Positions 1 through 64,000 of a DNA stretch of 64,000 nt are shown in pieces. Below the pieces are notes generated by a model. That model ran no database searches and was not told the origin of the DNA. It saw nothing but the letters and a program-made list of their open reading frames with translations. Position 1 is the stretch's first letter, and every line of letters starts with the position of its first letter. The position numbers and the translations under genes are program-made. Source of the stretch: Pyrococcus kukulkanii (GTDB lineage: Archaea; Methanobacteriota_B; Thermococci; Thermococcales; Thermococcaceae); NCBI RefSeq assembly GCF_041647995.1, contig NZ_JARRIB010000001.1, positions 186,001 through 250,000 of the forward strand. The letters run 5' to 3'.

Positions 1-212
1 TCTACTAAGTCGATCTCCTTCCCTATGAGACCTTCGACTCTCCTGACGTTCATTCCCCTCTTGCCCAAGGCCAAACCCATCTCACCTTTCTTGATAACGT
101 AGATAAGCCTGTTCCTCTCCTGGTCGATAAGACAGTCAAGAACAGTAGCCCCTGTAAAGCTCTCGAAGAGCGCTATGTACTTTATTTGGTCAGTGTTAAG
201 TTTCAGTGGCAT
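1..212 (-). CDS. nusA: NusA-like transcription factor, N-terminal part (runs off the left edge)
   Basis: This is the start of the archaeal NusA-like KH-domain protein, which binds RNA and is thought to act on elongation or termination. About 70 residues are present, beginning [12 protein letters not shown]. The stretch around [18 protein letters not shown] is the first KH motif (G-K-R-G type GxxG loop). It is the last gene visible in the minus-strand series rpoH-rpoB-rpoA1-rpoA2-rpl30e-nusA, the usual archaeal order, normally followed by rps12 and rps7. The start ATG lies 8 bases after the rpl30e stop, with a GGTGAGATAGG ribosome site. The gene is incomplete only because the window ends. Confidence 0.9.
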
Positions 213-220
213 TTCCTATC

Positions 221-520
221 TCACCTCTTTGCCAGTGCTAGTATCTTGCTCTCACCGGGATCAACTATTGCAAGTGAAGCTACAACGAAGGGCTTACCAA
301 GCAAGGTTCCCAACTCAACGCTCGTTCCCTCAAACTCATAAACTGGAATGTCACTGAGCTTTGCGTAGTAATAGATGTCATCCTTGATTTCCTTAGGAGC
401 GTTCTTTGCGACGATTATTAGCTTAGCACCGCCTGTCTTTGCCAACCTTATTGTTTCATTAGAACCGAGAATAACCTTACCGGTCTCCATAGCCTTCCTA
501 AGCTCGAATGCTAAATCCAT
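221..520 (-). CDS. rpl30e: Ribosomal protein eL30 (L30e)
   Basis: This 99-residue protein belongs to the eL30/L7Ae/Gadd45 RNA-binding family and is a component of the large ribosomal subunit. The glycine-containing segment [21 protein letters not shown] is the characteristic loop and beta strand of the family, and the length is normal. It sits between rpoA2 and nusA, 3 bases after the rpoA2 stop. A strong GAGGAGGTGTGATGA ribosome site precedes the start. It is almost certainly translated from the long RNA polymerase mRNA. No oddities are seen. Confidence 0.96.
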
Positions 521-523
521 TCA

Positions 524-1714
524 TCACACCTCCTCTTCCTTCTGTGGTCTTAATGGTAGCCTCATTGTCAACTTAACTATGCCCGTTCCCACTGGAACGG
601 GCTGCCCAATGAGGACGTTTTCAATTACACCGTTGAGGGTGTCAACCTCTCCCCTTTCGGCGGCCTCAAACAGGTGCTGAGTTGTAATCTCGAAGGCCGC
701 CCTTGCGAGGACGCTTGCCTTTTCACCAACTACACCGTGCCTACCAATGGGTCTCACAACGCCATCTAACGTCATTATGTCCGCGACGAGCATGATGTGC
801 CTAATATCCACTTCAAGACCCTGCTCGCGCATCGTGTTTATTATCTCCTCTATGATAGCATTTCTTGCAGCCTCAATGCCCAGCACTTCAGCGATCTCGT
901 GGATGTTGTTGGTTCTTGTCCTTGTAGGATCTACCCCAGGAACCTTGAGGACCTGCTTAAAGTTTGAGCCCTCCGTGTAGATCACGTACTCATCGCCTTC
1001 TTTTCTCACGATGGTCTTCCCAACGCCCGAGAGACCCTTAAGACGGTGCTTTTTAACCTTTTCGGCAAGCCTCCTAAGGTCTGAGATCTTCTCGACTTTC
1101 TTTGGCCTAACGATAAGCGTATAGCCCTCCGCCTCAAATTCAGCACTCTTAAATGAGCCCTGAAGCTTCTTTAGAATCTTCTCCATTGTAAGTCCACTCT
1201 TCTCAAGCCTCTCGGGGTCTATCTCAACTATAAACTCCATGTTAATAAGGTCTAGAGTAGTGCTTCTCGCGAGGTTCTCTAGTGTAGTTCCTTCAATTCT
1301 CCTCGCGACTTCCTCCGCCTTTGCTCTGTCATAACGGTGCTCTTCATCAAGGTAAACGGTCATCATTGGCGTTGAAGGGTTCTTCCTTGCATCAACTATC
1401 TCAATGATTCTGGGCAAACCGAGGGTAACGTTAATTTCGGCGACACCTGCGTAGTGGAAGGTGTTGAGAGTCATCTGAGTTGAAGGCTCTCCAATCGACT
1501 GAGCGGCAACTGTCCCAACGGCCTCACCTGGCTCGACTAGGGCCCTCTCGTACTCCTTCACAACCTCCTCAATTATCATTTCCACTTCCGCCTTTGTGAG
1601 CTTGTACTTCTCATTGTACTTCAAAAGCTTCTCATAAAGTTCCTGCTTAACGCTCTCCGGGAGATCTTTCCCTTTCTTCTCAATTAAAGATTTGATAGTG
1701 GAAGAAGAAACCAT
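524..1714 (-). CDS. rpoA2: DNA-directed RNA polymerase subunit A'' (Rpo1C)
   Basis: This is the C-terminal half of the largest RNA polymerase subunit, 396 residues, which archaea split from A'. It contains the trigger loop and bridge-helix C-terminal part: [20 protein letters not shown] (about residues 62-81) and the following TFHYAG are the near-invariant trigger-loop sequences. I start it at ATG 1714 (MVSSSTIKS) because AGAGGTGATAATT stands just before it. The slightly earlier ATG at 1723 lies inside that ribosome site. The gene begins within a few bases of the rpoA1 stop, so the two halves are made from adjacent cistrons. Confidence 0.97.
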
Positions 1715-1719
1715 AATTA

Positions 1720-4443
1720 TCACCTCTTTCCATTAGCTCTAACTTTCAAGAGGGTTCTCACAATTATCCTATCCACATCAACGGTCTTTCCGCCCCAGCT
1801 CTTCATAGGATCAACACCATCTTCACCGTACTTGAATTGAACTATGACTCCCGTTGGATCCCTAACTGTGCCATCGTAGTCAACTTTGAGATCCTGGAGT
1901 GCATTGATTAATCTCCTCTGCATGTAACCGCTCTGAGCGGTTCTTACAGCTGTATCGACGAGACCTTCCCTACCACCCATGGCATGGAAGAAGTACTCCT
2001 GGGGACTAAGACCGCTCTTGTACGAATTGACCACGAATCCCCTCGCCCTAGCTCCAAGATCCCCAGGCTTGAAGTGACTTAAAACCCTTCCTCTGAACCC
2101 TCTGTACAGTCTCTTACCTCTAATTGACTGCTGGCCGAGTAAAGCTGCCATCTGGGTTATGTTGAGTATCTTACCTCTCGCTCCGGTCTTGGCCATGATA
2201 ACGGTGTGGTTATCCATACCAAGGTATTTCTCGGCTATTGAACCGGCATTGTCTCTTGCCTCAGCGAGAACCGCCATGATCTTGCTCTCTAAAGTCTCTT
2301 CGAGGGTCTTTCCTGGGAGAGGCTCAAGCTCTCCCCTCTCATAAGCCTCGATTAACTTCTGAACTCTTTCCTCTGCTTCTCTAATTATTTCTCTTATCCT
2401 GTCCCTAGCCTCCTCTGGAAGGTCCTCATCATCAATTCCAGTTGTGAAGCCCTTATGGGTTATCACCCATATTGCAAGCTTTGTAACCTGATCAAGGAAC
2501 TGCCTTGCCCTCTCAACTCCATACTCCCTCACTATGATGTCAAGGATTATCCCATCCTCCCTACCATAGGCCTTCTTGTCGATAGCACCGCTAAGGAGCT
2601 TACCGTTCTGGATGTAGACAAAGCCGTCGTAAGCAAGTTTCCTTACTTCCTCTGGATCCGGCATAAGCTTTTCTTCAATCAGCTTCTCTAAGGCCTCGCA
2701 CTTTTCAGGCTCGTCGCAGAGCTTGTTCCTATACCAAACCGTCAGGTCGTCTGGGAGTAGCAGAGAGAATATCGTCTTTCCACTCCACAATGGTTTACCG
2801 TTTTCATATTTATCGGGCTCGGGGAGTTCCTTAATGTCAACGCCGGCAAACATCAACATCTGTTCAACTTCTTCCCTCGTGAAGTACGCCCCTTCTCTGG
2901 TTAGCAGGTATCCACCTGAAATGTGATCCTGGATTCCACCTATGATGGGCCCTCCGTATCTCGGCGAGAGGATGTGGTTCTGAACCTCCATCAAAATCCT
3001 AGCTTCGGCCTGAGCTTCCTCAGTTTGTGGAACGTGAAGGTTCATCTCATCTCCGTCGAAGTCAGCATTATAGGGTGGACAAACTGCCAAGTTAAGCCTG
3101 AACGTCTTGTAGGGCATGACCCTAACGCGATGAGCCATTATGCTCATCCTATGGAGGGAGGGCTGTCTATTGAAGAGGACTATGTCACCATCGAGAAGAT
3201 GCCTCTCCACGGTCCAGCCTATGTCGAGCCTCTCTGCAAGGAACTCCCTGTTGCTCTCCATTATCCTAATCCTCTTTCCATCGGGATCGATAACGTAGTT
3301 GGCCCCAGGATACTTATCCGGCCCGTTGAGAACCATCTTCCTAAGCTTTTCAATGTTAAACTCCGTTACTTTCTCGGGAACTGTAAGCTCCATGGCTATC
3401 TGGATTGGAACTCCAACTTCGTTGATGCTTATCATTGGATCTGGGCTTATAACGGTTCTCGCTGAGAAGTTAACTCTCTTACCGCTCAAGTTACCCCTGA
3501 ATCTCCCCTCCTTACCCTTAAGACGCTGGGCAAGGGTCTTGAGAGGCCTACCGCTCTTGTGCTTTGCCGGGGGAATTCCTGAGGTTTCATTGTTTATGTA
3601 AGTAGTGACGTGATACTGGAGAAGATCCCAAAGATCCTCGATAATGAGCTGGGGAGCTCCAGCTTCAATATTCTGCTTGAGCCTGTTGTTAATCCTAATT
3701 ATATCGACAAGCTTGTGGGTAAGGTCATCCTCTGCCCTAATACCGGTTTCAAGTGTAATTGAGGGTCTGGCAGTAACTGGAGGAACTGGAAGAACCGTGA
3801 GAACCATCCATTCCGGTCTTGACTTCTCGGGATGTAAGCCGAGAAGTGGAAGATCCTTGTCTGGAATCTTCTCAAGCCTATCCCTGACTTCAGTTGGCAT
3901 CATCCTGTGCTTGTACTCGTTGCCCTGCTCATCCTTTCTTATCTCCCAGTAGATTGTTGGCTTCTCAAACTTAATAGGGAACTGGGGAGCACCACAGTGT
4001 GGACAGATCATCCTCTCCTTTGCCTTCTTGTGAATCTCCTTGAGTATCTTGTTTACCTCGCTCCTCCTGTTCTTAGCTAACTCAAGCTTCTTCATGTATT
4101 CCTCAATTTCCTCATCGGTGAGCTTTATCCTTCCACATTCCCTACATGTGCTCTCGAGGATCCTGTGTATGGTCTTTGCGAATCCAACGTGGATGACGGG
4201 TCTGGCAAGCTCTATGTGCCCAAAGTGACCGGGACACTCTCCAGCCCTGGCACCACAGGTCTCACATCTAAGTCCCGGGTCAATAACCCCCATCCTTTTG
4301 TCCATTACACCGCCTTCAATGGGATAACCATCGTCATCGTAAGTATCTGGCACTGTAACCTCAACGGCGCTCATCTTTCTGATTTCCTGGGGTGAGAGGA
4401 TGCCAAACTCAATACTCCCAATAACCTTCTTAACTGACTGCAT
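1720..4443 (-). CDS. rpoA1: DNA-directed RNA polymerase subunit A' (Rpo1N)
   Basis: This is the N-terminal part of the largest RNA polymerase subunit, 907 residues. The catalytic magnesium-binding motif [10 protein letters not shown] is present around residues 455-465. An N-terminal zinc-binding motif is seen in [17 protein letters not shown], and a second one in the CRECGR ... CPHCGAPQ region. [13 protein letters not shown] is another universal segment. There is no intein. It lies 3 bases after rpoB and touches rpoA2. A GAGAGGGTGTGAGCC ribosome site precedes the ATG. Length and motifs are complete. Confidence 0.98.
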
Positions 4444-4446
4444 GGC

Positions 4447-7400
4447 TCACACCCTCTCCGTGAGGTTTAACTTGGGCCTAATCACCATGGCCTTCAGCTC
4501 ATCCAACAACAACTTAAACGCATAGCTCATCTCAACCTTACTAATCCTCTCCTCCTCTCCACACACTGGACAGTAGACCTTGTGCCTTCTCTTGTCCTCT
4601 ATCGCTATGTGACCACAGTTCTCACAGACCCACACCTCAGTCTTATCGCTCTCCTCGAGTAGCCTCTCTATCAATAACATTGCCGCACCGTGGCCAACGA
4701 GGACGTCACGCTCCATCTCACCGAATCTGAGGCCACCTTCCCTAGCCCTACCCTCTGTTGGCTGCTTGGTGAGAACCTGCACAGGACCTCTTGAACGCGC
4801 ATGTATCTTATCGGCAACCATGTGATGGAGTCTCTGGTAGTATATCACTCCTACAAATATGTCAGCCTCAAGCCTCCTCCCCGTTATACCGTCGTACATT
4901 ATCTCCCTGCCCGTGTGCTTGAAGCCGAGCTCCTCGAGCTCTTTCCTGAGCTTCTCCTCAGGCTCCCCAATGAAGGCCGTGCCATCAACCCTTCTTCCCT
5001 TGAGTGAAGCTACCTTTCCACCTATTGCCTCAATCAGCTGGCCGACGGTCATTCTCGATGGTATACCGTGTGGGTTTACAATTAGATCTGGTACTATTCC
5101 GCTCTCGGTCCAAGGCATGTCTTCCTGGGGAACGATTAGACCGATAACACCCTTCTGGCCATGCCTTGAAGCGAACTTGTCACCGAGTTCAGGAATTCTT
5201 AAGTCCCTCACGGTGACCTTTACGAGCTTAGTACCATCTCCGGTCTCCGTGATTATAACTTTGTCAACAACACCTTTCTCGCTTGGTCTTACAGCCACGC
5301 TAGTCTCCCTCCTCTCCTGCAAAGCTACACTACCAAGGCCCCTCTCCTCAAGGAACCTTGGCGGTGAAGTCCTTCCAATTAGGACGTCCTTGCCCTCAAC
5401 CTTTGACTCTGGGAATATGAGACCGTCTTCGTCAAGGTGCCTGTAGTACTTCTCTCCCCTATAGCCCCTAACCGTCGGGGCTGGGATCTCGAACTTATCC
5501 GTTTGACCACCGAGGTACTTCTTCTCCTCAGCTTCGTAAGTTCTGAAGAAAGTTGATCTAGCAAGACCTCTCTCTATGGAGGCCTTATTTATGATAATAG
5601 CATCCTCCATGTTGTAACCTTGGTAAGCAAGAACGGCAACGACGAAGTTCTGACCTGCGGGCCTGTCCTCGTAACCTACGGCCTTCATTATCCTTGAGTC
5701 AACGAGAGGAACCTGAGGGTAGTGGAGGAGATGACCTCTCGTATCAACCCTGATTCTGAAGTTAGCCCAGCCAAGACCAAGGCTCTGCTTTGCCATACCG
5801 GCCCCATAAGTGTTTCTCGGAGCTGCGTTGTGCTCTGGGTAAGGGACTAGTGAAGCTGGCAGGCCAAGGATCGCGGCGGGCATCAGCTCGAGGTGAGTGT
5901 GCTCTTTAGTGACTTCCCAAGGCCACATTGCAACGTAAGCATTCTCTTCTTCTTCAGCGTCGAGGTACTCGATTACGCCCATCCTTATGAGGTCGCTCCA
6001 CTTGAGCCTGCCCTCTTTTACAGCCTGAACGTGCTCCTTCGTCAACTTTGGCTTTCCGTTTTCAACGATTATGAGAGGTCTCCTGACCCTACCATCATCG
6101 CTGTTAACGTAAACCTCCTTGACATCCTCGTAGTAGGCAACGTTAATAACGTCACTTATCTTCCCACTTCTCCTATCAGTCCTAATCCTCTCGGCTAAGG
6201 CCTTTCCATCTTCAACCGTCCCTATGAGGACACCATTAAGGTAAACTCTCCATAACTCAGGGCTTGGCCTTCTAACCTCTATTGGAACTATGCCCAGGGA
6301 CATTAAGTACTCTCTAACTTCTTCCTCAGGAACTGCGGTAGTAATCTGGGACATTAAGGCCAAGTTCTTAACGAGACCACAGTTTGGACCTTCTGGCGTT
6401 TCAGTCGGACAAATTCTTCCCCAATGAGTTCCGTGGAGATCTCTAGCCTCGAAGTGTGGTTGCTCCCTGTCGAGTGGTGAGGTAACCCTTCTTAGGTGGG
6501 AGAGGGTCGAAACATAATTTGTTCTGTCAAGGAGCTGGCTGACACCAGTTCTTCCACCCGGCCATGCACCAGTTGCTAGGGCGTGCTCGATTCTCTCCGT
6601 GAGAACATCAGGTCTAATAGAATTCCTTATGAACCTGTGGATGTTGCCAAAGGTGTACTTCTCACCTTTTCTCTGGTAAGTCTTCGTCATCTGGTACTGA
6701 ATATCTTTAACCAGCTGGCCAAATGCAACCCTGAATAAATCTTTGAGTAGGTCACCGGCGAGCCTGAGCCTCTTGTTGGCGTAGTGATCTTTATCATCCT
6801 CATCTCTCCTACCCAGGGAAAGTTCGATAACCTTAAGGGCCATCATTCCGAGGTAGTAGGCCTTCCTGATCCTGTCCTCTGGGTTTACACCCATGTGAGG
6901 TAGGAGATTGTTGTCTATGACGTATTCGGCCCTCTTCAGCCTGTACTCCCTAGCCTGTCCTGGGGCAACCAGCTTTCCTATGTACTCAAGGGCCTCCTGC
7001 TGGGTTGTTATATCACTTGCGTCCTCTAAGTTGTCGAAGAGAATTTGCTGAACCTCGGGATCGTTGCCCACGGCATCGACGATGTCCTTATCTCTCTCGA
7101 GACCAAGAGCCCTCATGACGTAGACAAATTTTATCGGCTTGGGGACGTTTGGAATCCCAACATAGAGAATTCCATCCTTCTTCCTCTCTACGGTGATCAA
7201 CGCTCTATACCCGTGCCTGTATGAGAAAACCTTTGCTACGTACCTCTCCTGCCTCTCATCTCTCTCAACGAGTGTCCTGTTGGGAGCTATATCCTCAATA
7301 GAGACTATAACCCTCTCAGAACCGTTAATTATGAAGTAACCTCCAGGATCCTTGGGATCCTCACCGAGCTTAATAAGTTCTTCATCGCTTAGGCCATAAA

Positions 7401-7800
7401 GCCTACAGACCTTAGACTTAAGCATTATTGGAAGCTCACCTATCCTGACCTCAACGGGCTCCTGCTCTATTCCCCTTATCACTGGAATCATTTCAAGGTA
7501 AAGCGGGGCAGAATACGTAAGGTTTCTTATCCTGGCGTCCATTGGATATAGGGGTTTCCTCTGGCCGTGTGGCTCCTGGAACTCAGGCTGACCAACCCGG
7601 ATCTTTCCAAATTTTACCTCAAAATCTGGAATATCTGGCTTTATTCCACCGAACTCGTTAACAACTTCCTGAAGACCTCTCTCAATGAAGGCATTGTAAG
7701 AATCGAGGTGCTGCCTTACAAGACCTTTCTCCTGCCAGTAGCTCTCCATAACAATCCAAAGATCGTCGGGAGTAACCTCTACAACCGTCGGGCCTCTCAT
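4447..7800 (-). CDS. rpoB: DNA-directed RNA polymerase subunit B (Rpo2), unsplit
   Basis: This is the second largest RNA polymerase subunit, 1117 residues in one piece, as in Thermococcales; many methanogens split it into B' and B''. Recognisable segments are [32 protein letters not shown], and [15 protein letters not shown], which lines the active centre. The C-terminal zinc site is CENCGHI ... CPVCGEEE. It starts at ATG 7800 with TTGAGGTGAGAAT upstream, 19 bases after rpoH. It is part of the rpoH-rpoB-rpoA1-rpoA2 operon. Confidence 0.98.
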
Positions 7801-7819
7801 ATTCTCACCTCAAGAAGCT

Positions 7820-8068
7820 TTAATCTTCAACCACTATCCTATAATAATAGTAAACCCCAGCCGTCGGACTCTTCCTCTTGATTTCAATAACATCTCCAGG
7901 CTTCGCTCCAAGAGCTTTGACAGCTGGATCGCTAGCCTTAATTTGGGGTAGCTGAGCAGGGGTTATCTTGTACTTTTCAAATAGGGCCTTCTTCTCTTCC
8001 TCACTGAGCACTCTATGTTCGGGCACTAACACATGATCAAATATATTAAATTCTTTCTTCCCCGCCAC
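7820..8068 (-). CDS. rpoH: DNA-directed RNA polymerase subunit H (Rpo5)
   Basis: This is the small archaeal subunit homologous to the C-terminal domain of eukaryotic Rpb5, which contacts downstream DNA. The open frame reaches further upstream, but I choose the GTG at 8068, giving 82 residues beginning (M)[17 protein letters not shown]. That is the family length, and a GGGGGGC ribosome site is placed correctly. The family signature [20 protein letters not shown] and the C-terminal YYYYRIVV are seen. It is the first gene of the RNA polymerase operon. Confidence 0.95.
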
Positions 8069-8126
8069 GGAGAATTGCCCCCCAGAAGTTTTTACAAATG
8101 TCATCCACACTCCGCCTTTAGGTTCT

Positions 8127-8158
8127 GATATATAAGCTTTACTAAGATTTTATATCCA
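8127..8158 (-). promoter_or_regulatory. Probable promoter of the RNA polymerase operon
   Basis: On the minus strand two TATA-like elements stand upstream of rpoH. One is GGATATAAAATC at the far end and the other is CTTATATATCAG nearer the gene. The nearer one would place the start of transcription about 8105, roughly 40 bases before the GTG of rpoH. No other promoter-like sequence is seen within the rpoH-nusA series. The assignment rests on position and A+T composition only. Confidence 0.5.
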
Positions 8159-8180
8159 TTGCGAAAAGCTTATTAGAAGG

Positions 8181-8257
8181 TGGAGCCCCGGCCGGGCTTT
8201 GAACCCGGGACCTGCCGCTTACCAAGCGGCCGCTCTACCAGGCTGAGCCACCGGGGC
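8181..8257 (-). tRNA. tRNA-Thr (anticodon GGT)
   Basis: The minus strand folds as a standard tRNA. A 7-bp acceptor stem GCCCCGG/CCGGGGC, a D arm with GGTA, and an anticodon arm GCCGC-TTGGTAA-GCGGC with anticodon GGT are present. The T arm has the loop TTCAAAG. The 3' CCA is encoded in the DNA (8181-8183). There is no intron. It reads threonine ACC and ACT codons. Confidence 0.95.
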
Positions 8258-8303
8258 ACCCGCCGAAAAATGCTCGAATAAAGAGTATATATAAGGTTTT
8301 CGG

Positions 8304-8924
8304 TTAAGCAAAACCACCCCCTATATCCCAGAGGAACATTGTAAATTCAAAATCATATGCCTTAGAAAGGACAGAACCTGGATGAGCGGGGTAAATTATG
8401 TAAAACTTCCTTAATCCAATTATTTTGTGGCTATCCTTAGGATCAACCTCATAGCTCCACACCTCAGTTATAGGCAAGGGGAAGAGGCTCCTTGTTATGA
8501 CAACCGCATTAACGACATCATACTTAAATTTGAGCTTGTTAAACTTTTTATCGGTAAGTCTAAACGCAACCATGGGGCCTATTTTTGGCATTCCAAATTT
8601 TTTAATTGCAGTTACGTTGAATTTGTAATATTCATTCTCTTCCATACTTTCTATTAGACAACCAGCCGTCAAGCACGTTTTTGTTTTGGTAAGGGAGTAA
8701 ACGTACAGATAATCACTTGTTATCTTAAATTGAAGCAATGCTGTTATTGGGAGGGTCACGATTGCCATTATTATAAAACCACGTGCAACATCTCTCCAGT
8801 ATTTCTTTATGATATAGTCCCACTTAGCCCTTAATGTTATCAAAAATGCCGCTGGAATGAGAGAGAAATACAAAATCATGCCAAATATATATCCGCCAAA
8901 TGATGGAAAGTGTTCAAAGTACAT
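8304..8924 (-). CDS. Hypothetical membrane protein lying between tRNA genes
   Basis: The product is 206 residues and I do not recognise a family. Two hydrophobic helices are visible near the N terminus: about residues 9-31 (GGYIFGMILYFSLIPAAFLI) and about 47-66 (ARGFIIMAIVTLPITALLQF). About 140 mostly soluble residues follow, containing one C-x4-C pair (TCLTAGC). A GGTGGTGGAAA ribosome site supports the start at 8924. Codons are more A+T-rich than in the neighbouring RNA polymerase and exosome genes. Its position between two tRNA loci suggests lineage-specific insertion, but that is inference only. Confidence 0.7.
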   Translation of the reverse strand: MYFEHFPSFGGYIFGMILYFSLIPAAFLITLRAKWDYIIKKYWRDVARGFIIMAIVTLPITALLQFKITSDYLYVYSLTKTKTCLTAGCLIESMEENEYYKFNVTAIKKFGMPKIGPMVAFRLTDKKFNKLKFKYDVVNAVVITRSLFPLPITEVWSYEVDPKDSHKIIGLRKFYIIYPAHPGSVLSKAYDFEFTMFLWDIGGGFA

Positions 8925-8985
8925 TTTCCACCACCAGAAAACTCGATATTAATCCCCTTATAAAAAGTTTTAAGAATTATAAAAA

Positions 8986-9063
8986 TGGTGGGGCCGCCGG
9001 GATTTGAACCCGGGTCACGGGCTCCCAAAGCCCGCAGGATGGACCAAGCTACCCTACGGCCCC
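8986..9063 (-). tRNA. tRNA-Pro (anticodon TGG)
   Basis: The minus strand gives acceptor stem GGGGCCG paired with CGGCCCC, a D arm, an anticodon arm CGGGC-TTTGGGA-GCCCG with anticodon TGG, and a T arm with TTCAAAT. A is the discriminator base and CCA is encoded (8986-8988). It lies 2 bases from the next tRNA, so the two are probably processed from one transcript. Confidence 0.95.
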
Positions 9064-9065
9064 GC

Positions 9066-9142
9066 TGGAGCCCCGGGCGGGATTTGAACCCGCGACCTGG
9101 GGATTACAAGTCCCCCGCCCCACCAGGCTAGGCTACCGGGGC
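9066..9142 (-). tRNA. tRNA-Thr (anticodon TGT)
   Basis: The minus strand gives acceptor stem GCCCCGG/CCGGGGC and an anticodon arm GGGGA-CTTGTAA-TCCCC with anticodon TGT. The T loop is TTCAAAT and the 3' CCA is encoded. It is the second threonine tRNA within 1 kb. Its acceptor stem and discriminator are identical to those of the tRNA-Thr(GGT) at 8.2 kb, which fits recognition by a single threonyl-tRNA synthetase. Confidence 0.95.
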
Positions 9143-9182
9143 TTGAGGCCGAAATAAAGGGAAGAAGATTAGTTTATAAAAT

Positions 9183-10013
9183 TTACCCTTTTGCATGTCC
9201 TTTCTCCACGGCCTCAATGACAAGTTTTCTTATATATTCAGCCTTTTTAAAGGCTGTTTCAACAGCGTACATAACTTCCTCTAACTTAAAAGCCCCACCC
9301 TCACTTTTTTGAACTGCAGATATGTGGCCGGTTTCATCAGTGGTTATTGTCAACTTGCCATCCATGACCTGTTCCTCTTCTAAATTTGGGTCAACTACAA
9401 GAACACCCCCTATTTTTGCAAAAGTTACTGGAATAGGTATTTTCTCTACGGGCAAAGGTTCCTTGTCTTCAAGAATCTCTACCTCCCCAGTTTCTTCATT
9501 ATATATAACTTTTGGAACCTTGGCATTCATTAAAGCAGCTATTGCGGCAATGCCTATTGCATCCATTAGATTCCCGTCATGGTCAAGGACGTGGACATCT
9601 ATAAAAACAACCCTAACTGTCTTGCCAGGTATTATAACCATTTTCTCCAGATTAAGTGCCTTGCTCTCCCTAATGCCCCTATCAACAACTCTAGCTAGCT
9701 CTATAGCCCTCTCATCGGGGGGACCAGGCTCAAACGTTGGTGAGGCTAATGGAACAAGCTCAACGTTAGTAGTCATTACACCCATATTGGGAGTGTCGGG
9801 GAAGGGCTCGCCAAGGCTCGTCTTTATTCCTACTAAAACCTGGGTGCTCCCCAACTTGACTAAGGCGGATCCCTCAGCCTTTTCAATCAAGCCTACTTCA
9901 ATTTCAATTGGCCTGTAGTCTTCGAACCCCCTGTCATCAATTCTTTTTCCTTCCTTAAGCAAGTTAATGATGTGGTCTCTCATTATACCAGCTATGATCT
10001 CGTTATCACTCAC
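9183..10013 (-). CDS. rrp42: Exosome complex component Rrp42
   Basis: This is an RNase PH-fold subunit of the archaeal exosome, 276 residues. It pairs with Rrp41 in the hexameric ring but is itself the non-catalytic partner. Typical segments are [39 protein letters not shown] and [17 protein letters not shown] start it at GTG 10013 ([10 protein letters not shown]...) because GGAGGTTGA stands at the right distance. It overlaps the rrp41 stop by a few bases. It is the last gene of the psmA-sdo1-rrp4-rrp41-rrp42 series. Confidence 0.96.
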
Positions 10014-10755
10014 TTCCTTCAACCTCCTGAGCTATTTTAACATATTTTTCTTTCAGAGCCTCTCTCTGCTTCTGGTAAACAGCCTTTGCTCCCTTTATAG
10101 CAAGTTTAACCGCCTCAATAAACTCGTCCTTAGTTAAATAACCGTCCATTTGAAGGAGAGTTATGTCGTTCTTGAGCGGCATTATTGCAACGGGAACGTC
10201 TGCCTCTCCATAGTTATCCTCTTCCTTATTCAGATCGAGGACTATTTGACCCTCAATTTTTCCAGCGGCACATGCCGCAACTAAGTCCCTCATTGGAATC
10301 CCCGCATCAGCCAACGCTAGAGATGCCGCGGTAATTCCAGCAACTCTAGTTCCAGCATCCGCTTGAAGAACCTCTATGAAGACATCTATTGCAGTCCTGG
10401 GGAACATCTCTAGAATCAAAGCAGGCTCAAGTGCACCCTTTATTACTTTGCTTATCTCTATACTCCTCCTGTCCGGTCCGGGCTTCTTTCTCTCTTCAAC
10501 GCTGAAAGGAGCCATGTTGTAACGAACCCTCAGAATGGCTCTATCGGGTCTCTGGAGGTGCTTTGGGTGTATTTCTCTGGGCCCATAGACGGCAGCTATT
10601 ATCTTGTTTTTACCCCACTCAATATACGCGGAGCCATTAGCATTCTTCAGGACACCAACCTTAATCTTTATCGGCCTTAGCTCGTACTTCTTCCTCCCGT
10701 CAATTCTTCTACCGTTTTCATCAATAAGCTTGATACCCTCAGGTTTCTCCATCAT
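10006..10755 (-). CDS. rrp41: Exosome complex component Rrp41 (catalytic)
   Basis: This RNase PH-fold exosome subunit, 249 residues, carries the phosphorolytic 3'-5' active site. The arginine-rich substrate segment is [16 protein letters not shown] and the acidic metal-site region is [21 protein letters not shown] start it at ATG 10755 ([10 protein letters not shown]) rather than further upstream, because this matches the family N terminus and overlaps the end of rrp4 by only 17 bases. Together with Rrp42 and the Rrp4 cap it forms the RNA-degrading chamber. Coupled translation with rrp4 is likely. Confidence 0.97.
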
Positions 10756-11521
10756 CTTCCCCCACCTTCTCCCCTTCCTGCTCTTCAAGCTTAGGAATCT
10801 CCTCAATAACCCCCTGCTCCTTAAGCTCCTTTAGTCTTGACAGAAGAAGGGTCTTTATTCTGTCAGTCAGCCCCCTTGTGTGGCTCTCCCTATCTATTTT
10901 CAGTATCGCTTCGATAGCAAGCTTTTCAAGGGCATCATTCTTACTGTTAACCCATATCCAACCGTTCTGTCCTACTATTATTCTGCTCATGGTGAGCTTC
11001 TTTATCATGTTTATCATCGAGCCACCCTTTCCTATGACCCTAGGAACTTTTGAAGGGGTTACTTTTACTATTTGACCACCTCTAAGGGGTCCACCATTAA
11101 ACGGCATTCCCTTTGTACTCAGGTCAATGTTATTGACCTCATTTATCGCCTTGACCTTTGCATAAATTATATCGCCAATATCGAAGAATTTCCTTAGATC
11201 CGTCCTTATGAGGTCAATCTTCTCATCGGTATAGTCCTGTATCTTAAGCGTTGCAGGGTAAGGGGCTCCTATATCAACAACCCAGCTTGAAAACTTGACG
11301 TCAACTATCTTTCCGATAACGTTGTCTCCAACTTCAGGAATATATGGGCCTTCAAGTGGGATAACCCTAATGGTATTTCCCTTGATGTCAACAAGGCCTA
11401 TAACAGTGGAGTAAATCCGCGAACCTTCCCTAAATGTTCCCCTTCCATTCTTATACGGACCCTGAGCTAATAAGGTTCCTGGAACAACTAATTCCCTATT
11501 TTGAACGAATATCCTCTTCAT
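10739..11521 (-). CDS. rrp4: Exosome RNA-binding subunit Rrp4
   Basis: This RNA-binding cap subunit of the exosome has 260 residues. The order is an N-terminal beta domain, an S1 domain around residues 65-140 ([20 protein letters not shown]), and a KH domain with the glycine motif [19 protein letters not shown] near residues 155-175. The C-terminal tail is acidic. The start ATG overlaps the sdo1 stop by 4 bases, indicating coupled translation. The family length is normal. Confidence 0.97.
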
Positions 11522-12228
11522 AAGCCCTTCCTCTCTATAAGTTTAGTTTGGACGTTACCCTTTGTGAGGGCGTTCAGCTTTTCATAAAACTCCTCCTCAA
11601 CCCCACCAGGGATCTCAATTAGGAACATCCAAGAGCCATCACTTCCCCATTCTTCTCTCTTTATCTTTCCAAACTTCCTTACCTCACCATAGGCCCTTCC
11701 TGCGTACTCCCCTGGGATTTTTACGGCTATTATCTTAACTTCAATCTTCAGTGGAAGAACCCTTCTCAATGCTTTTATGACGTCCTGAACTTGGGCCTCA
11801 GCATCCTTGAAGATATCAACCCTGACGCCAACATCCTCCATGGCTTTCAATATCCTATCAACTGGGTGAGGATAGCCGGTCCTTGGGTCTACAGCATGTC
11901 TATGGATTATCGTTGCTATCTGCTTCTTCTTCTCCTCTAACATCTGTCTCCTCTGCTGGGCGGTTAGCTGAACTTCGCCCTTTCTCAAGATGATCTTCGC
12001 AACTTCATACGGATCACTTGTGCCAAAGATCTTCTCCATCTCATGCTCGCTTGCCTTATCTCCCTTGTGAGCATCCTTAAAAACATAGGGTGTTGCAAGG
12101 ATTTCCTCAATTGGAACATCCTTGCCCTCTTTGAAGTCTCTAGCCAGATAAGGATCGACCAGGATTTCAAAAGTCTCGCCGTGAACTTTCAACCTGGCAA
12201 TCACAGCCTTATCAACACTAATCGGCAT
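11518..12228 (-). CDS. sdo1: SBDS-family ribosome maturation protein (Sdo1)
   Basis: This is the archaeal orthologue of the Shwachman-Bodian-Diamond protein, which releases the anti-association factor aIF6 from the 50S subunit in eukaryotes. It has 236 residues. The FYSH domain (about 1-90) contains [20 protein letters not shown]. It is followed by the helical segment with [17 protein letters not shown] and a C-terminal ferredoxin-like domain. I start it at ATG 12228 (MPISVDKAV) because GGGGTGGTG lies at the right distance. It joins ribosome biogenesis to the exosome and proteasome in one operon. Confidence 0.95.
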
Positions 12229-12257
12229 AGGCACCACCCCAAAAAAGAGAAATAAGG

Positions 12258-13040
12258 TTAATAGTGGCTGTCAAGTTCGGAGTAGTCCTCCTCTTTCTCC
12301 TTAACCTCTTCCTCCTCAACCTCCTTCATGACTTCCTCCAAGTACTTTGAGATCTCATCCTTCGAGAGCTTCCTAAATTTCTTGTCCTGCACCGTTATTA
12401 CGGCAACTTCAATATTATCAGCGCTTGGGTTCTCCATTGTCTTAGCTAAGGCTAAAATTGCAAGCTTTATTGCATCTTCAAGCGTCATATCGTCCCTGTA
12501 CTTCTCCTCGAAAATTGCCATTGCAGTGTTCCTACCACTTCCAATTGCAACAGCCTTCCAAGCAAAGTATGCACCACTGGGATCCGTTTCGTAAAGTTCA
12601 GGCCTGTCATTAATCCCCGCCATTAGCAGGGCCGCACCGAAGGGTCTTACCCCACCGTACTGAGTGTGCATTTGCTTCAGATCACATATCTTCTTGACTA
12701 TCACTGAGAGGGGAGCAGGCTCACCATAAGTAAGCCTGTGAATTTGAGCCTCAAGCCTTGCCCTATTAACCAGAACTCTTGCATCAGCGATTATCCCACT
12801 TGATGCTGCAGCTATGTGATCATCAATTTGGAATATCTTTTCATAACTCTCAGGCTCAATTAACCTACTCGTTATCCTCTTTTCTACAGCCAGAACAACA
12901 CCTTCGTTGCATTTAACCCCAACAGCCGTTGCCCCTCTTTTAACTGCCTCCCTTGCATAGTTTACTTGGAATAGCCTTCCATCAGGGCTGAAAACTGTGA
13001 TCGCTCTATCGTATCCTGCTTGAGGTGGTACAAACGCCAT
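12258..13040 (-). CDS. psmA: Proteasome alpha subunit
   Basis: This forms the outer rings of the 20S proteasome and gates entry of substrate. It has 260 residues from ATG 13040 ([20 protein letters not shown]), chosen because GGGGGGTGA precedes it. The N-terminal signature [20 protein letters not shown] is the alpha-type proteasome motif. The tail is rich in E and K and ends in DSHY, likely the HbYX-independent C terminus. It is the promoter-proximal gene of the exosome superoperon, an association long noted in archaeal genomes. Confidence 0.97.
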
Positions 13041-13070
13041 CTCTTCACCCCCCACTGATACTCAGGAAGA

Positions 13071-13083
13071 GATTTTATATATC
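13071..13083 (-). promoter_or_regulatory. Promoter of the proteasome-exosome operon
   Basis: On the minus strand GCGGAAG (a BRE-like purine run) is followed by GATATATAAAATC, a good archaeal TATA box. It lies 31-43 bases before the psmA start codon. This predicts transcription from about 13048 and a very short leader that still holds the GGGGGGTGA ribosome site. No comparable element is seen between the downstream genes, which overlap or nearly touch. Confidence 0.7.
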
Positions 13084-13201
13084 TTCCGCGTTCTAACTGC
13101 TTTTATCCTTTATCATCAAAGGTATATTTGAGGGCATGGAAACATTTTAATACTGATGAACCCAATAGTGGAATGCTGAACTTTAATGGTGGTGATGGAG
13201 C

Positions 13202-13702
13202 ATGTGGGGGAAAATTGAACATCATTTCGACGAGTACCCAGTTAGGAAACTCATCGCAAAAACCTTGCTTAGGTATGGCTTAAAGGTTTCTGAAGATATG
13301 AAGATAAAAGCAGGGGAAATCGAGGTTCCATACACAAAGATCGCAAAGGCGTTAAACGTTGACAGGAGGGTAGTCAAGGAAACCGTTGCTATGATCCTTA
13401 AGACCCCAGAGCTTAGGGAGATATATATGAACCTAGAGCCTACGGTGCACATGAAGTACGTTGGAAAGCACGTGGGTTATGGAGTTATTGAGATTGAGCC
13501 AGAACCACGGGCCATTGGAATTCTAGCAAAGGTTGCTCAGAAGATCTCGGATAGGGGAATAAACATCGTGCAGGCAATAGCAGAGGATCCTGAACTCTAT
13601 CCGGAGGCAACGCTAACGATAATCACCGAGAAGCCAATTCCTGGGGACCTAATAAATGAGTTATCAAAGCTTGAAGGGGTTAAGAGGATCTCGATTTATT
13701 AA
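13202..13702 (+). CDS. ACT-domain regulator of amino acid metabolism (COG2150-like)
   Basis: The product has 166 residues. The first 75 or so contain a helix-turn-helix-like segment (IEVPYTKIAKALNVDRRVVKETVAMI). Residues from about 95 to the end form an ACT domain (IEIEPEPRAIGILAKVAQKISDRGINIVQAIAEDPEL), the usual small-molecule, often amino-acid, sensor fold. I believe this matches the archaeal group described as predicted regulators of amino acid metabolism. The start at 13202 is fixed by GGTGGTGATGG, because an in-frame stop lies just before. It is transcribed alone and divergently from psmA. The ligand is unknown. Confidence 0.8.
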   Translation: MWGKIEHHFDEYPVRKLIAKTLLRYGLKVSEDMKIKAGEIEVPYTKIAKALNVDRRVVKETVAMILKTPELREIYMNLEPTVHMKYVGKHVGYGVIEIEPEPRAIGILAKVAQKISDRGINIVQAIAEDPELYPEATLTIITEKPIPGDLINELSKLEGVKRISIY

Positions 13703-13744
13703 TTTCCCAAACTCTTTGCTCTTTAACTCTAAAAATAATGTTAC

Positions 13745-13840
13745 CAGAGTTTAAATGCCAAAGTCATAGTACCCAAGGCTATAATTGTAATCTCTAACTA
13801 AGGACCCATAACAGAAGCTGTAGCACTAAAAAATTTGACA
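13745..13840 (-). pseudogene. Decayed copy of the C terminus of the neighbouring 111-residue membrane protein gene
   Basis: Read on the minus strand, this noncoding stretch gives FCYGSLVRD and then, after a one-base shift, ITIIALGTMTLAFKLW followed by a stop. The intact gene at 14234-14569 ends ICYGTLVGKVSLRDITIIIVLGATTLAFELW plus four residues. The similarity is clear at base level too: about 50 bases around 13745-13795 align with 14246-14297 at roughly three identical bases in four. The copy has lost a few codons (GKVSL), is out of frame, and has no start. It is best read as the remnant of a tandem duplication. Confidence 0.75.
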
Positions 13841-13855
13841 CTCTTATTTTTCATC

Positions 13856-14222
13856 CTAAATTGTGTTCCCTATTTTTTGTTTACCTAATATGAGAAGCAT
13901 CAAAACAAAGAAAGCTCCAATCACAGCCGCCTCTATATACATCCTTGAATATTGAACATACCCCAGCAGATACGAGACACTAGCCCATATAAACTCTACC
14001 AGAACCGCCAATAAAATTCCAAGAGTTATCTTATTTTGTTTCCATAAGGCAAAAGATATCAAAAATGGAGCTAACAAAACAGAAGAAGCTATTATGAGTC
14101 CCTTTCCAACTATTGAGAATAGGATTCTTTTCAAACTCTCCAGTAACAATTCCACTGTATCCAGTAAATAAGAGAATGAAAACAAAAGCTAAAGTTCCAA
14201 GAGCAAATTTCCTCCCTCTCAT
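13856..14222 (-). pseudogene. Small membrane protein gene interrupted by a frameshift
   Basis: A start at 14222 (MRGRKFALGTLAFVFILLFTG) has an excellent GGGTGGGAGG ribosome site. However, its frame drifts into a non-hydrophobic tail and stops at 14031. The overlapping minus frame from about 14150 to 13856 continues with membrane helices (GLIIASSVLLAPFLISFALW, ITLGILLAVLVEFIWASVSY, AAVIGAFFVLMLLI) but has only an unsupported TTG start. Joining them by one frame change around 14100-14160 gives a plausible 120-residue protein with four helices. Either a real frameshift mutation or a sequencing error would explain this. Confidence 0.55.
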
Positions 14223-14233
14223 TTCCTCCCACC

Positions 14234-14569
14234 CTAAGATCCCGAATATCGCCAGAGTTCAAAGGCTAGAGTTGTAGCACCCAAAACTATAATTATAGTT
14301 ATATCCCGAAGACTAACCTTCCCAACTAGGGTTCCATAGCAAATGACAAACGTTACAAAGATGAGTAAACCGAACATATAAGAGACAAAGACATTTGAAA
14401 TTTTTCTCCAAATCAGCCATATTATGCTCCACATTACAAAAGAAACTAGGATGGCTAATAACACTAAAACAAGTACGTTGCTACTTTTTTTAACCGCCAA
14501 AAAAGTAAGTAGTATGGTAAAAATTAAAGGGAGATAGAAATTAAAATTCTTCCTTTTAGTGCCTACCAT
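14234..14569 (-). CDS. Small polytopic membrane protein of unknown function
   Basis: The product is 111 residues starting MVGTKRKNFNFYLPL, almost entirely hydrophobic, with about four membrane helices. A GGGGGGTTAGG sequence precedes ATG 14569, which lies 11 bases after the stop of the cysteine-rich protein gene. The two are therefore very likely co-transcribed. The C-terminal segment DITIIIVLGATTLAFELW also survives as a relic at 13745-13840, so this gene or its family was once duplicated here. I do not recognise the family. A role with the upstream cysteine-rich secreted protein, such as export or self-protection, is inference from position only. Confidence 0.65.
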   Translation of the reverse strand: MVGTKRKNFNFYLPLIFTILLTFLAVKKSSNVLVLVLLAILVSFVMWSIIWLIWRKISNVFVSYMFGLLIFVTFVICYGTLVGKVSLRDITIIIVLGATTLAFELWRYSGS

Positions 14570-14580
14570 TCCTAACCCCC

Positions 14581-15273
14581 CTATGGCCCAGGAACCCATC
14601 CTCCTTTACATTCTGAACCAAATTCCAAGCAATTATTCTGAACACACCATGGACATTCGACTTCAAGGCACACTATACAAAGGAAAGGATTCACACATGT
14701 AAATATGCACCACGAGCAACATTGAGCTGCCTTTTCGGTATCAACTTTACAGCAGAATTTATGACAATAGTGAGTAATCGGACAGTCGAAATCTGAATTA
14801 CATTCATGGGGACAGGTATCAGTAGTGCTAACAACTTCATTCGTCGTCACCGCTATAGTCTTTGCAGTTACGTTGTCAACCATTTTAATGAGAAAACCTT
14901 CAGTCTTTATACCTCTAACAGGATCTGAAAATTCATAAAGCACTGCTACATGCTTTCTATCCCTTAATGGAATGCCCATGGCAAGCATTGTTATATTCTC
15001 GCCCTTGTACTTGAGAGTATGCTTAACGACCTTTACATGAGAGTAGTCAACGTTCCAAGGTTTAGCCAACTTCCAAAAATCCCTACTGGTCACAAGTTTG
15101 AAGAATACATGAACCCTTGACCAATTTTCCTGAACTCTACTTACTGGCTTCACTACAGCAAATGGGTTTACACAGCCTTCAACCTTTGGATACTTAGGAT
15201 AACTTACGACATAAGAGGCGTACGCTCCAACAAGGAGAAGGGCCACTATACCCCCTAAAATTGCCTTCCTCAT
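14581..15273 (-). CDS. Secreted cysteine-rich protein, halocin-C8-like layout
   Basis: The product has 230 residues from ATG 15273, chosen because GGGGAGGACAT precedes it. Residues 1-25 form a signal or anchor helix (AILGGIVALLLVGAYASYVV). Residues 30-150 are a soluble domain with one cysteine (C34). The tail contains 16 cysteines between residues 154 and 222, in patterns such as DTCPHECNSDFDCP, FCCK, QCCSWCIFTC and CLEVECPWC, alternating with hydrophobic residues. A leader domain followed by a compact Cys-rich peptide recalls the halocin C8 precursor, but I cannot show homology. Alternatives are a disulfide-stabilised surface protein or a metal-binding protein. It is followed by two small membrane protein genes on the same strand. 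Confidence 0.7.
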   Translation of the reverse strand: MRKAILGGIVALLLVGAYASYVVSYPKYPKVEGCVNPFAVVKPVSRVQENWSRVHVFFKLVTSRDFWKLAKPWNVDYSHVKVVKHTLKYKGENITMLAMGIPLRDRKHVAVLYEFSDPVRGIKTEGFLIKMVDNVTAKTIAVTTNEVVSTTDTCPHECNSDFDCPITHYCHKFCCKVDTEKAAQCCSWCIFTCVNPFLCIVCLEVECPWCVQNNCLEFGSECKGGWVPGP

Positions 15274-15476
15274 ATGTCCTCCCCATAATGTTCTTGCAAT
15301 TAATTTCATGGATTTTATAATATATAACCTTTTCTCTTGAAAATTATCAAGATATTGCAAATTTTAATAGAAGACTTTTTTAAGTAGTAATTATCTTCGA
15401 TCAATATCGAAATGTTCAAAAGACTTTTATACACAACTTAGTATACATTACTGTACAAACGTCAATGGTGGTTCTT

Positions 15477-16844
15477 ATGGAGGCCTTGGAAAAAGCCCTT
15501 CGCTGGGCCGAGGAAAATATTAAAGCAGAGTACATCGAGCTGAGATACGAGAACCTCAAGAAAACAACGCTGAACCTTAAAGATGGAGTTTTCGTGAGCT
15601 TTACTGAAAAGCTAACCAGGGGCGTTGCCATTAGGGTTCTCGCAAATGGAGCCTGGGGCTTCTCTTCCACGAGTGATCTAGGCAGGCTAGAGGAAGCAAT
15701 TAAGGAGGCATATAAACTTGCAAAGGCCGCGGCAGAAACAAAGAAGGAGAAGATAAAGCTTGCAGAGATAAAGCCCGTGGAGGACTACGTTAAGAGCAGG
15801 ATGAAAGTCAAGCCCAGGGAAGTCGACATAGAAGAAAAAGTTAGCCACCTCAGGGAGCTTGAGAAGCTCCTCAAGGAAGATGAGGCAGTAAAGAGCGTTA
15901 ACATAAGGTACGAGGATGGAGGAGGCCAGAAGATACTCCTAACCAACGAGGGAACAAGAATAGAGTGGGACTACAACTACCTCTACCAAGGAGTCTACGT
16001 TACCGGAAAGGAAGAGGGAAGATTGGCTATGGCAAGGGATAGCATCGGGGCCGTTGACTACGGCTGGGAGCTAATGACGGAGAAGGAACCAAATGAAAAG
16101 GTAAAGGACAGGCTTTTGAGGAAACTACACTCTCAGCTTGAGGGAGTTGCCCCCAAGAGGGGAGAGTGGCCAATAGTTGCTGGCCCGATAGTCGTCGGGG
16201 TTATAGCCCATGAAGCACTCGGCCACCTAGCTGAGGCTGACCTCACTATAAACTCACCATTCAAAGATCTCATGGGCAAGCAGATTGCTCCAGAGTTCGT
16301 AACGATGAGCGAACGCTACGTTGAGGGAGGCTTTGGAAATGACAAGTACGACGATGAGGGAGTGCCAGTTAAGGACATCCATATAATAGAGAACGGAATA
16401 CTGAAGGAGATAATGCTGAACAGGGAGTACGCTGCAAAATGGGACATGGAGCCAAACGGCCATGCAAGGGCCCAGGACTACAGGTATCCACCGATAATAA
16501 GGATGAGGAACACGATCTTTGAGCCTGGGGACTGGTCATTTGAGGAGATGATAGAGGACATCAAGTTCGGTTACTACGTTGTAGACTTCAGGGGAGGACA
16601 GGCCCAGCTCAACTCAGCATTCCAGGTGGGAATTCAGGAAGGTTATGTGATAAGGAACGGAGAGATTGCAGAGCCGATAAGGGATACTTCAATCACGGGA
16701 GTTGCAATTGAGGCCCTGAAGAAGATAACGGCAGTAGGTAAGGACTTCGGGCTTGAGGTCGGATTCTGTGGAAAGGGACAGACGGCATTTGTTAGCTCAG
16801 GCGGACCCCACATGAGGTTCGATGGAGGAATTCTCATCGGGTGA
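15477..16844 (+). CDS. tldD: TldD-type metalloprotease subunit
   Basis: TldD and its partner TldE form a heterodimeric metalloprotease that degrades unfolded short peptides; in bacteria the pair processes microcin B17. The product has 455 residues from ATG 15477, which has GGTGG upstream. The active-site motif HEALGH (HExxxH) lies near residue 245 in GVIAHEALGHLAEADL. The C-terminal region VGFCGKGQTAFVSSGGPHMR carries the conserved cysteine of the family. The tldE gene follows immediately, so the complex is encoded as one unit. Confidence 0.95.
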   Translation: MEALEKALRWAEENIKAEYIELRYENLKKTTLNLKDGVFVSFTEKLTRGVAIRVLANGAWGFSSTSDLGRLEEAIKEAYKLAKAAAETKKEKIKLAEIKPVEDYVKSRMKVKPREVDIEEKVSHLRELEKLLKEDEAVKSVNIRYEDGGGQKILLTNEGTRIEWDYNYLYQGVYVTGKEEGRLAMARDSIGAVDYGWELMTEKEPNEKVKDRLLRKLHSQLEGVAPKRGEWPIVAGPIVVGVIAHEALGHLAEADLTINSPFKDLMGKQIAPEFVTMSERYVEGGFGNDKYDDEGVPVKDIHIIENGILKEIMLNREYAAKWDMEPNGHARAQDYRYPPIIRMRNTIFEPGDWSFEEMIEDIKFGYYVVDFRGGQAQLNSAFQVGIQEGYVIRNGEIAEPIRDTSITGVAIEALKKITAVGKDFGLEVGFCGKGQTAFVSSGGPHMRFDGGILIG

Positions 16845-16849
16845 TGGAG

Positions 16850-18178
16850 ATGGAGGAGCTGATTAAGTACGGTGAGAAGTTTTTTGACGAACTTGAGATA
16901 GTCGTGCAGAGGGGAAGGGACGTAAGCGTCGAGGTTGAGCTGAACGAAATATCGATAGCCTCAACAAGAACGAATGTCGTCACGATAATCAGGGGAATTA
17001 AGGATAAGAGGATCGGAATCGCCATAATAGACACCGCCGATGAGGAAGAAGTGAAGAGGGCCATAGAATCAGCAGCAAAGATGGCCAAGCTTAACAACCC
17101 CGATGAAAAGTGGCACTCCCTCCCAAGCCCAGGAAAGTATAGGGAAAAACCAAAGGTTAACGAAGAGCTAAAGGAGGTCTCACCAGATAAGCTCGTTAAC
17201 TTCGTCCTCGAAGGAATAAAGCTAGCTAGAGAGAAAGATGAGCACATAACAGTGGCCGGAGGATCCGCGGGAGCTTCTTGGGTTGAGGTCGGAATTTACA
17301 ACTCCCAGGGAATAAGCGTAACTCAAGAGCTCGGTCAATCACATCTGTTCTTCGAGTTCGTTGGAAAAAAGGAGGGTGTAGTTACCCCAGGTATATTCGA
17401 GTTTGACGCTAAAGATAACCTTAACTTGGACGTTGAAGGGGTAGTTGAGAAAGGCGTGCAAAAGGTTCAGTGGGCCTATAAGGTCAAGGAAGCAAAGAAC
17501 GAGGAAGTACCAATAATCTTCGGCCCCTGGGCAACGTCAGGGTTGTTATTTTACGCACTCTTCCCGGCCTTCAGCGGTGAAAGGTTGGTAAAGAAGACTA
17601 CACCACTAGCTGATAAGGTTGGGGAGAGCATCGCGAGTGAAGTTATAACGATGTACGATGACACATTCCATGAACTGAGCATAGCTAAGGCCGTGTTTGA
17701 TGGTGAGGGTGTTCCAACGAGAAAGACGATGCTCATAGAGAAAGGGGTATTCAAGGGGTTCGTGTGGGACAACTACTGGGCGAAGGTCTACGGTACGGAA
17801 AGCACGGGGCACGGGCAAAGGGACTGGAGAGGAGGAGGTGTCAGCATAGGGCTCAACACGGTCGTCATTGAAAAGGGCAAGAGGTCACTTGAGGATATAA
17901 TTGGGGAAATTAAGCACGGCTACTTCGTCGATGGTGTTCAGGGTGCACACTCAAGCAATCCAGACAATGGTAACTTTGCCGTGACTGCAAATCCAGCTTA
18001 CCTAATAGAGGATGGAGAAATAGTTGGATCAAGCGTTTTCCTTATTGCCGGAAACATTTACGAGCTCTTGAAGCAGGCCACAGAAGTTAGCAAAGAGCAA
18101 AGAGCACTACCAGCAATGTACACGGTGATAACCCCATACATAAAGTTCGAAAACGTTAAGATCGCCGGAAAGAAGTGA
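16850..18178 (+). CDS. tldE: TldE/PmbA-type partner of TldD
   Basis: This is the non-catalytic partner in the TldD-TldE protease, 442 residues. It lacks the HExxxH motif but shares the fold, with the conserved segments STGHGQRDWRGGGVSIGLNT and HGYFVDGVQGAHSSNPDNGNF. I prefer ATG 16850 because GGTGATGG stands five bases before it. GTG 16841 and ATG 16844 are in frame and overlap the tldD stop, so the true start may be up to three codons earlier. The last 23 bases overlap the end of the opposing gene. Confidence 0.93.
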   Translation: MEELIKYGEKFFDELEIVVQRGRDVSVEVELNEISIASTRTNVVTIIRGIKDKRIGIAIIDTADEEEVKRAIESAAKMAKLNNPDEKWHSLPSPGKYREKPKVNEELKEVSPDKLVNFVLEGIKLAREKDEHITVAGGSAGASWVEVGIYNSQGISVTQELGQSHLFFEFVGKKEGVVTPGIFEFDAKDNLNLDVEGVVEKGVQKVQWAYKVKEAKNEEVPIIFGPWATSGLLFYALFPAFSGERLVKKTTPLADKVGESIASEVITMYDDTFHELSIAKAVFDGEGVPTRKTMLIEKGVFKGFVWDNYWAKVYGTESTGHGQRDWRGGGVSIGLNTVVIEKGKRSLEDIIGEIKHGYFVDGVQGAHSSNPDNGNFAVTANPAYLIEDGEIVGSSVFLIAGNIYELLKQATEVSKEQRALPAMYTVITPYIKFENVKIAGKK

Positions 18179-18752
18179 GCTTTTTTCTTATTTTTATTCC
18201 AATTATCATTCCCATGGAGTCCATAACTAGATCCCTGATTTTGTTGCCTAGGGTCTCGGTAATGAAGGATATCTCTGACTCACTTATCTTCTCGGCAACC
18301 TCCCAGCCAATTGCCAAAATGTAGAACGCAACTATAGAGTAACTTAAAACTTCCCGCCAAGAAAGATTAAACTCCACCAGAACCCTTGCAATTATGAGCC
18401 AGAGAACCAAACCCCCGAGGAAGTGACTTATCATGTCAGCATTTCTCCACTCCTTGTGGAATAAATCAATCGTCGTGAAGGGAACGTTGACTAAAGAAAC
18501 GTGAACCGCTATAAAAACTCCTAAGAGAGCCATAACTTCAGTATCGTACAGAGGGGTCAAAAGCTTTTTAAAAATCCCTCTAGGCGTATAGACCTTGGGC
18601 AACCAAAGGGGAATTGAGAGACCAAACAACGCAACTGAGCATCTGCATATGTGATCCACCCTTCCATAATAGAGGGCCGTTAGAAGACCTGTAAAAACGA
18701 TAAAAATTGACAGCGTTATTATACTTCTTCCTCTCTCACTCAAATTAAACAC
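18156..18752 (-). CDS. Polytopic membrane protein (resembles DUF2238-type proteins)
   Basis: The product is 198 residues with about five predicted membrane helices, among them ITLSIFIVFTGLLTALYYG, VMALLGVFIAVHVSLV and SHFLGGLVLWLIIARVLV. Polar, possibly functional residues sit in conserved-looking places: a D-x2-SHFLGG segment and GWEVAEKI within a helix, then D-x5-DSMGMIIG near the C terminus. These recall the DUF2238/YjdF-like membrane proteins, but I am only moderately sure. It runs against tldE with a 23-base overlap at the ends. Confidence 0.65.
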   Translation of the reverse strand: MFNLSERGRSIITLSIFIVFTGLLTALYYGRVDHICRCSVALFGLSIPLWLPKVYTPRGIFKKLLTPLYDTEVMALLGVFIAVHVSLVNVPFTTIDLFHKEWRNADMISHFLGGLVLWLIIARVLVEFNLSWREVLSYSIVAFYILAIGWEVAEKISESEISFITETLGNKIRDLVMDSMGMIIGIKIRKKLTSFRRS

Positions 18753-18785
18753 CTAGTTTCCATCTCCCCATTACATTTATAACAT

Positions 18786-19211
18786 TTAATCCTTCTCATC
18801 ATCAACTACTAACGGCCTTAAATTGTACAAGGAGATAAGGTAGTACAGGGTCCTCAGAGGTATCCCCAAGGTTCTGCTTATTTCCCTTGGGCTTTTGCCC
18901 CTGTGGAGCATTTCCTGAATTAAACTTACCGTCTTCTCCGAGTACTTCCTGGGCCTGCCTCTCCCCTTGGCTATTGGAACGACCCTTATTCCCATCCTTT
19001 CAAGAGCGTTGATTACCTTCTTAGACACCTTTGGGTAGAGACTAGGAGGACATCCTATCACCTTAACGTTTGGGGCGTTCTCAAGGATTCTAACTACAAC
19101 CTCTTTTGTGGGTCTTAAGTTAATGTAAACTTCAGTCACATCTTCGTTTAGGCTCTCATCAATCTTCCTCAACAACTCCCTCACGTTTCGAGCTGTTATC
19201 TCAACTCTCAT
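18786..19211 (-). CDS. DUF1699-like protein with C-terminal helix-turn-helix
   Basis: The product has 141 residues. The first 80 (VTEVYINLRPTKEVVVRILENAPNVKVIGCPPSLYPKVS) resemble the archaeal DUF1699 domain. After the basic linker AKGRGRPRKYSEK comes a helix-turn-helix of resolvase/insert type (MLHRGKSPREISRTLGIPLRTLYYLIS). A DNA-binding regulator is the natural reading. It ends the minus-strand series that contains topoisomerase VI and lies 6 bases after the DUF530-like gene. Its target genes are not evident from the sequence. Confidence 0.7.
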   Translation of the reverse strand: MRVEITARNVRELLRKIDESLNEDVTEVYINLRPTKEVVVRILENAPNVKVIGCPPSLYPKVSKKVINALERMGIRVVPIAKGRGRPRKYSEKTVSLIQEMLHRGKSPREISRTLGIPLRTLYYLISLYNLRPLVVDDEKD

Positions 19212-19217
19212 AAAATC

Positions 19218-20465
19218 TCACCCCTGGAGAAGCTCAAGGAACTTCTTCGCCTTCTCGCTCTTTGGCATAAACTTCTCAAACTTGCTCACATCGGAGAATA
19301 CAACTTTATGAAGGCCTGAAACCACGAACTTCCTAATTCCCTCCCTAAGCTCATCAATGTCTATTTCAAGGAGATTTGCAACTTCCTCCTCTGTAAAGCT
19401 TGAGATACCGTATAATATTACCCCGCCTAAGACATAATTAGGTAATCTGGTTATGTCACTCCTCTTCTTAACGAGCATCTTCTCTATTTCGCACTTCCTT
19501 ATCAGGAGTAAGCTCCCAAAGCCCACTTTGAAATCGGCCCTTTCTTTAAATGGGATATCAAACAAGGAATAGTGACAGTCTATACATGACCTTATCCCAG
19601 GATATATGGAGATGTTCTCCCTCTCCTTCTCCGATGTTAAGAAGTAGTACCTGAAAATGTCAAGAGCCAATAATCTAACACCATCTTTTGGGTTTAGGGT
19701 CGAGTAGGCAAGGGCAAGGTTATCAACGGTGTAGTGGTTGTTTATTAAAACGCCAATTGTCTTTACATAGCTCAAAACTCTCCACCTAAACCTTTTCCCA
19801 AACCTCTTCCTTAGCTCTCCCTCTATGTCAGCATCCACCGGCAAGTCAAGCTTTTCCTTTTTTAGCTTTCCATCCTCCCAGTACTCAACCTCTATCCTAA
19901 ATTTCTCCTTCCTTACCGTACCCTCTTCCCTGAGCTTACTCTTTATCAACTTGAAATGCTCCCTTACCTCAATGCCCCTCTGCCCTAACAGTCTGAGAAC
20001 ATCACCTGAGTAAGCTAAGTATGGAAGTATATCAACCCTTCCAAGCCTTACAGGCTTTTCAACTACTTTCACTTTCTGAAGATCGGTCTTTTTCAAGGCA
20101 TCTGGAGGGACTTCAGTTCTCCCTTTCCTCAATAGGTAGTTCGCATCAAGAATAGCTAGGGCCATCTTATGGGCAGTTATCGCGGCCCTTAACCTTTCGA
20201 GGGTTAGCGATCTATAATGCCTCTTTCTGTATATCCAAGATAGATGTGGATCTCTCGATCTTTTGTCTTTAAATATCGGAGCAGGACCCAGTTCTCCAAC
20301 CCTCCGCTCCAGCTCTTCTTCTAGATCTTTCAAAACTTCTAGCCTATTCTTAAATATGAAAAATAGTTTTGGAATATCAAAATCATCAAATAATCCTGGA
20401 GTATCAATTGCTATGTCATCCAGTGTTTTATTTATCCTCGCTATTAACTCCTCAGTTGTTGGCAT
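19218..20465 (-). CDS. DUF530-like conserved archaeal protein
   Basis: The product has 415 residues, soluble and highly charged, with no catalytic motif that I recognise. Features visible are a coiled-coil-like N-terminal region (FKNRLEVLKDLEEELERRVGEL), a YRKRHYRSLTLERLRAAITAHK basic helix, one C-x2-C pair (RSCIDCHYS) that might bind metal, and a C-terminal segment FTEEEVANLLEIDIDELREGI that looks like a helical repeat or HTH. I believe it corresponds to DUF530 of Thermococcales and methanogens. It starts 6 bases after top6A, so it is probably made along with topoisomerase VI. Confidence 0.75.
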   Translation of the reverse strand: MPTTEELIARINKTLDDIAIDTPGLFDDFDIPKLFFIFKNRLEVLKDLEEELERRVGELGPAPIFKDKRSRDPHLSWIYRKRHYRSLTLERLRAAITAHKMALAILDANYLLRKGRTEVPPDALKKTDLQKVKVVEKPVRLGRVDILPYLAYSGDVLRLLGQRGIEVREHFKLIKSKLREEGTVRKEKFRIEVEYWEDGKLKKEKLDLPVDADIEGELRKRFGKRFRWRVLSYVKTIGVLINNHYTVDNLALAYSTLNPKDGVRLLALDIFRYYFLTSEKERENISIYPGIRSCIDCHYSLFDIPFKERADFKVGFGSLLLIRKCEIEKMLVKKRSDITRLPNYVLGGVILYGISSFTEEEVANLLEIDIDELREGIRKFVVSGLHKVVFSDVSKFEKFMPKSEKAKKFLELLQG

Positions 20466-20471
20466 GGCCCA

Positions 20472-21626
20472 TCACGGAAGAAGCTTACCCTCCCTAATCT
20501 TCTCGGGCAAATATTCTCTTGCCACAAACTCTAGACTCTTATTTGCTAAGGCCTGCTGCTCAATCCTTACTCCCCACTTAAGTGCAAGCTTCAGTTGCCT
20601 CTGCCACTCCTTGTTCTGGAACCATGGATAGTTAAGCTCTTCAATTATCCTCTTGTAGTCCCCAGTAGGTCCACCTTTCTTGTCTGGGGGGATTCCCTTG
20701 AGCTTCTCCGTAACGTTCTCGAGACCGTACTCCTTTATGTCATCCATAGTCATTCCAACGAACTTTGCATCGGGAGTTGCGAGCTTCTCACTCAGGTACG
20801 CTAGATTAATCGATCCCTGCTTTATTGTGGAATAGATGTACCAACCGTATGGATCTCCATCAGTAAATACTATTATCGGAAGGCCCTCCTCATAGTGAAG
20901 CCTGTGGATTAGTCTCCTCACTCCCCTTGAAGCCTGACCTTGGGTCGCCACTATAAGGCAGTTCTCCTTCTTTGGATACTTCTCCTCAATTAGTCTATCG
21001 GCCATTGCCGCAGTTTCAACGACAAGAACGTAGTCAACATTGATCTCAGGGAACTGAATGTGCTCTACTGTCCCTGGAACTGCCCAGCCACCCGTACCGA
21101 GCTTGGAGGCATTGAACTCATCTTCTCCATCCTTGATAACTATGTCCCCGTAGATGTACCCTCTCCTATCCGCTGTAATGTGCATTTCCTCTCTCAGAAT
21201 GCCAAGCATTCTCTCGAGATCCTCTATTATTGGATCACTCTCGCTCTGGTCCTCAAATGTGTTCTCCTTAGTCCCTGGGATTGTGTGCTTGTTGGCATAG
21301 TACGCTTCTCTTAAGCTCGCGTGCTTTCCTTCACTTACCAGCCTCTTAACGTAGGCCATTAAGACAAGAGTCTGCATGAACTTCCTCGCATGAGCCACGT
21401 TGAGGAAGTACCTCCTTGAGAGCTTATCGCCCATCCTTATTAGTCTCGCCTCTTCATCGAAGTATACATTATTTAGTCCCCTTGTTGGAACGTCAAAGTA
21501 GGGATTCTTGCCGGCCTTAACATCTTCAAGTATCTTTTGGGCTACTTCTTCCAGCTTCTTAAGAACTTTCTGAGGATCATAAGAGAACTTCTCCCTAGGC
21601 TTCTGTCGCTTCAGCTTCAACGTCAC
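20472..21626 (-). CDS. top6A: DNA topoisomerase VI subunit A
   Basis: This is the DNA-cleaving subunit of the type IIB topoisomerase, 384 residues, homologous to eukaryotic Spo11. The candidate catalytic tyrosine is in LREAYY, residues 109-110, in the 5Y-CAP domain. The TOPRIM acidic residues are in [17 protein letters not shown] take the GTG at 21626 as the start ([10 protein letters not shown]), since GAGGAGGTGA lies just upstream inside the end of top6B. The two genes overlap by 32 bases, which fits the A2B2 stoichiometry. Confidence 0.95.
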
Positions 21627-23289
21627 TCACCTCCTCAATTTCAATTCTACTCTCTATAAGGCTCAGGAAGTACTCCTTGATTTTCTCCTCTGGCTCCCCG
21701 GTCAGTATGTGCAAAGCCCTGGCAATCTCGGGGAGATACTTCTCAAGGGTCTTCCTCCTCTTAACCTGATACAGCCTCCTGAACTTACCTCCGAGATAGA
21801 AGGCCAATTTCCTTGCAGCATCCATTAGGGCAAGCCTTATCTCATTGTATATCTCATCGATGTCGGCAATGCTCTGCTTACCAGTGCTCGTGTAGGGAAC
21901 GTGAACGCTGATAACGTTGACTAAAACGACGAGTGGAGCTGTATCAAATGAATCTATCCTGTACCTCTTCCAATCTATGCTCCTCACGGCTGATGTTATT
22001 ACACATGAACCTGCATCGAAGAGGAGTGGAACCCTGTTGGCGTACCTCAAAACTTCTGAACTCGTTATGTGGCCTCCATAGGCCAATCCAACTTCAACCT
22101 GGAAGGGTATACCCCCTGCATATACCTTCGGGGGCCTCGTTATCGCCGTCACGAACTCCGGCCTTAAAATCGCCTTGAGACCCTTCTCGATGTTTTCCTC
22201 CCCAATGGGTCTCAAGCCATGGGTTGGTGGTGCCAGGAACTTCATCAGCTTGAATGCCTCAACTATTTCCTCCGCCTCATGCCAAGTAAGCTTTTCTGGA
22301 GGTTTCTCCATGATCTTAGCTACCTGTTCTACGACCTTCTTCCACTTTCTGCCAAAGGACTTGAGAACGGCATCTACCTCTCCCCTGACTAACCTTTCGT
22401 ACAGCTGTTCCCTGATATCCTTCCTATCTTCTGACTTTATCAGCCTAAGGGCGGCTATGTACTTTATTAGCTCGTCGATTTTCTTATCGCTGATCCTTGA
22501 GAATTCAGAAACTAGGAATCTCCTAACGCTACTCCTCTTGCTTCTATGAGCCATTGTGTAAACATCGTCCGTCATTACTCCCTTTGGATGGGGCTTCATC
22601 TCCACGGGAGGTTCGGGAATTTCGTCACTTGACCTTGGGAATACGATCAACTTTCCATCAGGCTCAATGAGCTCTATGTGAGCGTGGGGGTTGGCAATTG
22701 CCGTAAGTTTCAAATACCAATAAACACCCTGCTTTGAGCGGACGTACTTTACGTCCTTAACTTCAAGCTCTATTCTCGTCCCCCTCCAGCCCCTGGGATT
22801 CGGATGCTTGATCTTCTTCACAATCTTACCCTCATTTTTCTGGACATCTATCTTGACCCATGCCTCAACGATATCTCCGCCGGTAGACGTGATTACTCTA
22901 GTAGCTTTGCCGCTCGTTATCTGAGCGAACATTACCGCTCCAGAGATACCTATACCCTGCTGTCCCCTGCTCTGAATGTTCCTGTGAGCCTTAGTTCCCG
23001 CAAGCATCTTACCGAAGACGTGGGGGATGTAATCCTCAGGAATCCCAGGACCGTTGTCCTCAACTATCACCTTATAGTGCTCCTTCCCAAGCTCCTCAAT
23101 CTCGACCCTAATGTAAGGGAGTATTCCGGCCTCTTCACATGCATCAAGAGAGTTTGTTACCGCCTCGTGTATTATTGTTGTCAGCGATCTAACCTTGCCA
23201 GTGTAACCAAGCATTGCCGCGTTCCTTCTGAAGAACTCGCTTACACTTTGAACCTTAAACTCTTTAAATAGATCCCTTGCTTCCGCCAT
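21595..23289 (-). CDS. top6B: DNA topoisomerase VI subunit B
   Basis: This is the ATPase subunit of topoisomerase VI, 564 residues. GHKL-family motifs are present in order: [18 protein letters not shown] (N box), VEDNGPGIP (G1), and [17 protein letters not shown] (G2). The H2TH segment and the transducer domain with the switch lysine ([12 protein letters not shown]) follow. It overlaps top6A at its 3' end. No intein or frameshift is seen. Length is typical for Thermococcales. Confidence 0.96.
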
Positions 23290-23298
23290 ATCTACACC

Positions 23299-23967
23299 TC
23301 ACAGGTTTTCATAATACATGGCACTCTCAAGTTCGAGATCTTTCTTCCTTCTCTCTAGGTATCTGTAGACCGTTCCATGAGGGGATCCTCTAGCAAGCTT
23401 CTCTATTGCCGTCTTTGCAATTTCTATCTGAATTGGGTTGCCAATTATTGCCACGGTTTTCCCGTAGACGCTTACGCTCGCCCCGCTCATCTCTTCGATT
23501 ATCTGCCTTGTTCTACCTTTCCTGCCAATTATCCTACCCCTAACCCTGGGGAGGGCGTTTTTCTCGTTGCCGATAATTATGTCGGTGAGGTTTATTATCT
23601 CGAGGTACTCCCCTTCATTTAGTAGCCTGAAGGCCCTCTCCGGGGAGAACCCCCTTCCAATAGCTAAAACAATGTCCCTCGCCTTCCAAACGGCGAGAGG
23701 ATCGTCAGTCTCCTTTGTTGAGGTTATCCAAACCTCCCCCGTCTCGCTATCTACCTCGATCTTTGTCTTAGTTCTCCTCTCAATTTCCCTTTTAGTGCTA
23801 CCCTTCTTTCCTATAAGGACAGCGATTCTCTCCTTGGGTATCTTAACGTACTCTTCCTGCTTGAAGAACTCCTCCCATTCCTCATCCTCTTCATCCTTAA
23901 CGATCTCACCGTCCTTGGTTACCTTCTCATACCTTTTCATAAGCTCCTCAAATTCCTTCTCTCCCAT
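23299..23967 (-). CDS. KH-domain rRNA processing factor Dim2/Pno1
   Basis: This is the archaeal homologue of Dim2/Pno1, which binds pre-18S/16S rRNA near its 3' end during small-subunit maturation. The 222-residue protein has two KH domains with glycine motifs VLIGKKGSTKREIERRT (about residue 50) and RGRIIGRKGRTRQIIEEMSG (about residue 140). The N terminus is acidic. The start at 23967 has GGGTGATGAATT upstream and lies within the end of the RIO1 gene. The RIO1-Dim2 pairing fits a joint role in 30S assembly. Confidence 0.92.
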   Translation of the reverse strand: MGEKEFEELMKRYEKVTKDGEIVKDEEDEEWEEFFKQEEYVKIPKERIAVLIGKKGSTKREIERRTKTKIEVDSETGEVWITSTKETDDPLAVWKARDIVLAIGRGFSPERAFRLLNEGEYLEIINLTDIIIGNEKNALPRVRGRIIGRKGRTRQIIEEMSGASVSVYGKTVAIIGNPIQIEIAKTAIEKLARGSPHGTVYRYLERRKKDLELESAMYYENL

Positions 23968-24740
23968 AATTCATCACCCGCTAACTCGCGGAACTTTTCC
24001 TCAGGATCCTCAACGCTCACACCTTTTTTACCAAAGTAGTTGATTATATTCCTGATATCCCTGTACAATAGAGTTAGGCTCATTCTGTTTCTCTTAACAG
24101 TTGCCTGGGACCAGTCTATTATCACAGGCTCGTTCCAAATGAGTACGTTGTATTCGCTTAGATCTCCATGAACCATATCTCCCCTCTTCCATAACTTTTC
24201 TATGGCGCCCATTGTGAAATCATAGAGTTCTTCAAAGTCCTCAATCTCTAAATCCTTTTCAACATCCTTTAATCTCGGGGCGGGCATTTCATCTCCAATG
24301 TATTCCATAATCAAAATGTTATTGCGAAAGGCTATTGGTTCCGGAGCCCTAATGGCGTACTTCATTGCTCTCTGTAGGTTTTTGAACTCTCTCCTTGTCC
24401 ATACGAACACGAGCTTCCTGATATCCTTAGGGAGGTAGCCAATCCTGGGATCAGCCGCGAGGTATTCCCATATCCTTCTGAACTCCGTTGTATATGTCCT
24501 GTATATTTTCACGGCAATTCTATTTCCTTTAGCGTCGTAGCCTACAAACACATTTGCCTCCTTGCCCGTGCTTAAGACACCATATAGCCTCTCTATCTTC
24601 CCCTTTCTGTAAAAGTAACTTATCGTTTCAATGGTTGTTCTGTCAAAAACCTCGCTGAAGATTTTAAAGAGCTCGCTATCCTTCTCCCTCTTTTCTGTAA
24701 GGCCAAGCACCTCTGCAATTTCCCTATCAAGCCTCTCCAT
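23937..24740 (-). CDS. rio1: RIO1-type serine protein kinase
   Basis: This is an atypical ATPase/kinase of the RIO1 group, 267 residues, acting on pre-30S particles. The RIO1 signature STGKEANVFVGYDAKGN is at about residue 57, the catalytic loop is VHGDLSEYNVLIWN and the metal-binding segment is IIDWSQAT. The family usually has an IIDVSQ sequence, so the tryptophan is a minor variation. The gene starts 6 bases after the aIF1A stop and overlaps the Dim2 gene, forming a translation and ribosome-assembly unit. Confidence 0.94.
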   Translation of the reverse strand: MERLDREIAEVLGLTEKREKDSELFKIFSEVFDRTTIETISYFYRKGKIERLYGVLSTGKEANVFVGYDAKGNRIAVKIYRTYTTEFRRIWEYLAADPRIGYLPKDIRKLVFVWTRREFKNLQRAMKYAIRAPEPIAFRNNILIMEYIGDEMPAPRLKDVEKDLEIEDFEELYDFTMGAIEKLWKRGDMVHGDLSEYNVLIWNEPVIIDWSQATVKRNRMSLTLLYRDIRNIINYFGKKGVSVEDPEEKFRELAGDELWERRNLRSL

Positions 24741-24746
24741 AGCTCA

Positions 24747-25088
24747 TCACTCTAGCAGTAAGGAGCCACCGGTCAGGAATTCCTGAGTTATCTTACCCTT
24801 CCTTAGTAGCCAATCTACTTGAGTCTGGGTGTACCTATAGACAATGTCTCCCCTCTTATCACTCTGAACTGGCCATGGTTGAACTATCACAAGATCACCA
24901 ACCCTAATCCAGACCCTCCTCCTGAGCTTTCCTGGGATCCTACACCTTCTGACCTTTCCATCCTCGCACCTAACGTCCATCCATCCCGCACCCAATGCCT
25001 GCTCGACGACACCAAACAGCTGATTTCCCTCTGGAAGCGGAACCCTTATGACCTCTTCACCTTCAACCTTCCTCTCTTTTTTAGGCAT
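24747..25088 (-). CDS. eif1A: Translation initiation factor aIF1A
   Basis: This is the archaeal homologue of eIF1A/IF1, which binds the A site of the small subunit in initiation. It has 113 residues from ATG 25088 ([16 protein letters not shown]), with GGAGGTGATGCTC immediately upstream. The OB fold is seen as [41 protein letters not shown]. It is the first gene of the aIF1A-RIO1-Dim2 unit. The preceding region holds divergent promoters. Confidence 0.96.
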
Positions 25089-25131
25089 GAGCATCACCTC
25101 CTGATTTTTTGCAAAAATTTTTCCACATACA

Positions 25132-25185
25132 CCTTAAATAGCAACTTTAAAAATTTTTGCATAAGATTTGGAAGGTATATAAAGG
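25132..25185. promoter_or_regulatory. Divergent promoters of aIF1A (minus) and the SppA-type gene (plus)
   Basis: On the plus strand GGAAGGTATATAAAGG (TATA at about 25174-25183) lies 36-45 bases before ATG 25219, with GGAGGTG just before the start codon. On the minus strand GCTATTTAAGG at about 25132-25142 can serve aIF1A. The two TATA boxes are about 40 bases apart in the 130-base spacer, so the preinitiation complexes would sit side by side. This is based on sequence pattern only. Confidence 0.55.
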
Positions 25186-25218
25186 AGGGAGCCACGATAA
25201 AAAGTTGGAGGTGTAAAA

Positions 25219-26211
25219 ATGACAAATGGGGTCTGGAAATATCTCACATTTATCTTAGTGTTGATTCTTGGATTCTCGGCAGTAGCAAACGTTCTCCTCT
25301 ATATGCAGATTGGAGCTCTTAAATCATGCAATCAAACCCTGCCTCAGGTTCAAGTTGGTAGCTTAAATCAAACGACAAATGAAACCCTCCTCCTAAAGTT
25401 AAAAATAGAGGAGATGAAAAATGAAATTGAATATTTGAAATCTCTGATATCTCAAGGAAAAGAGCAGGCCAATATCAGCATTGCTATTGTTCCAATCTTT
25501 GGGCCGGTAGATGACCAGCTCGCCCTACACATTGTGAAAATAATCCGAGAAATACGTGAAAACTCTTCAATTGGAGGAGTTCTTCTCTGGATAGAGAGCC
25601 CGGGAGGAATGGCTGGACCTGTTAGGATAGTATATGAAGAACTAAAAAAGTTAAGTTACCTTAAGCCAATAGTTGCATACTCTGGAGGATATATGGATTC
25701 GGGGGCGTACTACATAGCATGTGCCGCAAATAAGATAGTTGCAGATCCCTTGGCGGAGGTAGGTAGTATAGGAGTCGTATATGTCCACTTCAATGCCGAG
25801 AAGTACTACGAGATGAACGGAATAAAGGTCGAGGTGTTTAAAACAGGGCCATATAAAGATATGGGAGCCGATTGGAGAGATTTAACACCAGAGGAGAGGG
25901 AAATGATTAAAAATCAGATAGAGATGTACTTTAATGAATTCCTGAACGTTGTTAGTGAAGGGAGAAACATGACTATAAACGAAACTAGGAAATATGCAGA
26001 TGGGAGAGTATGGTTTGCGAAAGACGTGAAAGGATCGCTAGTAGATGAAACGGGAGATCTTGACTCAGCAATAAGAGCACTACTCAAGTTGATGAACGTA
26101 ACATCTGCAAAAGTTGTAATGTTTGATTCTAAACCCCAGGAATTTGAAATATCGGAAAGTGCAACCCTCTATATGCCGGCGAACTATATTTACCCCTACA
26201 TAAAGGGGTGA
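25219..26211 (+). CDS. sppA: Signal peptide peptidase SppA-type serine protease (S49)
   Basis: This membrane-anchored ClpP-fold protease has 330 residues and is thought to cut leftover signal peptides. One N-terminal membrane helix spans about residues 8-28. A charged coiled-coil-like stretch (about 55-80) and the protease core follow. The nucleophile is Ser161 in SGGYMDSGAYY, and the general base is Lys213 in FKTGPYKDMG. These positions are almost the same as I recall for the Thermococcus enzyme. It heads a plus-strand unit with an unknown 150-residue protein and an AI-2E family permease. Confidence 0.9.
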   Translation: MTNGVWKYLTFILVLILGFSAVANVLLYMQIGALKSCNQTLPQVQVGSLNQTTNETLLLKLKIEEMKNEIEYLKSLISQGKEQANISIAIVPIFGPVDDQLALHIVKIIREIRENSSIGGVLLWIESPGGMAGPVRIVYEELKKLSYLKPIVAYSGGYMDSGAYYIACAANKIVADPLAEVGSIGVVYVHFNAEKYYEMNGIKVEVFKTGPYKDMGADWRDLTPEEREMIKNQIEMYFNEFLNVVSEGRNMTINETRKYADGRVWFAKDVKGSLVDETGDLDSAIRALLKLMNVTSAKVVMFDSKPQEFEISESATLYMPANYIYPYIKG

Positions 26212-26215
26212 GAGC

Positions 26216-26668
26216 GTGCAGTGTGAAGAGAAGCTCGAAGTCTTTGAGAATGGATTCAAAGACGAAAAATTTAATGTCGAGGTTCGGGTGCTTGGGGGAG
26301 ACGGGAGGAAGGTACTGTTAGCCCTGATCTATGAGATGTACCTTCCGGAGTACGGACCGGAGTATGTGTATCCTTTTGAGTGTGCAAAGGAGTTCTGGGG
26401 AATCTACATGGATCCCTCAGAAATAGAAGGGGAAGAGGTCAAATTAAAGCCAATAAAATTCACGACAGATCAAGTAAGACAGAAGATAGAGGGCATGACC
26501 AAAGAGCTGAACGTTAATGTTGATGTAGAGAATGCAGAGGTATACAAGACCAAAGAGGGCTATCTAGTTGTGGGCAAGAACTTCATCCTCGATCCAAAGG
26601 GGAGGCTTTTCGTATTTAACAAGCCCTCCTTAGCGAAGCAAATACTGAAGTACATCTGGAAGTGGTAG
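26216..26668 (+). CDS. Conserved hypothetical protein in the SppA operon
   Basis: The product has 150 residues and is soluble with no signal peptide. I do not recognise the family. The N-terminal half mixes beta strands and acidic residues ([31 protein letters not shown]) and the C-terminal half has the charged segment [24 protein letters not shown]. The GTG start at 26216 has GGGGTGAGAGC upstream and begins 5 bases after the sppA stop. It overlaps the next gene, so all three are probably translated from one mRNA. Confidence 0.75.
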
Positions 26669-27687
26669 GATTGGAGAGAGAAAAGGTAGTTTGGGCCGCT
26701 TTAGTTGTCATAATTCTTTTTCTTGTCTGGAAGACATTAAAGGAGTTGATAACCCCCATAGTATTTGGGATAGCCGCAACTTACATAGCTTACCCCTTCT
26801 ACGTAAAGCTAGCCAACAAAGTTGGGAGGAGATTGGGCCTACTTATCGTTTTATCCGTAATTTCCCTCCTCTCGATTTTATTCCTAATTGGAGTTGCCCT
26901 CTGGATAACAGACACACTTAAAAACCTTTACACGTATCTTGATGCCTTTTTCTCTTGGCTTGGAACGCTTAAGGTTCCCAGGGCCCTTTCATCTCTGTTC
27001 GATGCTATAGCCACAAGTTTTCCAGAAAAATTAAGGAGCATGTTGCTTCAATATACCCTCTCACTTCCAAAACTTGCACTTCAACTTATAGTTTTCCTTG
27101 CAGTTTTTTATGCGACCCTAACTAACGCAGACTTCCTAGCAAAGGAAGTTCATGAACTGCTTCCCTCAACAAACAGGGAAATTGGCGAGAGAATGCTCTC
27201 AAAAGTTCGAGATACCGTTGATGCAATACTTAAAACATGGCTCTTCTTCAGCATAGCGAAGGGGTTCTTCCTCTCCATCGGGTTCTATATTTTCAAACTC
27301 AGCAATGCTGCTGGTTCAATAGCTGCAGGCATCTTATGTGTAATCTTAGAGCTCCTACCATTTATGGGCGGATGGATAATGTGGCTAATAGGGGCAATGC
27401 TACTCTGGCATAGGTCCCCTTGGATGGCAGTGCTCTTTGCTGTTTATGGATTTATTACGATATCTCCACTGCCAGACTACACAATAAAGCCGAAATTAAC
27501 TAGAGGTAGAGCAAAGGTTAGTTCTGTAGTAGCCTTAGTGGGAATATTTGGAGGAGTAATGGCCTTTGGGGCAGTTGGGATAATCCTGGGGCCGATAGCC
27601 ATAGGGCTTCTTTTTGCATTGATAGAAGTTTGGAAAGAGTATGAGACTAAACAACCTTCCAAAGCTCATCAGTCTCAGGACGCTTAA
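26662..27687 (+). CDS. AI-2E family transporter (PerM/UPF0118 permease)
   Basis: This polytopic membrane protein has about 341 residues. Helices are visible at [82 protein letters not shown] and [29 protein letters not shown]. The late segment with G-x-D-Y-x-I-K-P ([16 protein letters not shown]) and ILGPIA is typical of the AI-2E/PerM family. The substrate is unknown in archaea. GTG 26662 overlaps the upstream stop; TTG 26671 preceded by GTGGTAGGA is a good alternative start. The end overlaps the opposing gene by 41 bases. Confidence 0.88.
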
Positions 27688-28624
27688 GGGGTCTCTCAAC
27701 ACCATCTTCTATAATAACCCTCTTCTTCTCAGCCAAGAACTCCCCTATTATGCTGGCGTTTATTCCTTTAGCCAACAACTTCTCCACCAAAACCTTAGCA
27801 TGATCCCTCGGCACTGAAACCAAGAGGGAGCCAGAACTTATCAATGCCAAGGGGTCGAGATCGTAAAAGGCGCATATTTTCTTAGTCTCTTCCCTTACTA
27901 TGACCTTATTGGCGAAAATCCTGAAGCCCAAGTCGCCTACATCTGCCATTTCATGCAAGCCATTTGCAATTCCACCCTCAGTAGGATCATGCATTGCCGT
28001 AGCGAATTCCCTTGCTATCAATGCCTCTCTGACCACACTTATTTCATAGATGTAGGCCTTCGCTCTTTCAACGAAATCCCTGCCAAAGATAGATCTCAGC
28101 TCTTCCTCCCTCTCATGAGCTATTATTGAAGTCCCCTCAATCCCGGCTCCCTTGGTAAGGATTATAGCATCGCCGGGCCTTGGCCTTGGAATAACTAACT
28201 TCTCCTTCTCAACTTCTCCAAGCATTGTTCCCACGACTATGGGCTTCTTTAACCCAGGAGTAACTTCTGTATGCCCTCCAACGATTGCTATTCCCATTTC
28301 CTGGGCCACTTCCTTTATCTCCCCCATAATATTTCTCACGAGGTCAATGTCAGCTCCCTCAGGCAGGAGGATGGTAACCAAAAACCACTTAGGCATGGCA
28401 CCAAAGGTTGCAACGTCGTTTGCATTAACGTGAATTGCATAGAATCCAATCCTGTCTTCAGCTCCCGTGATTGGATCGGTAGATGCAACAAGAACGTAAT
28501 CACCAAAATCTATGGCAGTAGCATCTATCCCAACCCCAGGGCCAACTATAACCTTATCACCATGCTCCAGTCCCCTGAGTATAACGTCGTTCAAGATTTC
28601 AGGAGGAACTTTTCCCACCAGCAT
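27647..28624 (-). CDS. HypE/AIR-synthase-related protein without the HypE cysteine tail
   Basis: This 325-residue protein belongs to the PurM/HypE/SelD/ThiL fold that binds ATP. Seen are [27 protein letters not shown], the metal/ATP segment [18 protein letters not shown] and [21 protein letters not shown]. True HypE proteins end in a conserved cysteine that is carbamoylated; this protein ends DELWKVV and has no such cysteine. It is therefore a HypE-like protein of unknown reaction. I start it at ATG 28624, which has GGGGGGAATGA upstream. A longer frame would run into the divergent gene's leader. Confidence 0.85.
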
Positions 28625-28694
28625 TTCATTCCCCCCATAAGGAAGAATGCGAACGGTTATTAACCTATCCCATAACTCCATCCAGGGTGATAAA

Positions 28695-29549
28695 ATGAAG
28701 GTTCATTATGAATGCTTTACGTGCATAGCTAACCAGTGCAAAAAGATCGTTGAGATGGGGACTGAAGACCTGGAAAAAAGAAAAAGAGCTATGTTCCTAG
28801 CAGCAAAAACAGTTGCGAGAGAGTATCATGAAGATGCAATACCGGCAATAGCAGGGAGTAAAGTGTTTCTTGAGCTGTATAGATTTCTAGAAAATGATGA
28901 TCCCTTCAGAGAGTACAAGGAAAAGTCAAGGAAAGTGGCGGAGAAGGTTGTCAAGCTACTGAGGGATAGGCTCGACATTAGCATAAAAACCGCGATAAAG
29001 CTCGCCATAATTGGGAACATAATTGACTTTTCCGTTGGATTTTCTCCCGAAGACCTTGAGAGACAAGTTGAAGATATGCTTAAAGAAGACTTATACATAG
29101 ATGAGAGCGAGGAGTTAATTGAAAGTGTCAAAAGGGCAAAGGTAATTCTGTACCTCACGGATAACGTTGGAGAGCATTATTTCGACGCGATTCTCCTAGA
29201 GAAAATCAAGGAAATATCAAGTGCTGAAATATACATAGCCGGAAAGGAAGGCCCAATAATAAACGACGTCACCGTTGAGGATCTAAGAAGAGATGGCTTC
29301 GAGAAGTTTGGCAAGATAATCTCAACCGGAACTAGAATAGTTGGTGTCCCTCTTGATAAAATCACCGAGGAATTTAGAGAGATATTTAAGAAGGCAGATA
29401 TCATAATAGCAAAAGGTCAGGGAAACTTTGAAACTTTGAGCGAAATAAAAGATGAGAGAGTATTCTTCCTTCTAAAGGCCAAGTGCCCGGCGGTGGCCAG
29501 AGGGCTTGGAGTACCACAGGGAGCTCTCGTATGTAAGAGGAATACCTAG
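28695..29549 (+). CDS. DUF89/ARMT1-family damage-control phosphatase
   Basis: This 284-residue protein belongs to the metal-dependent DUF89 phosphatases, which remove damaged or excess phosphometabolites in other organisms. It begins MKVHYECFTCIANQC, the three early cysteines being typical of the archaeal branch. The metal site is expected in VILYLTDNVGEHYFDAILL, with a second motif in ADIIIAKGQGNFETL. GGGTGATAAA supports ATG 28695. Stop codons of this gene and the opposing SPOUT gene interlock in the four bases CTAG. The natural substrate is unknown. Confidence 0.88.
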   Translation: MKVHYECFTCIANQCKKIVEMGTEDLEKRKRAMFLAAKTVAREYHEDAIPAIAGSKVFLELYRFLENDDPFREYKEKSRKVAEKVVKLLRDRLDISIKTAIKLAIIGNIIDFSVGFSPEDLERQVEDMLKEDLYIDESEELIESVKRAKVILYLTDNVGEHYFDAILLEKIKEISSAEIYIAGKEGPIINDVTVEDLRRDGFEKFGKIISTGTRIVGVPLDKITEEFREIFKKADIIIAKGQGNFETLSEIKDERVFFLLKAKCPAVARGLGVPQGALVCKRNT

Positions 29550-30172
29550 AGCTCTCTTTTTCCCTCAAAATACTCTATTAGCTCTTCATCACTCACATCC
29601 TCATCGTATCCCAGCTCCCTTCTCTGAAGCTCAATTAGGCCTGGAGTTAGAAGTAGCTTCCCATTAAGCTTTGGAATGGCATAATGGAGGGTTATCTCGC
29701 TAAAGTCATCGAGCTTTATCGTTGGATTTTCTTCGTATTCAATTTCTTCGAGCCTTTTTCCATCAGCAATAAGCTTCGCAACTATCGAGGCTCCATCAAT
29801 CGAGAACTGGGGTCTGCCTATGTGCCTAACCCTAACCCCAGGCATCTTTGAGGTTATGAATTCCTTCGTCCTCCCCCTTGGAATGGCATCACCCAAGATT
29901 CCACCAACGACGATTATTGTATCTTCCTCTATGTCTTCCGGCTTTAACTCCTCTTTAGCCTGAGGATCTAGGAGTATAACCTTCGACTTATCAAAGGGCA
30001 GTCTAGTTATGCTTTCCGTGATCACGCTACCTATCTCTGAGAGAATTTTCCGCTCCTCTGGCCTTACGTTTGTGAAGATTAGGTTGTCCCCCCACCACTG
30101 GGCAACGTGCTTGTATTCCAACAGTAGCCACTCGCTTATCTCCTCCAGATGTTCAATTACTAAGTATGGCAT
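29546..30172 (-). CDS. SPOUT-fold methyltransferase (COG2428/Sfm1-like)
   Basis: The product has 208 residues starting MPYLVIEHLEEISEWLLLEY. A knotted SPOUT fold is suggested by the order TIIVVGGILGDAIPRGRTKEF, VRVRHIGRPQFSIDGASIVAKLI and the C-terminal ITLHYAIPK segment. I believe it belongs to COG2428, whose yeast relative Sfm1 methylates ribosomal protein S3, but RNA is an equally possible substrate. No strong ribosome site precedes ATG 30172, so a leaderless mRNA is likely. It diverges from the pfkB-type gene, with start codons only 50 bases apart. Confidence 0.8.
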   Translation of the reverse strand: MPYLVIEHLEEISEWLLLEYKHVAQWWGDNLIFTNVRPEERKILSEIGSVITESITRLPFDKSKVILLDPQAKEELKPEDIEEDTIIVVGGILGDAIPRGRTKEFITSKMPGVRVRHIGRPQFSIDGASIVAKLIADGKRLEEIEYEENPTIKLDDFSEITLHYAIPKLNGKLLLTPGLIELQRRELGYDEDVSDEELIEYFEGKREL

Positions 30173-30221
30173 AATGCAAGGTTCCGGAGAGGATTTAAAA
30201 ACATGGCGCGTACGGAAGTCC

Positions 30222-30989
30222 ATGAGGTTCACCGTCATTGGAAACTTCACGGTTGACATTATAGAGGGAAGGAAAAGACCAGGAGGAGGAGCGTATTACT
30301 CCTCATTGGTTCTCTCAAAGTTTGCCGATGTGAGGGTTCTCACAAAGATAGGGCCAGATTATCCAAGAGAATGGTTAAAGGAAATGGAAGAACATGTTGA
30401 GCTAGTTCCCATAAGGGGAATCTCAAGCGTAGTGTACGAGCTCATTTACAGAGGAGAAGAAAGAGTCATTAGGGTGCTCTCCAAAGGAGATGCATTCAAA
30501 GATCATGAACTCCTAGAAGTTCGAGGAAAAGTTATCATAAATCCTGTGGCCAATGAGATATCCCCCAATCAAGTTTTGCTATTTCGGAAGCCATCTCTTG
30601 ACGTTCAGGGGTTTGTTAGGGAGCTAAAGGAGTATGTAGGCCTGAGGGAAATTAACGGTTGGTTTCTCTCCAATTGTAAGGTCGTCCATGCTTCCCTCGA
30701 GGAGTATCAGAAAATAGTGAACCCAGGAAAGCCCGAAGTATTAGCGGTAACAAACGGAAGCAACGAGGGAATTCTGATAGCTAGCGAAACGATTAAGTTC
30801 AGACCAAGGAAGATTAACATCAAAGATCCGACGGGAGCAGGGGACGCATTTTTAGCCCTGCTAACTTATGGAGTTGAAAGGTTTGGCATCAGAGAAGGGT
30901 TAGAGTTTGCACTTGAGGAGACGGCAAAGTTCTTGAACCTTGGATTAGAGAAGTACTTGAACCGCGATGATGAAGCCTCGATTGGCTGA
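30222..30989 (+). CDS. PfkB-family sugar kinase
   Basis: This small ribokinase-like enzyme has 255 residues. The glycine-rich N-terminal substrate motif is GGGAYYSSLVLSKFADVRV and the ATP/anion-hole motif is DPTGAGDAFLALLTYG near residue 205-220, which includes the catalytic aspartate. The substrate is uncertain; archaeal relatives phosphorylate sugars, nucleosides or myo-inositol. No ribosome site precedes ATG 30222. GGATTTAAAAAC lies about 26 bases upstream, which fits a leaderless transcript. Its last codons and stop are part of a box C/D RNA candidate (30962-31022). Confidence 0.88.
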   Translation: MRFTVIGNFTVDIIEGRKRPGGGAYYSSLVLSKFADVRVLTKIGPDYPREWLKEMEEHVELVPIRGISSVVYELIYRGEERVIRVLSKGDAFKDHELLEVRGKVIINPVANEISPNQVLLFRKPSLDVQGFVRELKEYVGLREINGWFLSNCKVVHASLEEYQKIVNPGKPEVLAVTNGSNEGILIASETIKFRPRKINIKDPTGAGDAFLALLTYGVERFGIREGLEFALEETAKFLNLGLEKYLNRDDEASIG

Positions 30990-31022
30990 ATCGCGATGAT
31001 TGGGAGGGACTTCCCTGAGCGG
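30962..31022 (+). ncRNA. Box C/D guide RNA candidate overlapping the end of pfkB
   Basis: In order are: a terminal stem CCGC (30962-30965); box C ATGATGA (30967-30973); a 12-base guide AGCCTCGATTGG; box D' CTGA (30986-30989); a 4-base spacer; box C' CGATGA (30994-30999); a 15-base guide TTGGGAGGGACTTCC; box D CTGA (31015-31018); and the closing stem GCGG (31019-31022). This is the standard archaeal two-guide layout. The predicted 2'-O-methylation sites are opposite the fifth base before each D box: a U within target CCAATCGAGGCT and a G within GGAAGTCCCTCCCAA. The targets are not identified. Box D' contains the pfkB stop codon. Confidence 0.75.
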
Positions 31023-31031
31023 GTGGTGAAA

Positions 31032-31541
31032 ATGGACCGCTATGCCCTTTTAATAAAAGCCCCCAAAGACCATGATATCACGGAATTCCAGAAGGAGATT
31101 AAGAGAATTGCAGAAGAGCACGGGTTAGTAGCTGAGATGCATAGGTGCATCGGAGTGACGGTTGACCTCGTTATAATATACAACAACGGGATCGTCCTTA
31201 TAAGGAGAAAGAACGAACCCTACAAGGGCTATCTTGCCCTTCCTGGGGGTTTCGTTGAGTACGGCGAAAGGGTGGAGGAGGCTGCAATAAGGGAAGCAAA
31301 GGAGGAAACTGGGCTCGATGTCAAACTTTTGAGGATAGTTGGAGTTTACTCCGATCCAAATAGAGATCCAAGAGGACATACAATCACTATAGCGTTCCTT
31401 GCCGTGGGAAGTGGAGAACTTAAGGCCGGAGACGATGCAAAGGATGTGACTGTTGTCCCAATTGAAGAGATAGAAAAGGTGAAGGAAAGACTGGCCTTTG
31501 ACCATGCAAAAATAATAGAAGACGCCCTCAGATTGAGATAG
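31032..31541 (+). CDS. Nudix hydrolase with N-terminal extension
   Basis: This 169-residue protein has a complete Nudix box, [24 protein letters not shown], which binds magnesium and cuts nucleoside diphosphates linked to another group. [18 protein letters not shown] resembles the ADP-ribose pyrophosphatase branch. The first 45 residues ([30 protein letters not shown]) are outside the Nudix fold and of unknown role. GGGTGGTGAAA fixes ATG 31032; that ribosome site starts where the box C/D RNA ends. It lies downstream of the PfkB kinase gene on the same strand. Its end overlaps the opposing hypB gene by 14 bases. Confidence 0.9.
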
Positions 31542-32253
31542 CTATTTTCCTTATTTCTTCTGCAAACTCCGTTTTCATAAGCTCTTCAACGCTTCCTATC
31601 CTTGACTCAAGGTCTGGATAGAACTTAATGCCGGCGAGATACTTGACCCCATACTTCGCCGCAAGCTCCCTAACGTCCTTTTCTTCGTCAAGCTTCATGT
31701 TCTCAATTATGCCAAGTATCTCCCTATTTTCTTCTTTTAGCAACTGAATTAGCTTTTCAACGACATTTAAGGCCAATTTTGATGGAGTAGCAACTATCAA
31801 GAACTCTCCGCGCTTGAGGAACCTTAAGACATCCAAGAATTGATCCCCAAGCCCCGGTGGCATATCAATTATCAAGTAGTCGAGCTCATCCCACCTCGTT
31901 ATCGTCAAAAGCTCTATGAGGGCATCGCTTATTTCCTTGCCCCTGAGAGGGGTTGGTCTATTCTCGGTGTAGTAAACGATGCTCATGAACTTTATCCCGT
32001 GAACCACTGGAGGAACTACTCCTTTATCTTCCTCAGGAAAGTCTTTAGGCTCAAAACCCAGGATTATGTGATCGCTTGCCCCGTGGAAGTCGAGATCCAA
32101 AAGACCAACCTTATTACCAGCTTCAGCTAAAGACAGAGCCAGAACCGTAGAAACTAGGGATTTACCGACTCCCCCCTTGCCACTAACAACCGGGATCACT
32201 TTCTTAACTTTTTCAAGCCTTGCCGAAATCGCAATTTCTCTGGGATCAATCAT
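31528..32253 (-). CDS. hypB: ParA/MinD-type ATPase acting as HypB (nickel insertion)
   Basis: This 241-residue P-loop ATPase of the Mrp/MinD group has [22 protein letters not shown] as the deviant Walker A and [18 protein letters not shown] as Walker B. Thermococcales lack the usual GTPase HypB. In Thermococcus kodakarensis the ATPase encoded beside hypA forms a complex with HypA and drives nickel delivery to [NiFe]-hydrogenase, so I assign the same role. The start ATG 32253 is one base after the hypA stop and is preceded by GGAGAGTGAT. The ribosome site is inside hypA, so translation is coupled. Confidence 0.88.
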
Positions 32254-32254
32254 T

Positions 32255-32671
32255 TCAATCACTCTCCTTTTCGATTTTTATTCCCCCTATGTAAACTCCC
32301 CTCCCCTTTACCACCTCAAAATCATGGCTTCCACACTTGGGGCATGAAACAAAAGCATGAACAACCTCAGGAATGAAGTGAATGTCCTCCCTTATCCTGT
32401 CGTTCAGTTTGTCCCTTACCTCCTTAAGCCTCCACTCATATCCACATGCACGGCACTTGAATACTGCCTCTTCCTCTTCAAATATTATCTCGGCATTCTC
32501 CGCTATAGTACCTTTGAAAAGCTCCCTCATTGCAAATCCAACGATATCAGCGTTCACGTCCTGCAATTCCCCCAGGACAACTTTAACTGCAAGGACTTTC
32601 GAGGCTCCTTCCTTTTGAGCATAATCGAGAACCGTTCTAACTATGGCATCCGCCAAGGCCCACTCGTGCAT
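32255..32671 (-). CDS. hypA: Hydrogenase nickel chaperone HypA
   Basis: HypA brings nickel to [NiFe]-hydrogenases. The 138-residue protein starts MHEWALADAIV; His2 and Glu3 with the N terminus are the nickel ligands. The zinc knot uses Cys73, Cys76, Cys110 and Cys113. The two C-x2-C pairs are separated by about 33 residues, longer than in E. coli, as is typical for Thermococcales. The gene precedes the ParA-like hypB. No hydrogenase structural gene is in this window, so its client enzymes are encoded elsewhere. Confidence 0.96.
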   Translation of the reverse strand: MHEWALADAIVRTVLDYAQKEGASKVLAVKVVLGELQDVNADIVGFAMRELFKGTIAENAEIIFEEEEAVFKCRACGYEWRLKEVRDKLNDRIREDIHFIPEVVHAFVSCPKCGSHDFEVVKGRGVYIGGIKIEKESD

Positions 32672-32805
32672 GTTATCACCAAACTAGACTTCGGTAGCAC
32701 ACCTTATAAATTGGGGAGTTTTCAACCAAGGGTTTCCCACGTTAAGACGCTGATAGTATTGGTAATATTTATATCTTATCGCCTTAAATATTGTTGGTGA
32801 TTCAT

Positions 32806-33642
32806 ATGAGAGCCTTTATATCAGTTGACCTTGAGGGGTTGCCATATATAGTCAGCAGGGAGCACCTTTTTGTAAAGGGAGCCCTGTACAATGAAGCAAG
32901 GAAAGTGGCAACTAGGATAGTAAGGGCGGTTGCAGAAGAGCTTCATGCTCAAGGATTTGAGGAGGTAGTTGTTGCGGATTCACACGGTCCAATGGTTAAC
33001 GTGATTCCCGAGGAGATGCCAGACTTTGTCTCGCTAGTTAGGGGATTCCCAAGACCGCTCAGCATGGTTGCATTTGCCAAAGGAAGTGACTTGGCGATAT
33101 TCCTAGGGTACCACGCTAAGGCCGGAACGAGCTACGCAACGTTCGATCACACGTACAGCGGAGCAACGATAGACAGGATAACCATAAACGGAATAGAAGT
33201 TAGTGAGTGTCTAATGAACGCTATGTTGCTTGGAGAATGGGAAATTCCGGTGGGTCTTGTTGCCGGTGATGAGGCCCTGAAGAAAGATCTTGAACTTTTA
33301 CCATGGGCAGAGTTTGTAACCCTAAAGAAGGCCTCAGGAAGGTATTCAGCGATAAGCCCATCATTGAGAAAGATTGAGGAGGAGCTCAGGGAGAAAACTA
33401 GGGCAACTGTTGAAAAGCTTAGGAAGAGCGAGCTTAAGCCGTTCAAGCTTGAAAAGCCAGTAAAAGTTGGAGTTAGGTTCTTGAACAGTGCTTATGCTGA
33501 GGTTGCAGAATTGCTCCCCTTCGTTCACAGAAAGAGCGGGAAAGAGGTAGAGTTCACCGCAGAAACCATGGAGAACGCGTACAAGATCCTAGAAGTCTTA
33601 ATATTTGCTGCAACTGGCGTTTCATATATAACTTCTAGATAG
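32806..33642 (+). CDS. dppA: D-aminopeptidase of the M55 (DppA) family
   Basis: This 278-residue zinc peptidase is related to Bacillus DppA. The zinc ligands begin with SVDLEGLPYI (Asp-x-Glu near residue 6-8) and continue with VVADSHGPMVN and FLGYHAKAGTSYATFDHTYSG, all typical of M55. I start at ATG 32806 (MRAFISVDLEG) with GGTGATT upstream. The usual partners of bacterial dppA (an ABC dipeptide transporter) are not adjacent. A function in peptide scavenging fits the peptide-based metabolism of these organisms, but this is inference. Confidence 0.9.
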   Translation: MRAFISVDLEGLPYIVSREHLFVKGALYNEARKVATRIVRAVAEELHAQGFEEVVVADSHGPMVNVIPEEMPDFVSLVRGFPRPLSMVAFAKGSDLAIFLGYHAKAGTSYATFDHTYSGATIDRITINGIEVSECLMNAMLLGEWEIPVGLVAGDEALKKDLELLPWAEFVTLKKASGRYSAISPSLRKIEEELREKTRATVEKLRKSELKPFKLEKPVKVGVRFLNSAYAEVAELLPFVHRKSGKEVEFTAETMENAYKILEVLIFAATGVSYITSR

Positions 33643-33789
33643 CTTTACCTGTCCAAACATTTTTTAATGTTCACCTTTCCTTTTCTTCGATGCTCCATGA
33701 CATGCAGGAGTGATCGTTTTTGGCTTGAATAGGGGGCTTGTTTTTGGAGCTCCCACTAGATTAGAGGCTATTCTCCTGGAGGTGATTCC

Positions 33790-35110
33790 ATGAAAGTAGT
33801 TCTCCCAGATGGTAAAATACCCAGGAAATGGTATAATATACTGCCAGATCTGCCAGAGTCCCTAGCACCACCCCTAGATCCAGAAACCGACGAACCAATA
33901 AACCCAGAAAAGCTAAAGAGGATATTTGCAGAGGAACTCGTAAAACAGGAGATAAGCCAGGAAAGGTATATTGAAATTCCGAGGAAAGTTAGAGAAATGT
34001 ACTCAAAGATAGGCAGACCAACACCCCTTTTCAGGGCCACGAATCTTGAGAAAATGTTGGACACTCCAGCTAAGATATACTTCAAATACGAAGGTGCAAC
34101 CATTACCGGAAGCCACAAGATAAACACTGCCCTAGCTCAAGCTTATTACGCAAAGAAGCAAGGAATAGAAAGACTAGTTACAGAGACCGGCGCAGGGCAG
34201 TGGGGAACCGCGCTAAGCCTTGCTGGAGCCCTACTGGGTCTAAAAGTTAGGGTCTACATGGCAAGGGCCAGCTACTACCAGAAACCATACAGGAAGACTC
34301 TTATGAGGGTCTACGGTGCTGAGATATTCCCAAGTCCAAGCGAAAATACGGAGATCGGGAGGAAGTTCCTGAAAGAGAATCCCAATCACCCAGGTAGTTT
34401 GGGGATAGCAATAAGCGAGGCTATTGAAGATGTCCTCAAGGACGAGAAGGCTAGGTACTCCCTTGGTAGTGTCTTAAATCACGTCCTAATGCACCAAACG
34501 GTTATTGGACTCGAGGCTAAAGAGCAGATAAAGGAGTTTGAGGAGCCCGACGTTATAGTCGGATGCGTAGGTGGTGGAAGCAACTTTGCTGGTCTAGCGT
34601 ACCCCTTCGTTAAAGATGTACTCGATGGAAAAGCAGATTACGAATTCATAGCGGTAGAACCAAGAGCTGCTCCCAGCATGACGAGGGGGATTTACACCTA
34701 CGATTACGGAGATTCTGGAAGGCTGACGCCAAAGATGAAGATGCACACCCTGGGACACACCTACTATGTTCCTCCAATTCATGCTGGAGGACTGAGGTAC
34801 CACGGACTGGCACCAACCCTTAGCATTCGGAATAGTCAAGCCAATAGCCTACCACCAGACCGAAGTCTTTGAAGCAGCCGTGCTCTTTGCAAGGGCGGAG
34901 GGGATAGTTCCGGCTCCCGAGAGTGCACATGCTGTAAAGGCCACAATAGATAAGGCGTTAGAAGCTAAAAAAGAGGGCAAAGAGATTGTTATCTTATTCA
35001 ACCTCAGTGGACATGGACTTTTAGATCTAAAGGGCTACGAAGACTTCTTATATGGAAAATTAGAAGATTATGAGCCAGAAGAATTCCCAATCCTGAGCGC
35101 TAAATCTTGA
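33790..35110 (+). pseudogene. trpB2: Tryptophan synthase beta chain type 2 (TrpB2), frameshifted
   Basis: The first 361 codons read as TrpB2. PLP-binding lysine is in [19 protein letters not shown], the glycine-rich phosphate loop is in [15 protein letters not shown], and the N-terminal extension is typical of type 2. After [11 protein letters not shown] (about 34824) the frame changes into [15 protein letters not shown] and stops at 34872. The true continuation [25 protein letters not shown] is present in the next frame from 34829 and runs to 35110. A deletion of roughly 11 bases at 34825-34829 would explain it; a sequencing error is possible. The start has GGAGGTGATTCC. Confidence 0.88.
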
Positions 35111-36344
35111 ACCTCAGTATAGCTCCAAGGCCACCGAATGCCCTGTAGAACTGCTGACCTTCTTCGGTGTCAAGGGAAATTATCTCCACGTCTGCTCCTG
35201 ACTCCTCTGCCATTTTTATTAATTCTTCAGCGACATCCCACTTCTCGAAGCTTATGTTCTGGCTTCCGCACTTGGGGCACCTGTTCAGCTTTCTCCTATA
35301 AACCTCAAAGTCCTCCTCGCTCATGGTCTTAAGCTCCTCCCAGCCGCAGTTGTTACATTTGGCCCTAACTCTGACCTTGTTGTACCCTTCACTTATCAGC
35401 AGGATATCTACGGCCCCTATCTCTAAGGCCTTCCTGACTTCTCTCTCACCATAGGTTGCGAAACCGGTGTCCTTAACGACGTGCTTAAGGAACTCATTGA
35501 CAAGGTTCCTCTCCCTTATGACTTCGTGATCCCTGAGTATGTCGGCAGCCTTTGCCACTAACTCCCTAAGCCCATACTCGCCATGGTAGCTTATATCTAC
35601 CACTCCGATTATCTTCTTCTTGAGCTCGTGGTGCAGGTAATCCCCCTCGACGAATTCTTCCTTGGTGGGCCCAGGACCTCCGATTATTATGCCCTTGAGC
35701 TCGCCTTTCTCAAGGAGTGGAAGAAAGGCCCTGTTTGCGTGCTCTCCAATTCTCTTCATGAACTCATGAGTTTCCTGTTCCCTGATTCTCTCATATCTTC
35801 GAGCTGACTGACCCCCCGCCCTTGTCTTTCCTGGGACGTTGGACGTTAGCTCATCAAGAACTTCAATTCTCTTGCCCCTGAGAAGTCCTATCGTTGCCTC
35901 GTTCTTTTCGACCGTAATTAAGCCGTAAGCATCCTTAACCCTGAGCATCTCCTCAAGGGGTTCCGTGACAAAAGTCTGATCACATCGATAGAGCCTAACG
36001 TTCAGGGGCTCTGGGGGGATTATAGCCCAAAGCCTTATGTCCGTAACCCCCTCCATTTCACTCACGTTTCCAACGAATAAAGCTAATCCGTTCTCCGGAG
36101 TTTGTTTGTAAAGTTTAAGGTGCTGCATCGCTCTTTCAAGGGCTCCAAGCACATTCTTCCTTGTTGTCTTCGACTTTATGTTCTGAGCTGTACTATACTC
36201 CTCCCTAAGTTGTTGCATGACCTTGCTTATGTCGTAACCGGCAGGAATATAGAGTGAGATTAACTCCGTTCCTCTTCCCCTAATCTTTTTAAGCTCATCA
36301 ATTTTCTTCTTCAATTCATAAAGTTGAGCGTCACGCTGAGTCAT
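35100..36344 (-). CDS. prf1: Peptide chain release factor aRF1
   Basis: This 414-residue archaeal/eukaryotic class I release factor reads all three stop codons. The NIKS motif for stop-codon recognition is at residues 55-58 ([14 protein letters not shown]). The GGQ motif, which triggers peptidyl-tRNA hydrolysis, is at 177-179 ([12 protein letters not shown]). The C-terminal domain has two C-x2-C pairs (CNNCGWEE ... CPKCGSQ), a probable zinc mini-domain. The start ATG 36344 ([11 protein letters not shown]) has GAGGTGAGGGAA. The 3' end overlaps the trpB2 relic by 11 bases. Confidence 0.96.
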
Positions 36345-36416
36345 TTCCCTCACCTCACGCGCACAAACGTTTAAAAATTTAGCCAATTTATAAAGGTTTG
36401 GCATGGTGAAGGGAAC

Positions 36417-37271
36417 GTGAGGCTGGAAAAGGTAAGATGTGAGGAAAGCTTAACTAGCTTTCTCACTACCTTAGGGATAGACATCGAAGATGGAGAAAAC
36501 TTACCTTTCGTTGGTGAATACTTCGTAGAGTTCAAAGGAGTCAAGTACGAAGGAAAATCCTTAGATGAGTTAGAGAACATAATTATGAACCTTTTAGGCA
36601 CTTACGTTGTTGTTCCAGCTTATAATGAAGAGAAAACAATTGGAAAAGTCCTCGACGAACTTCTCGAAGTGTTCCCACCAGACAGGATAATAGTGGTTAA
36701 TGACGGGAGTTCAGATAGAACAGAAAAAATAGCAAAGTCTAAGGGCGTTAACGTTATTACCCACTTAATAAACAGGGGACTTGGTGGAGCCCTTGGAACT
36801 GGTATAGCCTATGCATTAAAAAAGAACGCAAGGATAATTGTAACGTTTGATGCTGATGGGCAACACTTAGTTGAAGACGCACTGAGAGTCATGAAGCCGG
36901 TAGTGGAAGAAAAAGCCGATCTCGCAATAGGAAGTAGGTTGAAAGGTGACATATCCCAAATGCCCCTAATTAAGAGGATAGGCAATTTTGGTTTAAATGT
37001 AATCACTGCATTCTTTGCCATGAAATACATTTCGGATACCCAAAGTGGATTAAGGGCAATTTCTGCAAAGTGTGCAGAGAAGATTAGGATTACATGTGAT
37101 AGGTACGCTGTGTCAAGCGAGATAATAGTTAAGGCCTCTAAGAATAAATGTAGGATAGTGGAAGTGCCAATAAAGGCCATATATACCGAATACTCAATGA
37201 AGAAAGGAACTAACATCATGGAAGGTATAAAGATTGCCCTTAACTTACTCTTAGACGCGTTTAGGAGGTGA
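36417..37271 (+). CDS. GT2 glycosyltransferase of dolichol-phosphate type with unusual N-terminal extension
   Basis: This 284-residue protein has a GT2 catalytic domain starting near residue 61 with [24 protein letters not shown]-type metal contacts are in [16 protein letters not shown] and [16 protein letters not shown], and the acceptor-side motif is [14 protein letters not shown]. This resembles dolichol-phosphate mannosyl/glucosyl transferases. The first 60 residues ([20 protein letters not shown]..) are not part of GT2 and are unexplained. The GTG at 36417 lies 27 bases after a TTTATAAA box, so a leaderless mRNA is likely. The DUF2304 gene follows at once. Confidence 0.85.
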
Positions 37272-37276
37272 CTAAA

Positions 37277-37633
37277 GTGTATACGATTCAATACATAGCG
37301 TTATTTGCTATACTTGGACTAATAATTTACGTATTTCTCAAATTTAGAAACCAAAAGTTGGAATTATCTGACTTTATAGCTTGGGAATTATTTCTTGTGA
37401 TATTGTTGATAGTATCCCTGGCGCCAGTGGAAATATCTATGAAAATAAAAAGGATATTAGGCCTTGGCAGAGGGCTGGATGCATTATTTGTTTCAATGAT
37501 AGGACTTGCGTACCTTTTAATGTTCAAACTGTACCTTGACATAGACAGAATAGAAAGAGAGATAACAGATCTCAACAGAGAAATTGGAATAAAACTGAAA
37601 GAGATAGAGGATCTATTGAAGCGAAAACCTTAA
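37277..37633 (+). CDS. DUF2304 membrane protein, glycosyltransferase partner
   Basis: This 118-residue membrane protein has about three helices (YIALFAILGLIIYVFLKF, FIAWELFLVILLIVSLA, LDALFVSMIGLAYLLMFKLYL). A charged coiled coil (IDRIEREITDLNREIGIKLKEIEDLL) follows. The layout matches DUF2304, a family commonly encoded beside polyprenyl-phosphate glycosyltransferases, which supports a role in anchoring or helping the upstream GT2 enzyme. GGAGGTGACT sits before GTG 37277; the GTG at 37268 is inside that ribosome site. It is 5 bases from the GT2 stop. Confidence 0.85.
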   Translation: MYTIQYIALFAILGLIIYVFLKFRNQKLELSDFIAWELFLVILLIVSLAPVEISMKIKRILGLGRGLDALFVSMIGLAYLLMFKLYLDIDRIEREITDLNREIGIKLKEIEDLLKRKP

Positions 37634-37676
37634 TTTTGTTTTACTTAATAACCAAAATAGTACCGGAGGGATCATG

Positions 37677-38042
37677 ATGGAACCTAGAGAATTTAAACTA
37701 AACCAGAAAGGAATAAAAGCAGTTCTTCCCTCACTAGAAGCTGAGATAATGGAATACATGTGGGAGGTACGAGAAGCAACAGCCGGAGAAGTTTATGACT
37801 ATTTAAAGAAAAAATATCCCGAGCTAAGAAGGTCTACGGTCAGCATTTTAATGAACAGATTATGTGAAAAAGGCCTATTAAAAAGGAGAATGGAAAGAGG
37901 CAGAGGGGGAATACGATATATATATAGCGTGACAACAACTAGGGAGGAATTCGAAAGGAAAATTGTTGAGAAAATAATAGAATCACTAATAGCAAACTTT
38001 AGGGAAGCCACGTATGCATATCTTTCAAAAATTAAGAAGTGA
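37677..38042 (+). CDS. BlaI/MecI/CopY-family winged-helix repressor
   Basis: This 121-residue regulator has the BlaI-type winged helix: LPSLEAEIMEYMWEVREATAGEVYDYLKKKYPELRRSTVSILMNRLCEKGLLKR. The wing is in GRGGIRYIYSVT, and a C-terminal dimerising helix is rich in E, K and I. ATG 37677 has GGAGGG at a proper distance; ATG 37674 is also possible. A protease gene follows 6 bases later. In bacteria BlaI repressors are controlled by a partner membrane protease, so this pairing is suggestive. Confidence 0.9.
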   Translation: MEPREFKLNQKGIKAVLPSLEAEIMEYMWEVREATAGEVYDYLKKKYPELRRSTVSILMNRLCEKGLLKRRMERGRGGIRYIYSVTTTREEFERKIVEKIIESLIANFREATYAYLSKIKK

Positions 38043-38048
38043 TAGGAG

Positions 38049-38843
38049 ATGCTATACCTGATATTCCTGCTTCAAGTCATAATGACAGTAATATCACTCA
38101 AAAAAATTGGGTTATTTTTGTCTCTTGGTGTGCTAATTTGGTTGTATTTAACTTATAAGCTATCCTTAAGATTAAAACTTCCAAAAGATAGGTATTCAAA
38201 AATCCAGTGGGAGGATATGCCCTGGCTTTATGACGGGATAGCAAGGATGGCGAATAGGGCTAGGATCCCAATGCCAACTATCTACGTGGAAGACTCCCCA
38301 ATACCAACTGCATACTCATTCAAGAACTCAATAGTTCTCTCAGCTGGGCTGTTTGAAGTTCTAAGTGAGGATGAGATACTAGCTGTTGCAGCACATGAGA
38401 TAGGCCACATTAAGAATGCCGATACAGTATTATTTCCAATCTCTAAATATGGACAATATGGAATAGGAGTACTATCAGCCGCAGTAATTATGTTTGGATC
38501 CTCATTCTATGCAAAACTAATAAGCTTGATAACGTTTTTTGCTTATTTACTATCACTCCACAAGTTCTTAAGGAAAAGAGAATTCATGGCCGATAATGTT
38601 GCAATAAGGATAGCTGAGGTTCCATATGCCCTGAAAAATGCACTTGAGGAACTTAAATACTATGAAGCAATGATAAATTCAAAGGATATTCCTCTACCAA
38701 CCATACAACCACAAATAAACAGAAAAAAGGATGAAGGGCTTAATATAGCTACATTAATTAGCACACATCCGACATATGAAGAAAGGATAGCAAGAATAAT
38801 GGCAATTGTAGATATGTACAATAGGATATTCGAGTTCAATTAA
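38049..38843 (+). CDS. Membrane M48-type zinc metalloprotease
   Basis: This 264-residue HtpX/Ste24-like protease has two N-terminal membrane helices (LYLIFLLQVIMTVISL, LGVLIWLYLTYKLSL). The zinc motif is AAHEIGHIKNAD, with HEIGH at residues 116-120. A further hydrophobic pair (GIGVLSAAVIMFGSSFY, LISLITFFAYLLSL) follows, and the third ligand is expected in KREFMADNVAIRIA. A late ISTHPTYEERIARI is typical of M48. It is encoded directly after a BlaI-type repressor and likely shares its promoter. Whether the protease senses a signal, as BlaR1 does, is unknown. Confidence 0.9.
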   Translation: MLYLIFLLQVIMTVISLKKIGLFLSLGVLIWLYLTYKLSLRLKLPKDRYSKIQWEDMPWLYDGIARMANRARIPMPTIYVEDSPIPTAYSFKNSIVLSAGLFEVLSEDEILAVAAHEIGHIKNADTVLFPISKYGQYGIGVLSAAVIMFGSSFYAKLISLITFFAYLLSLHKFLRKREFMADNVAIRIAEVPYALKNALEELKYYEAMINSKDIPLPTIQPQINRKKDEGLNIATLISTHPTYEERIARIMAIVDMYNRIFEFN

Positions 38844-38876
38844 CTTTTATAAGGGGGTGCATTTTGAGTAAAAAAC

Positions 38877-39437
38877 ATGACAACAGAGATATTCTTAGAC
38901 AAAGAAAAAGCAGAAAAAATTAAGAAAATTCGACCAACAAAAGATGAATACTTTATGCTTATAGCAAAGCTTGTTTCCTTGAGAGCCACTTGCCCAAGAT
39001 TAAGAGTAGGGGCAGTAGCAGTAAAAGATGGATATATCCTTGCAACTGGGTACAATGGGGCTCCAAGGAATATGGATCATTGTATAGATGTAGGGTGTAT
39101 TTTAGTTGATGGCCACTGCCATAGGGCAGTTCATGCAGAACAGAATGTAATAGCAATGGCCGCAAGAAAAGGGATAAGCCTTGAAGGAGCAACACTATAT
39201 GTGACTCACTTTCCCTGTGACACTTGCTTCAAGCTCCTTATAAACGCTGGAATAAAAGAGATAGTATACGAGGAGATGTATCCTAACAAAGTAACAGAAA
39301 TGCTACTAAAAGAGGCCCAAGAAAAAGGAATTATAAAGATAAGACAGTTTAAACTGTCAAAAGAGAGAGTGAGGCAGTTCTTAGAAGAACTTTTTCCAGA
39401 ATTTTGTGGAGGTTACAAGGAAAAAGGCGAGGACTAG
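38877..39437 (+). CDS. dCMP deaminase family protein
   Basis: This 186-residue zinc-dependent deaminase converts dCMP to dUMP in the dTMP route. The zinc site is HRAVHAEQNVIAMAARKG (H-A-E) with HFPCDTCFKLLINAG (P-C-x2-C). Additional CIDVGCILVDGHCH cysteines and histidines match the ComEB/dCMP deaminase branch, which has a second zinc. No good ribosome site precedes ATG 38877. CTTTTATAAGG is about 30 bases upstream, so a separate, nearly leaderless transcript is likely. Its stop interlocks with the opposite gene in CTAG. Confidence 0.9.
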   Translation: MTTEIFLDKEKAEKIKKIRPTKDEYFMLIAKLVSLRATCPRLRVGAVAVKDGYILATGYNGAPRNMDHCIDVGCILVDGHCHRAVHAEQNVIAMAARKGISLEGATLYVTHFPCDTCFKLLINAGIKEIVYEEMYPNKVTEMLLKEAQEKGIIKIRQFKLSKERVRQFLEELFPEFCGGYKEKGED

Positions 39438-40228
39438 CGACCAAACCTTCTCTCTCTTTTTTGGTATTCTCGGATTATTCTAAGGAAGTCTATTTTCCTG
39501 AATTCTGGGAAGTACACATCAACGAAGAACAACTCGCTATAAGCTATTTGGTACAGAAGAAAGTTGCTTATCCTGACTTCACCTCCAGTCCTTATTACTA
39601 TATCTGGATCTGGCATATTAGGGATATAAAGGTACTTTTTGAGCAATTCTTCGTTAATATCTTGGATATCAAGCTTTCCATTCATTACGTCTTTTACAAT
39701 TTTCTTAACGGCGTCAACAATTTCACTTCTTCCTCCATAGGCCAGGGCTACGTTAAGAATAAGGTTGTTATATTTTCTTGTCACCCTCTCCGCTTCCTCA
39801 GCGGCTTCTCTAACGTTCTCTGGCAGGAGCTCCTTTCTGCCAATAACGTTAACCCTTATCCCATACTCATGAACTCTCTTATCCTTAACAAGCTCCTTGA
39901 ACTTTTCTTCAAAGAGTTGCATTAGCTTATTAACTTCTTCCTTTGATCGCTTAAAGTTTTCAGTTGAGAAAGCATAAACTGTTAAAATTCTTATACCAAG
40001 CTCATGACACCACTCCACTATCTCTTCAAGCTTTTTAGATCCAAAAAAATGCCCGTACCAAGGTGGCTTCTCATGCTTCCTTGCCCATCTCCTGTTTCCG
40101 TCCATAATAATAGCTACGTGCTTTGGCAAGTTCCCACTTTTAACTTTTTCAAATAGGTATCTCTCATAAAGATCGTACGCCGGCTTAAAAAGTATGGGAG
40201 GGACGTGAGATATAATCCTGTAAATCAT
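39434..40228 (-). CDS. uppS: cis-Polyprenyl diphosphate synthase (UppS family)
   Basis: This 264-residue cis-prenyltransferase makes the long polyprenyl (dolichol precursor) carriers used in glycosylation. The catalytic aspartate is in HVAIIMDGNRRWARKH, and YGHFFGSKKLEEIVEWC, LTVYAFSTENFKRSKEE and DPDIVIRTGGEVRISNFLLYQIAYSE are the other conserved regions. It overlaps the upstream gene by 4 bases. Its product is the likely lipid substrate for the two GT2 enzymes in this window. Confidence 0.94.
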   Translation of the reverse strand: MIYRIISHVPPILFKPAYDLYERYLFEKVKSGNLPKHVAIIMDGNRRWARKHEKPPWYGHFFGSKKLEEIVEWCHELGIRILTVYAFSTENFKRSKEEVNKLMQLFEEKFKELVKDKRVHEYGIRVNVIGRKELLPENVREAAEEAERVTRKYNNLILNVALAYGGRSEIVDAVKKIVKDVMNGKLDIQDINEELLKKYLYIPNMPDPDIVIRTGGEVRISNFLLYQIAYSELFFVDVYFPEFRKIDFLRIIREYQKRERRFGR

Positions 40229-40749
40229 ATTTTCTTTCTCCCCCTCATGTGTTTCTCAGCAAGCTCCATATAAATTTCAGCATTCTTCTTAGTCCACTCG
40301 ATCTCTTCCTCACTCAACTGCCTAACTACCTTCCCTGGGATACCTATAACGAGGCTGTAATCAGGAATCTCCTTATTTGGGGGCACAAGAGCTCCAGCAC
40401 CGATTATTACATGGTCCCCTATCTTTGCCCCATCTAATATTACCGCCCCCATCCCTATTATAACATAGTTGCCAACTTTGGCACCGTGAACAACAGCATT
40501 GTGACCTATTGTAACGTACTCACCAACCTCAGTTGGCAAACCATGAGAAGTGTGAATGCTAACGTTATCTTGAACGTTTGAGTACTTTCCAATATATATC
40601 TGCTCTATATCTCCCCTCAGAACAGCCGATGGCCAAATGCTGGTTTTCTCCTCAAGAACCACATCTCCAATTACAACGGCATTCTCGTCAACGAATGCCG
40701 TTGGATGAATTTTAGGTCTCTTCCCATTAAGCTCATATACCACCATCAT
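40225..40749 (-). CDS. Gamma-carbonic anhydrase-like left-handed beta-helix protein
   Basis: This 174-residue hexapeptide-repeat trimer protein was historically called a ferripyochelin-binding protein homologue. Repeats run from FVDENAVVIGDVVLEEKTSIWP through VGNYVIIGMGAVILDGAKIGDHVIIGAGALVPP. Zinc ligands are expected in SIHTSHGLPT and TIGHNAVVHGAKVG (three histidines). A carbonic anhydrase or related activity is likely but not certain. GGAGGTGAAGT precedes ATG 40749. It shares an ATGA overlap with uppS. Confidence 0.92.
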   Translation of the reverse strand: MMVVYELNGKRPKIHPTAFVDENAVVIGDVVLEEKTSIWPSAVLRGDIEQIYIGKYSNVQDNVSIHTSHGLPTEVGEYVTIGHNAVVHGAKVGNYVIIGMGAVILDGAKIGDHVIIGAGALVPPNKEIPDYSLVIGIPGKVVRQLSEEEIEWTKKNAEIYMELAEKHMRGRKKI

Positions 40750-40808
40750 ACTTCACCTCCAAAATAAGCTAACCCATGCGCTTTTAAGGTTTAACTATTG
40801 AAAATGTA

Positions 40809-40868
40809 AAGGCAATGAGGAAAATTTCGCTAGCTGAGTGATGATGACTACCCTCGCAACCGAGCCTA
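40809..40868 (+). ncRNA. Box C/D guide RNA candidate beside lrpA, with a compensated kink-turn
   Basis: The order is: stem AGGC; box C ATGAGGA (40815-40821); 12-base guide AAATTTCGCTAG; box D' CTGA (40834-40837); 3-base spacer; box C' ATGATGA (40841-40847); 12-base guide CTACCCTCGCAA; box D CCGA (40860-40863); and closing stem GCCT. Box C has G and box D has C in place of the usual opposed U and U, a compensated pair at the same kink-turn position. The first guide matches ten bases of the conserved 23S segment TAGCGAAATT, pointing to methylation of the C in TAGC. CGCTTTTAAGG upstream can be its TATA box. It touches the lrpA stop. Confidence 0.75.
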
Positions 40869-41291
40869 CTTTAGCCTTTCAAGGATTATTGCTGGACAAA
40901 CTTTCGTTACCCCTTCGATCTTCCCTATTTTGTTTGAGATTATATCAGCAAGATCCTCTCCGTCCCTTGCCCATATAACTGCCATTATCATGTGATCTCC
41001 GCTGGAAAGGTAAAGTTCCCTTACGAAGTCAAATTCCTTTAGCTTTTCTGCTACCTCGAAGAGTTTCTCCGGCTTAGTATCGACCCCAGTGATAGTCACT
41101 AAGGAGTACCCAAGTTTCTTGGGGTTAAGCCTTATTGTATACCCCTCTATTATCCCTTTTTCTTCCAGGGCTTTAACTCTCTTCCTCACCGCGGTCTCAC
41201 TGATGCCCAGCCTTTTAGCTATCTCCGTGAACGGCGTTCTCGCGTCTTTTACCAATATATCTAGTATTATCTTATCCCTATCATCTATCAT
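40866..41291 (-). CDS. lrpA: Lrp/AsnC-family regulator LrpA
   Basis: This 141-residue feast/famine regulator begins [19 protein letters not shown]. The N-terminal helix-turn-helix is [26 protein letters not shown]. The C-terminal RAM/ACT-like domain contains [21 protein letters not shown] and [14 protein letters not shown]. It is very close to Pyrococcus furiosus LrpA, known for negative autoregulation. I start at ATG 41291, preceded by AAGGTGG. It lies downstream of gdhA on the same strand, with its own promoter in the gap. Whether it also acts on gdhA cannot be read from the sequence. Confidence 0.95.
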
Positions 41292-41326
41292 TTTTCGAAC
41301 CACCTTAGTATAAATTCAGAACCGAA

Positions 41327-41336
41327 GTATATAAAG
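41327..41336 (-). promoter_or_regulatory. lrpA promoter
   Basis: On the minus strand CTTTATATAC lies 36-45 bases before the lrpA start, giving a predicted transcription start near 41303. The region between is the place where an autorepressing LrpA would bind. No clear palindrome stands out to my eye. Confidence 0.6.
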
Positions 41337-41428
41337 TATTGGTTTTTAAAGTTTGTGATAATTGCAGAATTAGGTAGGGAAAGCTATCAGAAATCCAAGA
41401 ATTAATTAGAAAATCGAAAGAAGAGAAA

Positions 41429-42691
41429 TCAGTGCTTAACCCAACCGCGGTCAAGCATTGCCTGGTAGACTCTCTGGACTGCAACAACGTAAGCTGCGTC
41501 TCTCATGTGGATGTTCTTCTCTTTTGCAGTGTTGTAGACATCGTAGAATGCCTTGGTCATCTTCTTGTCAAGCCTCTCCCTGACTTCCTCTATTGTCCAG
41601 TAGTAGCCAGTTATGTTCTGAACCCACTCGAAGTAACTGACTGTAACTCCACCTGCGTTACAGAGGAAGTCAGGTATCTGGAGGACTCCCTTCTCGAAGA
41701 GGATCTCATCAGCCTCTGGTGTGACTGGACCGTTTGCAACCTCAGCGACGATCTTGGCCTTTATGTTGTCGGCGTTCTTCTTAGTTATAACTTCTTCAAT
41801 TGCGGCTGGAGCTAGTACGTCGACCTCAAGCTCGAGAAGCTCCTCATTGGTTATGTTGGTTGCTCCTGGGAAGTCCTTAACGCTACCGTGCTCCTTCTTC
41901 CACTTGAGAACTTCGTCAGCGTTGAGGCCATCGGGGTTGTAAATTCCACCCTTGCTGTCGCTAACTGCAACGACCTTCATTCCAAAGTCTTCGCTCATTA
42001 TCTTGGCGAGGTAGTAACCCGCGTTACCGTAACCCTGGATTGCGATTGTCTTGCCCTTAAGGTCATCCCAACCGAGAACCTTTGCAGCCTCTCTTATGGT
42101 GTATGAGGCACCTCTTGCTGTAGCCTCAATTCTACCAAGTGAACCTCCAATGCTGAGTGGCTTTCCTGTTATGATACCGAATGCGGGAGTCTTCCTCCTG
42201 CTTATGGTCTCGTACTCGTCCATCATCCATGCCATGATCTGTGGGTTAGTGTAAACGTCAGGAGCTGGAATGTCCTCGTATGGGCTTATGACATCGTAAA
42301 TTGCCCTTATGTATCCCCTAGCGAGCCTCTCCTTCTCCCTGTCTGAGAGCTTCTTGGGATCAACTATAATTCCACCCTTACCTCCACCATATGGGAGGTC
42401 CATAACAGCAGTCTTCCAAGTCATCCAAGCAGCGAGAGCCTTAACTGTACTGAGGGTCTCCTCTGGGTGCCACCTAATTCCGCCCTTGGTTGGACCTCTA
42501 GCCCAGTTGTGCTGGACTCTAAATCCTGTGAATACTTTGACAGTACCATCATCCATCTCTACCGGAATTGAGACCTCAACAATCCTCTGGGGCCTCTTCA
42601 AGAACTCAAGGGCCTCCTCACTTATCTCCATATACTGAGCAGCCCTCTCAAGTTGCTTAATAACAATCTCATAAGGGTCTTGCTCAACCAT
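41429..42691 (-). CDS. gdhA: Glutamate dehydrogenase
   Basis: This abundant hexameric NAD(P)-dependent enzyme converts glutamate to 2-oxoglutarate and ammonia. It has exactly 420 residues from ATG 42691 ([17 protein letters not shown]). Substrate-site segments are [20 protein letters not shown] (catalytic region lysine) and [17 protein letters not shown]. The nucleotide-binding Rossmann motif is [29 protein letters not shown] precedes the start and a strong promoter lies upstream, as expected for a highly expressed gene. It is monocistronic or followed by lrpA at a 138-base distance. Confidence 0.98.
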
Positions 42692-42740
42692 GTTCACCAC
42701 CCCAATTTAGTCGATTGGCGATACAGGTTTGAACAGTAGA

Positions 42741-42760
42741 CTATATAAAACTTTCGGTAA
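42741..42760 (-). promoter_or_regulatory. gdhA promoter (BRE plus TATA)
   Basis: The minus strand reads TTACCGAAAGTTTTATATAG, a near-ideal archaeal BRE (CCGAAAG) followed by the TATA box TTTATATA. It predicts transcription starting about 42718, a leader of roughly 27 bases with the GGGGTGGTG ribosome site. The remaining 170 bases up to the box C/D RNA are A+T-rich with no gene seen. Confidence 0.8.
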
Positions 42761-42934
42761 ATAAGGGTGAGAATCCTTTTGTTCATTGAGCTCTCGGATG
42801 TAAAATCTATTTCGGTAGAAAATTCCAAGTAGAATAAACGTTTTGGCAAAAGAAGTTATAAAATCACGAATTTTACATGCATCAATGCACATACAAGAAC
42901 TTTAACGTTCGTGAATTTGTTGGGGCAAAAGAAC

Positions 42935-42996
42935 GAGCCCTCAGCGAGAAGTCGATCATCATAAATCAGCTCACTCCTTTTCCAATCATCGGGCTC
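42935..42996 (-). ncRNA. Box C/D guide RNA candidate overlapping the antiporter stop codon
   Basis: On the minus strand: terminal stem GAGCCC (42996-42991); box C CGATGA (42991-42986); 16-base guide TTGGAAAAGGAGTGAG; box D' CTGA (42969-42966); spacer TTTA; box C' TGATGA (42961-42956); 11-base guide TCGACTTCTCG; box D CTGA (42944-42941); closing stem GGGCTC (42940-42935). The six-base terminal stem is perfect and the spacing is canonical. The TGA of box C is also the stop codon of the antiporter gene. Predicted target strings are CTCACTCCTTTTCCAA and CGAGAAGTCGA; I could not place them. Confidence 0.8.
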
Positions 42997-44266
42997 TCTT
43001 TTTCCTTTCTATTCTTTCTTTTCTAATCTCCATTTTAGCCCGTTTTTGTTTCTCAACTTCTTCTCTAAATGCCCACTTTAATAAGGGGGGTGTCACAATC
43101 ACTGAGACAGTAATAAATATTAAGGTTGCCGCAATGAACTTTGGAGCATCATCAGGTGAAATTGCCCCAGCATGGATCGCAACCATTAAATCTACTAAGG
43201 CAACCTCAGTTCTAGGAATTGATCCAATACCCATTTGAAGGGACATTTTAAAGTTTTCACGAGTTAAGAGAAAGCTTTTCCCTCGACCCCAGGCAGTTAT
43301 CCAAGCCCCAAATCCTCTTCCAGCAATTTTTCCTATTATTGCAATAGCACTTAATACAAAAGCGAGCTTAAGGGCATCGACATTTCCAAATACTTTTAGA
43401 TTGAGCATTGCACCTGTGTGCACGAAGAATATTGGGATCAAAAACCCATATCCGATACTTTTTATCTCTTCCATTATTCTCTTACCTTCTGGCAACTTCG
43501 AAAGAATTAAACCCATCATAAAGGCTCCCTCTATTGCAGCAGCAAACCATCCTTCTGCTAAAGCCGCGAATAAAAACATCATACCCACAATCATCCCAAG
43601 GATGCCCTTCTCTACTCGTAATTTTTCAGCAAATTTAACATAATAGTCTATGAAGTACCATCCTAGCACCCCAGTGATCATGAAAAATAACACTATTTTA
43701 ACACCCAAACCTAAAAGGGAGCCACTCCCAACTGCAAATATTATCAAGGCAATCCCAAGAAAGTCATCCATAACACTTGCGCTTAGTGATGCTGCTCCAA
43801 CTTCACTCCTTAGAACACCGAGATCCATCATTACCCTAACGGTTAAACCTATGCTCGTCGCGGTTAACAGAACACCACCAGCAAAGGCCTCCCTATAGTC
43901 ATATCCCATCCACCTTAAAGCGTAGTATCCCATTACAAGAGGGACAAAAACTCCAAGAAGAGTAGAAACAGTTGCTGTAACCCCAGTTTTTTTCAATTGC
44001 TTAATATCAGTATCAAGGGCTCCCAAGAATAGGAGAAATATTATTCCAAGCTTTGCCAGGAAGTCTATAACTTCACTAGATCCCATTGTTATCGGAAGGT
44101 ACTTCTCACTCACAATGCCAAAGTAAACAAGATTACCTAAGAGCATACCCATTAAAAGCTCGCCCAATACCCCAGGAAGTCCAAACCTCTCAACTATTGA
44201 ATCTCCGATCTTTGCCAGCATCACAGCTACTCCGAGTGTGAAGAGGATCCACGTTGCTGCTTCCAT
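42986..44266 (-). CDS. Cation:proton antiporter of the CPA2 (KefB/NapA-like) family
   Basis: This 426-residue inner membrane transporter has about twelve or thirteen helices, starting WILFTLGVAVMLAKIGD. Family features are FGLPGVLGELLMGMLLG, the tandem acidic region SASVMDDFLGIALIIFA (Asp-Asp pair for ion exchange), and GSIPRTEVALVDLMVAI. It probably exchanges Na+ or K+ for H+. The C-terminal tail is short and basic, without the TrkA-N domain seen in KefB. The start overlaps the CBS-domain gene by 40 bases, with GGGGGTGAAG upstream. Its stop codon is inside the adjacent C/D RNA. Confidence 0.92.
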   Translation of the reverse strand: MEAATWILFTLGVAVMLAKIGDSIVERFGLPGVLGELLMGMLLGNLVYFGIVSEKYLPITMGSSEVIDFLAKLGIIFLLFLGALDTDIKQLKKTGVTATVSTLLGVFVPLVMGYYALRWMGYDYREAFAGGVLLTATSIGLTVRVMMDLGVLRSEVGAASLSASVMDDFLGIALIIFAVGSGSLLGLGVKIVLFFMITGVLGWYFIDYYVKFAEKLRVEKGILGMIVGMMFLFAALAEGWFAAAIEGAFMMGLILSKLPEGKRIMEEIKSIGYGFLIPIFFVHTGAMLNLKVFGNVDALKLAFVLSAIAIIGKIAGRGFGAWITAWGRGKSFLLTRENFKMSLQMGIGSIPRTEVALVDLMVAIHAGAISPDDAPKFIAATLIFITVSVIVTPPLLKWAFREEVEKQKRAKMEIRKERIERKKRAR

Positions 44267-44745
44267 TCTTCACCCCCCACCCTTATTAACCTAAGAAATT
44301 CCGTTATTAAAAGCCTAAGACTTATCTCTCCTTTTAATCTGCCTTCATAATCAACTAGGGCCAATATGCCAACTCTATACCTTTTCATTTTTTCAAGAGC
44401 CTCAAGCACCGTAGCATCTTCTTCAATAGTTAAAACGTTCCTTTCCATAATATCTCCGGCTTTCTCAGCGCCTCCCATTATTGACTTAAAAAGTGAGCTT
44501 ATCATGCCCAGCCTTGCCCTCTTGGGGGGAAGCAGAATATCAATCACATCAAGATACCTAACAACACCAACCAGCTTCATATCTTCCTTATTGTTTACCA
44601 CCCACACATGATGCCTCGTTCTGAGTATCTTCATTATGTCAATTATCGGTGAATTCTCTTCAACAATTGGCATCTGCGCTAGGGGAGGAGTTATCTGGCT
44701 TACCTTCATAGAGTGAAAAGCATTTAAAGCCCTCTCAAGATCCAT
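44227..44745 (-). CDS. CBS-domain protein co-encoded with the antiporter
   Basis: This 172-residue soluble protein consists of a pair of CBS motifs. The first covers about residues 15-75 (ENSPIIDIMKILRTRHHVWVVNNKEDMKLVGVVRYLDVIDIL), and the second covers 100-155 (MERNVLTIEEDATVLEALEKMKRYRVGILALVDYEGRLKGEIS). CBS pairs bind adenine nucleotides, so control of the adjacent antiporter by energy state is a natural guess from gene overlap. GGGGGGTAAAG precedes ATG 44745, 3 bases after the upstream stop. Confidence 0.88.
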   Translation of the reverse strand: MDLERALNAFHSMKVSQITPPLAQMPIVEENSPIIDIMKILRTRHHVWVVNNKEDMKLVGVVRYLDVIDILLPPKRARLGMISSLFKSIMGGAEKAGDIMERNVLTIEEDATVLEALEKMKRYRVGILALVDYEGRLKGEISLRLLITEFLRLIRVGGEEWKQQRGSSSHSE

Positions 44746-44748
44746 TCT

Positions 44749-44988
44749 TTACCCCCCACTAAGCACTGGCATAACCTTAACAACATCACAATCACTAACC
44801 TCAGCGTCTTCAGTTGCTACTTTTCCATTAATAATTATTATCTTCTCCTTTACCTCGTCAAACCTAGGTATAACTTCCCTAAGGACGTCCCCTACCCTTC
44901 TCTTTCCATCAACCTTTATTTCAACCTCCTTGGCTCCAGCTAAGTGGGAAAATAAACCCATAAGCTTTATAATCACCCTACCACCCAT
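44749..44988 (-). CDS. ThiS/MoaD-family beta-grasp protein with C-terminal Gly-Gly
   Basis: This 79-residue protein (from ATG 44988) has the ubiquitin-like beta-grasp pattern VIIKLMGLFSHLAGAKEVEIKVDGKRRVGDVLREVIPRF and ends VLSGG. The terminal Gly-Gly is the site for adenylation by an E1-like enzyme, so it may act as a sulfur carrier or as a small archaeal modifier. GTG 44976, preceded by GGTGGTAGG, is an alternative start. It leads the unit with the CBS and antiporter genes. No MoeB/E1 gene is nearby. Confidence 0.82.
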   Translation of the reverse strand: MGGRVIIKLMGLFSHLAGAKEVEIKVDGKRRVGDVLREVIPRFDEVKEKIIIINGKVATEDAEVSDCDVVKVMPVLSGG

Positions 44989-45003
44989 AACGTATTTAAC
45001 GTA
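44988..45003. repeat. Direct repeat TAACGTA within a crowded divergent promoter
   Basis: TAACGTA occurs at 44988-44994 and again at 44997-45003, nine bases apart, separated by TT. The A+T core TATTTAA between them can be a TATA box for the plus-strand GT2 gene, whose ATG at 45023 is about 25 bases away, implying a leaderless message. The minus-strand ThiS/MoaD gene begins inside the same stretch. A repeat placed on a TATA box is a possible regulator site. Confidence 0.45.
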
Positions 45004-45022
45004 CCTCATTAAATGTCTTTTC

Positions 45023-45670
45023 ATGTTTAAGGGCTTCAAGATTACCGTAGTCATTCCAGCCTATAATGAAGGGAAAAGAATAGGGAGTGTTCTTTCGAAA
45101 ATTCCAGATTTCGTAGATGAAGTAATTGTTGTAGATGATGGATCAGAAGATAATACCTCAGAAATCGCCAGATCGTTCGGGGCAAATGTTATCCGACTAG
45201 AAAGGAATTCGGGAAAAGGTGCTGCCTTAAGAGAGGGCATAAAGAGAACAAGTGGGGATATAATAGTCCTCATGGATGCAGATGGTCAGCATAATCCAAA
45301 GGAAATACCGAAGCTTCTAGAACCAATTGTTCAAGGGAACGCTGACTTCGTCATTGGAAAGAGGATAGTAAAAAAAGGAAAAAGACCACTTATAAGAAAA
45401 CTAAGCAACTGGATAACTTCAACTCTCATATCCTTAAAGGTGGGAGAAAGGATAGAGGACTCCCAAAGCGGATTTAGGGCAGTAAAGAAGGAGTTCATCC
45501 CCAAAATTACAAGCGATAGGTATGAAGTTGAAACTGAAATCCTAATAAAAGCTAAGAAGTTGGGAGCTAGGATTGTTGAAGTTCCCATATCAACTAGATA
45601 TGATGTCGAAACCGGGCACTTCAAACTCATTGATATCGTGAGATTCTTGCAGACACTAATTAAATCCTAA
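45023..45670 (+). CDS. GT2 dolichol-phosphate-type glycosyltransferase
   Basis: This 215-residue soluble GT2 enzyme starts MFKGFKITVVIPAYNEGKRI. Catalytic-site segments are EVIVVDDGSEDNTSEIA and IIVLMDADGQHNPKEIPKL, and RIEDSQSGFRAVKKEF is the acceptor-side motif. It lacks the membrane domain of full DPM synthases and is related to the GT2 gene at 36.4 kb, though without the latter's 60-residue extension. ATG 45023 has no ribosome site, but a TATA-like TATTTAA lies 25 bases upstream, so leaderless translation is likely. Confidence 0.88.
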   Translation: MFKGFKITVVIPAYNEGKRIGSVLSKIPDFVDEVIVVDDGSEDNTSEIARSFGANVIRLERNSGKGAALREGIKRTSGDIIVLMDADGQHNPKEIPKLLEPIVQGNADFVIGKRIVKKGKRPLIRKLSNWITSTLISLKVGERIEDSQSGFRAVKKEFIPKITSDRYEVETEILIKAKKLGARIVEVPISTRYDVETGHFKLIDIVRFLQTLIKS

Positions 45671-45716
45671 AACTTTATCTCCACATTAATAAAAGTTCAA
45701 ACTACAGGTGAACGCA

Positions 45717-47228
45717 ATGAGGGCCAAAGTTAGGATTCTCGGAGTAAAGACAGGAGGATTTACTATTTTCATAAATCCCAAAGATGCCCAAGAGTGGAAG
45801 ATACACCCAAATGACTTAATCAGAATTGAAAGTGGAAAAAAATCTATATATGGAAGCGCCGCGATAAGCGATTTTGTTGAAGCAGGTGAAATAGGACTAT
45901 CTAAGGATATCCTAGAGAGCCACCAATTTTCTGAGGGAGAAACTGTGGCCCTATCACCAGCAGGCACCCCTGAGAGCGTTAGATACATAAAGAAAAAAAT
46001 GAAGGGAGAGAAACTTAGAAAAGTCGAAATAGAAACTATAGTCAAAGATATAGTAGACAGAAAACTCAGAAATACTGAAATAAGTGCTTTTGTAACTGCA
46101 CTTGAAATAAACGGGTTAGACATGGATGAGATTGCAGCACTAACCATAGCAATGGCGGAAACTGGTGATATGCTTGACATTGACAGGAAACCGATTATGG
46201 ATGTCCACAGCATAGGCGGTGTGCCAGGTAACAAAACAAACGTCATTGTTGTCCCAATAGTGGCAGCAGCTGGATTAACAATACCAAAAACAAGCTCAAG
46301 AGCAATCACAAGCGCTGCTGGAACTGCAGATGTTGTTGAGGTATTAACAAATGTGACGTTAGGTCTAGATGAAATAAAAAGGATAGTAGAGAAGATAGGA
46401 GCATGCTTAGTGTGGGGCGGAGCACTCAACTTAGCACCTGCTGATGACTTAACTATCCACGTTGAAAGAAGACTTAGTCTAGATCCAAGGGGATTAATGC
46501 TTGCCAGTATAATGTCCAAGAAGTACGCAATAGGAAGCCAGTACGTACTTATTGATATCCCCACAGGAAAGGGCGTGAAAGTTGAGACAATGGAAGAAGC
46601 GAGATCCCTTGCAAAAGACTTTATCGAACTAGGTAAAAGGCTAGGGCAGTATGTGGAGGTTGCAATTACCTATGGCGGGCAACCAATAGGTCACACAATT
46701 GGACCAGCCTTAGAAGCAAAGGAAGCCTTACAAACCCTAATGACAGGAAAAGGACCAGGAAGCCTAGTCGAAAAGGCCATTGGATTAGCAGGGATTTTGC
46801 TGGAGATGGGGGGAGTAGCGGCAAAAGGCATGGGAAGAAAAGTTGCGAGAGAAATTCTGGAGAGCGGAAAGGCTTATCAGAAGATGAGAGAAATCATAGA
46901 GGAGCAAGGTGGAAATCCAGACATAAAACCAGAGGACATTCCAATAGGAGACAAAACATACACCATTCACGCCCAATCAAATGGATATGTAACGGCAATA
47001 GACAACAAGGCAATAACTGCCATAGCAAGGGAAGCCGGAGCTCCTGAAGATAAAGGTGCAGGAATCATGCTACATGTCAAAGTTGGAGAAAAAGTGAAGG
47101 AGGGTGATCCCCTTTTCACAATCCATGCCGAGAGTGAGGGGAAGTTAGACAAAGCGATAATTCTCGCCAGACGTCTTGAGCCTATAAGAATAGAGGGGAT
47201 GGTACTTCAAGTTGTTGGTAATCTTTAG
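45717..47228 (+). CDS. deoA: AMP phosphorylase
   Basis: This 503-residue enzyme of the archaeal nucleotide salvage route converts AMP and phosphate to adenine and ribose 1,5-bisphosphate, which feeds type III RuBisCO. An N-terminal domain of about 80 residues marks AMP phosphorylase rather than thymidine phosphorylase. The core contains [24 protein letters not shown] and [19 protein letters not shown], the phosphate-binding region. ATG 45717 has AGGTGA upstream and gives the family length. The stop interlocks with the opposing gene in TTAG. Confidence 0.94.
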
Positions 47229-47614
47229 TGTTTTCCATGCCTCTCGTACCAACCCCACTCTTTTTTAGGCCCAAAAGCCCTTACTCCTTTATGAACTAAA
47301 GTTACCCTAAGTTGCTTCGCCATCTCTGGAGTTATTTCCCCTTGCTTTTCCATCCAGTTTATTATTTCTAGGGCCTCTTCATCAGTTTCACATCTCCTGA
47401 GAAAGTCTATTATCGTTGGATTGTACCCCGAAAAATCTATCTTGTCTTCTTCCTCTTCTAGTAATACTTGATACTCATCAAGCCTTATTCCAGATATTCC
47501 CACACCTTCACTCCCCTCAAGCTCCTTAGCTAACGCGGGAAACTTTTCCTTGAACTCTTCAATCTCGTACTCCTGCCAAGGAAGTTCATCAATTGGTTTT
47601 TTCTTTTCCCCCAT
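47225..47614 (-). CDS. DUF2095-like conserved protein
   Basis: This 129-residue acidic soluble protein begins [27 protein letters not shown] believe it is the Thermococcales DUF2095 family, whose function is unknown. Visible features are a tryptophan-proline N-terminal motif, the segment [31 protein letters not shown] and a C terminus with [15 protein letters not shown]. It has no membrane or signal segment. It is transcribed alone, facing AMP phosphorylase with a 4-base end overlap. Confidence 0.7.
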
Positions 47615-47743
47615 ACTAATTTATCCATATTGGGTGACCTTCATATACTTTTTCCTCTTCGCAAACAAAGGGAAGAGAAAGATATTTAACTTAAAAGTTC
47701 AAAAAACTGGTAAGACACTTTAATTCACCATGGGGGGATTAAC

Positions 47744-48526
47744 GTGGAAGGCCGCTCAATAGTTTTTGCATCAGGGAAGGGAGGTACAGGTAAAACCACA
47801 ACTGTCGCTAATATTGGTGTTGCCCTAGCTCAATTTGGAAAAGAAGTTATACTTATTGATGCAGATATAACAATGGCAAATCTAAGCCTCATTCTTGGAA
47901 TGGAAGATATACCAATAACTCTTCATGATGTTTTAGCTGGTGAAGCTGAACTAAAAGATGCTATATATGAGGGGCCTGCAGGAGTGAAGGTAATCCCAGG
48001 AGGTCTTAGCTTAGAAAAAGTAAAGAAAGCAAGGCCCGAAAAGCTAAGGGAACTAATTAGGGAAATAGGACAGATGGGAGATTTCATACTAATCGATGCT
48101 CCCGCGGGACTTGAATTGACATCTGTAACTGCACTGCTCATAGGGAAAGAACTCATTATAGTTACTAACCCAGAGATAGCCGCTATTACTGATTCCCTTA
48201 AGACTAAACTTGTTGCAGAAAAATTAGGAACGTTACCATTAGGAGCTATCCTAAACAGGGTTACAAGTGAGAAAACGGAACTAAGTAAAGAAGAAATTGA
48301 AGCTTTACTTGAGGTTCCTGTAATGGGCATAGTTCCCGAGGATCCAGAAGTCAAGAGGGCATCGGCATACGGTGTCCCATTAGTGATAAAGAATCCCACA
48401 AGTCCAGCAGCAATAGCATATAAGCAAATAGCAGCGAAGTTAGCTGGTATAAGATGGAAGCCCCCAGAGCCAGAAAGCCCAGTTAAAAGAATCTTTAAGG
48501 CTCTGTTTGGGGGGAGGAGAAGATGA
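47744..48526 (+). CDS. minD: MinD-like P-loop ATPase
   Basis: This 260-residue ATPase has FASGKGGTGKTTTVANIGVALAQF (deviant Walker A), VILIDADITMANLSLILGM and FILIDAPAGLELTSVTALL. The C-terminal segment SPVKRIFKALFGGRRR forms a short amphipathic basic helix, the membrane-targeting sequence of MinD proteins. Archaea of this group lack MinC and MinE; archaeal MinD proteins are linked to positioning of surface structures. GGGGGGATTAAC precedes GTG 47744. The next small membrane protein overlaps its stop by 4 bases. Confidence 0.92.
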   Translation: MEGRSIVFASGKGGTGKTTTVANIGVALAQFGKEVILIDADITMANLSLILGMEDIPITLHDVLAGEAELKDAIYEGPAGVKVIPGGLSLEKVKKARPEKLRELIREIGQMGDFILIDAPAGLELTSVTALLIGKELIIVTNPEIAAITDSLKTKLVAEKLGTLPLGAILNRVTSEKTELSKEEIEALLEVPVMGIVPEDPEVKRASAYGVPLVIKNPTSPAAIAYKQIAAKLAGIRWKPPEPESPVKRIFKALFGGRRR

Positions 48527-48765
48527 ACATCCTATTAATCATCCTCTTAATCTCAGTATTGCTTAATATCATAATAGGGATGCTGTACTTCTCGGCAAAA
48601 AGAAATCCCTATTATGTAGTTTACGATGAAGAAACCAAAAACCAGTTAAAGAGGCGTGTACTTCACTTAAAGGAGGATTTAGAGTCAGAGCTTGAAGAAT
48701 TTGATGTTAGTGAGTGGGAGAAGCAGCTAGAAAAATCTCTAGAGGAAGAAATCAAGGGACTCTAA
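48523..48765 (+). CDS. Small single-helix membrane protein with coiled coil, MinD-coupled
   Basis: This 80-residue protein has one N-terminal membrane helix (ILLIILLISVLLNIIIGMLYF) followed by a basic-acidic coiled-coil-like tail (DEETKNQLKRRVLHLKEDLESELEEF). I do not recognise the family. Its ATG overlaps the minD stop (ATGA), so it is translationally coupled to MinD. By position it could anchor or modulate the ATPase. Its stop interlocks with the opposing gene in CTAA. Confidence 0.75.
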   Translation: MNILLIILLISVLLNIIIGMLYFSAKRNPYYVVYDEETKNQLKRRVLHLKEDLESELEEFDVSEWEKQLEKSLEEEIKGL

Positions 48766-49001
48766 TATACGGGCATTTCTACTTCTCTACCCCTTATTCC
48801 AATTTGCATTCTCATGATATCAACTGCCCTTTTTATGTCACTGGCAACTTCCCTAAGTTCATCTGGTATAACTCCCTGTCCACTCTCTGCATAAGACAAA
48901 ACCTCCTCTAATTCGCCTTCAACGAGCTTTCCACTAAACACTACCACTCTGCCCCCCTCTACTATTACAAGCTTATCAGGGTAAGCTAATCTAACTTTCA
49001 T
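48762..49001 (-). CDS. Small conserved hypothetical protein
   Basis: This 79-residue protein starts MKVRLAYPDKLVIVEGGRVVVF, fixed by GGAGGTGATTAAA directly before ATG 49001. It has a beta-rich N-terminal third and a helical C-terminal half (LREVASDIKRAVDIMRMQIG). No known motif is seen. It faces the MinD-coupled membrane protein with interlocking stop codons. Confidence 0.65.
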   Translation of the reverse strand: MKVRLAYPDKLVIVEGGRVVVFSGKLVEGELEEVLSYAESGQGVIPDELREVASDIKRAVDIMRMQIGIRGREVEMPVY

Positions 49002-49058
49002 TTTAATCACCTCCATTAACTATAACTATAGTATAGAAGTTTTAACCTTTTGGTCATA

Positions 49059-49415
49059 TTATTTCCTTCTTTTCTCTTTAATTTCCCTCAGATACGGGTA
49101 CCTCATTATATGGCCGCACTCAAGGCAGGTAATTACAACATGAGGCATTCTTTTAGTTCTAAGTCTTACTCGAGCATTCACCCCAGGAACTAGAAAAGCA
49201 TGGCATTTTTTGCAGTACCTTCTCTTCCACTTTCGAGGAATCTTAACTTTTGCCTTCTGCTGTACGCTAAGTGCGAGTTCAACATACCTTTTTGCAAGTT
49301 CAGGAGAATAAGAGAAAACCCTTTCAGCTAGGGTAAAAAGGGTATCAATTCTTTCAAGAGCAATCCTCTTCTTCTCCCTCTTTTCCCAGTCTCTCTTAGG
49401 CAATTTAAACACCAC
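49059..49415 (-). CDS. rnp4: RNase P protein component 4 (Rpp21/Rpr2)
   Basis: This 118-residue zinc-ribbon subunit of archaeal RNase P works with Rnp1 in the specificity side of the holoenzyme. The zinc site is RYCKKCHAFLVPG and ITCLECGHIMRYPY (two C-x2-C pairs). The N-terminal helix is rich in K and R (KRDWEKREKKRIALERIDTL). It lies 16 bases downstream of rtcB, so tRNA 5' processing and tRNA/rRNA ligation genes may be on one transcript. Confidence 0.94.
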   Translation of the reverse strand: MVFKLPKRDWEKREKKRIALERIDTLFTLAERVFSYSPELAKRYVELALSVQQKAKVKIPRKWKRRYCKKCHAFLVPGVNARVRLRTKRMPHVVITCLECGHIMRYPYLREIKEKRRK

Positions 49416-49430
49416 AAAAAATTAGAAAAA

Positions 49431-52307
49431 TCAGCCCTTAGCAACTCCTATAGGCCTTAATCTAGCGACGAGCTTTGCTATCCCTGCCTCACTTACAACT
49501 TTGACAACATTGTCAACGTTCTTGTACGCTCCCGGAGCTTCTTCTGCAACCACCCTCATTGAAGCGGCCCTTACGTAAATTCCCTTCTGAAGTAGCTCGT
49601 TCCTTATCCTGTCCCCCCTGTACTGCCTTGTCGCGGCCTTTCTACTGAGCACCCTTCCTGCACCGTGGCATGTTGAGCCGAAGGCCTCCTTCATTGCACC
49701 CTCAGTTCCCGCCAAGACGTAGCTCGCGGTACCCATTGATCCTGGGATAAGGACCGGCTGGCCAACATCCCTGTAAATCTTCGGAACGGCCTCGTGCCCT
49801 GGCGGGAATGCCCTAGTTGCACCCTTCCTGTGAACTATAACCTTAACTCTCCTGCCATCAACCTCGTGCTCCTCAACCTTACCTATGTTGTGGGCAACGT
49901 CATAGACTATGTCCATTCCAAGATCTCCCTCAGGGTCTTGCCTAAAGACTTCCTGGAAGCTCTCCCTGACCCAGTGGGTTATCATCTGCCTGTTAGCCCA
50001 GGCGAAGTTTGCTGCCGCTTTCATTGCGGAGAAGTACCTCTGCCCCTCTTCGCTCTGGAATGGAACACTGACGAGTTCCCTGTCTGGCCATGGTATTCCG
50101 TACTTCCTAATAGCCCTCTCCATTATTCTGAGGTAATCACTAGCAACTTGGTGCCCGAGACCTCTCGAACCCGTGTGAACCATAACCACAACTTGGCCCT
50201 CAAAGAGGCCGTAAACCTTGGCTATTTCTGGATCGAATATCTTGTCCACCACTTGAACTTCGAGGAAGTGATTTCCTGAGCCAAGAGAACCCAACTGGGG
50301 AGCACCTCTCTGCTTCGCCCTCTGGCTTACCGCGTTAGGATCGGCACCTTCCATTCTCCCTCCTTCTTCGAGCCTTTCTAGGTCCCTCTCCCATCCGTAG
50401 CCGTGATCAACTGCCCACTTTGCACCGTCCACGAGAACGTCATCTATCTCCGTCCAGTGAAGCCTTATCCTACCCTGACTACCAACGCCAGAAGGAACAT
50501 TCTTAAACAAAGTATCTACAAGCTGCTTTATCTTTGGTCTCACTTCCTTTTCCGTTAAATTCGTTCTAATCAACCTGACGCCGCAGTTGTGAACAACGGC
50601 ACCATTTGCTATGAAGTTGTGGGCCTCGTGATAAACCCCGATATCATAGAATTTGTCGTACGTGGGCTTTATCTTCTCGACCTTAACTACCCTCTCAGCT
50701 ACAAAGCCTCCCTCATAGCCAAACTCCCGGACGAATTCCTCAAACGTTGGGAAGTTCTGGGGAACTCTAACCTCTTCTGTTCCCGAGTATATTACCCTCT
50801 CAACAAATCTTTTGTTGACTTTATCAGCAACAGCCTCATAAGCAGCCTTTAAGCTACCTGTCTTTCCATAGACTTCACGTGCAATCCTTGCTGCCTCCTT
50901 TCTTTCCTCCTTTACGAGTTGCTTCCTAACTAAGTATGCATATCCAAGCAAACCTCTTACTTTCTTCTCTGGAGCATATTCATAGTTTATCCTGCCAAGG
51001 AAGTTCTTTATGCTGTCCTCTTCAACTATGGCAAGTCTCATAGTAACGGTTTTGTCAGAAGAAACTTCATAAATCATTGAGTTAACACCGAACTCCCTGA
51101 GAAGGTCTGCAACTTCACTCAGAAACGCCTCAAGGTTATCTCTGAGATCTTGAACCTTTGATTGGGTCAGGTTAATTGAGATTGGAGTGTACCTCTTGAA
51201 CTCAACAACGCTACCATCAGCGCCGAAGAGGCCTGCGAGGAAATTCCTCTTTATCCACAGGGGAGCCTCTTTTATCCATCCTGGGAGAGAATATTCAGCC
51301 TCAACCTTCTTCCCTATGGGCATTCCAAGCTTCATTAGGAGTACAGCGAATGCCCTAGAGGTTACCCTAAGCTCTGCGGACTTAGAAGTTCCTCTGTACT
51401 TTCCAATCTCATACTCTCTCTTCCTCACGTAGAGGGTGGCGTTTATTCCCAGCTTCTCTAGGTCTTTTTTGAGCTCATTCATTGCCTCTTCAGTTCCATA
51501 GAACGAGATGTATATTCTGTCACCCATGTAGCCTAAATGGCCATCACCAAATGCAAAGCCCAGGACCCTTGCCAAAATTCCAACCTTTGGATCGTTCCAT
51601 CTGAGGGGGATTAATCCTCTCTCTTTAAGGAACTTCAGTATCTGGGGGTCAACGTCCTTGAAGTCGTCCTCTGACAGTATAACACCTTCCTTCTTCTCGA
51701 ATTCAACTCCTTCAAAGGGATACACTATAATGTAATCACCCTCCCTTATGTTGCCCATGTACACATAGCCGGAGGGAGTCAGCACGGGATGGTCTTCACT
51801 ACCCTCTATCGTTCTTCCGGTCTCGGTGACTATCCTAACTGCAACTTCATCCTCCTCAACTTTTCTCTCAGCCACGAATACCGCGGGTGAGCTGTCATTG
51901 TGCCCCTCGTCTATATTATATATCTTAAGCCCCTGAAGCTTGAATGTTGAAGGCATGTCCTCAATCCTTACCCAGTAGCCATGTTCCGTGAGAACCTTAG
52001 TTCCTGGGGAAAGGCAGTTGATATCGTAACCTATGCCTCCGGGGCTTATTACTCCTTCCCTGACGTCAAAAGCCGCAACTCCTCCAATAGGGAAACCATA
52101 ACCCTGATGACCATCAGGCATGACTATTGAATACTTGTATATGCCTGGAAGCATTGCAACATTAGCTGCCTGTTCAAGTGTCCTATCCTTCTTCATTTTC
52201 TCAAGGAGAACCTCATCAGCATAAACCCTTCCAGGAACACGCATCCTCCTATCAAACTTTGGGATTTCCCATCTGATCTTATCAATTCTCCTCAATGGCA
52301 CAACCAT
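49431..52307 (-). CDS. rtcB: RNA-splicing ligase RtcB, interrupted by an intein
   Basis: RtcB joins tRNA halves (2',3'-cyclic phosphate and 5'-OH ends) using GTP and Mn2+. The precursor has 958 codons; removal of the intein (residues 98-574) leaves 481 residues, the length of the Pyrococcus enzyme. Metal ligands and the guanylylated histidine are visible: Cys98 at the splice junction ([14 protein letters not shown]), [28 protein letters not shown] and [10 protein letters not shown]. The start has GGTGGGAGAAG. The intein sits exactly in front of the metal-binding cysteine, so the precursor is presumably inactive until splicing. Confidence 0.97.
50586..52016 (-). mobile_element. Intein with LAGLIDADG homing endonuclease inside RtcB
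   Basis: The 477-residue insert starts with Cys ([16 protein letters not shown], block A) and has block B as [16 protein letters not shown]. It ends [19 protein letters not shown] before the extein Cys (blocks F and G, with the His-Asn pair). Between them are two DOD endonuclease motifs, [16 protein letters not shown] and [15 protein letters not shown]. Both retain the acidic residue needed for cleavage, so the homing endonuclease looks intact. All splicing residues (Cys1, block B His, His-Asn, Cys+1) are present. Confidence 0.96.
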
Positions 52308-52512
52308 CTTCTCCCACCAGATTAGAATTTTCCGCCCACTTTAAAAGCTAACCGATTGAATAATACACAATTTTACGTATTATATTTAACACCGAAAATT
52401 AAGAACACGTTACTATCCATGTATACATAAACAAGTAAGTATTAACGATCTATCCTAAAAATTTAACCTCAAAAATGACAAATATTTCGGCGAAAGGCTT
52501 ATAAGCCATAAA

Positions 52513-52524
52513 TTTTTATAAATA
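52513..52524 (+). promoter_or_regulatory. Probable promoter of inositol-1-phosphate synthase
   Basis: TTTTTATAAATA is the best TATA element in the 287-base gap between rtcB and the synthase gene. It predicts a start of transcription near 52545 and a leader of about 50 bases ending with the very strong ribosome site GAGGAGGTGA. The rest of the gap is A+T-rich; I see no gene in it. The long spacer may hold stress-control sites. Confidence 0.5.
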
Positions 52525-52593
52525 TCTGATTCCCCAATTTTAGATCTTTCAATATCTGGTAGTTTTTCTAAAAGCTTGAGGAGGTGACGAAAA

Positions 52594-53745
52594 ATGGTGA
52601 GGGTTGCTATTATAGGCCAGGGATACGTTGCAAGCATTTTTGCCGTGGGACTCGAGAGGATAAAGGCGGGAGAACTCGGCTATTATGGAGTTCCATTGGC
52701 CAATGAGCTACCAATAAAGGTCGAGGATATACAGATTGTAGTCTCGTACGATGTTGACAAGACAAAGATCGGTTTACCACTTTCAGAGATCGTGCAGAGG
52801 TACTGGAAGGGCAACGTTCCAGAGGGTCTCCAGGAGATCTACGTGAGGAAGGGAGTCCACCTTAGGAGCCTAAGGAACCTGCCAATAGAGGCAACTGGAC
52901 TAGAGGATGAGATGACGCTAAAGGAGGCAGTGGAGCACTTGGTTGAGGAGTGGAAGAGGTACAAGGTAGAAGTCTTCCTTAACGTCCCCACCACAGAGGC
53001 CTTCGTTCCATTCGGAAAGCTTGATGAGCTTGAGAAAGCGATAAAGGAGAACAACAAGGACAGGCTAACCGCAACCCAGGTTTACGCCTACGCCGCAGCC
53101 CAGTACGCTAAGGAAGTTGGAGGGGCTGCATTCGTCAACGCTATACCAACCCTAATAGCCAACGATCCAGCTTTCGTTGAGCTCGCAAAGGAGAGCAACC
53201 TCGTTATCTTCGGTGACGATGGAGCTACTGGAGCAACTCCACTAACGGCAGACATACTTGGCCACCTAGCCCAGAGGAACAGGCACGTCCTCGACATAGC
53301 CCAGTTCAACATTGGAGGTAACACGGACTTCCTTGCACTAACCGATAAGGAGAGGAACAAGAGCAAGGAGTATACAAAGTCAAGCGTAGTTGAGGACATC
53401 CTAGGTTACGACGCGCCACACTTCATCAAGCCCACAGGGTACCTCGAACCATTGGGAGACAAGAAGTTCATAGCAATGCACATCGAGTACATAAGCTTCA
53501 ACGGAGCCCACGATGAATTAATAATCACCGGAAGAATCAACGATAGCCCAGCACTTGCAGGGTTACTCGTTGACCTTGCAAGACTCGGTAAGATGGCCGT
53601 TGAGAGAAAGGCCTTTGGAACGGTCTACGAGGTCAACGCATTCTACATGAAGAACCCAGGACCAAGAGAGGCAAAGAACATACCGAGGATAATAGCCTAC
53701 GAGAAGCTCAGGCAGTGGGCTGGCCTACCTCCAAGGTACCTCTGA
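52594..53745 (+). CDS. ino1: Myo-inositol-1-phosphate synthase
   Basis: This 383-residue NAD-dependent enzyme makes L-myo-inositol 1-phosphate from glucose 6-phosphate. It is the first step toward di-myo-inositol phosphate, a heat solute of these organisms, and toward archaeol phosphatidylinositol. The NAD motif is VAIIGQGYVASIFAVGLERIK. Other family segments are LTATQVYAYAAAQYAKEVGGAAFVNAIP, DGATGATPLTADILGHL and FNIGGNTDFLALTDKERNKSKEYTKSSVVEDIL. GC content at third positions is high, as in well expressed genes. Confidence 0.95.
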   Translation: MVRVAIIGQGYVASIFAVGLERIKAGELGYYGVPLANELPIKVEDIQIVVSYDVDKTKIGLPLSEIVQRYWKGNVPEGLQEIYVRKGVHLRSLRNLPIEATGLEDEMTLKEAVEHLVEEWKRYKVEVFLNVPTTEAFVPFGKLDELEKAIKENNKDRLTATQVYAYAAAQYAKEVGGAAFVNAIPTLIANDPAFVELAKESNLVIFGDDGATGATPLTADILGHLAQRNRHVLDIAQFNIGGNTDFLALTDKERNKSKEYTKSSVVEDILGYDAPHFIKPTGYLEPLGDKKFIAMHIEYISFNGAHDELIITGRINDSPALAGLLVDLARLGKMAVERKAFGTVYEVNAFYMKNPGPREAKNIPRIIAYEKLRQWAGLPPRYL

Positions 53746-53775
53746 ACTTTTAAACCCCTCCTTTAATTTTAACAC

Positions 53776-54075
53776 ATGCCCAAGTACTTCAAGAGGGGTG
53801 TGAAGAGGGAGCATCACTTCTTGAAAGGGTTGGAGAAGCCTTTAGAGGAGATAGCTAAGATCCCTGGGGTTAAGAAAGTCATCCCTGGGAGGATATACTC
53901 TTCTGACTCGCGAGGTTTTGAGATAAAGGTTTCAAGGGAGACTTATTCTGGCCTAAAGCTTGTAGCGAAAAGCAATGGGAGCGTTCAGGATGTATTTCTG
54001 GTAGTTGACAAAAAGGACAGGGAGAGGGTTAGGAGGGAAATTGAGAGGTTAATGGAAGAATGGAGGAAAGTTTAA
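53776..54075 (+). CDS. Small basic conserved protein (DUF2103-like)
   Basis: This 99-residue basic protein begins MPKYFKRGVKREHHFLKGLEKPLEEIAKIPGVKKVIPGRI. I believe it is DUF2103, an archaeal family annotated as possible metal binding, on account of the H-H pair. The second half has a beta strand pair (LKLVAKSNGSVQDVFLVVDKK) and a charged helix. A small RNA-binding role would be equally plausible from its charge. No ribosome site is seen before ATG 53776; TTTAATTTTAAC lies about 15-26 bases upstream, so it may be leaderless. Confidence 0.65.
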   Translation: MPKYFKRGVKREHHFLKGLEKPLEEIAKIPGVKKVIPGRIYSSDSRGFEIKVSRETYSGLKLVAKSNGSVQDVFLVVDKKDRERVRREIERLMEEWRKV

Positions 54076-54099
54076 GAGGTGGGGAACTACTCAGCATCC

Positions 54100-54849
54100 A
54101 TGATAGTGTACTTCATCGGAACCGGGGGGAGTGAAGGAATTCCAGTTCACCTCTGCAACTGTCCTACATGTTCTGAGGCTAGAAAATTTGGCTTCGCTCA
54201 GAGGAAGCCCTCAACCATAGCAGTTATTGGAGAGAATGGAGAAGTAATTTTGTTCGATGTTGGAACGGACATAAGAGAGCACCTCAATGCACCTCTTAAT
54301 GCAATCTTCCTGACCCACTGGCACCACGACCACATCTATGGGCTCTACAAGCTCAGGTGGACGGCAATGGAAACTAAGCTGTACGCCCCCAGGGGACATG
54401 CGGATGCCCTGATCCTTAACGACCCTAAGAATTTAAAGCCCGAGATAATTGAGCCATGGGAAGAGATAAGGATCGGGAGGATAAGCGTTACTGCACTAAA
54501 GCTCAACCACCAGATAGAGACGTTTGGCTACTACATAGAAGAGGACGGAAAAGGAATAGCGTTGCTCTACGATACAAAAGGACTGCCCCAGGAAACCTGG
54601 GAGTTCCTAGCTGAGAAAGCACCAATTAGACTGGCGATAGTTGATGCCACTTATCCCCCGGGCTTTGAGGATCCGTACCACAATAACGTCGATGAGGCCG
54701 CCAATATTGGGACTAGACTAGCTGAAAGGACAATTCTAAGCCACATCTCCCACAAGAACCTGCCCTTCCTTCAGCTAGTCAGGTACGTGAAGGGGAGGTG
54801 GGGCAATAAGGTTCTGGTTGCCTACGATGGAATGGTCTTTTACTGTTGA
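54100..54849 (+). CDS. MBL-fold metallohydrolase (PhnP/RNase Z-like)
   Basis: This 249-residue metallo-beta-lactamase-fold enzyme starts MIVYFIGTGGSEGIPVHLC. The metal motif is IFLTHWHHDHIYGL (HxHxDH), with later ligands expected in IVDATYPPGFEDPYHNN and TILSHISHKNLPF. An extra C-x2-C pair near the N terminus (HLCNCPTCSEA) matches the PhnP-type phosphodiesterases. The substrate is unknown. GTG 54079 is in frame with a GAGGTGG site and would add seven residues, so the start is uncertain. The end overlaps the opposing gene by 10 bases. Confidence 0.88.
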   Translation: MIVYFIGTGGSEGIPVHLCNCPTCSEARKFGFAQRKPSTIAVIGENGEVILFDVGTDIREHLNAPLNAIFLTHWHHDHIYGLYKLRWTAMETKLYAPRGHADALILNDPKNLKPEIIEPWEEIRIGRISVTALKLNHQIETFGYYIEEDGKGIALLYDTKGLPQETWEFLAEKAPIRLAIVDATYPPGFEDPYHNNVDEAANIGTRLAERTILSHISHKNLPFLQLVRYVKGRWGNKVLVAYDGMVFYC

Positions 54850-55643
54850 GATAACATTTTTACCAACTCATCTTTAGGAGGTATTGTGGCATAATAGAAA
54901 GGCTCTAGAGGAATTATGCAAGTATTAGTATTCTGAATAATTTCAATACCTGGTTGGATTATGTATAAGTTGTTCATTTTAGTTGTGTTCACAGTATCTA
55001 TGTATAAAGTCGAGGATGAGTTTGGATCAATTTTTAAAGGTACATTTGTATCAACGATTTTTATCCCAGGTAAATTAAGGATTACCTTTGATATTTCCAC
55101 GGGGACATTTAGTTGGTTATTAAGAGTGTAGTTTAAGTATATTGGGGCATCTTTGGGGCCTATAGAGCCAGAGATATATTTGGTAATTGCTAGTTGAGGT
55201 TTACATTTCTTCTCGTATGCAATAACTTCTATCCTTCCTAGGGGGGCAACAAAAGTCCTGTTATTAATTTTGAGTGACAATGTAGAGTTGTTAATTAGAC
55301 ATTTCCCTGCTCTGTTCGGCTTTAGATATAGGAAGAGTGTTAACTCATGTAAATTACTATCCTGAAAGTACAATGTTGAGTCAAGAGAATAGTCAACAAA
55401 AGATATACAATCAGGCAAATTATTTACACTTGCAGAAATTACTCCATTGATTCTCCTATTACTGATGATATACACATCTATTCGAAATGAATCATTTACA
55501 TAACCTACAACGAAACCCTCGTACTTTGATAATATTAGGTACTTGGGTGGGACCTCCATTTTCTTAGGGTGACTATTGATATATAGAACAACTCCAAACA
55601 AAACTATGATAATGAGAAAGGCAATATATTTGTTTGCCTTCAT
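54840..55643 (-). CDS. Hypothetical cell-surface protein with N-terminal anchor
   Basis: This 267-residue protein has one N-terminal hydrophobic segment (YIAFLIIIVLFGVVLYI) and an otherwise extracellular-looking beta-rich body with many asparagine-x-serine/threonine glycosylation sequons (NDS, NNS, NRT, NYT, NSS, NTT). Five cysteines are present outside. Segments such as YLNYTLNNQLNVPVEISKVILNLPGI suggest immunoglobulin-like domains. No family is recognised. Its A+T-rich codon use, unlike the synthase gene nearby, may point to faster evolution or later acquisition. GGGGGAAATTAC precedes ATG 55643. Confidence 0.7.
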   Translation of the reverse strand: MKANKYIAFLIIIVLFGVVLYINSHPKKMEVPPKYLILSKYEGFVVGYVNDSFRIDVYIISNRRINGVISASVNNLPDCISFVDYSLDSTLYFQDSNLHELTLFLYLKPNRAGKCLINNSTLSLKINNRTFVAPLGRIEVIAYEKKCKPQLAITKYISGSIGPKDAPIYLNYTLNNQLNVPVEISKVILNLPGIKIVDTNVPLKIDPNSSSTLYIDTVNTTKMNNLYIIQPGIEIIQNTNTCIIPLEPFYYATIPPKDELVKMLSQQ

Positions 55644-55830
55644 GTAATTTCCCCCATCAATAGGTTAAGATTTAACTTATATAAGGATTGCTGACTAATT
55701 TTATAGGTGGTATTTTATTTTAAATTATTACGTAATTAATATACTCGTTGTAAGTGTTATTAGGTCTAAATAATGTTATTTAAAAACGTTTCTGGCAAAA
55801 TTTTAATACGAGTAAAGCGATTTATAATTG

Positions 55831-55932
55831 CCCGACGAGTACTGAGGGTTGCGATGACGTCGGGACCCCCAGGGGGCCGACAGAACATAAATGGCCCCCA
55901 AACCCTTTTAACCCCGCCGGCGGTTCTTTTTT
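55831..55932 (+). ncRNA. Structured GC-rich RNA with kink-turn-like loop upstream of the PP-loop ATPase
   Basis: In an otherwise A+T-rich gap, CCCGACG (55831-55837) pairs perfectly with CGTCGGG (55858-55864). The enclosed loop has CTGA (55842-55845) and GATGA (55853-55857) separated by seven bases, as in L7Ae-binding kink-loops. A second perfect stem GGGGGCC/GGCCCCC (55872-55878 with 55893-55899) closes a 14-base loop containing ACA. Then follow the palindrome CCGCCGGCGG (55914-55923) and TTCTTTTTT. TTTTAATAC at 55801-55809 fits a promoter. It may be an H/ACA-like or other GC-rich noncoding RNA as known from Pyrococcus, or a leader element of the next gene. Class uncertain. Confidence 0.6.
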
Positions 55933-55933
55933 C

Positions 55934-56728
55934 ATGCTTGATGATGTCGTAAGAGAGATAAGAAAATTCGGAGAGAAAACAAGAATTATTGAAAAGAAGA
56001 TAGTTGTCATGTTCTCAGGAGGTAAAGACTCAAGCTTAACCCTGTACATATTAAAAGAAGCTGGATTCAAAGTTTCTGCTCTAACGTTCTTCCACAAATG
56101 GAGCTGGCCCGAGGTTTTGAGATGGGGAATGAAGTTCACAAAGAAGCTTGGAGTTGAGCACTACCTCATAGACATAACCGATGGCCTTCTCAAAGACGCT
56201 GTTGGGAGGAAGGGACCGATATGCGTGCACTGCAAAAAGGTCATGCTGAAGAACGCTAAATGGTTCGCTCTAAATAACGGCTTTTCTTACATAGCGAAGG
56301 GGGACAATGCCAACGACAAAATAGTGGGAACACTACTCGACCAATGCCCTGGGGACATTCGATTGTGCGAAATTCCAAAGATAGGAATACCGATTTTCAG
56401 GCCTCTAATCAGATATAAAGCCTCAGAAGTTGAAAAGCTGACTGAGGAAGCTGGGATTAAGCCCTACAGGATGTACGAGCATGGAAGGAGGAAACAGTGG
56501 AGGGAGGGATGTCCTCTACAGTACATAGATGAGGACAAAAGGATTACGGAGAAACTCATGGATCTCGCATTCAAGGTAAACTATAAGGTAAGCAAAATAG
56601 CCAGGAAACACAAGGTGAGGGTAAGTGTGAGGGTGCCGAGCTTTGAGGTAATGTGCTGGAACTGCACGGAGGAAGTTCTTAGCGAAGTTAAAAAGGTTAT
56701 AGAAAATTTCAGTAGGGGAACATTATAA
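55934..56728 (+). CDS. PP-loop ATP pyrophosphatase with paired cysteine motifs
   Basis: This 264-residue enzyme of the adenine-nucleotide alpha-hydrolase fold has the PP-loop KIVVMFSGGKDSSLTLYIL near residue 24-36. Two cysteine pairs follow: ICVHCKKVML (about 96-99) and, at the C terminus, EVMCWNCTEEV. PP-loop enzymes with such pairs often transfer sulfur to tRNA or amidate substrates, so a sulfurtransferase is a fair guess; the substrate is unknown. There is no ribosome site: T-rich sequence runs to the ATG, and CCCTTTTAA lies about 25 bases upstream, fitting a leaderless message. Confidence 0.82.
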   Translation: MLDDVVREIRKFGEKTRIIEKKIVVMFSGGKDSSLTLYILKEAGFKVSALTFFHKWSWPEVLRWGMKFTKKLGVEHYLIDITDGLLKDAVGRKGPICVHCKKVMLKNAKWFALNNGFSYIAKGDNANDKIVGTLLDQCPGDIRLCEIPKIGIPIFRPLIRYKASEVEKLTEEAGIKPYRMYEHGRRKQWREGCPLQYIDEDKRITEKLMDLAFKVNYKVSKIARKHKVRVSVRVPSFEVMCWNCTEEVLSEVKKVIENFSRGTL

Positions 56729-57185
56729 CAGCGGCAACTGCGGCAGCTGGCTTATCTTTAACCGTTATTTCCGCTGAAACAACTTTGAATTCTTTGAGCT
56801 TCCACCCCCTCACCCTAAATCCCTCTTCAACCATCTTCTTTACCATCTCTTCAGCCTCTTTCTTCGTGCAGTAGCCAGCGTACTCGTAAATTAGTCCTCC
56901 TTCATTACCCTCGCTTATGCCAACGCCTAGTGCCGCACTTATCGTTGAACCCGGTTCATCACTCTCTATGTGAGCGTAAACCGTTGGGAGGAGCATTCCT
57001 ATCGGGATATTCTTCGGTAACTCATCGAGCCATTCTATGTGGGCGGGAATAACGCTACTGAGCTTAACCAAGTTAACGTTCCCAATTCCCATTTTAAGGA
57101 GGGCATTGTCAAAAGCGTTGAGCTTCGTCCCTCCCTCAGCAACTGCTGAAAGCATTATGGCCTTCTTGGGAGTTGTCCAGCTCAT
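56709..57185 (-). CDS. pdaD: Pyruvoyl-dependent arginine decarboxylase
   Basis: This proenzyme of 158 residues cuts itself between two serines (VKLSSVIPAHIEWL, residues 43-44) to form the pyruvoyl group, and then makes agmatine from arginine. Agmatine is essential for tRNA-Ile2 modification (agmatidine) and for polyamines. Other conserved parts are GTKLNAFDNALLKMGIGNVNLV and ISEGNEGGLIYEYAGYC. ATG 57185 follows GGAGGTGTGTGGGAA; the slightly earlier GTG is too close to that site. It overlaps the PP-loop ATPase end by 20 bases. Confidence 0.95.
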   Translation of the reverse strand: MSWTTPKKAIMLSAVAEGGTKLNAFDNALLKMGIGNVNLVKLSSVIPAHIEWLDELPKNIPIGMLLPTVYAHIESDEPGSTISAALGVGISEGNEGGLIYEYAGYCTKKEAEEMVKKMVEEGFRVRGWKLKEFKVVSAEITVKDKPAAAVAAVIMFPY

Positions 57186-57353
57186 TTCCCACACACCTCC
57201 TTAGAACTCTCGCCAAACGGGTAAGTTATAAGTAGTCTTTTAAATGTTTCGCAAATTTAATCCGGCTTAATTTGGAATGAAAGCTTTAGAAGAGTTTAGA
57301 ACGAAACCATAGAGTTTTAAACCGAGCTAATTTAATGGAAGCTGGGGATAGAA

Positions 57354-57755
57354 ATGCTAAACACGATAGTTTTGATAAGAACGGACAACTTTGACAAAGC
57401 ACTAACTGCATTGGCGGATCTTGTAAGGTACGGAGGGATGAAGATAAGAGGAACCCCCAGGATAATTCCCCCTGCACTTTCAGATTGGGCCTTTGAGCAG
57501 ATCGTTGGAGAAAAGCCTAGAAAGAAAGTTAAAGCCCATGTCGTCGCCCAGATAGACCTTCCAGCGTCGAAGGCAATAGGAAGGATAAGGGAGATACATC
57601 CTCCAGCTCATATAATTGTCATTCCTGTGGGAACCCACGTTCACAAGGAAATACTGAGGATGTGGGGAAGTTTTAAGGAGCTGAGGGGCTTCCATCCGCC
57701 AAAAGAAGTTAAAAGGTCAGAAAACATTGATGTTGAGTTTGAGAACCTAGAGTGA
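57354..57755 (+). CDS. DUF356-like conserved protein
   Basis: This 133-residue protein begins MLNTIVLIRTDNFDKALTALADLVRYGGMKIRG and is, I believe, DUF356 of Thermococcales and methanogens. Visible features are a beta-alpha-beta start, the basic segment GEKPRKKVKAHVVAQIDLP, and a histidine-containing stretch IREIHPPAHIIVIPVGTHVHKEI. Nothing in the sequence fixes a function. Its last 9 bases overlap the DUF402 gene. The 168-base gap before it holds GTTTTAAACCGAG, a possible promoter, and no gene. Confidence 0.75.
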   Translation: MLNTIVLIRTDNFDKALTALADLVRYGGMKIRGTPRIIPPALSDWAFEQIVGEKPRKKVKAHVVAQIDLPASKAIGRIREIHPPAHIIVIPVGTHVHKEILRMWGSFKELRGFHPPKEVKRSENIDVEFENLE

Positions 57756-58241
57756 GTACTCCCAAACTATCCTGGGAGGAAACTCCCCGCTTTTTATTTC
57801 CCTAAGGATCCTGTTGGCGGTTCTATAGGCCTTAAGGAACTTCTCCCGAGAGATAATCCCATAATTTAAAGCCATCTCAATTTCATCCTCATCCAAGAGA
57901 AAGGCCTCACCAGATGGGAATATGAAGATATCAAGGAAAAGATCAAGCATCTCCAAGGTCTCTCCATCCCATTTCGTGTAGTCCAGTACATCAACGTAAA
58001 GCCCAACGAACTCTCCCTCTTCACTGTACACCTTCAGAATGTCAAAGTCCTTCCCAGGAAAAGCAAAGTACAGCATTTCGTAGCCGTTCCTTATAACTTC
58101 GATACCATTGACTCTCAAAGGAGCGAGCATGCCTTCGAACTTTGATCTGCCAATAACTACACTACCTAAGTCAGCAACTAGCTCATCATATCTCTCAAGA
58201 ACCCTGTTGGGGAAGCGGCGATATATTAGGTGTATTCTCAT
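57747..58241 (-). CDS. DUF402-family protein
   Basis: This 164-residue protein has the DUF402 domain (YVDVLDYTKWDGETLEMLDLFLDIFIFPSGEAFLLDEDEIEMAL), with conserved Asp, Lys and Glu likely to bind a divalent ion. DUF402 members include nucleotide phosphatases and the C-terminal part of archaeal RNase E/G-related FAU-1. This one is the stand-alone type. ATG 58241 (MRIHLIYRRFPNR) has GGGATGGGAAA upstream. It is 29 bases downstream of glyS on the same strand and likely co-transcribed. Confidence 0.85.
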   Translation of the reverse strand: MRIHLIYRRFPNRVLERYDELVADLGSVVIGRSKFEGMLAPLRVNGIEVIRNGYEMLYFAFPGKDFDILKVYSEEGEFVGLYVDVLDYTKWDGETLEMLDLFLDIFIFPSGEAFLLDEDEIEMALNYGIISREKFLKAYRTANRILREIKSGEFPPRIVWEYSL

Positions 58242-58269
58242 TTTCCCATCCCAAAAATAAATTAGAGGG

Positions 58270-59982
58270 CTATCCAAAGATCAGCTCCCTAAGCTTCCTG
58301 GGCAACTCCTCTATCTTAATCCTCACCTGCTCTCTAGTATCCCTGTCCCTTATTGTCACCATGCCGTCTTCGGGGGTTTGGTTGTCGACGGTTACGCAGT
58401 AGGGAGTCCCTATCTCATCATAGCGCATATATCTCTTTCCAATGCTGTCCTTTTCATCGTAAACCACTATGAAGCCCTCCTTCTGAAGCGTCCTATAGAT
58501 ATCATATGCTATGCTCGTTAAAGGTTCCTTGGCGACTAATGGCAAAACGGCAACCTCTATTGGGGCCATATCCTTCTTTATCTTCAAATAAACCCTCCCG
58601 TCCTCGTCCACTGTTAGGGAGTTCTCCAGCAACAGGTAGAACGGTCTGTCTATACCAAAGCTAGGCTCGAGAACGTGGGGCACTATCTTCTCTCCGGTGA
58701 TCTTCTCCTCAACTTCCTTTATTATGAAGTCGTCCTTTTCAAGCTCATAGCCATCGATGGTAACTTTACCCTTTTCCTCAAGCTCTTTAACTAGAGCTTT
58801 AAGCCCTTCCTGGGACATTGACCTAATTTTCTCGTTGATTTTCTTTGCATCCCCTTTAAGCTTGGGCCCGACCCTCTTCATGTTGAGTGAAACCTGTAGC
58901 TTTTTCACTATCTTTGGCTTGTCATAGTGTATCATCACCGTAAGGTCAGCACCGCTCATCTTCATGTGCCTGCTAAGGTCATAGTCCGTTCTATAGGCCA
59001 GGCCAACGCACTCAACCCAGCCAAACCTTTCACTATAAATCTCCGCATCCCAGGTGTCGGCTGAGTAGTGAGCCCTCTCCTCGGGTAATTGTTGCCTGAA
59101 CCTTATCTTGTCCTCGGGAATCCCTATATCCAAGAGAATCCTCTTGATCATGACCATATAATAAGCGAAGAATGTGTTCATTAGATAGCCCTTCTTAACT
59201 GCCTCTTCCGCCGTAACCTCTATTATGCCAAGATCCTTCAGCTGATGCTCTATTGGATAAAGCCTTAGCTTCTCGTCCTTGACTTCGTCGAAGTGCGGGT
59301 GCTCAGTCTCGTTGGGGTTAAAGAATATCTCAACCTCGGCCTGAGTGAATTCCCTAAGCCTTATCATTCCCTGTCTCGGGGATATTTCGTTTCTGTAGGC
59401 TTTTCCTATTTGGAACACTCCAAATGGGAGCTTATTCCTTGCAAATGTATTTAACCTCTTGAAGTTCACGAAGATTCCCTGGGCCGTTTCTGGCCTTAGG
59501 TAAGCCTTCTTATCCTTGTAAGGTCCAATATAAGTTTCAAACATAAGATTGAAGTACCAAACGTCGCTTAACTCCCCACCGCACTCAGGGCACCTTAGGT
59601 TGTGCTCTCTGATTATCTTCGTCATCTCTTCAGCGCTTTTGCCTTCAACGTCTATTCCCAAGGCTTCCTCTATCAAGTGATCAGCCCTAAATCTTGCTCC
59701 ACACTTTTTACACTCAACGAGGGGATCGACGAACTTCTCAACGTGGCCACTGGCAATAAAAACCTGCTCCGGGGTTATATCTGGCGTTTCGATCTCAAAG
59801 AACCCTTCCCTTATGAAGGCCTCCCTGATTTTCCTCTCTATTTTCCTCTTTATTGTAGCTCCCAGAGGACCGTAATCGTAAAATCCCCTTGATCCGCCAT
59901 AAATCTCAAAACTTCCCCAAGCAAAGCCTCGCCTCCTCATTAGATCTTGAAGGTACTCGTACTTATCGAACTTCTCACCCAT
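58270..59982 (-). CDS. glyS: Glycyl-tRNA synthetase
   Basis: This class II alpha2 synthetase has 570 residues. The N-terminal glycine site and motif 1 are in RGFAWGSFEIYGGSRGFYDYGPLG. A zinc-like region is C-K-K-C-G-A-R ... CPECGGELSDVW, motif 2 is FGVFQIGKAYRNEISPRQGMIRLREFTQAEVE, and motif 3 is EPSFGIDRPFYLLLENSL. The C-terminal anticodon domain starts with IEVAVLPLVAKEPLTS. The gene is the head of a short unit with the DUF402 gene. No fusion or intein is seen. Confidence 0.96.
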   Translation of the reverse strand: MGEKFDKYEYLQDLMRRRGFAWGSFEIYGGSRGFYDYGPLGATIKRKIERKIREAFIREGFFEIETPDITPEQVFIASGHVEKFVDPLVECKKCGARFRADHLIEEALGIDVEGKSAEEMTKIIREHNLRCPECGGELSDVWYFNLMFETYIGPYKDKKAYLRPETAQGIFVNFKRLNTFARNKLPFGVFQIGKAYRNEISPRQGMIRLREFTQAEVEIFFNPNETEHPHFDEVKDEKLRLYPIEHQLKDLGIIEVTAEEAVKKGYLMNTFFAYYMVMIKRILLDIGIPEDKIRFRQQLPEERAHYSADTWDAEIYSERFGWVECVGLAYRTDYDLSRHMKMSGADLTVMIHYDKPKIVKKLQVSLNMKRVGPKLKGDAKKINEKIRSMSQEGLKALVKELEEKGKVTIDGYELEKDDFIIKEVEEKITGEKIVPHVLEPSFGIDRPFYLLLENSLTVDEDGRVYLKIKKDMAPIEVAVLPLVAKEPLTSIAYDIYRTLQKEGFIVVYDEKDSIGKRYMRYDEIGTPYCVTVDNQTPEDGMVTIRDRDTREQVRIKIEELPRKLRELIFG

Positions 59983-60045
59983 GGCCTAAACCCCTAACTG
60001 AGGAAGGTTAAGATCTAAAAAGCTTTGTCTATAAGGGTTGGCGAT

Positions 60046-61305
60046 ATGATAAAGTTGAAGTTACCACATTCGTACTTTGAGGATCATGGGGATACAATAA
60101 GGTTAGTCTGGAGAAGAACCCTCATAGCGGACTATGAAAAGAGGGAGATTAAGAGAGCGATAAAAAGGAAGTTCCGCACACCAGTTGAAATTAACGTTCA
60201 GGATGGGTTTCTAGTCATAAGCACGGATAATAATGAGGTAGAAAAGTTCGTTGCATTTTTCATTCAGAACTACCTTGGCGAGAGACTTAAGAACAGGTAC
60301 ACGAGAAGGAGGGTTCTGTACATCCACGAGGGAATGGACATCCCCCTGCTGGGGTATAATGCCTTTGGCCTCATAGATAGGGGGACAAACCTAATTCAGG
60401 TGAGAGGTTCAACGGGATGTAACTTGAGTTGCATCTTCTGCTCCGTAGATGAAGGACCGTACTCGAGAACAAGAAAGCTCGACTTCGTAGTTGACATAGA
60501 TTATTTAATGAAATGGTTCGATTGGGTTGCCCAGCAGAAGGGCAAAGGGCTCGAGGCCCACTTAGATGCCCAGGGAGAGCCTCTACTTTACCCCTACATA
60601 GTAGAGCTCGTGCAAGCATTGAGGGATCATCCGCATGTTTCTGTTATTTCCATGCAGAGCAATGGAGTTTTGCTTAATGACAAGCTTGTTGAGGAGCTTG
60701 CTGAGGCCGGCCTTGACAGGATTAATCTATCAATCCACTCTCTCGATCCGGAGAAAGCAAAGATGCTGATGGGAATGAAGGATTACGATCTAAACCATGT
60801 CCTCGAGATGGCAGAGGCTTTAGTGAACGCTGGAATCGACGTTCTAATTGCTCCGGTAATAATCTTTGGAGTTAATGATAACGAGGCTGAGGCCTTCATA
60901 GAGTTCGCGAGGAAAATAGGAGCTGGAAAGAGATGGCCCGCTTTAGGTTTCCAAAATTATATCCCCTACAAGTTCGGAAGGAATCCTGTCATAGCAAAGC
61001 CAGTTCCCTTTAAGGAATTCTACGAATGGTTGAGAAAGCTTGAGGAGAAAACCGGAATGAAGCCCTTAGTTTTAAAGCCCCACCACTTTGACATGCATCC
61101 TAGGCCATTTATCCCTTTAGCATTTAAGAGAGGAGAAGTCGTCAAGGCAGAGGTTGTCCTCCCAGGGAGGATGGAGGGTGAAATGATTGCAAAAGCCAGG
61201 AACAGGCTGATTCAAGTGATAAACACGAATGCGAAGGTAGGGGACAAGATTAAGGTAAGGATCGTTAGAACTAGGCATGGAATATACGTAGCGACAAAAG
61301 TTTAA
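60046..61305 (+). CDS. Radical SAM protein (COG2100-like) with C-terminal TRAM-like domain
   Basis: This 419-residue enzyme has the iron-sulfur motif GSTGCNLSCIFCSVDEG (C-x3-C-x2-C), near residue 122-130. Further radical SAM elements are LDAQGEPLLYPYIVELVQAL, ISMQSNGVLLNDKLVEEL and LDRINLSIHSLDPEKA. An N-terminal 100-residue region precedes the barrel, and a C-terminal beta segment (INTNAKVGDKIKVRIVRTRHGIYVATKV) resembles a TRAM domain, often RNA binding. I infer an RNA-modifying role, but the reaction is unknown. ATG 60046 is chosen over the TTG at 60025 because GGGTTGGCGAT precedes it. Confidence 0.85.
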   Translation: MIKLKLPHSYFEDHGDTIRLVWRRTLIADYEKREIKRAIKRKFRTPVEINVQDGFLVISTDNNEVEKFVAFFIQNYLGERLKNRYTRRRVLYIHEGMDIPLLGYNAFGLIDRGTNLIQVRGSTGCNLSCIFCSVDEGPYSRTRKLDFVVDIDYLMKWFDWVAQQKGKGLEAHLDAQGEPLLYPYIVELVQALRDHPHVSVISMQSNGVLLNDKLVEELAEAGLDRINLSIHSLDPEKAKMLMGMKDYDLNHVLEMAEALVNAGIDVLIAPVIIFGVNDNEAEAFIEFARKIGAGKRWPALGFQNYIPYKFGRNPVIAKPVPFKEFYEWLRKLEEKTGMKPLVLKPHHFDMHPRPFIPLAFKRGEVVKAEVVLPGRMEGEMIAKARNRLIQVINTNAKVGDKIKVRIVRTRHGIYVATKV

Positions 61306-61352
61306 ACAAACAAATAAAATAGACTTTTTACAACTAAATTTTGTGGGTAAGC

Positions 61353-61754
61353 ATGATGGGATCAATGGGGGTCTTAGGATTGGGGCTAGTCATCCTTGTA
61401 GTTGCGTTTATCGTGTACTTACTTGTTGAGGCAATTTTCATTTATGGGGGCGCAAAGCTTGCGGGAATAGAAAATGCTAGCTTTGGAAAAGCATTCATAG
61501 CAGTTCTCGCTCTCGTTATACTTATGCCAATCTTTAGAGCAATATTTCACCTTGTTTTCTTCTTCATGCCAATAGTTGGCAAACTCCTAGCAATGTTCCT
61601 CACATTCATGGCAGAGTTATGGATAGTAAAAGTGATCTTCTCAACGAGCTGGATAAAGGCCCTAATAGCTACATTAATGGCCTTTATTCTTGCAATAATT
61701 GTAGCATTTATCTTAGGAGCCATCCTAGGCTTGTCTCTCTTTGCATTCGCCTAA
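61353..61754 (+). CDS. Small polytopic membrane protein
   Basis: This 133-residue protein is nearly all membrane helices (LGLGLVILVVAFIVYLLVEAIFIYGGAKLAG, FIAVLALVILMPIFRAIFHLVFFFMPIVG, ALIATLMAFILAIIVAFILGAILGLSL). About four helices are present with few charges. I do not recognise the family. CTTTTTACAAC stands about 26 bases before ATG 61353, suggesting a leaderless transcript; ATG 61356 is also possible. It is followed by the C/D RNA candidate. Confidence 0.7.
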   Translation: MMGSMGVLGLGLVILVVAFIVYLLVEAIFIYGGAKLAGIENASFGKAFIAVLALVILMPIFRAIFHLVFFFMPIVGKLLAMFLTFMAELWIVKVIFSTSWIKALIATLMAFILAIIVAFILGAILGLSLFAFA

Positions 61755-61798
61755 ATAAATTTTTTAACCAAATTAGTTGACTAACTATTGGCGGGCTT

Positions 61799-61857
61799 AT
61801 GATGAACTTTCCCTACGGCCTGAGCCGTAGGGCGATGAGGAATACAGCCAGGGCTGA
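61799..61857 (+). ncRNA. Box C/D-like RNA with self-complementary first guide
   Basis: Box C ATGATGA (61799-61805), a 14-base guide ACTTTCCCTACGGC, box D' CTGA (61820-61823), a 9-base spacer GCCGTAGGG, box C' CGATGA (61833-61838), a 15-base guide GGAATACAGCCAGGG and box D CTGA (61854-61857) occur in proper order. Unlike the other three candidates there is no clear terminal stem. Nine bases of the first guide (CCCTACGGC) are perfectly complementary to the spacer GCCGTAGGG, giving a hairpin with CTGA as its loop. TTTTTTAACC upstream can be a promoter. It lies 15 bases before the phosphoesterase ATG, so a leader element is the alternative. Confidence 0.6.
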
Positions 61858-61872
61858 TTTTAGGTGATAAAA

Positions 61873-62565
61873 ATGGCAGTGGCAATAATTTCCGACATAC
61901 ATTCTAACTATGAAGCGTTGAAAGCAGTGTGGAAGGAGATAAAGGAAGCGGAAATCATAGTATGCTTGGGAGATTTAGTTGGCTATGGGGCAAGTCCAAA
62001 TGAGGTTGTGGAGTTTATGAGGAAGTACATTGAAAAAGGAAAGGTTATGTGTGTAAGGGGAAATCATGACAATGCCATTGCCTTTGGAGCAGATTGGCAC
62101 TTCAATCCTTACGCTAGGCAGGCTGTGAGATGGCATCAAAGGGTCATGACTCCAGAGAACTTGAAGTTCCTAAGACGACTTCCAGTTAGGTTGTTCTTCA
62201 ACTACGGGGATAGATCGTATCACATGGTTCATGGCTCTCCCAGGGCTCCCCTTGATGAGTACCTTTTCCCTTGGCTTCCCGACTCGGAATTTGCAGATTG
62301 CCTTAGGTATATAAGGGAAGATGATCTACTAGTAGGCCACACACACGTTCCAATGGTTAAAGACATCAACGGTAGGAGGATCATTAACCCAGGAGCTGTA
62401 GGACAACCGAGAGATGGAGACTGGAGGGCAAGTTATGCCATCTTATATGAGGATGGTAAGGTTGAATTTTATAGGGTTGAGTATGATGTTGAAACTGCAG
62501 CAAGCAAAATTATAGAGGCAGGTCTTCCCGTTTTCTTAGCAGAGAGACTATTTGAGGGGTATTAG
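61873..62565 (+). CDS. Calcineurin-like metallophosphoesterase
   Basis: This 230-residue enzyme has all five metallophosphoesterase motifs: IISDIHSNYEAL, CLGDLVGYGASPNEV, CVRGNHDNAIAFG, VHGSPRAPLDEYLF and LLVGHTHVPM. This matches the YfcE/MJ0936-like group of two-metal phosphodiesterases acting on small phosphoesters. The substrate is unknown. ATG 61873 (MAVAIISDIHS) is preceded by AGGTGATAAAA; the GTG at 61864 falls in the ribosome site. Its end overlaps the opposing GH65 gene by 18 bases. Confidence 0.92.
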   Translation: MAVAIISDIHSNYEALKAVWKEIKEAEIIVCLGDLVGYGASPNEVVEFMRKYIEKGKVMCVRGNHDNAIAFGADWHFNPYARQAVRWHQRVMTPENLKFLRRLPVRLFFNYGDRSYHMVHGSPRAPLDEYLFPWLPDSEFADCLRYIREDDLLVGHTHVPMVKDINGRRIINPGAVGQPRDGDWRASYAILYEDGKVEFYRVEYDVETAASKIIEAGLPVFLAERLFEGY

Positions 62566-64000
62566 TTCTAAATGTCCATTTTCGTAAATGGCTTTATATA
62601 AGCGATCTCTATACTTGAATTTTAATGATATTCTTTTAATATTCCTAGGAACCCTTGGGAACGCTTTTAGTCTTCCCTCTTTAATGTCAATTCCAAGAAA
62701 TCCAAAAAATATAATTTGCCAAACACCACCAGCAGTTGCTACATGAAAACCATCCTTCGTATTGCCATAAATATCTAATAGATCAACGTTAGCACACTTT
62801 ACGAGGTATCTATATGCTATATCTTCATACCCAAGCCAAGCAGCCATTATTGCATAAGGTGGCATTGAAAGAGAAGATGCATGAGTTGTTCTCTTTATGT
62901 AATAATTGAAGTTTTTCTCCATATCCTCTGGTGAGAATTTATCCTTTAATAGAACCATTCCCATAATAACGTCTGCCTGCTTCACAAGTTTAGTCTTACC
63001 AATTCTCTTAAGGACGTCCAAAGGAAGTCTCTTCTCACCAATTTCAAAAATATTATCGACTACACAATCTTCAAGATTAAAGTATCCATCAAATTCTTCG
63101 TACACTCCATTAATTTTTCGAGGAATGTAAAAGTTATGCACTATCTCCTTAAACTTCTCTATATCTTCTTTAGACACCTTCTTGATCACTACATCTCTAA
63201 ACTTTGGATCTTCGAAGTACTTCAAAACCAGATACAAGTTGTATTTTGCCATTATGTTAGTAAAAAAGTTATTGTTTACATGTTCATGATATTCGTCAGC
63301 TCCAATAACCCTTCTAATTACATACTTTTCCCCGTTCCACTCGACTCTACTTGCCCAAAACTTTGCCGTTTCTATTATAATTTCAAGTCCATACCTTCTC
63401 ATGAAATCTTCGTCTCCAGTGAATTGATAATACAAGTCAACAGCATATGCAATATCAGCTGTTATATGATGCTCTTCCTCTCCCGTGTAGATCCTAACTT
63501 TCTTCTTTCCACTAATGTCAAGTGGAATTTCTGAGGGTGTAGCTTCATATCCATCGTCCGCAGATTCCCAAGGATACTGAGCTCCATGAAATCCATTCCT
63601 CGATGCATTCTCTTTTGCTTCCTTTAGATGATTGTACCTATAGAGCAACATAATTTTTGCTTTTTCAGGAAATGTTGCAATGAAAAACGGCAAAGCATAA
63701 ATTTCAGTGTCCCAGAACACATGTCCTCTGTACCCAAAACCATGTAGTCCTCTAGCAGGAATTGATATTATAGGAGTTTGGGGAGCACTCTGCAATAAGT
63801 GGAAGATATTAAAATTTACGGCTCTCTCAAGTTCACTATCACTAGTATTAACCTTGGCTATTTCCCATAATTCTCTCCATGCATTCTCATGCTCCTTAAT
63901 GTTCTTATCGATGTTTACTTCTTTTACATTATTTAACCTTTTTTTAATATCTTCCCCAACAAATATTAACTTTGAAAACTCATAGCTCCTGTTCTTTTCC
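62548..64000 (-). CDS. GH65 glycoside phosphorylase, C-terminal part (runs off the right edge)
   Basis: About 483 C-terminal residues are present, and the frame stays open to the window edge, so the start lies beyond it. GH65 includes maltose, trehalose and kojibiose phosphorylases. Conserved segments are HENAWRELWEIAKV and VNFNIFHLLQSAPQTP before ISIPARGLHGFGYRGHVFWDTEIYALPF. The catalytic glutamate is in VIGADEYHEHVNNNFFTN, and phosphate-site sequences include KRTTHASSLSMPPYAI and ATAGGVWQIIFFGF. A TTG at 63795 might be mistaken for a start but lies in the middle of conserved sequence. The disaccharide specificity cannot be told. Codons are A+T-rich relative to glyS. Confidence 0.92.
   Translation of the reverse strand, partial: EKNRSYEFSKLIFVGEDIKKRLNNVKEVNIDKNIKEHENAWRELWEIAKVNTSDSELERAVNFNIFHLLQSAPQTPIISIPARGLHGFGYRGHVFWDTEIYALPFFIATFPEKAKIMLLYRYNHLKEAKENASRNGFHGAQYPWESADDGYEATPSEIPLDISGKKKVRIYTGEEEHHITADIAYAVDLYYQFTGDEDFMRRYGLEIIIETAKFWASRVEWNGEKYVIRRVIGADEYHEHVNNNFFTNIMAKYNLYLVLKYFEDPKFRDVVIKKVSKEDIEKFKEIVHNFYIPRKINGVYEEFDGYFNLEDCVVDNIFEIGEKRLPLDVLKRIGKTKLVKQADVIMGMVLLKDKFSPEDMEKNFNYYIKRTTHASSLSMPPYAIMAAWLGYEDIAYRYLVKCANVDLLDIYGNTKDGFHVATAGGVWQIIFFGFLGIDIKEGRLKAFPRVPRNIKRISLKFKYRDRLYKAIYENGHLELIPLK

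Follow-up and report, generated by a model that had tools for sequence, protein, structure and literature searches.

The window, i.e., the whole stretch of 64,000 nucleotides of Pyrococcus kukulkanii DNA that was analysed, contains a gene for a small cysteine-rich precursor that is followed by genes for small membrane proteins (Table 1). The precursor had been described in the initial annotation as a 230-residue protein with an N-terminal signal or anchor helix and 16 cysteines in residues 154–222, which is borne out by the ORF and by a count of its residues. The tail cysteines are located at positions 154, 158, 164, 170, 174, 175, 185, 186, 189, 193, 199, 202, 207, 210, 215, and 222, and the only one of the 17 precursor cysteines outside this set is Cys34. 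The precursor is regarded as a real gene since its ATG is preceded by a TATA-like stretch and by a Shine-Dalgarno–like GGGGAGG, and since its frame is conserved across the family. The structure model of the protein is fairly confident, with a pLDDT of 83.7 and a pTM of 0.75. Herein, the N-terminal helix carries the sequence GAYA (residues 16–19), which fits a signal-peptidase-type site, cleavage being inferred. The end of the constant domain is set by the loss of similarity between tail types, at about codon 125. Its invariant Cys34 is part of the conserved motif GCVNPF and could serve in dimerisation, lipidation, or processing. Just 5' of the Cys-rich tail, an Asn-Gly pair is kept in nearly all members—the window strain having Asn-Glu instead—and possibly marks a turn or a site that is prone to cleavage at high temperature.

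The gene of the 111-aa membrane protein begins about 12 nt past the precursor stop on the same strand, and its ORF is intact, as annotated initially. The structure model of this protein is of low confidence (pLDDT 64.9). The frameshifted gene that had been noted behind it is likewise present but is not its relative. In the close relative L040, this gene forms one intact ORF of 123 aa. Its homologue is the type D partner, with an E value of 7e-22 for the L040 copy and an alignment in agreement. Hence, the second gene of the window is an orphan rather than another copy of the 111-aa gene. The window and L040 differ herein by single-base indels; either a true difference between strains or a mistake in the assembly may account for the frameshift. 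Because the second gene is an orphan type D partner, the prediction for the window strain is that it makes type A and once had, and perhaps lost, resistance to type D. Of the decayed copy of the 111-aa gene that had been proposed further downstream, the resemblance stands by eye: on the translated frame, the end of the fragment (...LEITIIALGTMTLAFKLW, followed by a stop codon) looks similar to the C-terminal part of the 111-aa protein (...LRDITIIIVLGATTLAFELW...). However, it extends over few codons only, and no strong match for it is found among the nucleotide BLAST matches listed.

Table 1. Position of the precursor gene, its parts, and its neighbours within the window.
Feature	Coordinates	Strand	Remarks
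Fragment similar to the 3'-terminal part of the type A immunity gene	13745..13815	-	about 20–25 codons; recognised by eye
Putative orphan immunity gene, type D, frameshifted	13856..14222	-	partner type of the L053, L057, and L058 tails
Small membrane protein cognate to tail type A, predicted immunity	14234..14569	-	111 aa; 4 predicted helices
Precursor gene	14581..15273	-	ATG start; 230 aa; stop codon included
Replaceable module, residues 125–230	14584..14901	-	beta hairpin and Cys-rich tail; tail type A
16-cysteine tail, residues 154–222	14608..14814	-	predicted disulfide-rich effector peptide
Asn-Glu in place of Asn-Gly	14836..14841	-	just 5' of the Cys-rich tail
Constant domain, residues 24–124	14902..15204	-	conserved across genera; includes invariant Cys34
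Codon of Cys34	15172..15174	-	
Hydrophobic helix, residues 1–23	15205..15273	-	signal peptide or anchor; model helix 2–23
Shine-Dalgarno–like GGGGAGG	about 15277–15283	-	5' of the precursor ATG; sequence inspection
TATA-like stretch	15312..15329	-	5' of the precursor; sequence inspection, no promoter assay
tldD–tldE pair	15465..18178	+	divergent from the precursor gene

Homologues of the precursor were found by protein search in 42 of 94 Thermococcaceae genomes, representing five of the six genera. A profile search over the phylum detects the family in 44 of 115 genomes, with none listed outside Thermococcaceae. Collections of plasmids, phages, and viral contigs yielded no relative; hence, no vector was found. 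Some of the loci come from fragmented metagenome assemblies. Conservation within the family extends over residues 1 to about 124, beyond which the protein is replaced as a block. For gene pairs that combine DNA-similar N-terminal parts with different tails, the similarity stops at codon 120–131 in 40 of 42 cases. The 28 intact members were sorted by hand into about 14 tail types according to pairwise tail similarity, and six of the types are represented in two or more genera. Clustering of the tails by phmmer at E 1e-3 was unusable because the shared cysteines chained nearly all members into one group. All 28 intact tails contain an even number of cysteines, ranging from 14 to 20; within type H, the tail of L079 has two cysteines fewer than that of L055. 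The chance of such an outcome is about 2^-14 when only types are counted and treated as independent. The even numbers would be expected of complete pairing and point, as far as can be predicted from sequence, to tails whose cysteines are all engaged in disulfides and thus to an exported or otherwise oxidised product. With a net charge of −3 to −12, the tails are acidic, which does not speak for a simple cationic peptide that lyses membranes. Precursor relics occur in L076 (G015) and L077 (G013), where an internal deletion fuses the first ~22 to the last ~28 residues; immunity genes are retained behind both.

Each of the 28 intact loci contains a small hydrophobic ORF directly 3' of the precursor gene, encoding a protein of 75–142 aa as called, with one to five predicted hydrophobic stretches. 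These partner ORFs were chosen by position and hydrophobicity. Partner similarity follows tail similarity (r = 0.77) as opposed to similarity of the N domain (r = 0.10), and the partial correlation of tail and partner given the N domain is 0.77, a value reached in none of 5000 permutations of a partial Mantel test (best 0.24). In this Mantel-type test, loci are treated as exchangeable and the N domain serves as a stand-in for phylogeny, which is not fully phylogeny-proof. Between different genera, pairs of the same type are on average 69% identical in the tail and 42% in the partner, compared with 37% and 25% for pairs of different types. A lack of linkage with the small membrane proteins in other genomes had been named initially as grounds for refutation; the linkage is present throughout the intact loci, and the identity of the partner tracks the tail type. 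One exception to the pairing is L050, in which a type H tail (normalised similarity about 0.65) is followed by a different first downstream gene. In addition, some partners of the same type are highly divergent, as for the window and L041 with about 24–32% identity and likewise for L043 within type B.

The exchange of tail and partner as one cassette can be followed in several loci. L079 and L061 share common DNA up to nt 502 of the precursor gene. Past this point, L079 continues with a type H tail and its partner and then with a stretch that shares 93% identity with the type C partner region of L061, where this region lies directly 3' of the precursor gene. In L059, remnants of the former type C tail lie behind a type F cassette, as does one more membrane gene. 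The remnant of the displaced Cys-rich tail (CYGACARGDVWACGTC...) is located at +763 to +933 after the precursor ORF. The type F partner also occurs in L055, being 95% identical to the copy of L059, without the type F tail. Partner genes are moreover kept at decayed precursors, with L063 holding four types (I, A, B, and E). In L118, type A and type N partners are situated between TldD and a cupin gene, the usual site of the locus; no precursor was found in this genome.

Scans of the precursor and of the membrane proteins against Pfam and NCBIfam gave nothing convincing. Among the sequences of solved structures, the only match is the non-significant one to omwaprin (E 0.45), and a Foldseek search of the precursor model against the PDB returned no match (best E 0.37). 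Since neither protein matches a curated family or a solved fold, no known toxic domain can be assigned. The family is without a name in the libraries searched and may be listed as a candidate in the survey of archaeal toxins by Makarova et al. 2019 (mBio). With neither a recognised toxin domain nor a dedicated secretion module found by the family-library and structure searches, the locus is filed as working like a polymorphic toxin system and an archaeocin, by analogy and with a putatively new class of effector.

The constant and variable halves, the sharp breakpoint, the even cysteine numbers, the co-variation of tail and partner, and the displaced and orphan partner genes are observed. Herein, the criteria of a polymorphic toxin are met by the conserved N-terminal region with its exchangeable C-terminal modules, by the displaced modules, and by the orphan immunity genes; that of a type-specific gene directly downstream is met with the exception of L050. 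The locus is thus very probably a polymorphic toxin/immunity system of the archaeocin-like kind, for which activity data are lacking; secretion, cleavage, killing, and the membrane target are inferred. In this system, the N-terminal helix would export the precursor, and the conserved domain of ~100 residues would carry or protect the C-terminal module. The type-specific effector would be an acidic, disulfide-locked, and partly hydrophobic C-terminal peptide of about 70–90 residues that is probably freed by proteolysis near the tail and may act on related archaea without the partner gene. The small membrane protein encoded by the next gene would shield the producer, most simply in the membrane where the peptide is presumed to act; action at this site is inferred from the hydrophobicity of all partner proteins, which probably reside in the membrane. 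A change of weapon would occur by recombination of a new tail-plus-immunity cassette just past the constant domain, and the older immunity genes left behind would form an array through which resistance against the other types persists. Of the initial proposal, in which the locus encodes the precursor of a peptide toxin or signal together with immunity proteins in the membrane, the general outline is hence supported by the tail-tracking partner genes. The tail, however, does not match the halocin C8 model, and the N-terminal half is unlikely to confer type-specific immunity.

The N-terminal helix could also be an uncleaved anchor. The Cys-rich domain would then be displayed and, together with its type-specific membrane partner, form a polymorphic surface pair for self/non-self recognition or adhesion without killing. 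For VARTIG of Thermococcales, which is hypervariable too, recognition and conflict both remain possible (PMC8416519). It resembles the present family by its hypervariable C-terminal region and by variable downstream membrane proteins that track the variant; however, VARTIG is a large protein of multiple immunoglobulin domains, whereas the precursor is a Cys-rich protein of 230 aa without an Ig match in Pfam. A recognition pair is considered unlikely, since it needs both partners, whereas orphan partners of several foreign types are kept after loss of the precursor, which fits resistance better. Even less support exists for a polymorphic peptide pheromone with a membrane sensor or exporter, the cassettes diverging as in pherotypes. 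A secreted variable peptide and a linked variable membrane protein would be expected for it as well, and the co-variation test cannot separate an antidote from a receptor. Nevertheless, the partners are small, with few predicted hydrophobic stretches, no sensor kinase or regulator was seen travelling with the cassette, and it would be harder to account for arrays of orphan sensors. A peptide of 70–90 residues with 7–10 disulfides is moreover unusual for a pheromone, so that this reading appears very improbable. The very high cysteine content would also agree with a Cys-rich surface protein that binds metal or has a structural role, the small membrane proteins being its assembly factors. This reading is hardly tenable, as even cysteine numbers in 28/28 tails, non-Cys residues that turn over strongly from one type to the next, and replacement in blocks are unexpected for a metal protein.

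The polymorphic toxin/immunity system that is preferred here has close parallels in bacteria. Constant N-terminal parts with an exchangeable C-terminal module, a cognate immunity gene directly 3', displaced modules, and orphan immunity genes are features that the locus shares with the CDI/Rhs systems (PMC3150448) and the T6SS effectors of Vibrio cholerae (PMC5361080). It differs from them by its tiny precursor of about 230 aa, the lack of a recognised delivery machine, an effector that is a disulfide-rich peptide and not an enzyme domain, and immunity proteins that are membrane-embedded. If the reading is right, hyperthermophilic archaea are engaged in a strain-level arms race with disulfide-rich peptides, and a case would be at hand, outside bacteria, in which weapons are exchanged by replacing cassettes and resistance is retained. 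The family would further offer about 14 peptide/immunity pairs ready for tests in genetically tractable Thermococcales and a source of presumably very heat-stable peptides.

The precursor gene is arranged divergently from tldD–tldE at a distance of about 200 bp in about 22 of 41 loci; in other genera, the locus lies elsewhere. TldD/E takes off the leader of microcin B17 in Escherichia coli (PMC5810440). The locus resembles this system in that tldD–tldE adjoins the precursor gene but differs from it in that no modification enzymes were seen at the locus, where the family libraries gave no match. That the linked TldD/TldE matures the peptide by trimming its N terminus after release is possible but unlikely: TldD also occurs without the locus (L091), and together with the placement of the locus elsewhere in other genera, this means that inheritance at one site explains the linkage equally well. 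If maturation by TldD/TldE did apply, an archaeal role of this widespread pair, for long unclear, would be the maturing of a disulfide-rich polymorphic toxin, and the toxin class would be unrelated to any known archaeocin.

Among archaeocins, the halocin C8 family (TIGR04449) is similar by its Cys-poor N-terminal half, Cys-rich C-terminal peptide, and small membrane genes nearby, and it had been drawn on for comparison initially without a claim of homology. The present family differs by its 14–20 cysteines as opposed to 10 in the mature peptide, a different N domain, and a less hydrophobic tail. TIGR04449 at its cut-off of 24 bits matches none of the 28 members. The model does find true members in 6 of the 94 Thermococcaceae genomes at other loci, and four genomes (G016, G049, G059, and G070) hold both this family and halocin C8-like genes. 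A profile comparison of the tail with halocin C8 scored 10–18, roughly level with column-shuffled controls, which reach up to 13.9, and the positive control scored only 21. Membership is not detectable by the curated model; because the profile comparison is weak even for its positive control, a very distant link cannot be excluded. The N-terminal half is also unlikely to act as a type-specific immunity domain on the model of the halocin C8 precursor, since it does not change with the tail type, unlike the downstream gene. Tail cassettes also occur in Thermococcus halocin C8-like loci, as seen in one of them (L104:116-2472 on the minus strand), which contains an apparent silent cassette. Herein, a partial gene at 513–1007 contains a second copy of the part that precedes the tail in the toxin gene at 1492–2472 and continues with a different Cys-rich tail, and each of the two is followed by its own membrane gene. 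Cassettes thus seem to be exchanged in the same manner in two peptide families without detectable homology.

Follow-up and report, generated by a model that had tools for sequence, protein, structure and literature searches.

The GC-rich island in front of a PP-loop ATPase gene of Pyrococcus kukulkanii is two things. An RNA gene extends from position 55830 to about 55899 of the window, and behind it, at 55906 to 55933, lies the core promoter from which the PP-loop gene itself would be transcribed (the window is the 64,000-nt stretch of contig NZ_JARRIB010000001.1 that was analyzed). Judged from its sequence, the RNA is the ortholog of sRk28, a small RNA known from Pyrococcus and Thermococcus. 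With a probability of roughly 0.55, we favor the explanation that sRk28 is a stand-alone structured RNA of the Thermococcaceae, which acts in trans with a protein or ligand partner and not in cis.

The GC content of the island is 0.61 (55830 to 55933), as opposed to 0.24 for the preceding sequence (55644 to 55829). A sequence-only reading of the window had described a GC-rich island in this A+T-rich gap, and the elements that it listed were all found where it placed them: two perfect 7-bp stems, a CTGA (55842 to 55845) and a GATGA (55853 to 55857), an ACA in the second loop, and the palindrome CCGCCGGCGG (55914 to 55923). The T-run that it put directly before the ATG at 55934 is present (TTCTTTTTTC, 55924 to 55933) but not immediately adjacent, with a single C between the two. 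The folding energy of the island is within chance for its composition (z of -1.37, with 22 of 200 shuffles folding equally well or better). Despite this ordinary energy, the island is more than a product of chance, because it is conserved and paired across relatives.

Table 1. Features of the window, in window coordinates
Feature	Position	Strand	Details
BRE-like AA and TATA box of the RNA gene	55797-55798 (AA), 55801-55808 (TATA box)	+	TATA box TTTTAATA; from the upstream alignment
sRk28 RNA, 70-nt form	55830-55899	+	match to model R1, contig positions 241830-241899, 81.3 bits
Stem P1 with 20-nt loop	55831-55864	+	CCCGACG (55831-55837) pairing with CGTCGGG (55858-55864)
Candidate pseudoknot	55846-55868	+	GGGU (55846-55849) with ACCC (55865-55868)
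Stem P2 with loop GACA...	55872-55899	+	GGGGGCC (55872-55878) pairing with GGCCCCC (55893-55899)
PP-loop core promoter	55906-55933	+	TTTTAA at -28, palindrome CCGCCGGCGG, pyrimidine tract to the start codon
PP-loop ATPase gene, 264 aa	55934-56728	+	open reading frame; neighbor, outside the RNA unit
Box C/D sRNAs and tRNAs	61795-61859, 42939-42993, 40811-40865, 30963-31020, 8184-9142		Rfam

Conservation and identity of the RNA

BLAST searches with the island returned a strong copy from most Thermococcaceae genomes. A covariance model, R1, was built from 59 distinct copies of 64 to 70 nt. No Rfam family reached its cut-off on the island. At E values up to 10, the sole Rfam match, scoring 16.3 bits as opposed to a cut-off of 34, was to a viral frameshift element. 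With R1, 75 of the 94 Thermococcaceae genomes gave a copy, each with one match of at least 73.9 bits. Outside the family, R1 matched none of the 21 genomes searched from the same class (E up to 1, strict filters). A pattern scan of genome contigs found at least 118 loci; among the 80 matches listed, six were from Thermococcus and the other 74 scored at best 22 bits, which is the chance level. The best of 37 loci scored in viral contigs reached 21.5 bits, and no match was found in plasmids and phages. The consensus of the 59-copy alignment, in which 39 columns are invariant, is GCCCGAsGAGUAn(1-4)GGGUUGCGAUGACsUCGGGACCCCCAGGGGGsCGACAn..AAnGsCCCCC.

In the genome that we take to be that of P. abyssi GE5 (G004), the minus strand was matched at 527691 to 527798 by the island (BLAST) and at 527730 to 527797 by the covariance model. 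Phok et al. (2011), in Table 1 of the accessible part of their paper, place sRk28 of P. abyssi on the minus strand at 527697 to 527833, with the 5' start at 527798 (PMC3124441). Thus, the mapped 5' end is 1 nt off the end of the model match, and the strand agrees. The same source reports a 70/100-nt RNA, detected by Northern blotting and primer extension, that is growth-phase regulated and adjoins PAB1992, whose product is an ATPase containing a QueC-like domain; the conservation of the RNA is listed there as "all except Tsi" (PMC3124441). In T. kodakarensis, sRk28 was found through cDNA sequencing in the 2014 transcriptome, which, as far as its accessible text goes, describes a growth-phase-regulated orphan transcript followed by a gene with its own promoter and start site (PMC4247193).

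The noncoding RNA of about 70 to 100 nt that had been predicted to begin near 55831 therefore matches sRk28 in size and 5' end, and its stems are conserved in the Thermococcales. The suggestion that its class may be new did not hold up: the RNA was described in 2011 as sRk28, without a function, and the gene has been known as an object since 2011/2014. Like sRk28 as published, the family combines a conserved sequence with compensatory changes in its hairpins; it is also consistent with the potential pseudoknot, the columns of which are almost invariant. Our literature search, with subscription papers mostly outside its reach, found no functional follow-up of sRk28.

Secondary structure

Both stems, on whose conservation among relatives the original proposal depended, are conserved, and both contain compensatory changes. 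In the 59 copies, 98.0% of cells were paired overall, a value that none of 500 shuffles attained; sliding the partner by one to three columns left at most 62.6% of the cells paired. The number of cells with two-sided change and the covariation score likewise exceeded those of all 500 shuffles. The number of pairs with two-sided change (2) and the number of further pair types (7) were not above those of shuffles, 487 and 293 of 500 being as high, respectively. Covariation is limited to one pair per stem, and the remaining pairs are nearly invariant. In P1, the pair of columns 7 and 30 is CG in 43 copies, GC in 14 and UA in 2. In P2, the pair of columns 48 and 66 is GC in 26 copies, CG in 24 and GU in 1, with 7 other combinations and 1 gap. 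MAFFT misaligns the 3' side of P2 in part, and the P2 pair count is therefore lowered.

RNAalifold predicted a different pairing of the 3' half, in which columns 37 to 40 pair with columns 44 to 47 and a short CCCC/GGGG hairpin replaces P2. We prefer P2 because it has 24 two-sided changes. Folding of the single sequence yielded a nested GGGUU:GACCC alternative that is incompatible with P1, and the RNA may switch between this predicted fold and the P1 fold. In the candidate pseudoknot, GGGU within loop 1 faces ACCC directly 3' of P1; 100% of the cells are paired, and each of three one-sided changes preserves the pair. Since the columns are nearly invariant, this is weak evidence.

Other structures or products were considered and rejected. 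A K-turn drawn by eye on G8-A9 and G27-A28 with a GAU bulge conflicts with a pair that is kept, columns 8 and 29 (GC in 56, GU in 1 and other combinations in 2 of the 59 copies). A short peptide, MTSGPPGGRH, could be read by eye from the ATG at 55854; the loop varies in length, with a one-base insertion in locus L077 and a two-base deletion in L104, and nonsynonymous changes are found at columns 29, 35, 37 and 51. A box C/D sRNA, which would carry C and D boxes close to its ends, was dismissed on the basis of Rfam, which gave no match on the island though it detected the four C/D RNAs of the window. These are sR19, sR58, sR39 and sR20, and the window also holds three tRNAs (Table 1).

Promoters and neighboring genes

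The sequences upstream of the RNA share a promoter pattern. In an alignment of 72 distinct sequences, registered on the first G of the RNA, the BRE-like element has A at -33 in 64 sequences and at -32 in 54, and the TATA box lies at -28 to -23, with A or T at -26 to -24 in all 72. An A is found at -10 in 65 sequences, and C or T at -1 in all 72. Given this BRE/TATA pattern at a fixed distance, the start of the RNA (+1) is predicted at 55830. The P. abyssi copy has AAATAAG at the usual TATA distance.

The PP-loop gene has a promoter of its own. The TTTTAA nearest the ATG was located at -28 in all eight PP-loop genes that have the RNA (Pyrococcus). Of 22 genes without the RNA in front, 20 had it at -28 or -27, for a total of 28 out of 30. 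This sample consisted of those of the 76 PP-loop matches that had loci; for matches that did not start at Met, the nearest upstream in-frame ATG was taken. Because the TTTTAA spacing is the same with the RNA and, in Thermococcus, without it, the palindrome and the T-run belong to the promoter region of the PP-loop gene. The palindrome CCGCCGGCGG, between the TATA and the start codon, occurred in all eight Pyrococcus loci and in none of the 22 other PP-loop loci; a transcription factor could use it as its operator. A 100-nt form of the RNA would end inside the T tract (55924 to 55933), which may therefore double as its terminator, and this form would then be trimmed to 70 nt.

The genes around the RNA vary among clades. 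Of 75 loci, 8 have a PP-loop gene next to it, at a distance of about 1.5 kb or less; these comprise all eight Pyrococcus loci and no others. The remaining 67 loci have no PP-loop gene within about 1.5 kb per side, some of them stopping early at a contig end. Downstream genes include, by Pfam, a CBS-domain gene and a DUF357 gene and, by eye, what we presume to be genes for topoisomerase I, a ribosomal protein and a helicase. By a motif count, 41 of 75 loci have a radical SAM gene (Pfam) about 1.6 kb or less upstream, encoded on the opposite strand; from its motifs, we take it to be QueE. The divergent operon to which it belongs opens with a 166-aa protein, followed by an 82-aa protein, both lacking a Pfam match, and then the radical SAM protein. 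Several Thermococcus loci (L010, L012, L015, L016 and others) have a single TATA box between the RNA and this operon, in the region from about -60 to +1, and it could drive both. In many Thermococcus loci (L010, L019, L013, L021), the inverted repeats CAAACTTCGCC..GCGAAGTTTG and CAGCCCTTGC..GCAAGCGCTGG recur 3' of the RNA in different contexts. By these comparisons, the RNA is independent of any fixed neighbor gene.

The PP-loop protein exceeds the Pfam QueC cut-off (31.9 bits, cut-off of 22, residues 22 to 82) and also matched ThiI. Against NCBIfam, it reached no cut-off, with all matches far below. By eye, the protein has CxxC pairs and, further along, a cysteine of the GCP type, a pattern that presumably resembles that of TtuA-type 4Fe-4S tRNA thiolases.

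Function of the RNA and competing explanations

Comparison among genomes gave the promoter pattern with its predicted start (55830), both stems, the independence of neighbors and the loss of the RNA in some lineages. To these, the trans-acting explanation adds that GGGU of loop 1 would pair with ACCC just after P1, giving a compact pseudoknot, and that the invariant loops GAGU, GGGUUGC, AUGA and CCCCA would hold a protein or small ligand. In this form, sRk28 would act in trans in growing cells; the PP-loop gene would not be under its control in cis and, in Pyrococcus, would merely have its own promoter directly behind the RNA. The published orphan, growth-phase-dependent expression and the lack of a recurrent long antisense target (see below) fit this explanation. 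Against it, there is only one covarying pair per stem, the pseudoknot columns hardly vary, alternative folds exist, and the RNA is dispensable. A more tentative extension would make sRk28 the founding example of a class of archaeal RNAs, specific to the family, that are pseudoknotted and aptamer-like, act in trans, have evolved free of any cis gene and bind a protein or metabolite in growing cells.

A trans-acting antisense RNA is a possible but rather doubtful alternative. A segment of the loop (GCGAUGA) or the C-rich linker would seed-pair with several mRNAs and alter their translation or stability. The RNA's own promoter pattern, its published growth-phase expression, its invariant loop and its dispensability would all suit such a role. 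The complements in the genomes speak against it. The exact 12-nt complement of loop 1, TCATCGCAACCC, has the RNA gene itself as its sole site in 58 of the 75 RNA-bearing genomes; additional sites occur in 16, and G048 has a single site, away from the gene. No recurrent long antisense target was seen among the exact 12-nt complements in these 75 genomes. In 16S and 23S rRNA, the best contiguous complement without G-U pairs was 9 nt, with 42 and 72 of 100 mononucleotide shuffles, respectively, being as good. For contiguous complements in tRNAs (30 of 46 covered), 92 of 100 shuffles were as good.

We regard as improbable a functional tie between the RNA and the PP-loop protein, with both acting in trans and the RNA serving, for example, as a substrate. 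Proteins of the PP-loop superfamily modify RNA, and the two genes were lost together in one lineage. Nine of the 74 good genomes lack the RNA or have it in decayed form, so its function is dispensable. In a five-genome clade of genus g4 (support 90/92), it is decayed or gone: the old locus retains R1 matches of 36.3 bits in G079 and 25.6 bits in G084, G075 has no R1 match and a 3' remnant visible in the alignment only, and in G078 and G083 the RNA is unrecognizable at the locus, with no R1 match. No PP-loop ortholog was found in these same five genomes. The g4 tree was built from one gene (558 to 561 bases) in 13 genomes; it does not include G080 and G082, the latter having no marker match.

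Among the 74 good genomes, 61 have both genes, 4 the RNA only, 5 the PP-loop gene only and 4 neither (Fisher p of 0.006), with partial PP-loop matches (G060, G063 and G085) scored as present. For all 94 genomes, the numbers are 68, 7, 9 and 10, respectively, and the p value of 9e-5 is inflated by incomplete genomes. We do not treat the joint loss as a strong signal: all four good genomes with neither gene belong to the g4 clade, and without this clade the p value for good genomes is 1.0. The genomes with one gene and not the other likewise argue against a tie. Those retaining the PP-loop gene without the RNA are G046, G054, G055, G059 and G062. G059 has a weak R1 match of 21.5 bits, perhaps a decayed RNA, and G062 possibly reflects an assembly gap, since the RNA locus was not found. 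In G046, G050, G054 and G055, the RNA is cleanly gone (no R1 match) and the TATA box that could drive both the RNA and the divergent operon is retained. The copy in G052 (73% complete) has an internal deletion, which may be an assembly fault.

The published suggestion, in which the RNA is a cis-acting leader of the PP-loop gene akin to a preQ1 riboswitch, is highly improbable; for the RNA family as a whole, it is refuted. In its favor are the PP-loop gene next to the RNA at every Pyrococcus locus, the QueC match above the cut-off and, at 41 of 75 loci, the radical SAM gene that we take for QueE. Both earlier studies, in their accessible text, compare sRk28 to a preQ1 riboswitch (PMC3124441 and PMC4247193), and according to Phok et al. 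the P. abyssi copy is probably 5'UTR-derived, no promoter having been seen in front of it (PMC3124441). Cis control of the PP-loop gene, which the sequence-only reading had also raised, is contradicted by the adjacency in only 8 of 75 loci and by the TATA of that gene near -28 whether the RNA is present or absent. The orphan status of the RNA in T. kodakarensis, where the gene behind it is transcribed from a separate start site (PMC4247193), the location of the radical SAM operon on the opposite strand and the lack of a preQ1 match in Rfam at E values up to 10 argue in the same direction.

Finally, we give almost no credence to the idea of an H/ACA-related or other L7Ae-bound guide RNA, which had been drawn from the CTGA, the GATGA and the second-loop ACA of the window copy: the CTGA half of the supposed K-loop varies freely and is found in only 3 of 75 copies, no conserved K-turn or K-loop of an archaeal H/ACA guide was found in the 75, the ACA belongs to the apical loop of a stem, Rfam gave no match, and the contiguous complements to rRNA and to 30 of 46 tRNAs were not above shuffles. 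According to the accessible text of one source, H/ACA RNAs carry an ANA box that follows the lower stem on its 3' side, 14 to 15 nt from the upper stem (PMC4652768). No ANA box follows P1 in the aligned copies, where ACC is found in 56 of 59, and the bases following P2 are variable.

The comparison thus argues against the standing suggestion that sRk28 is an mRNA leader with a preQ1 riboswitch, and it points toward partners in trans. As a strongly conserved RNA present in Thermococcus, a genus in which gene deletion is feasible, sRk28 is well suited to the study of RNA regulation in archaea, and the lineages that lost it are natural knock-outs for comparison.

Among known RNAs, sRk33/SscA and HgcC/E/F/G of Pyrococcus are, like the sRk28 island, GC-rich conserved noncoding RNAs of AT-rich hyperthermophiles; no Rfam family of any kind matched the island at its cut-off. 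With the preQ1 riboswitch, sRk28 would share a small pseudoknot, as proposed here, and in some genomes it has queuosine-type genes nearby, whereas it differs in having no Rfam match, no fixed cis gene and a promoter pattern of its own. The RNA of the window is the same gene as sRk28 of P. abyssi and T. kodakarensis and shares its potential pseudoknot; growth-phase expression is published for both of these species. With the P. abyssi RNA, it also shares the place upstream of a QueC-like ATPase gene (PAB1992 in P. abyssi), and the model match there has the published strand and a 5' end within 1 nt. The published RNA was regarded as probably 5'UTR-derived, with no promoter seen in P. abyssi, whereas we find a TATA-like AAATAAG at the usual distance; and where it was presented as resembling a preQ1 riboswitch, the RNA unit described here is independent of the PP-loop gene.
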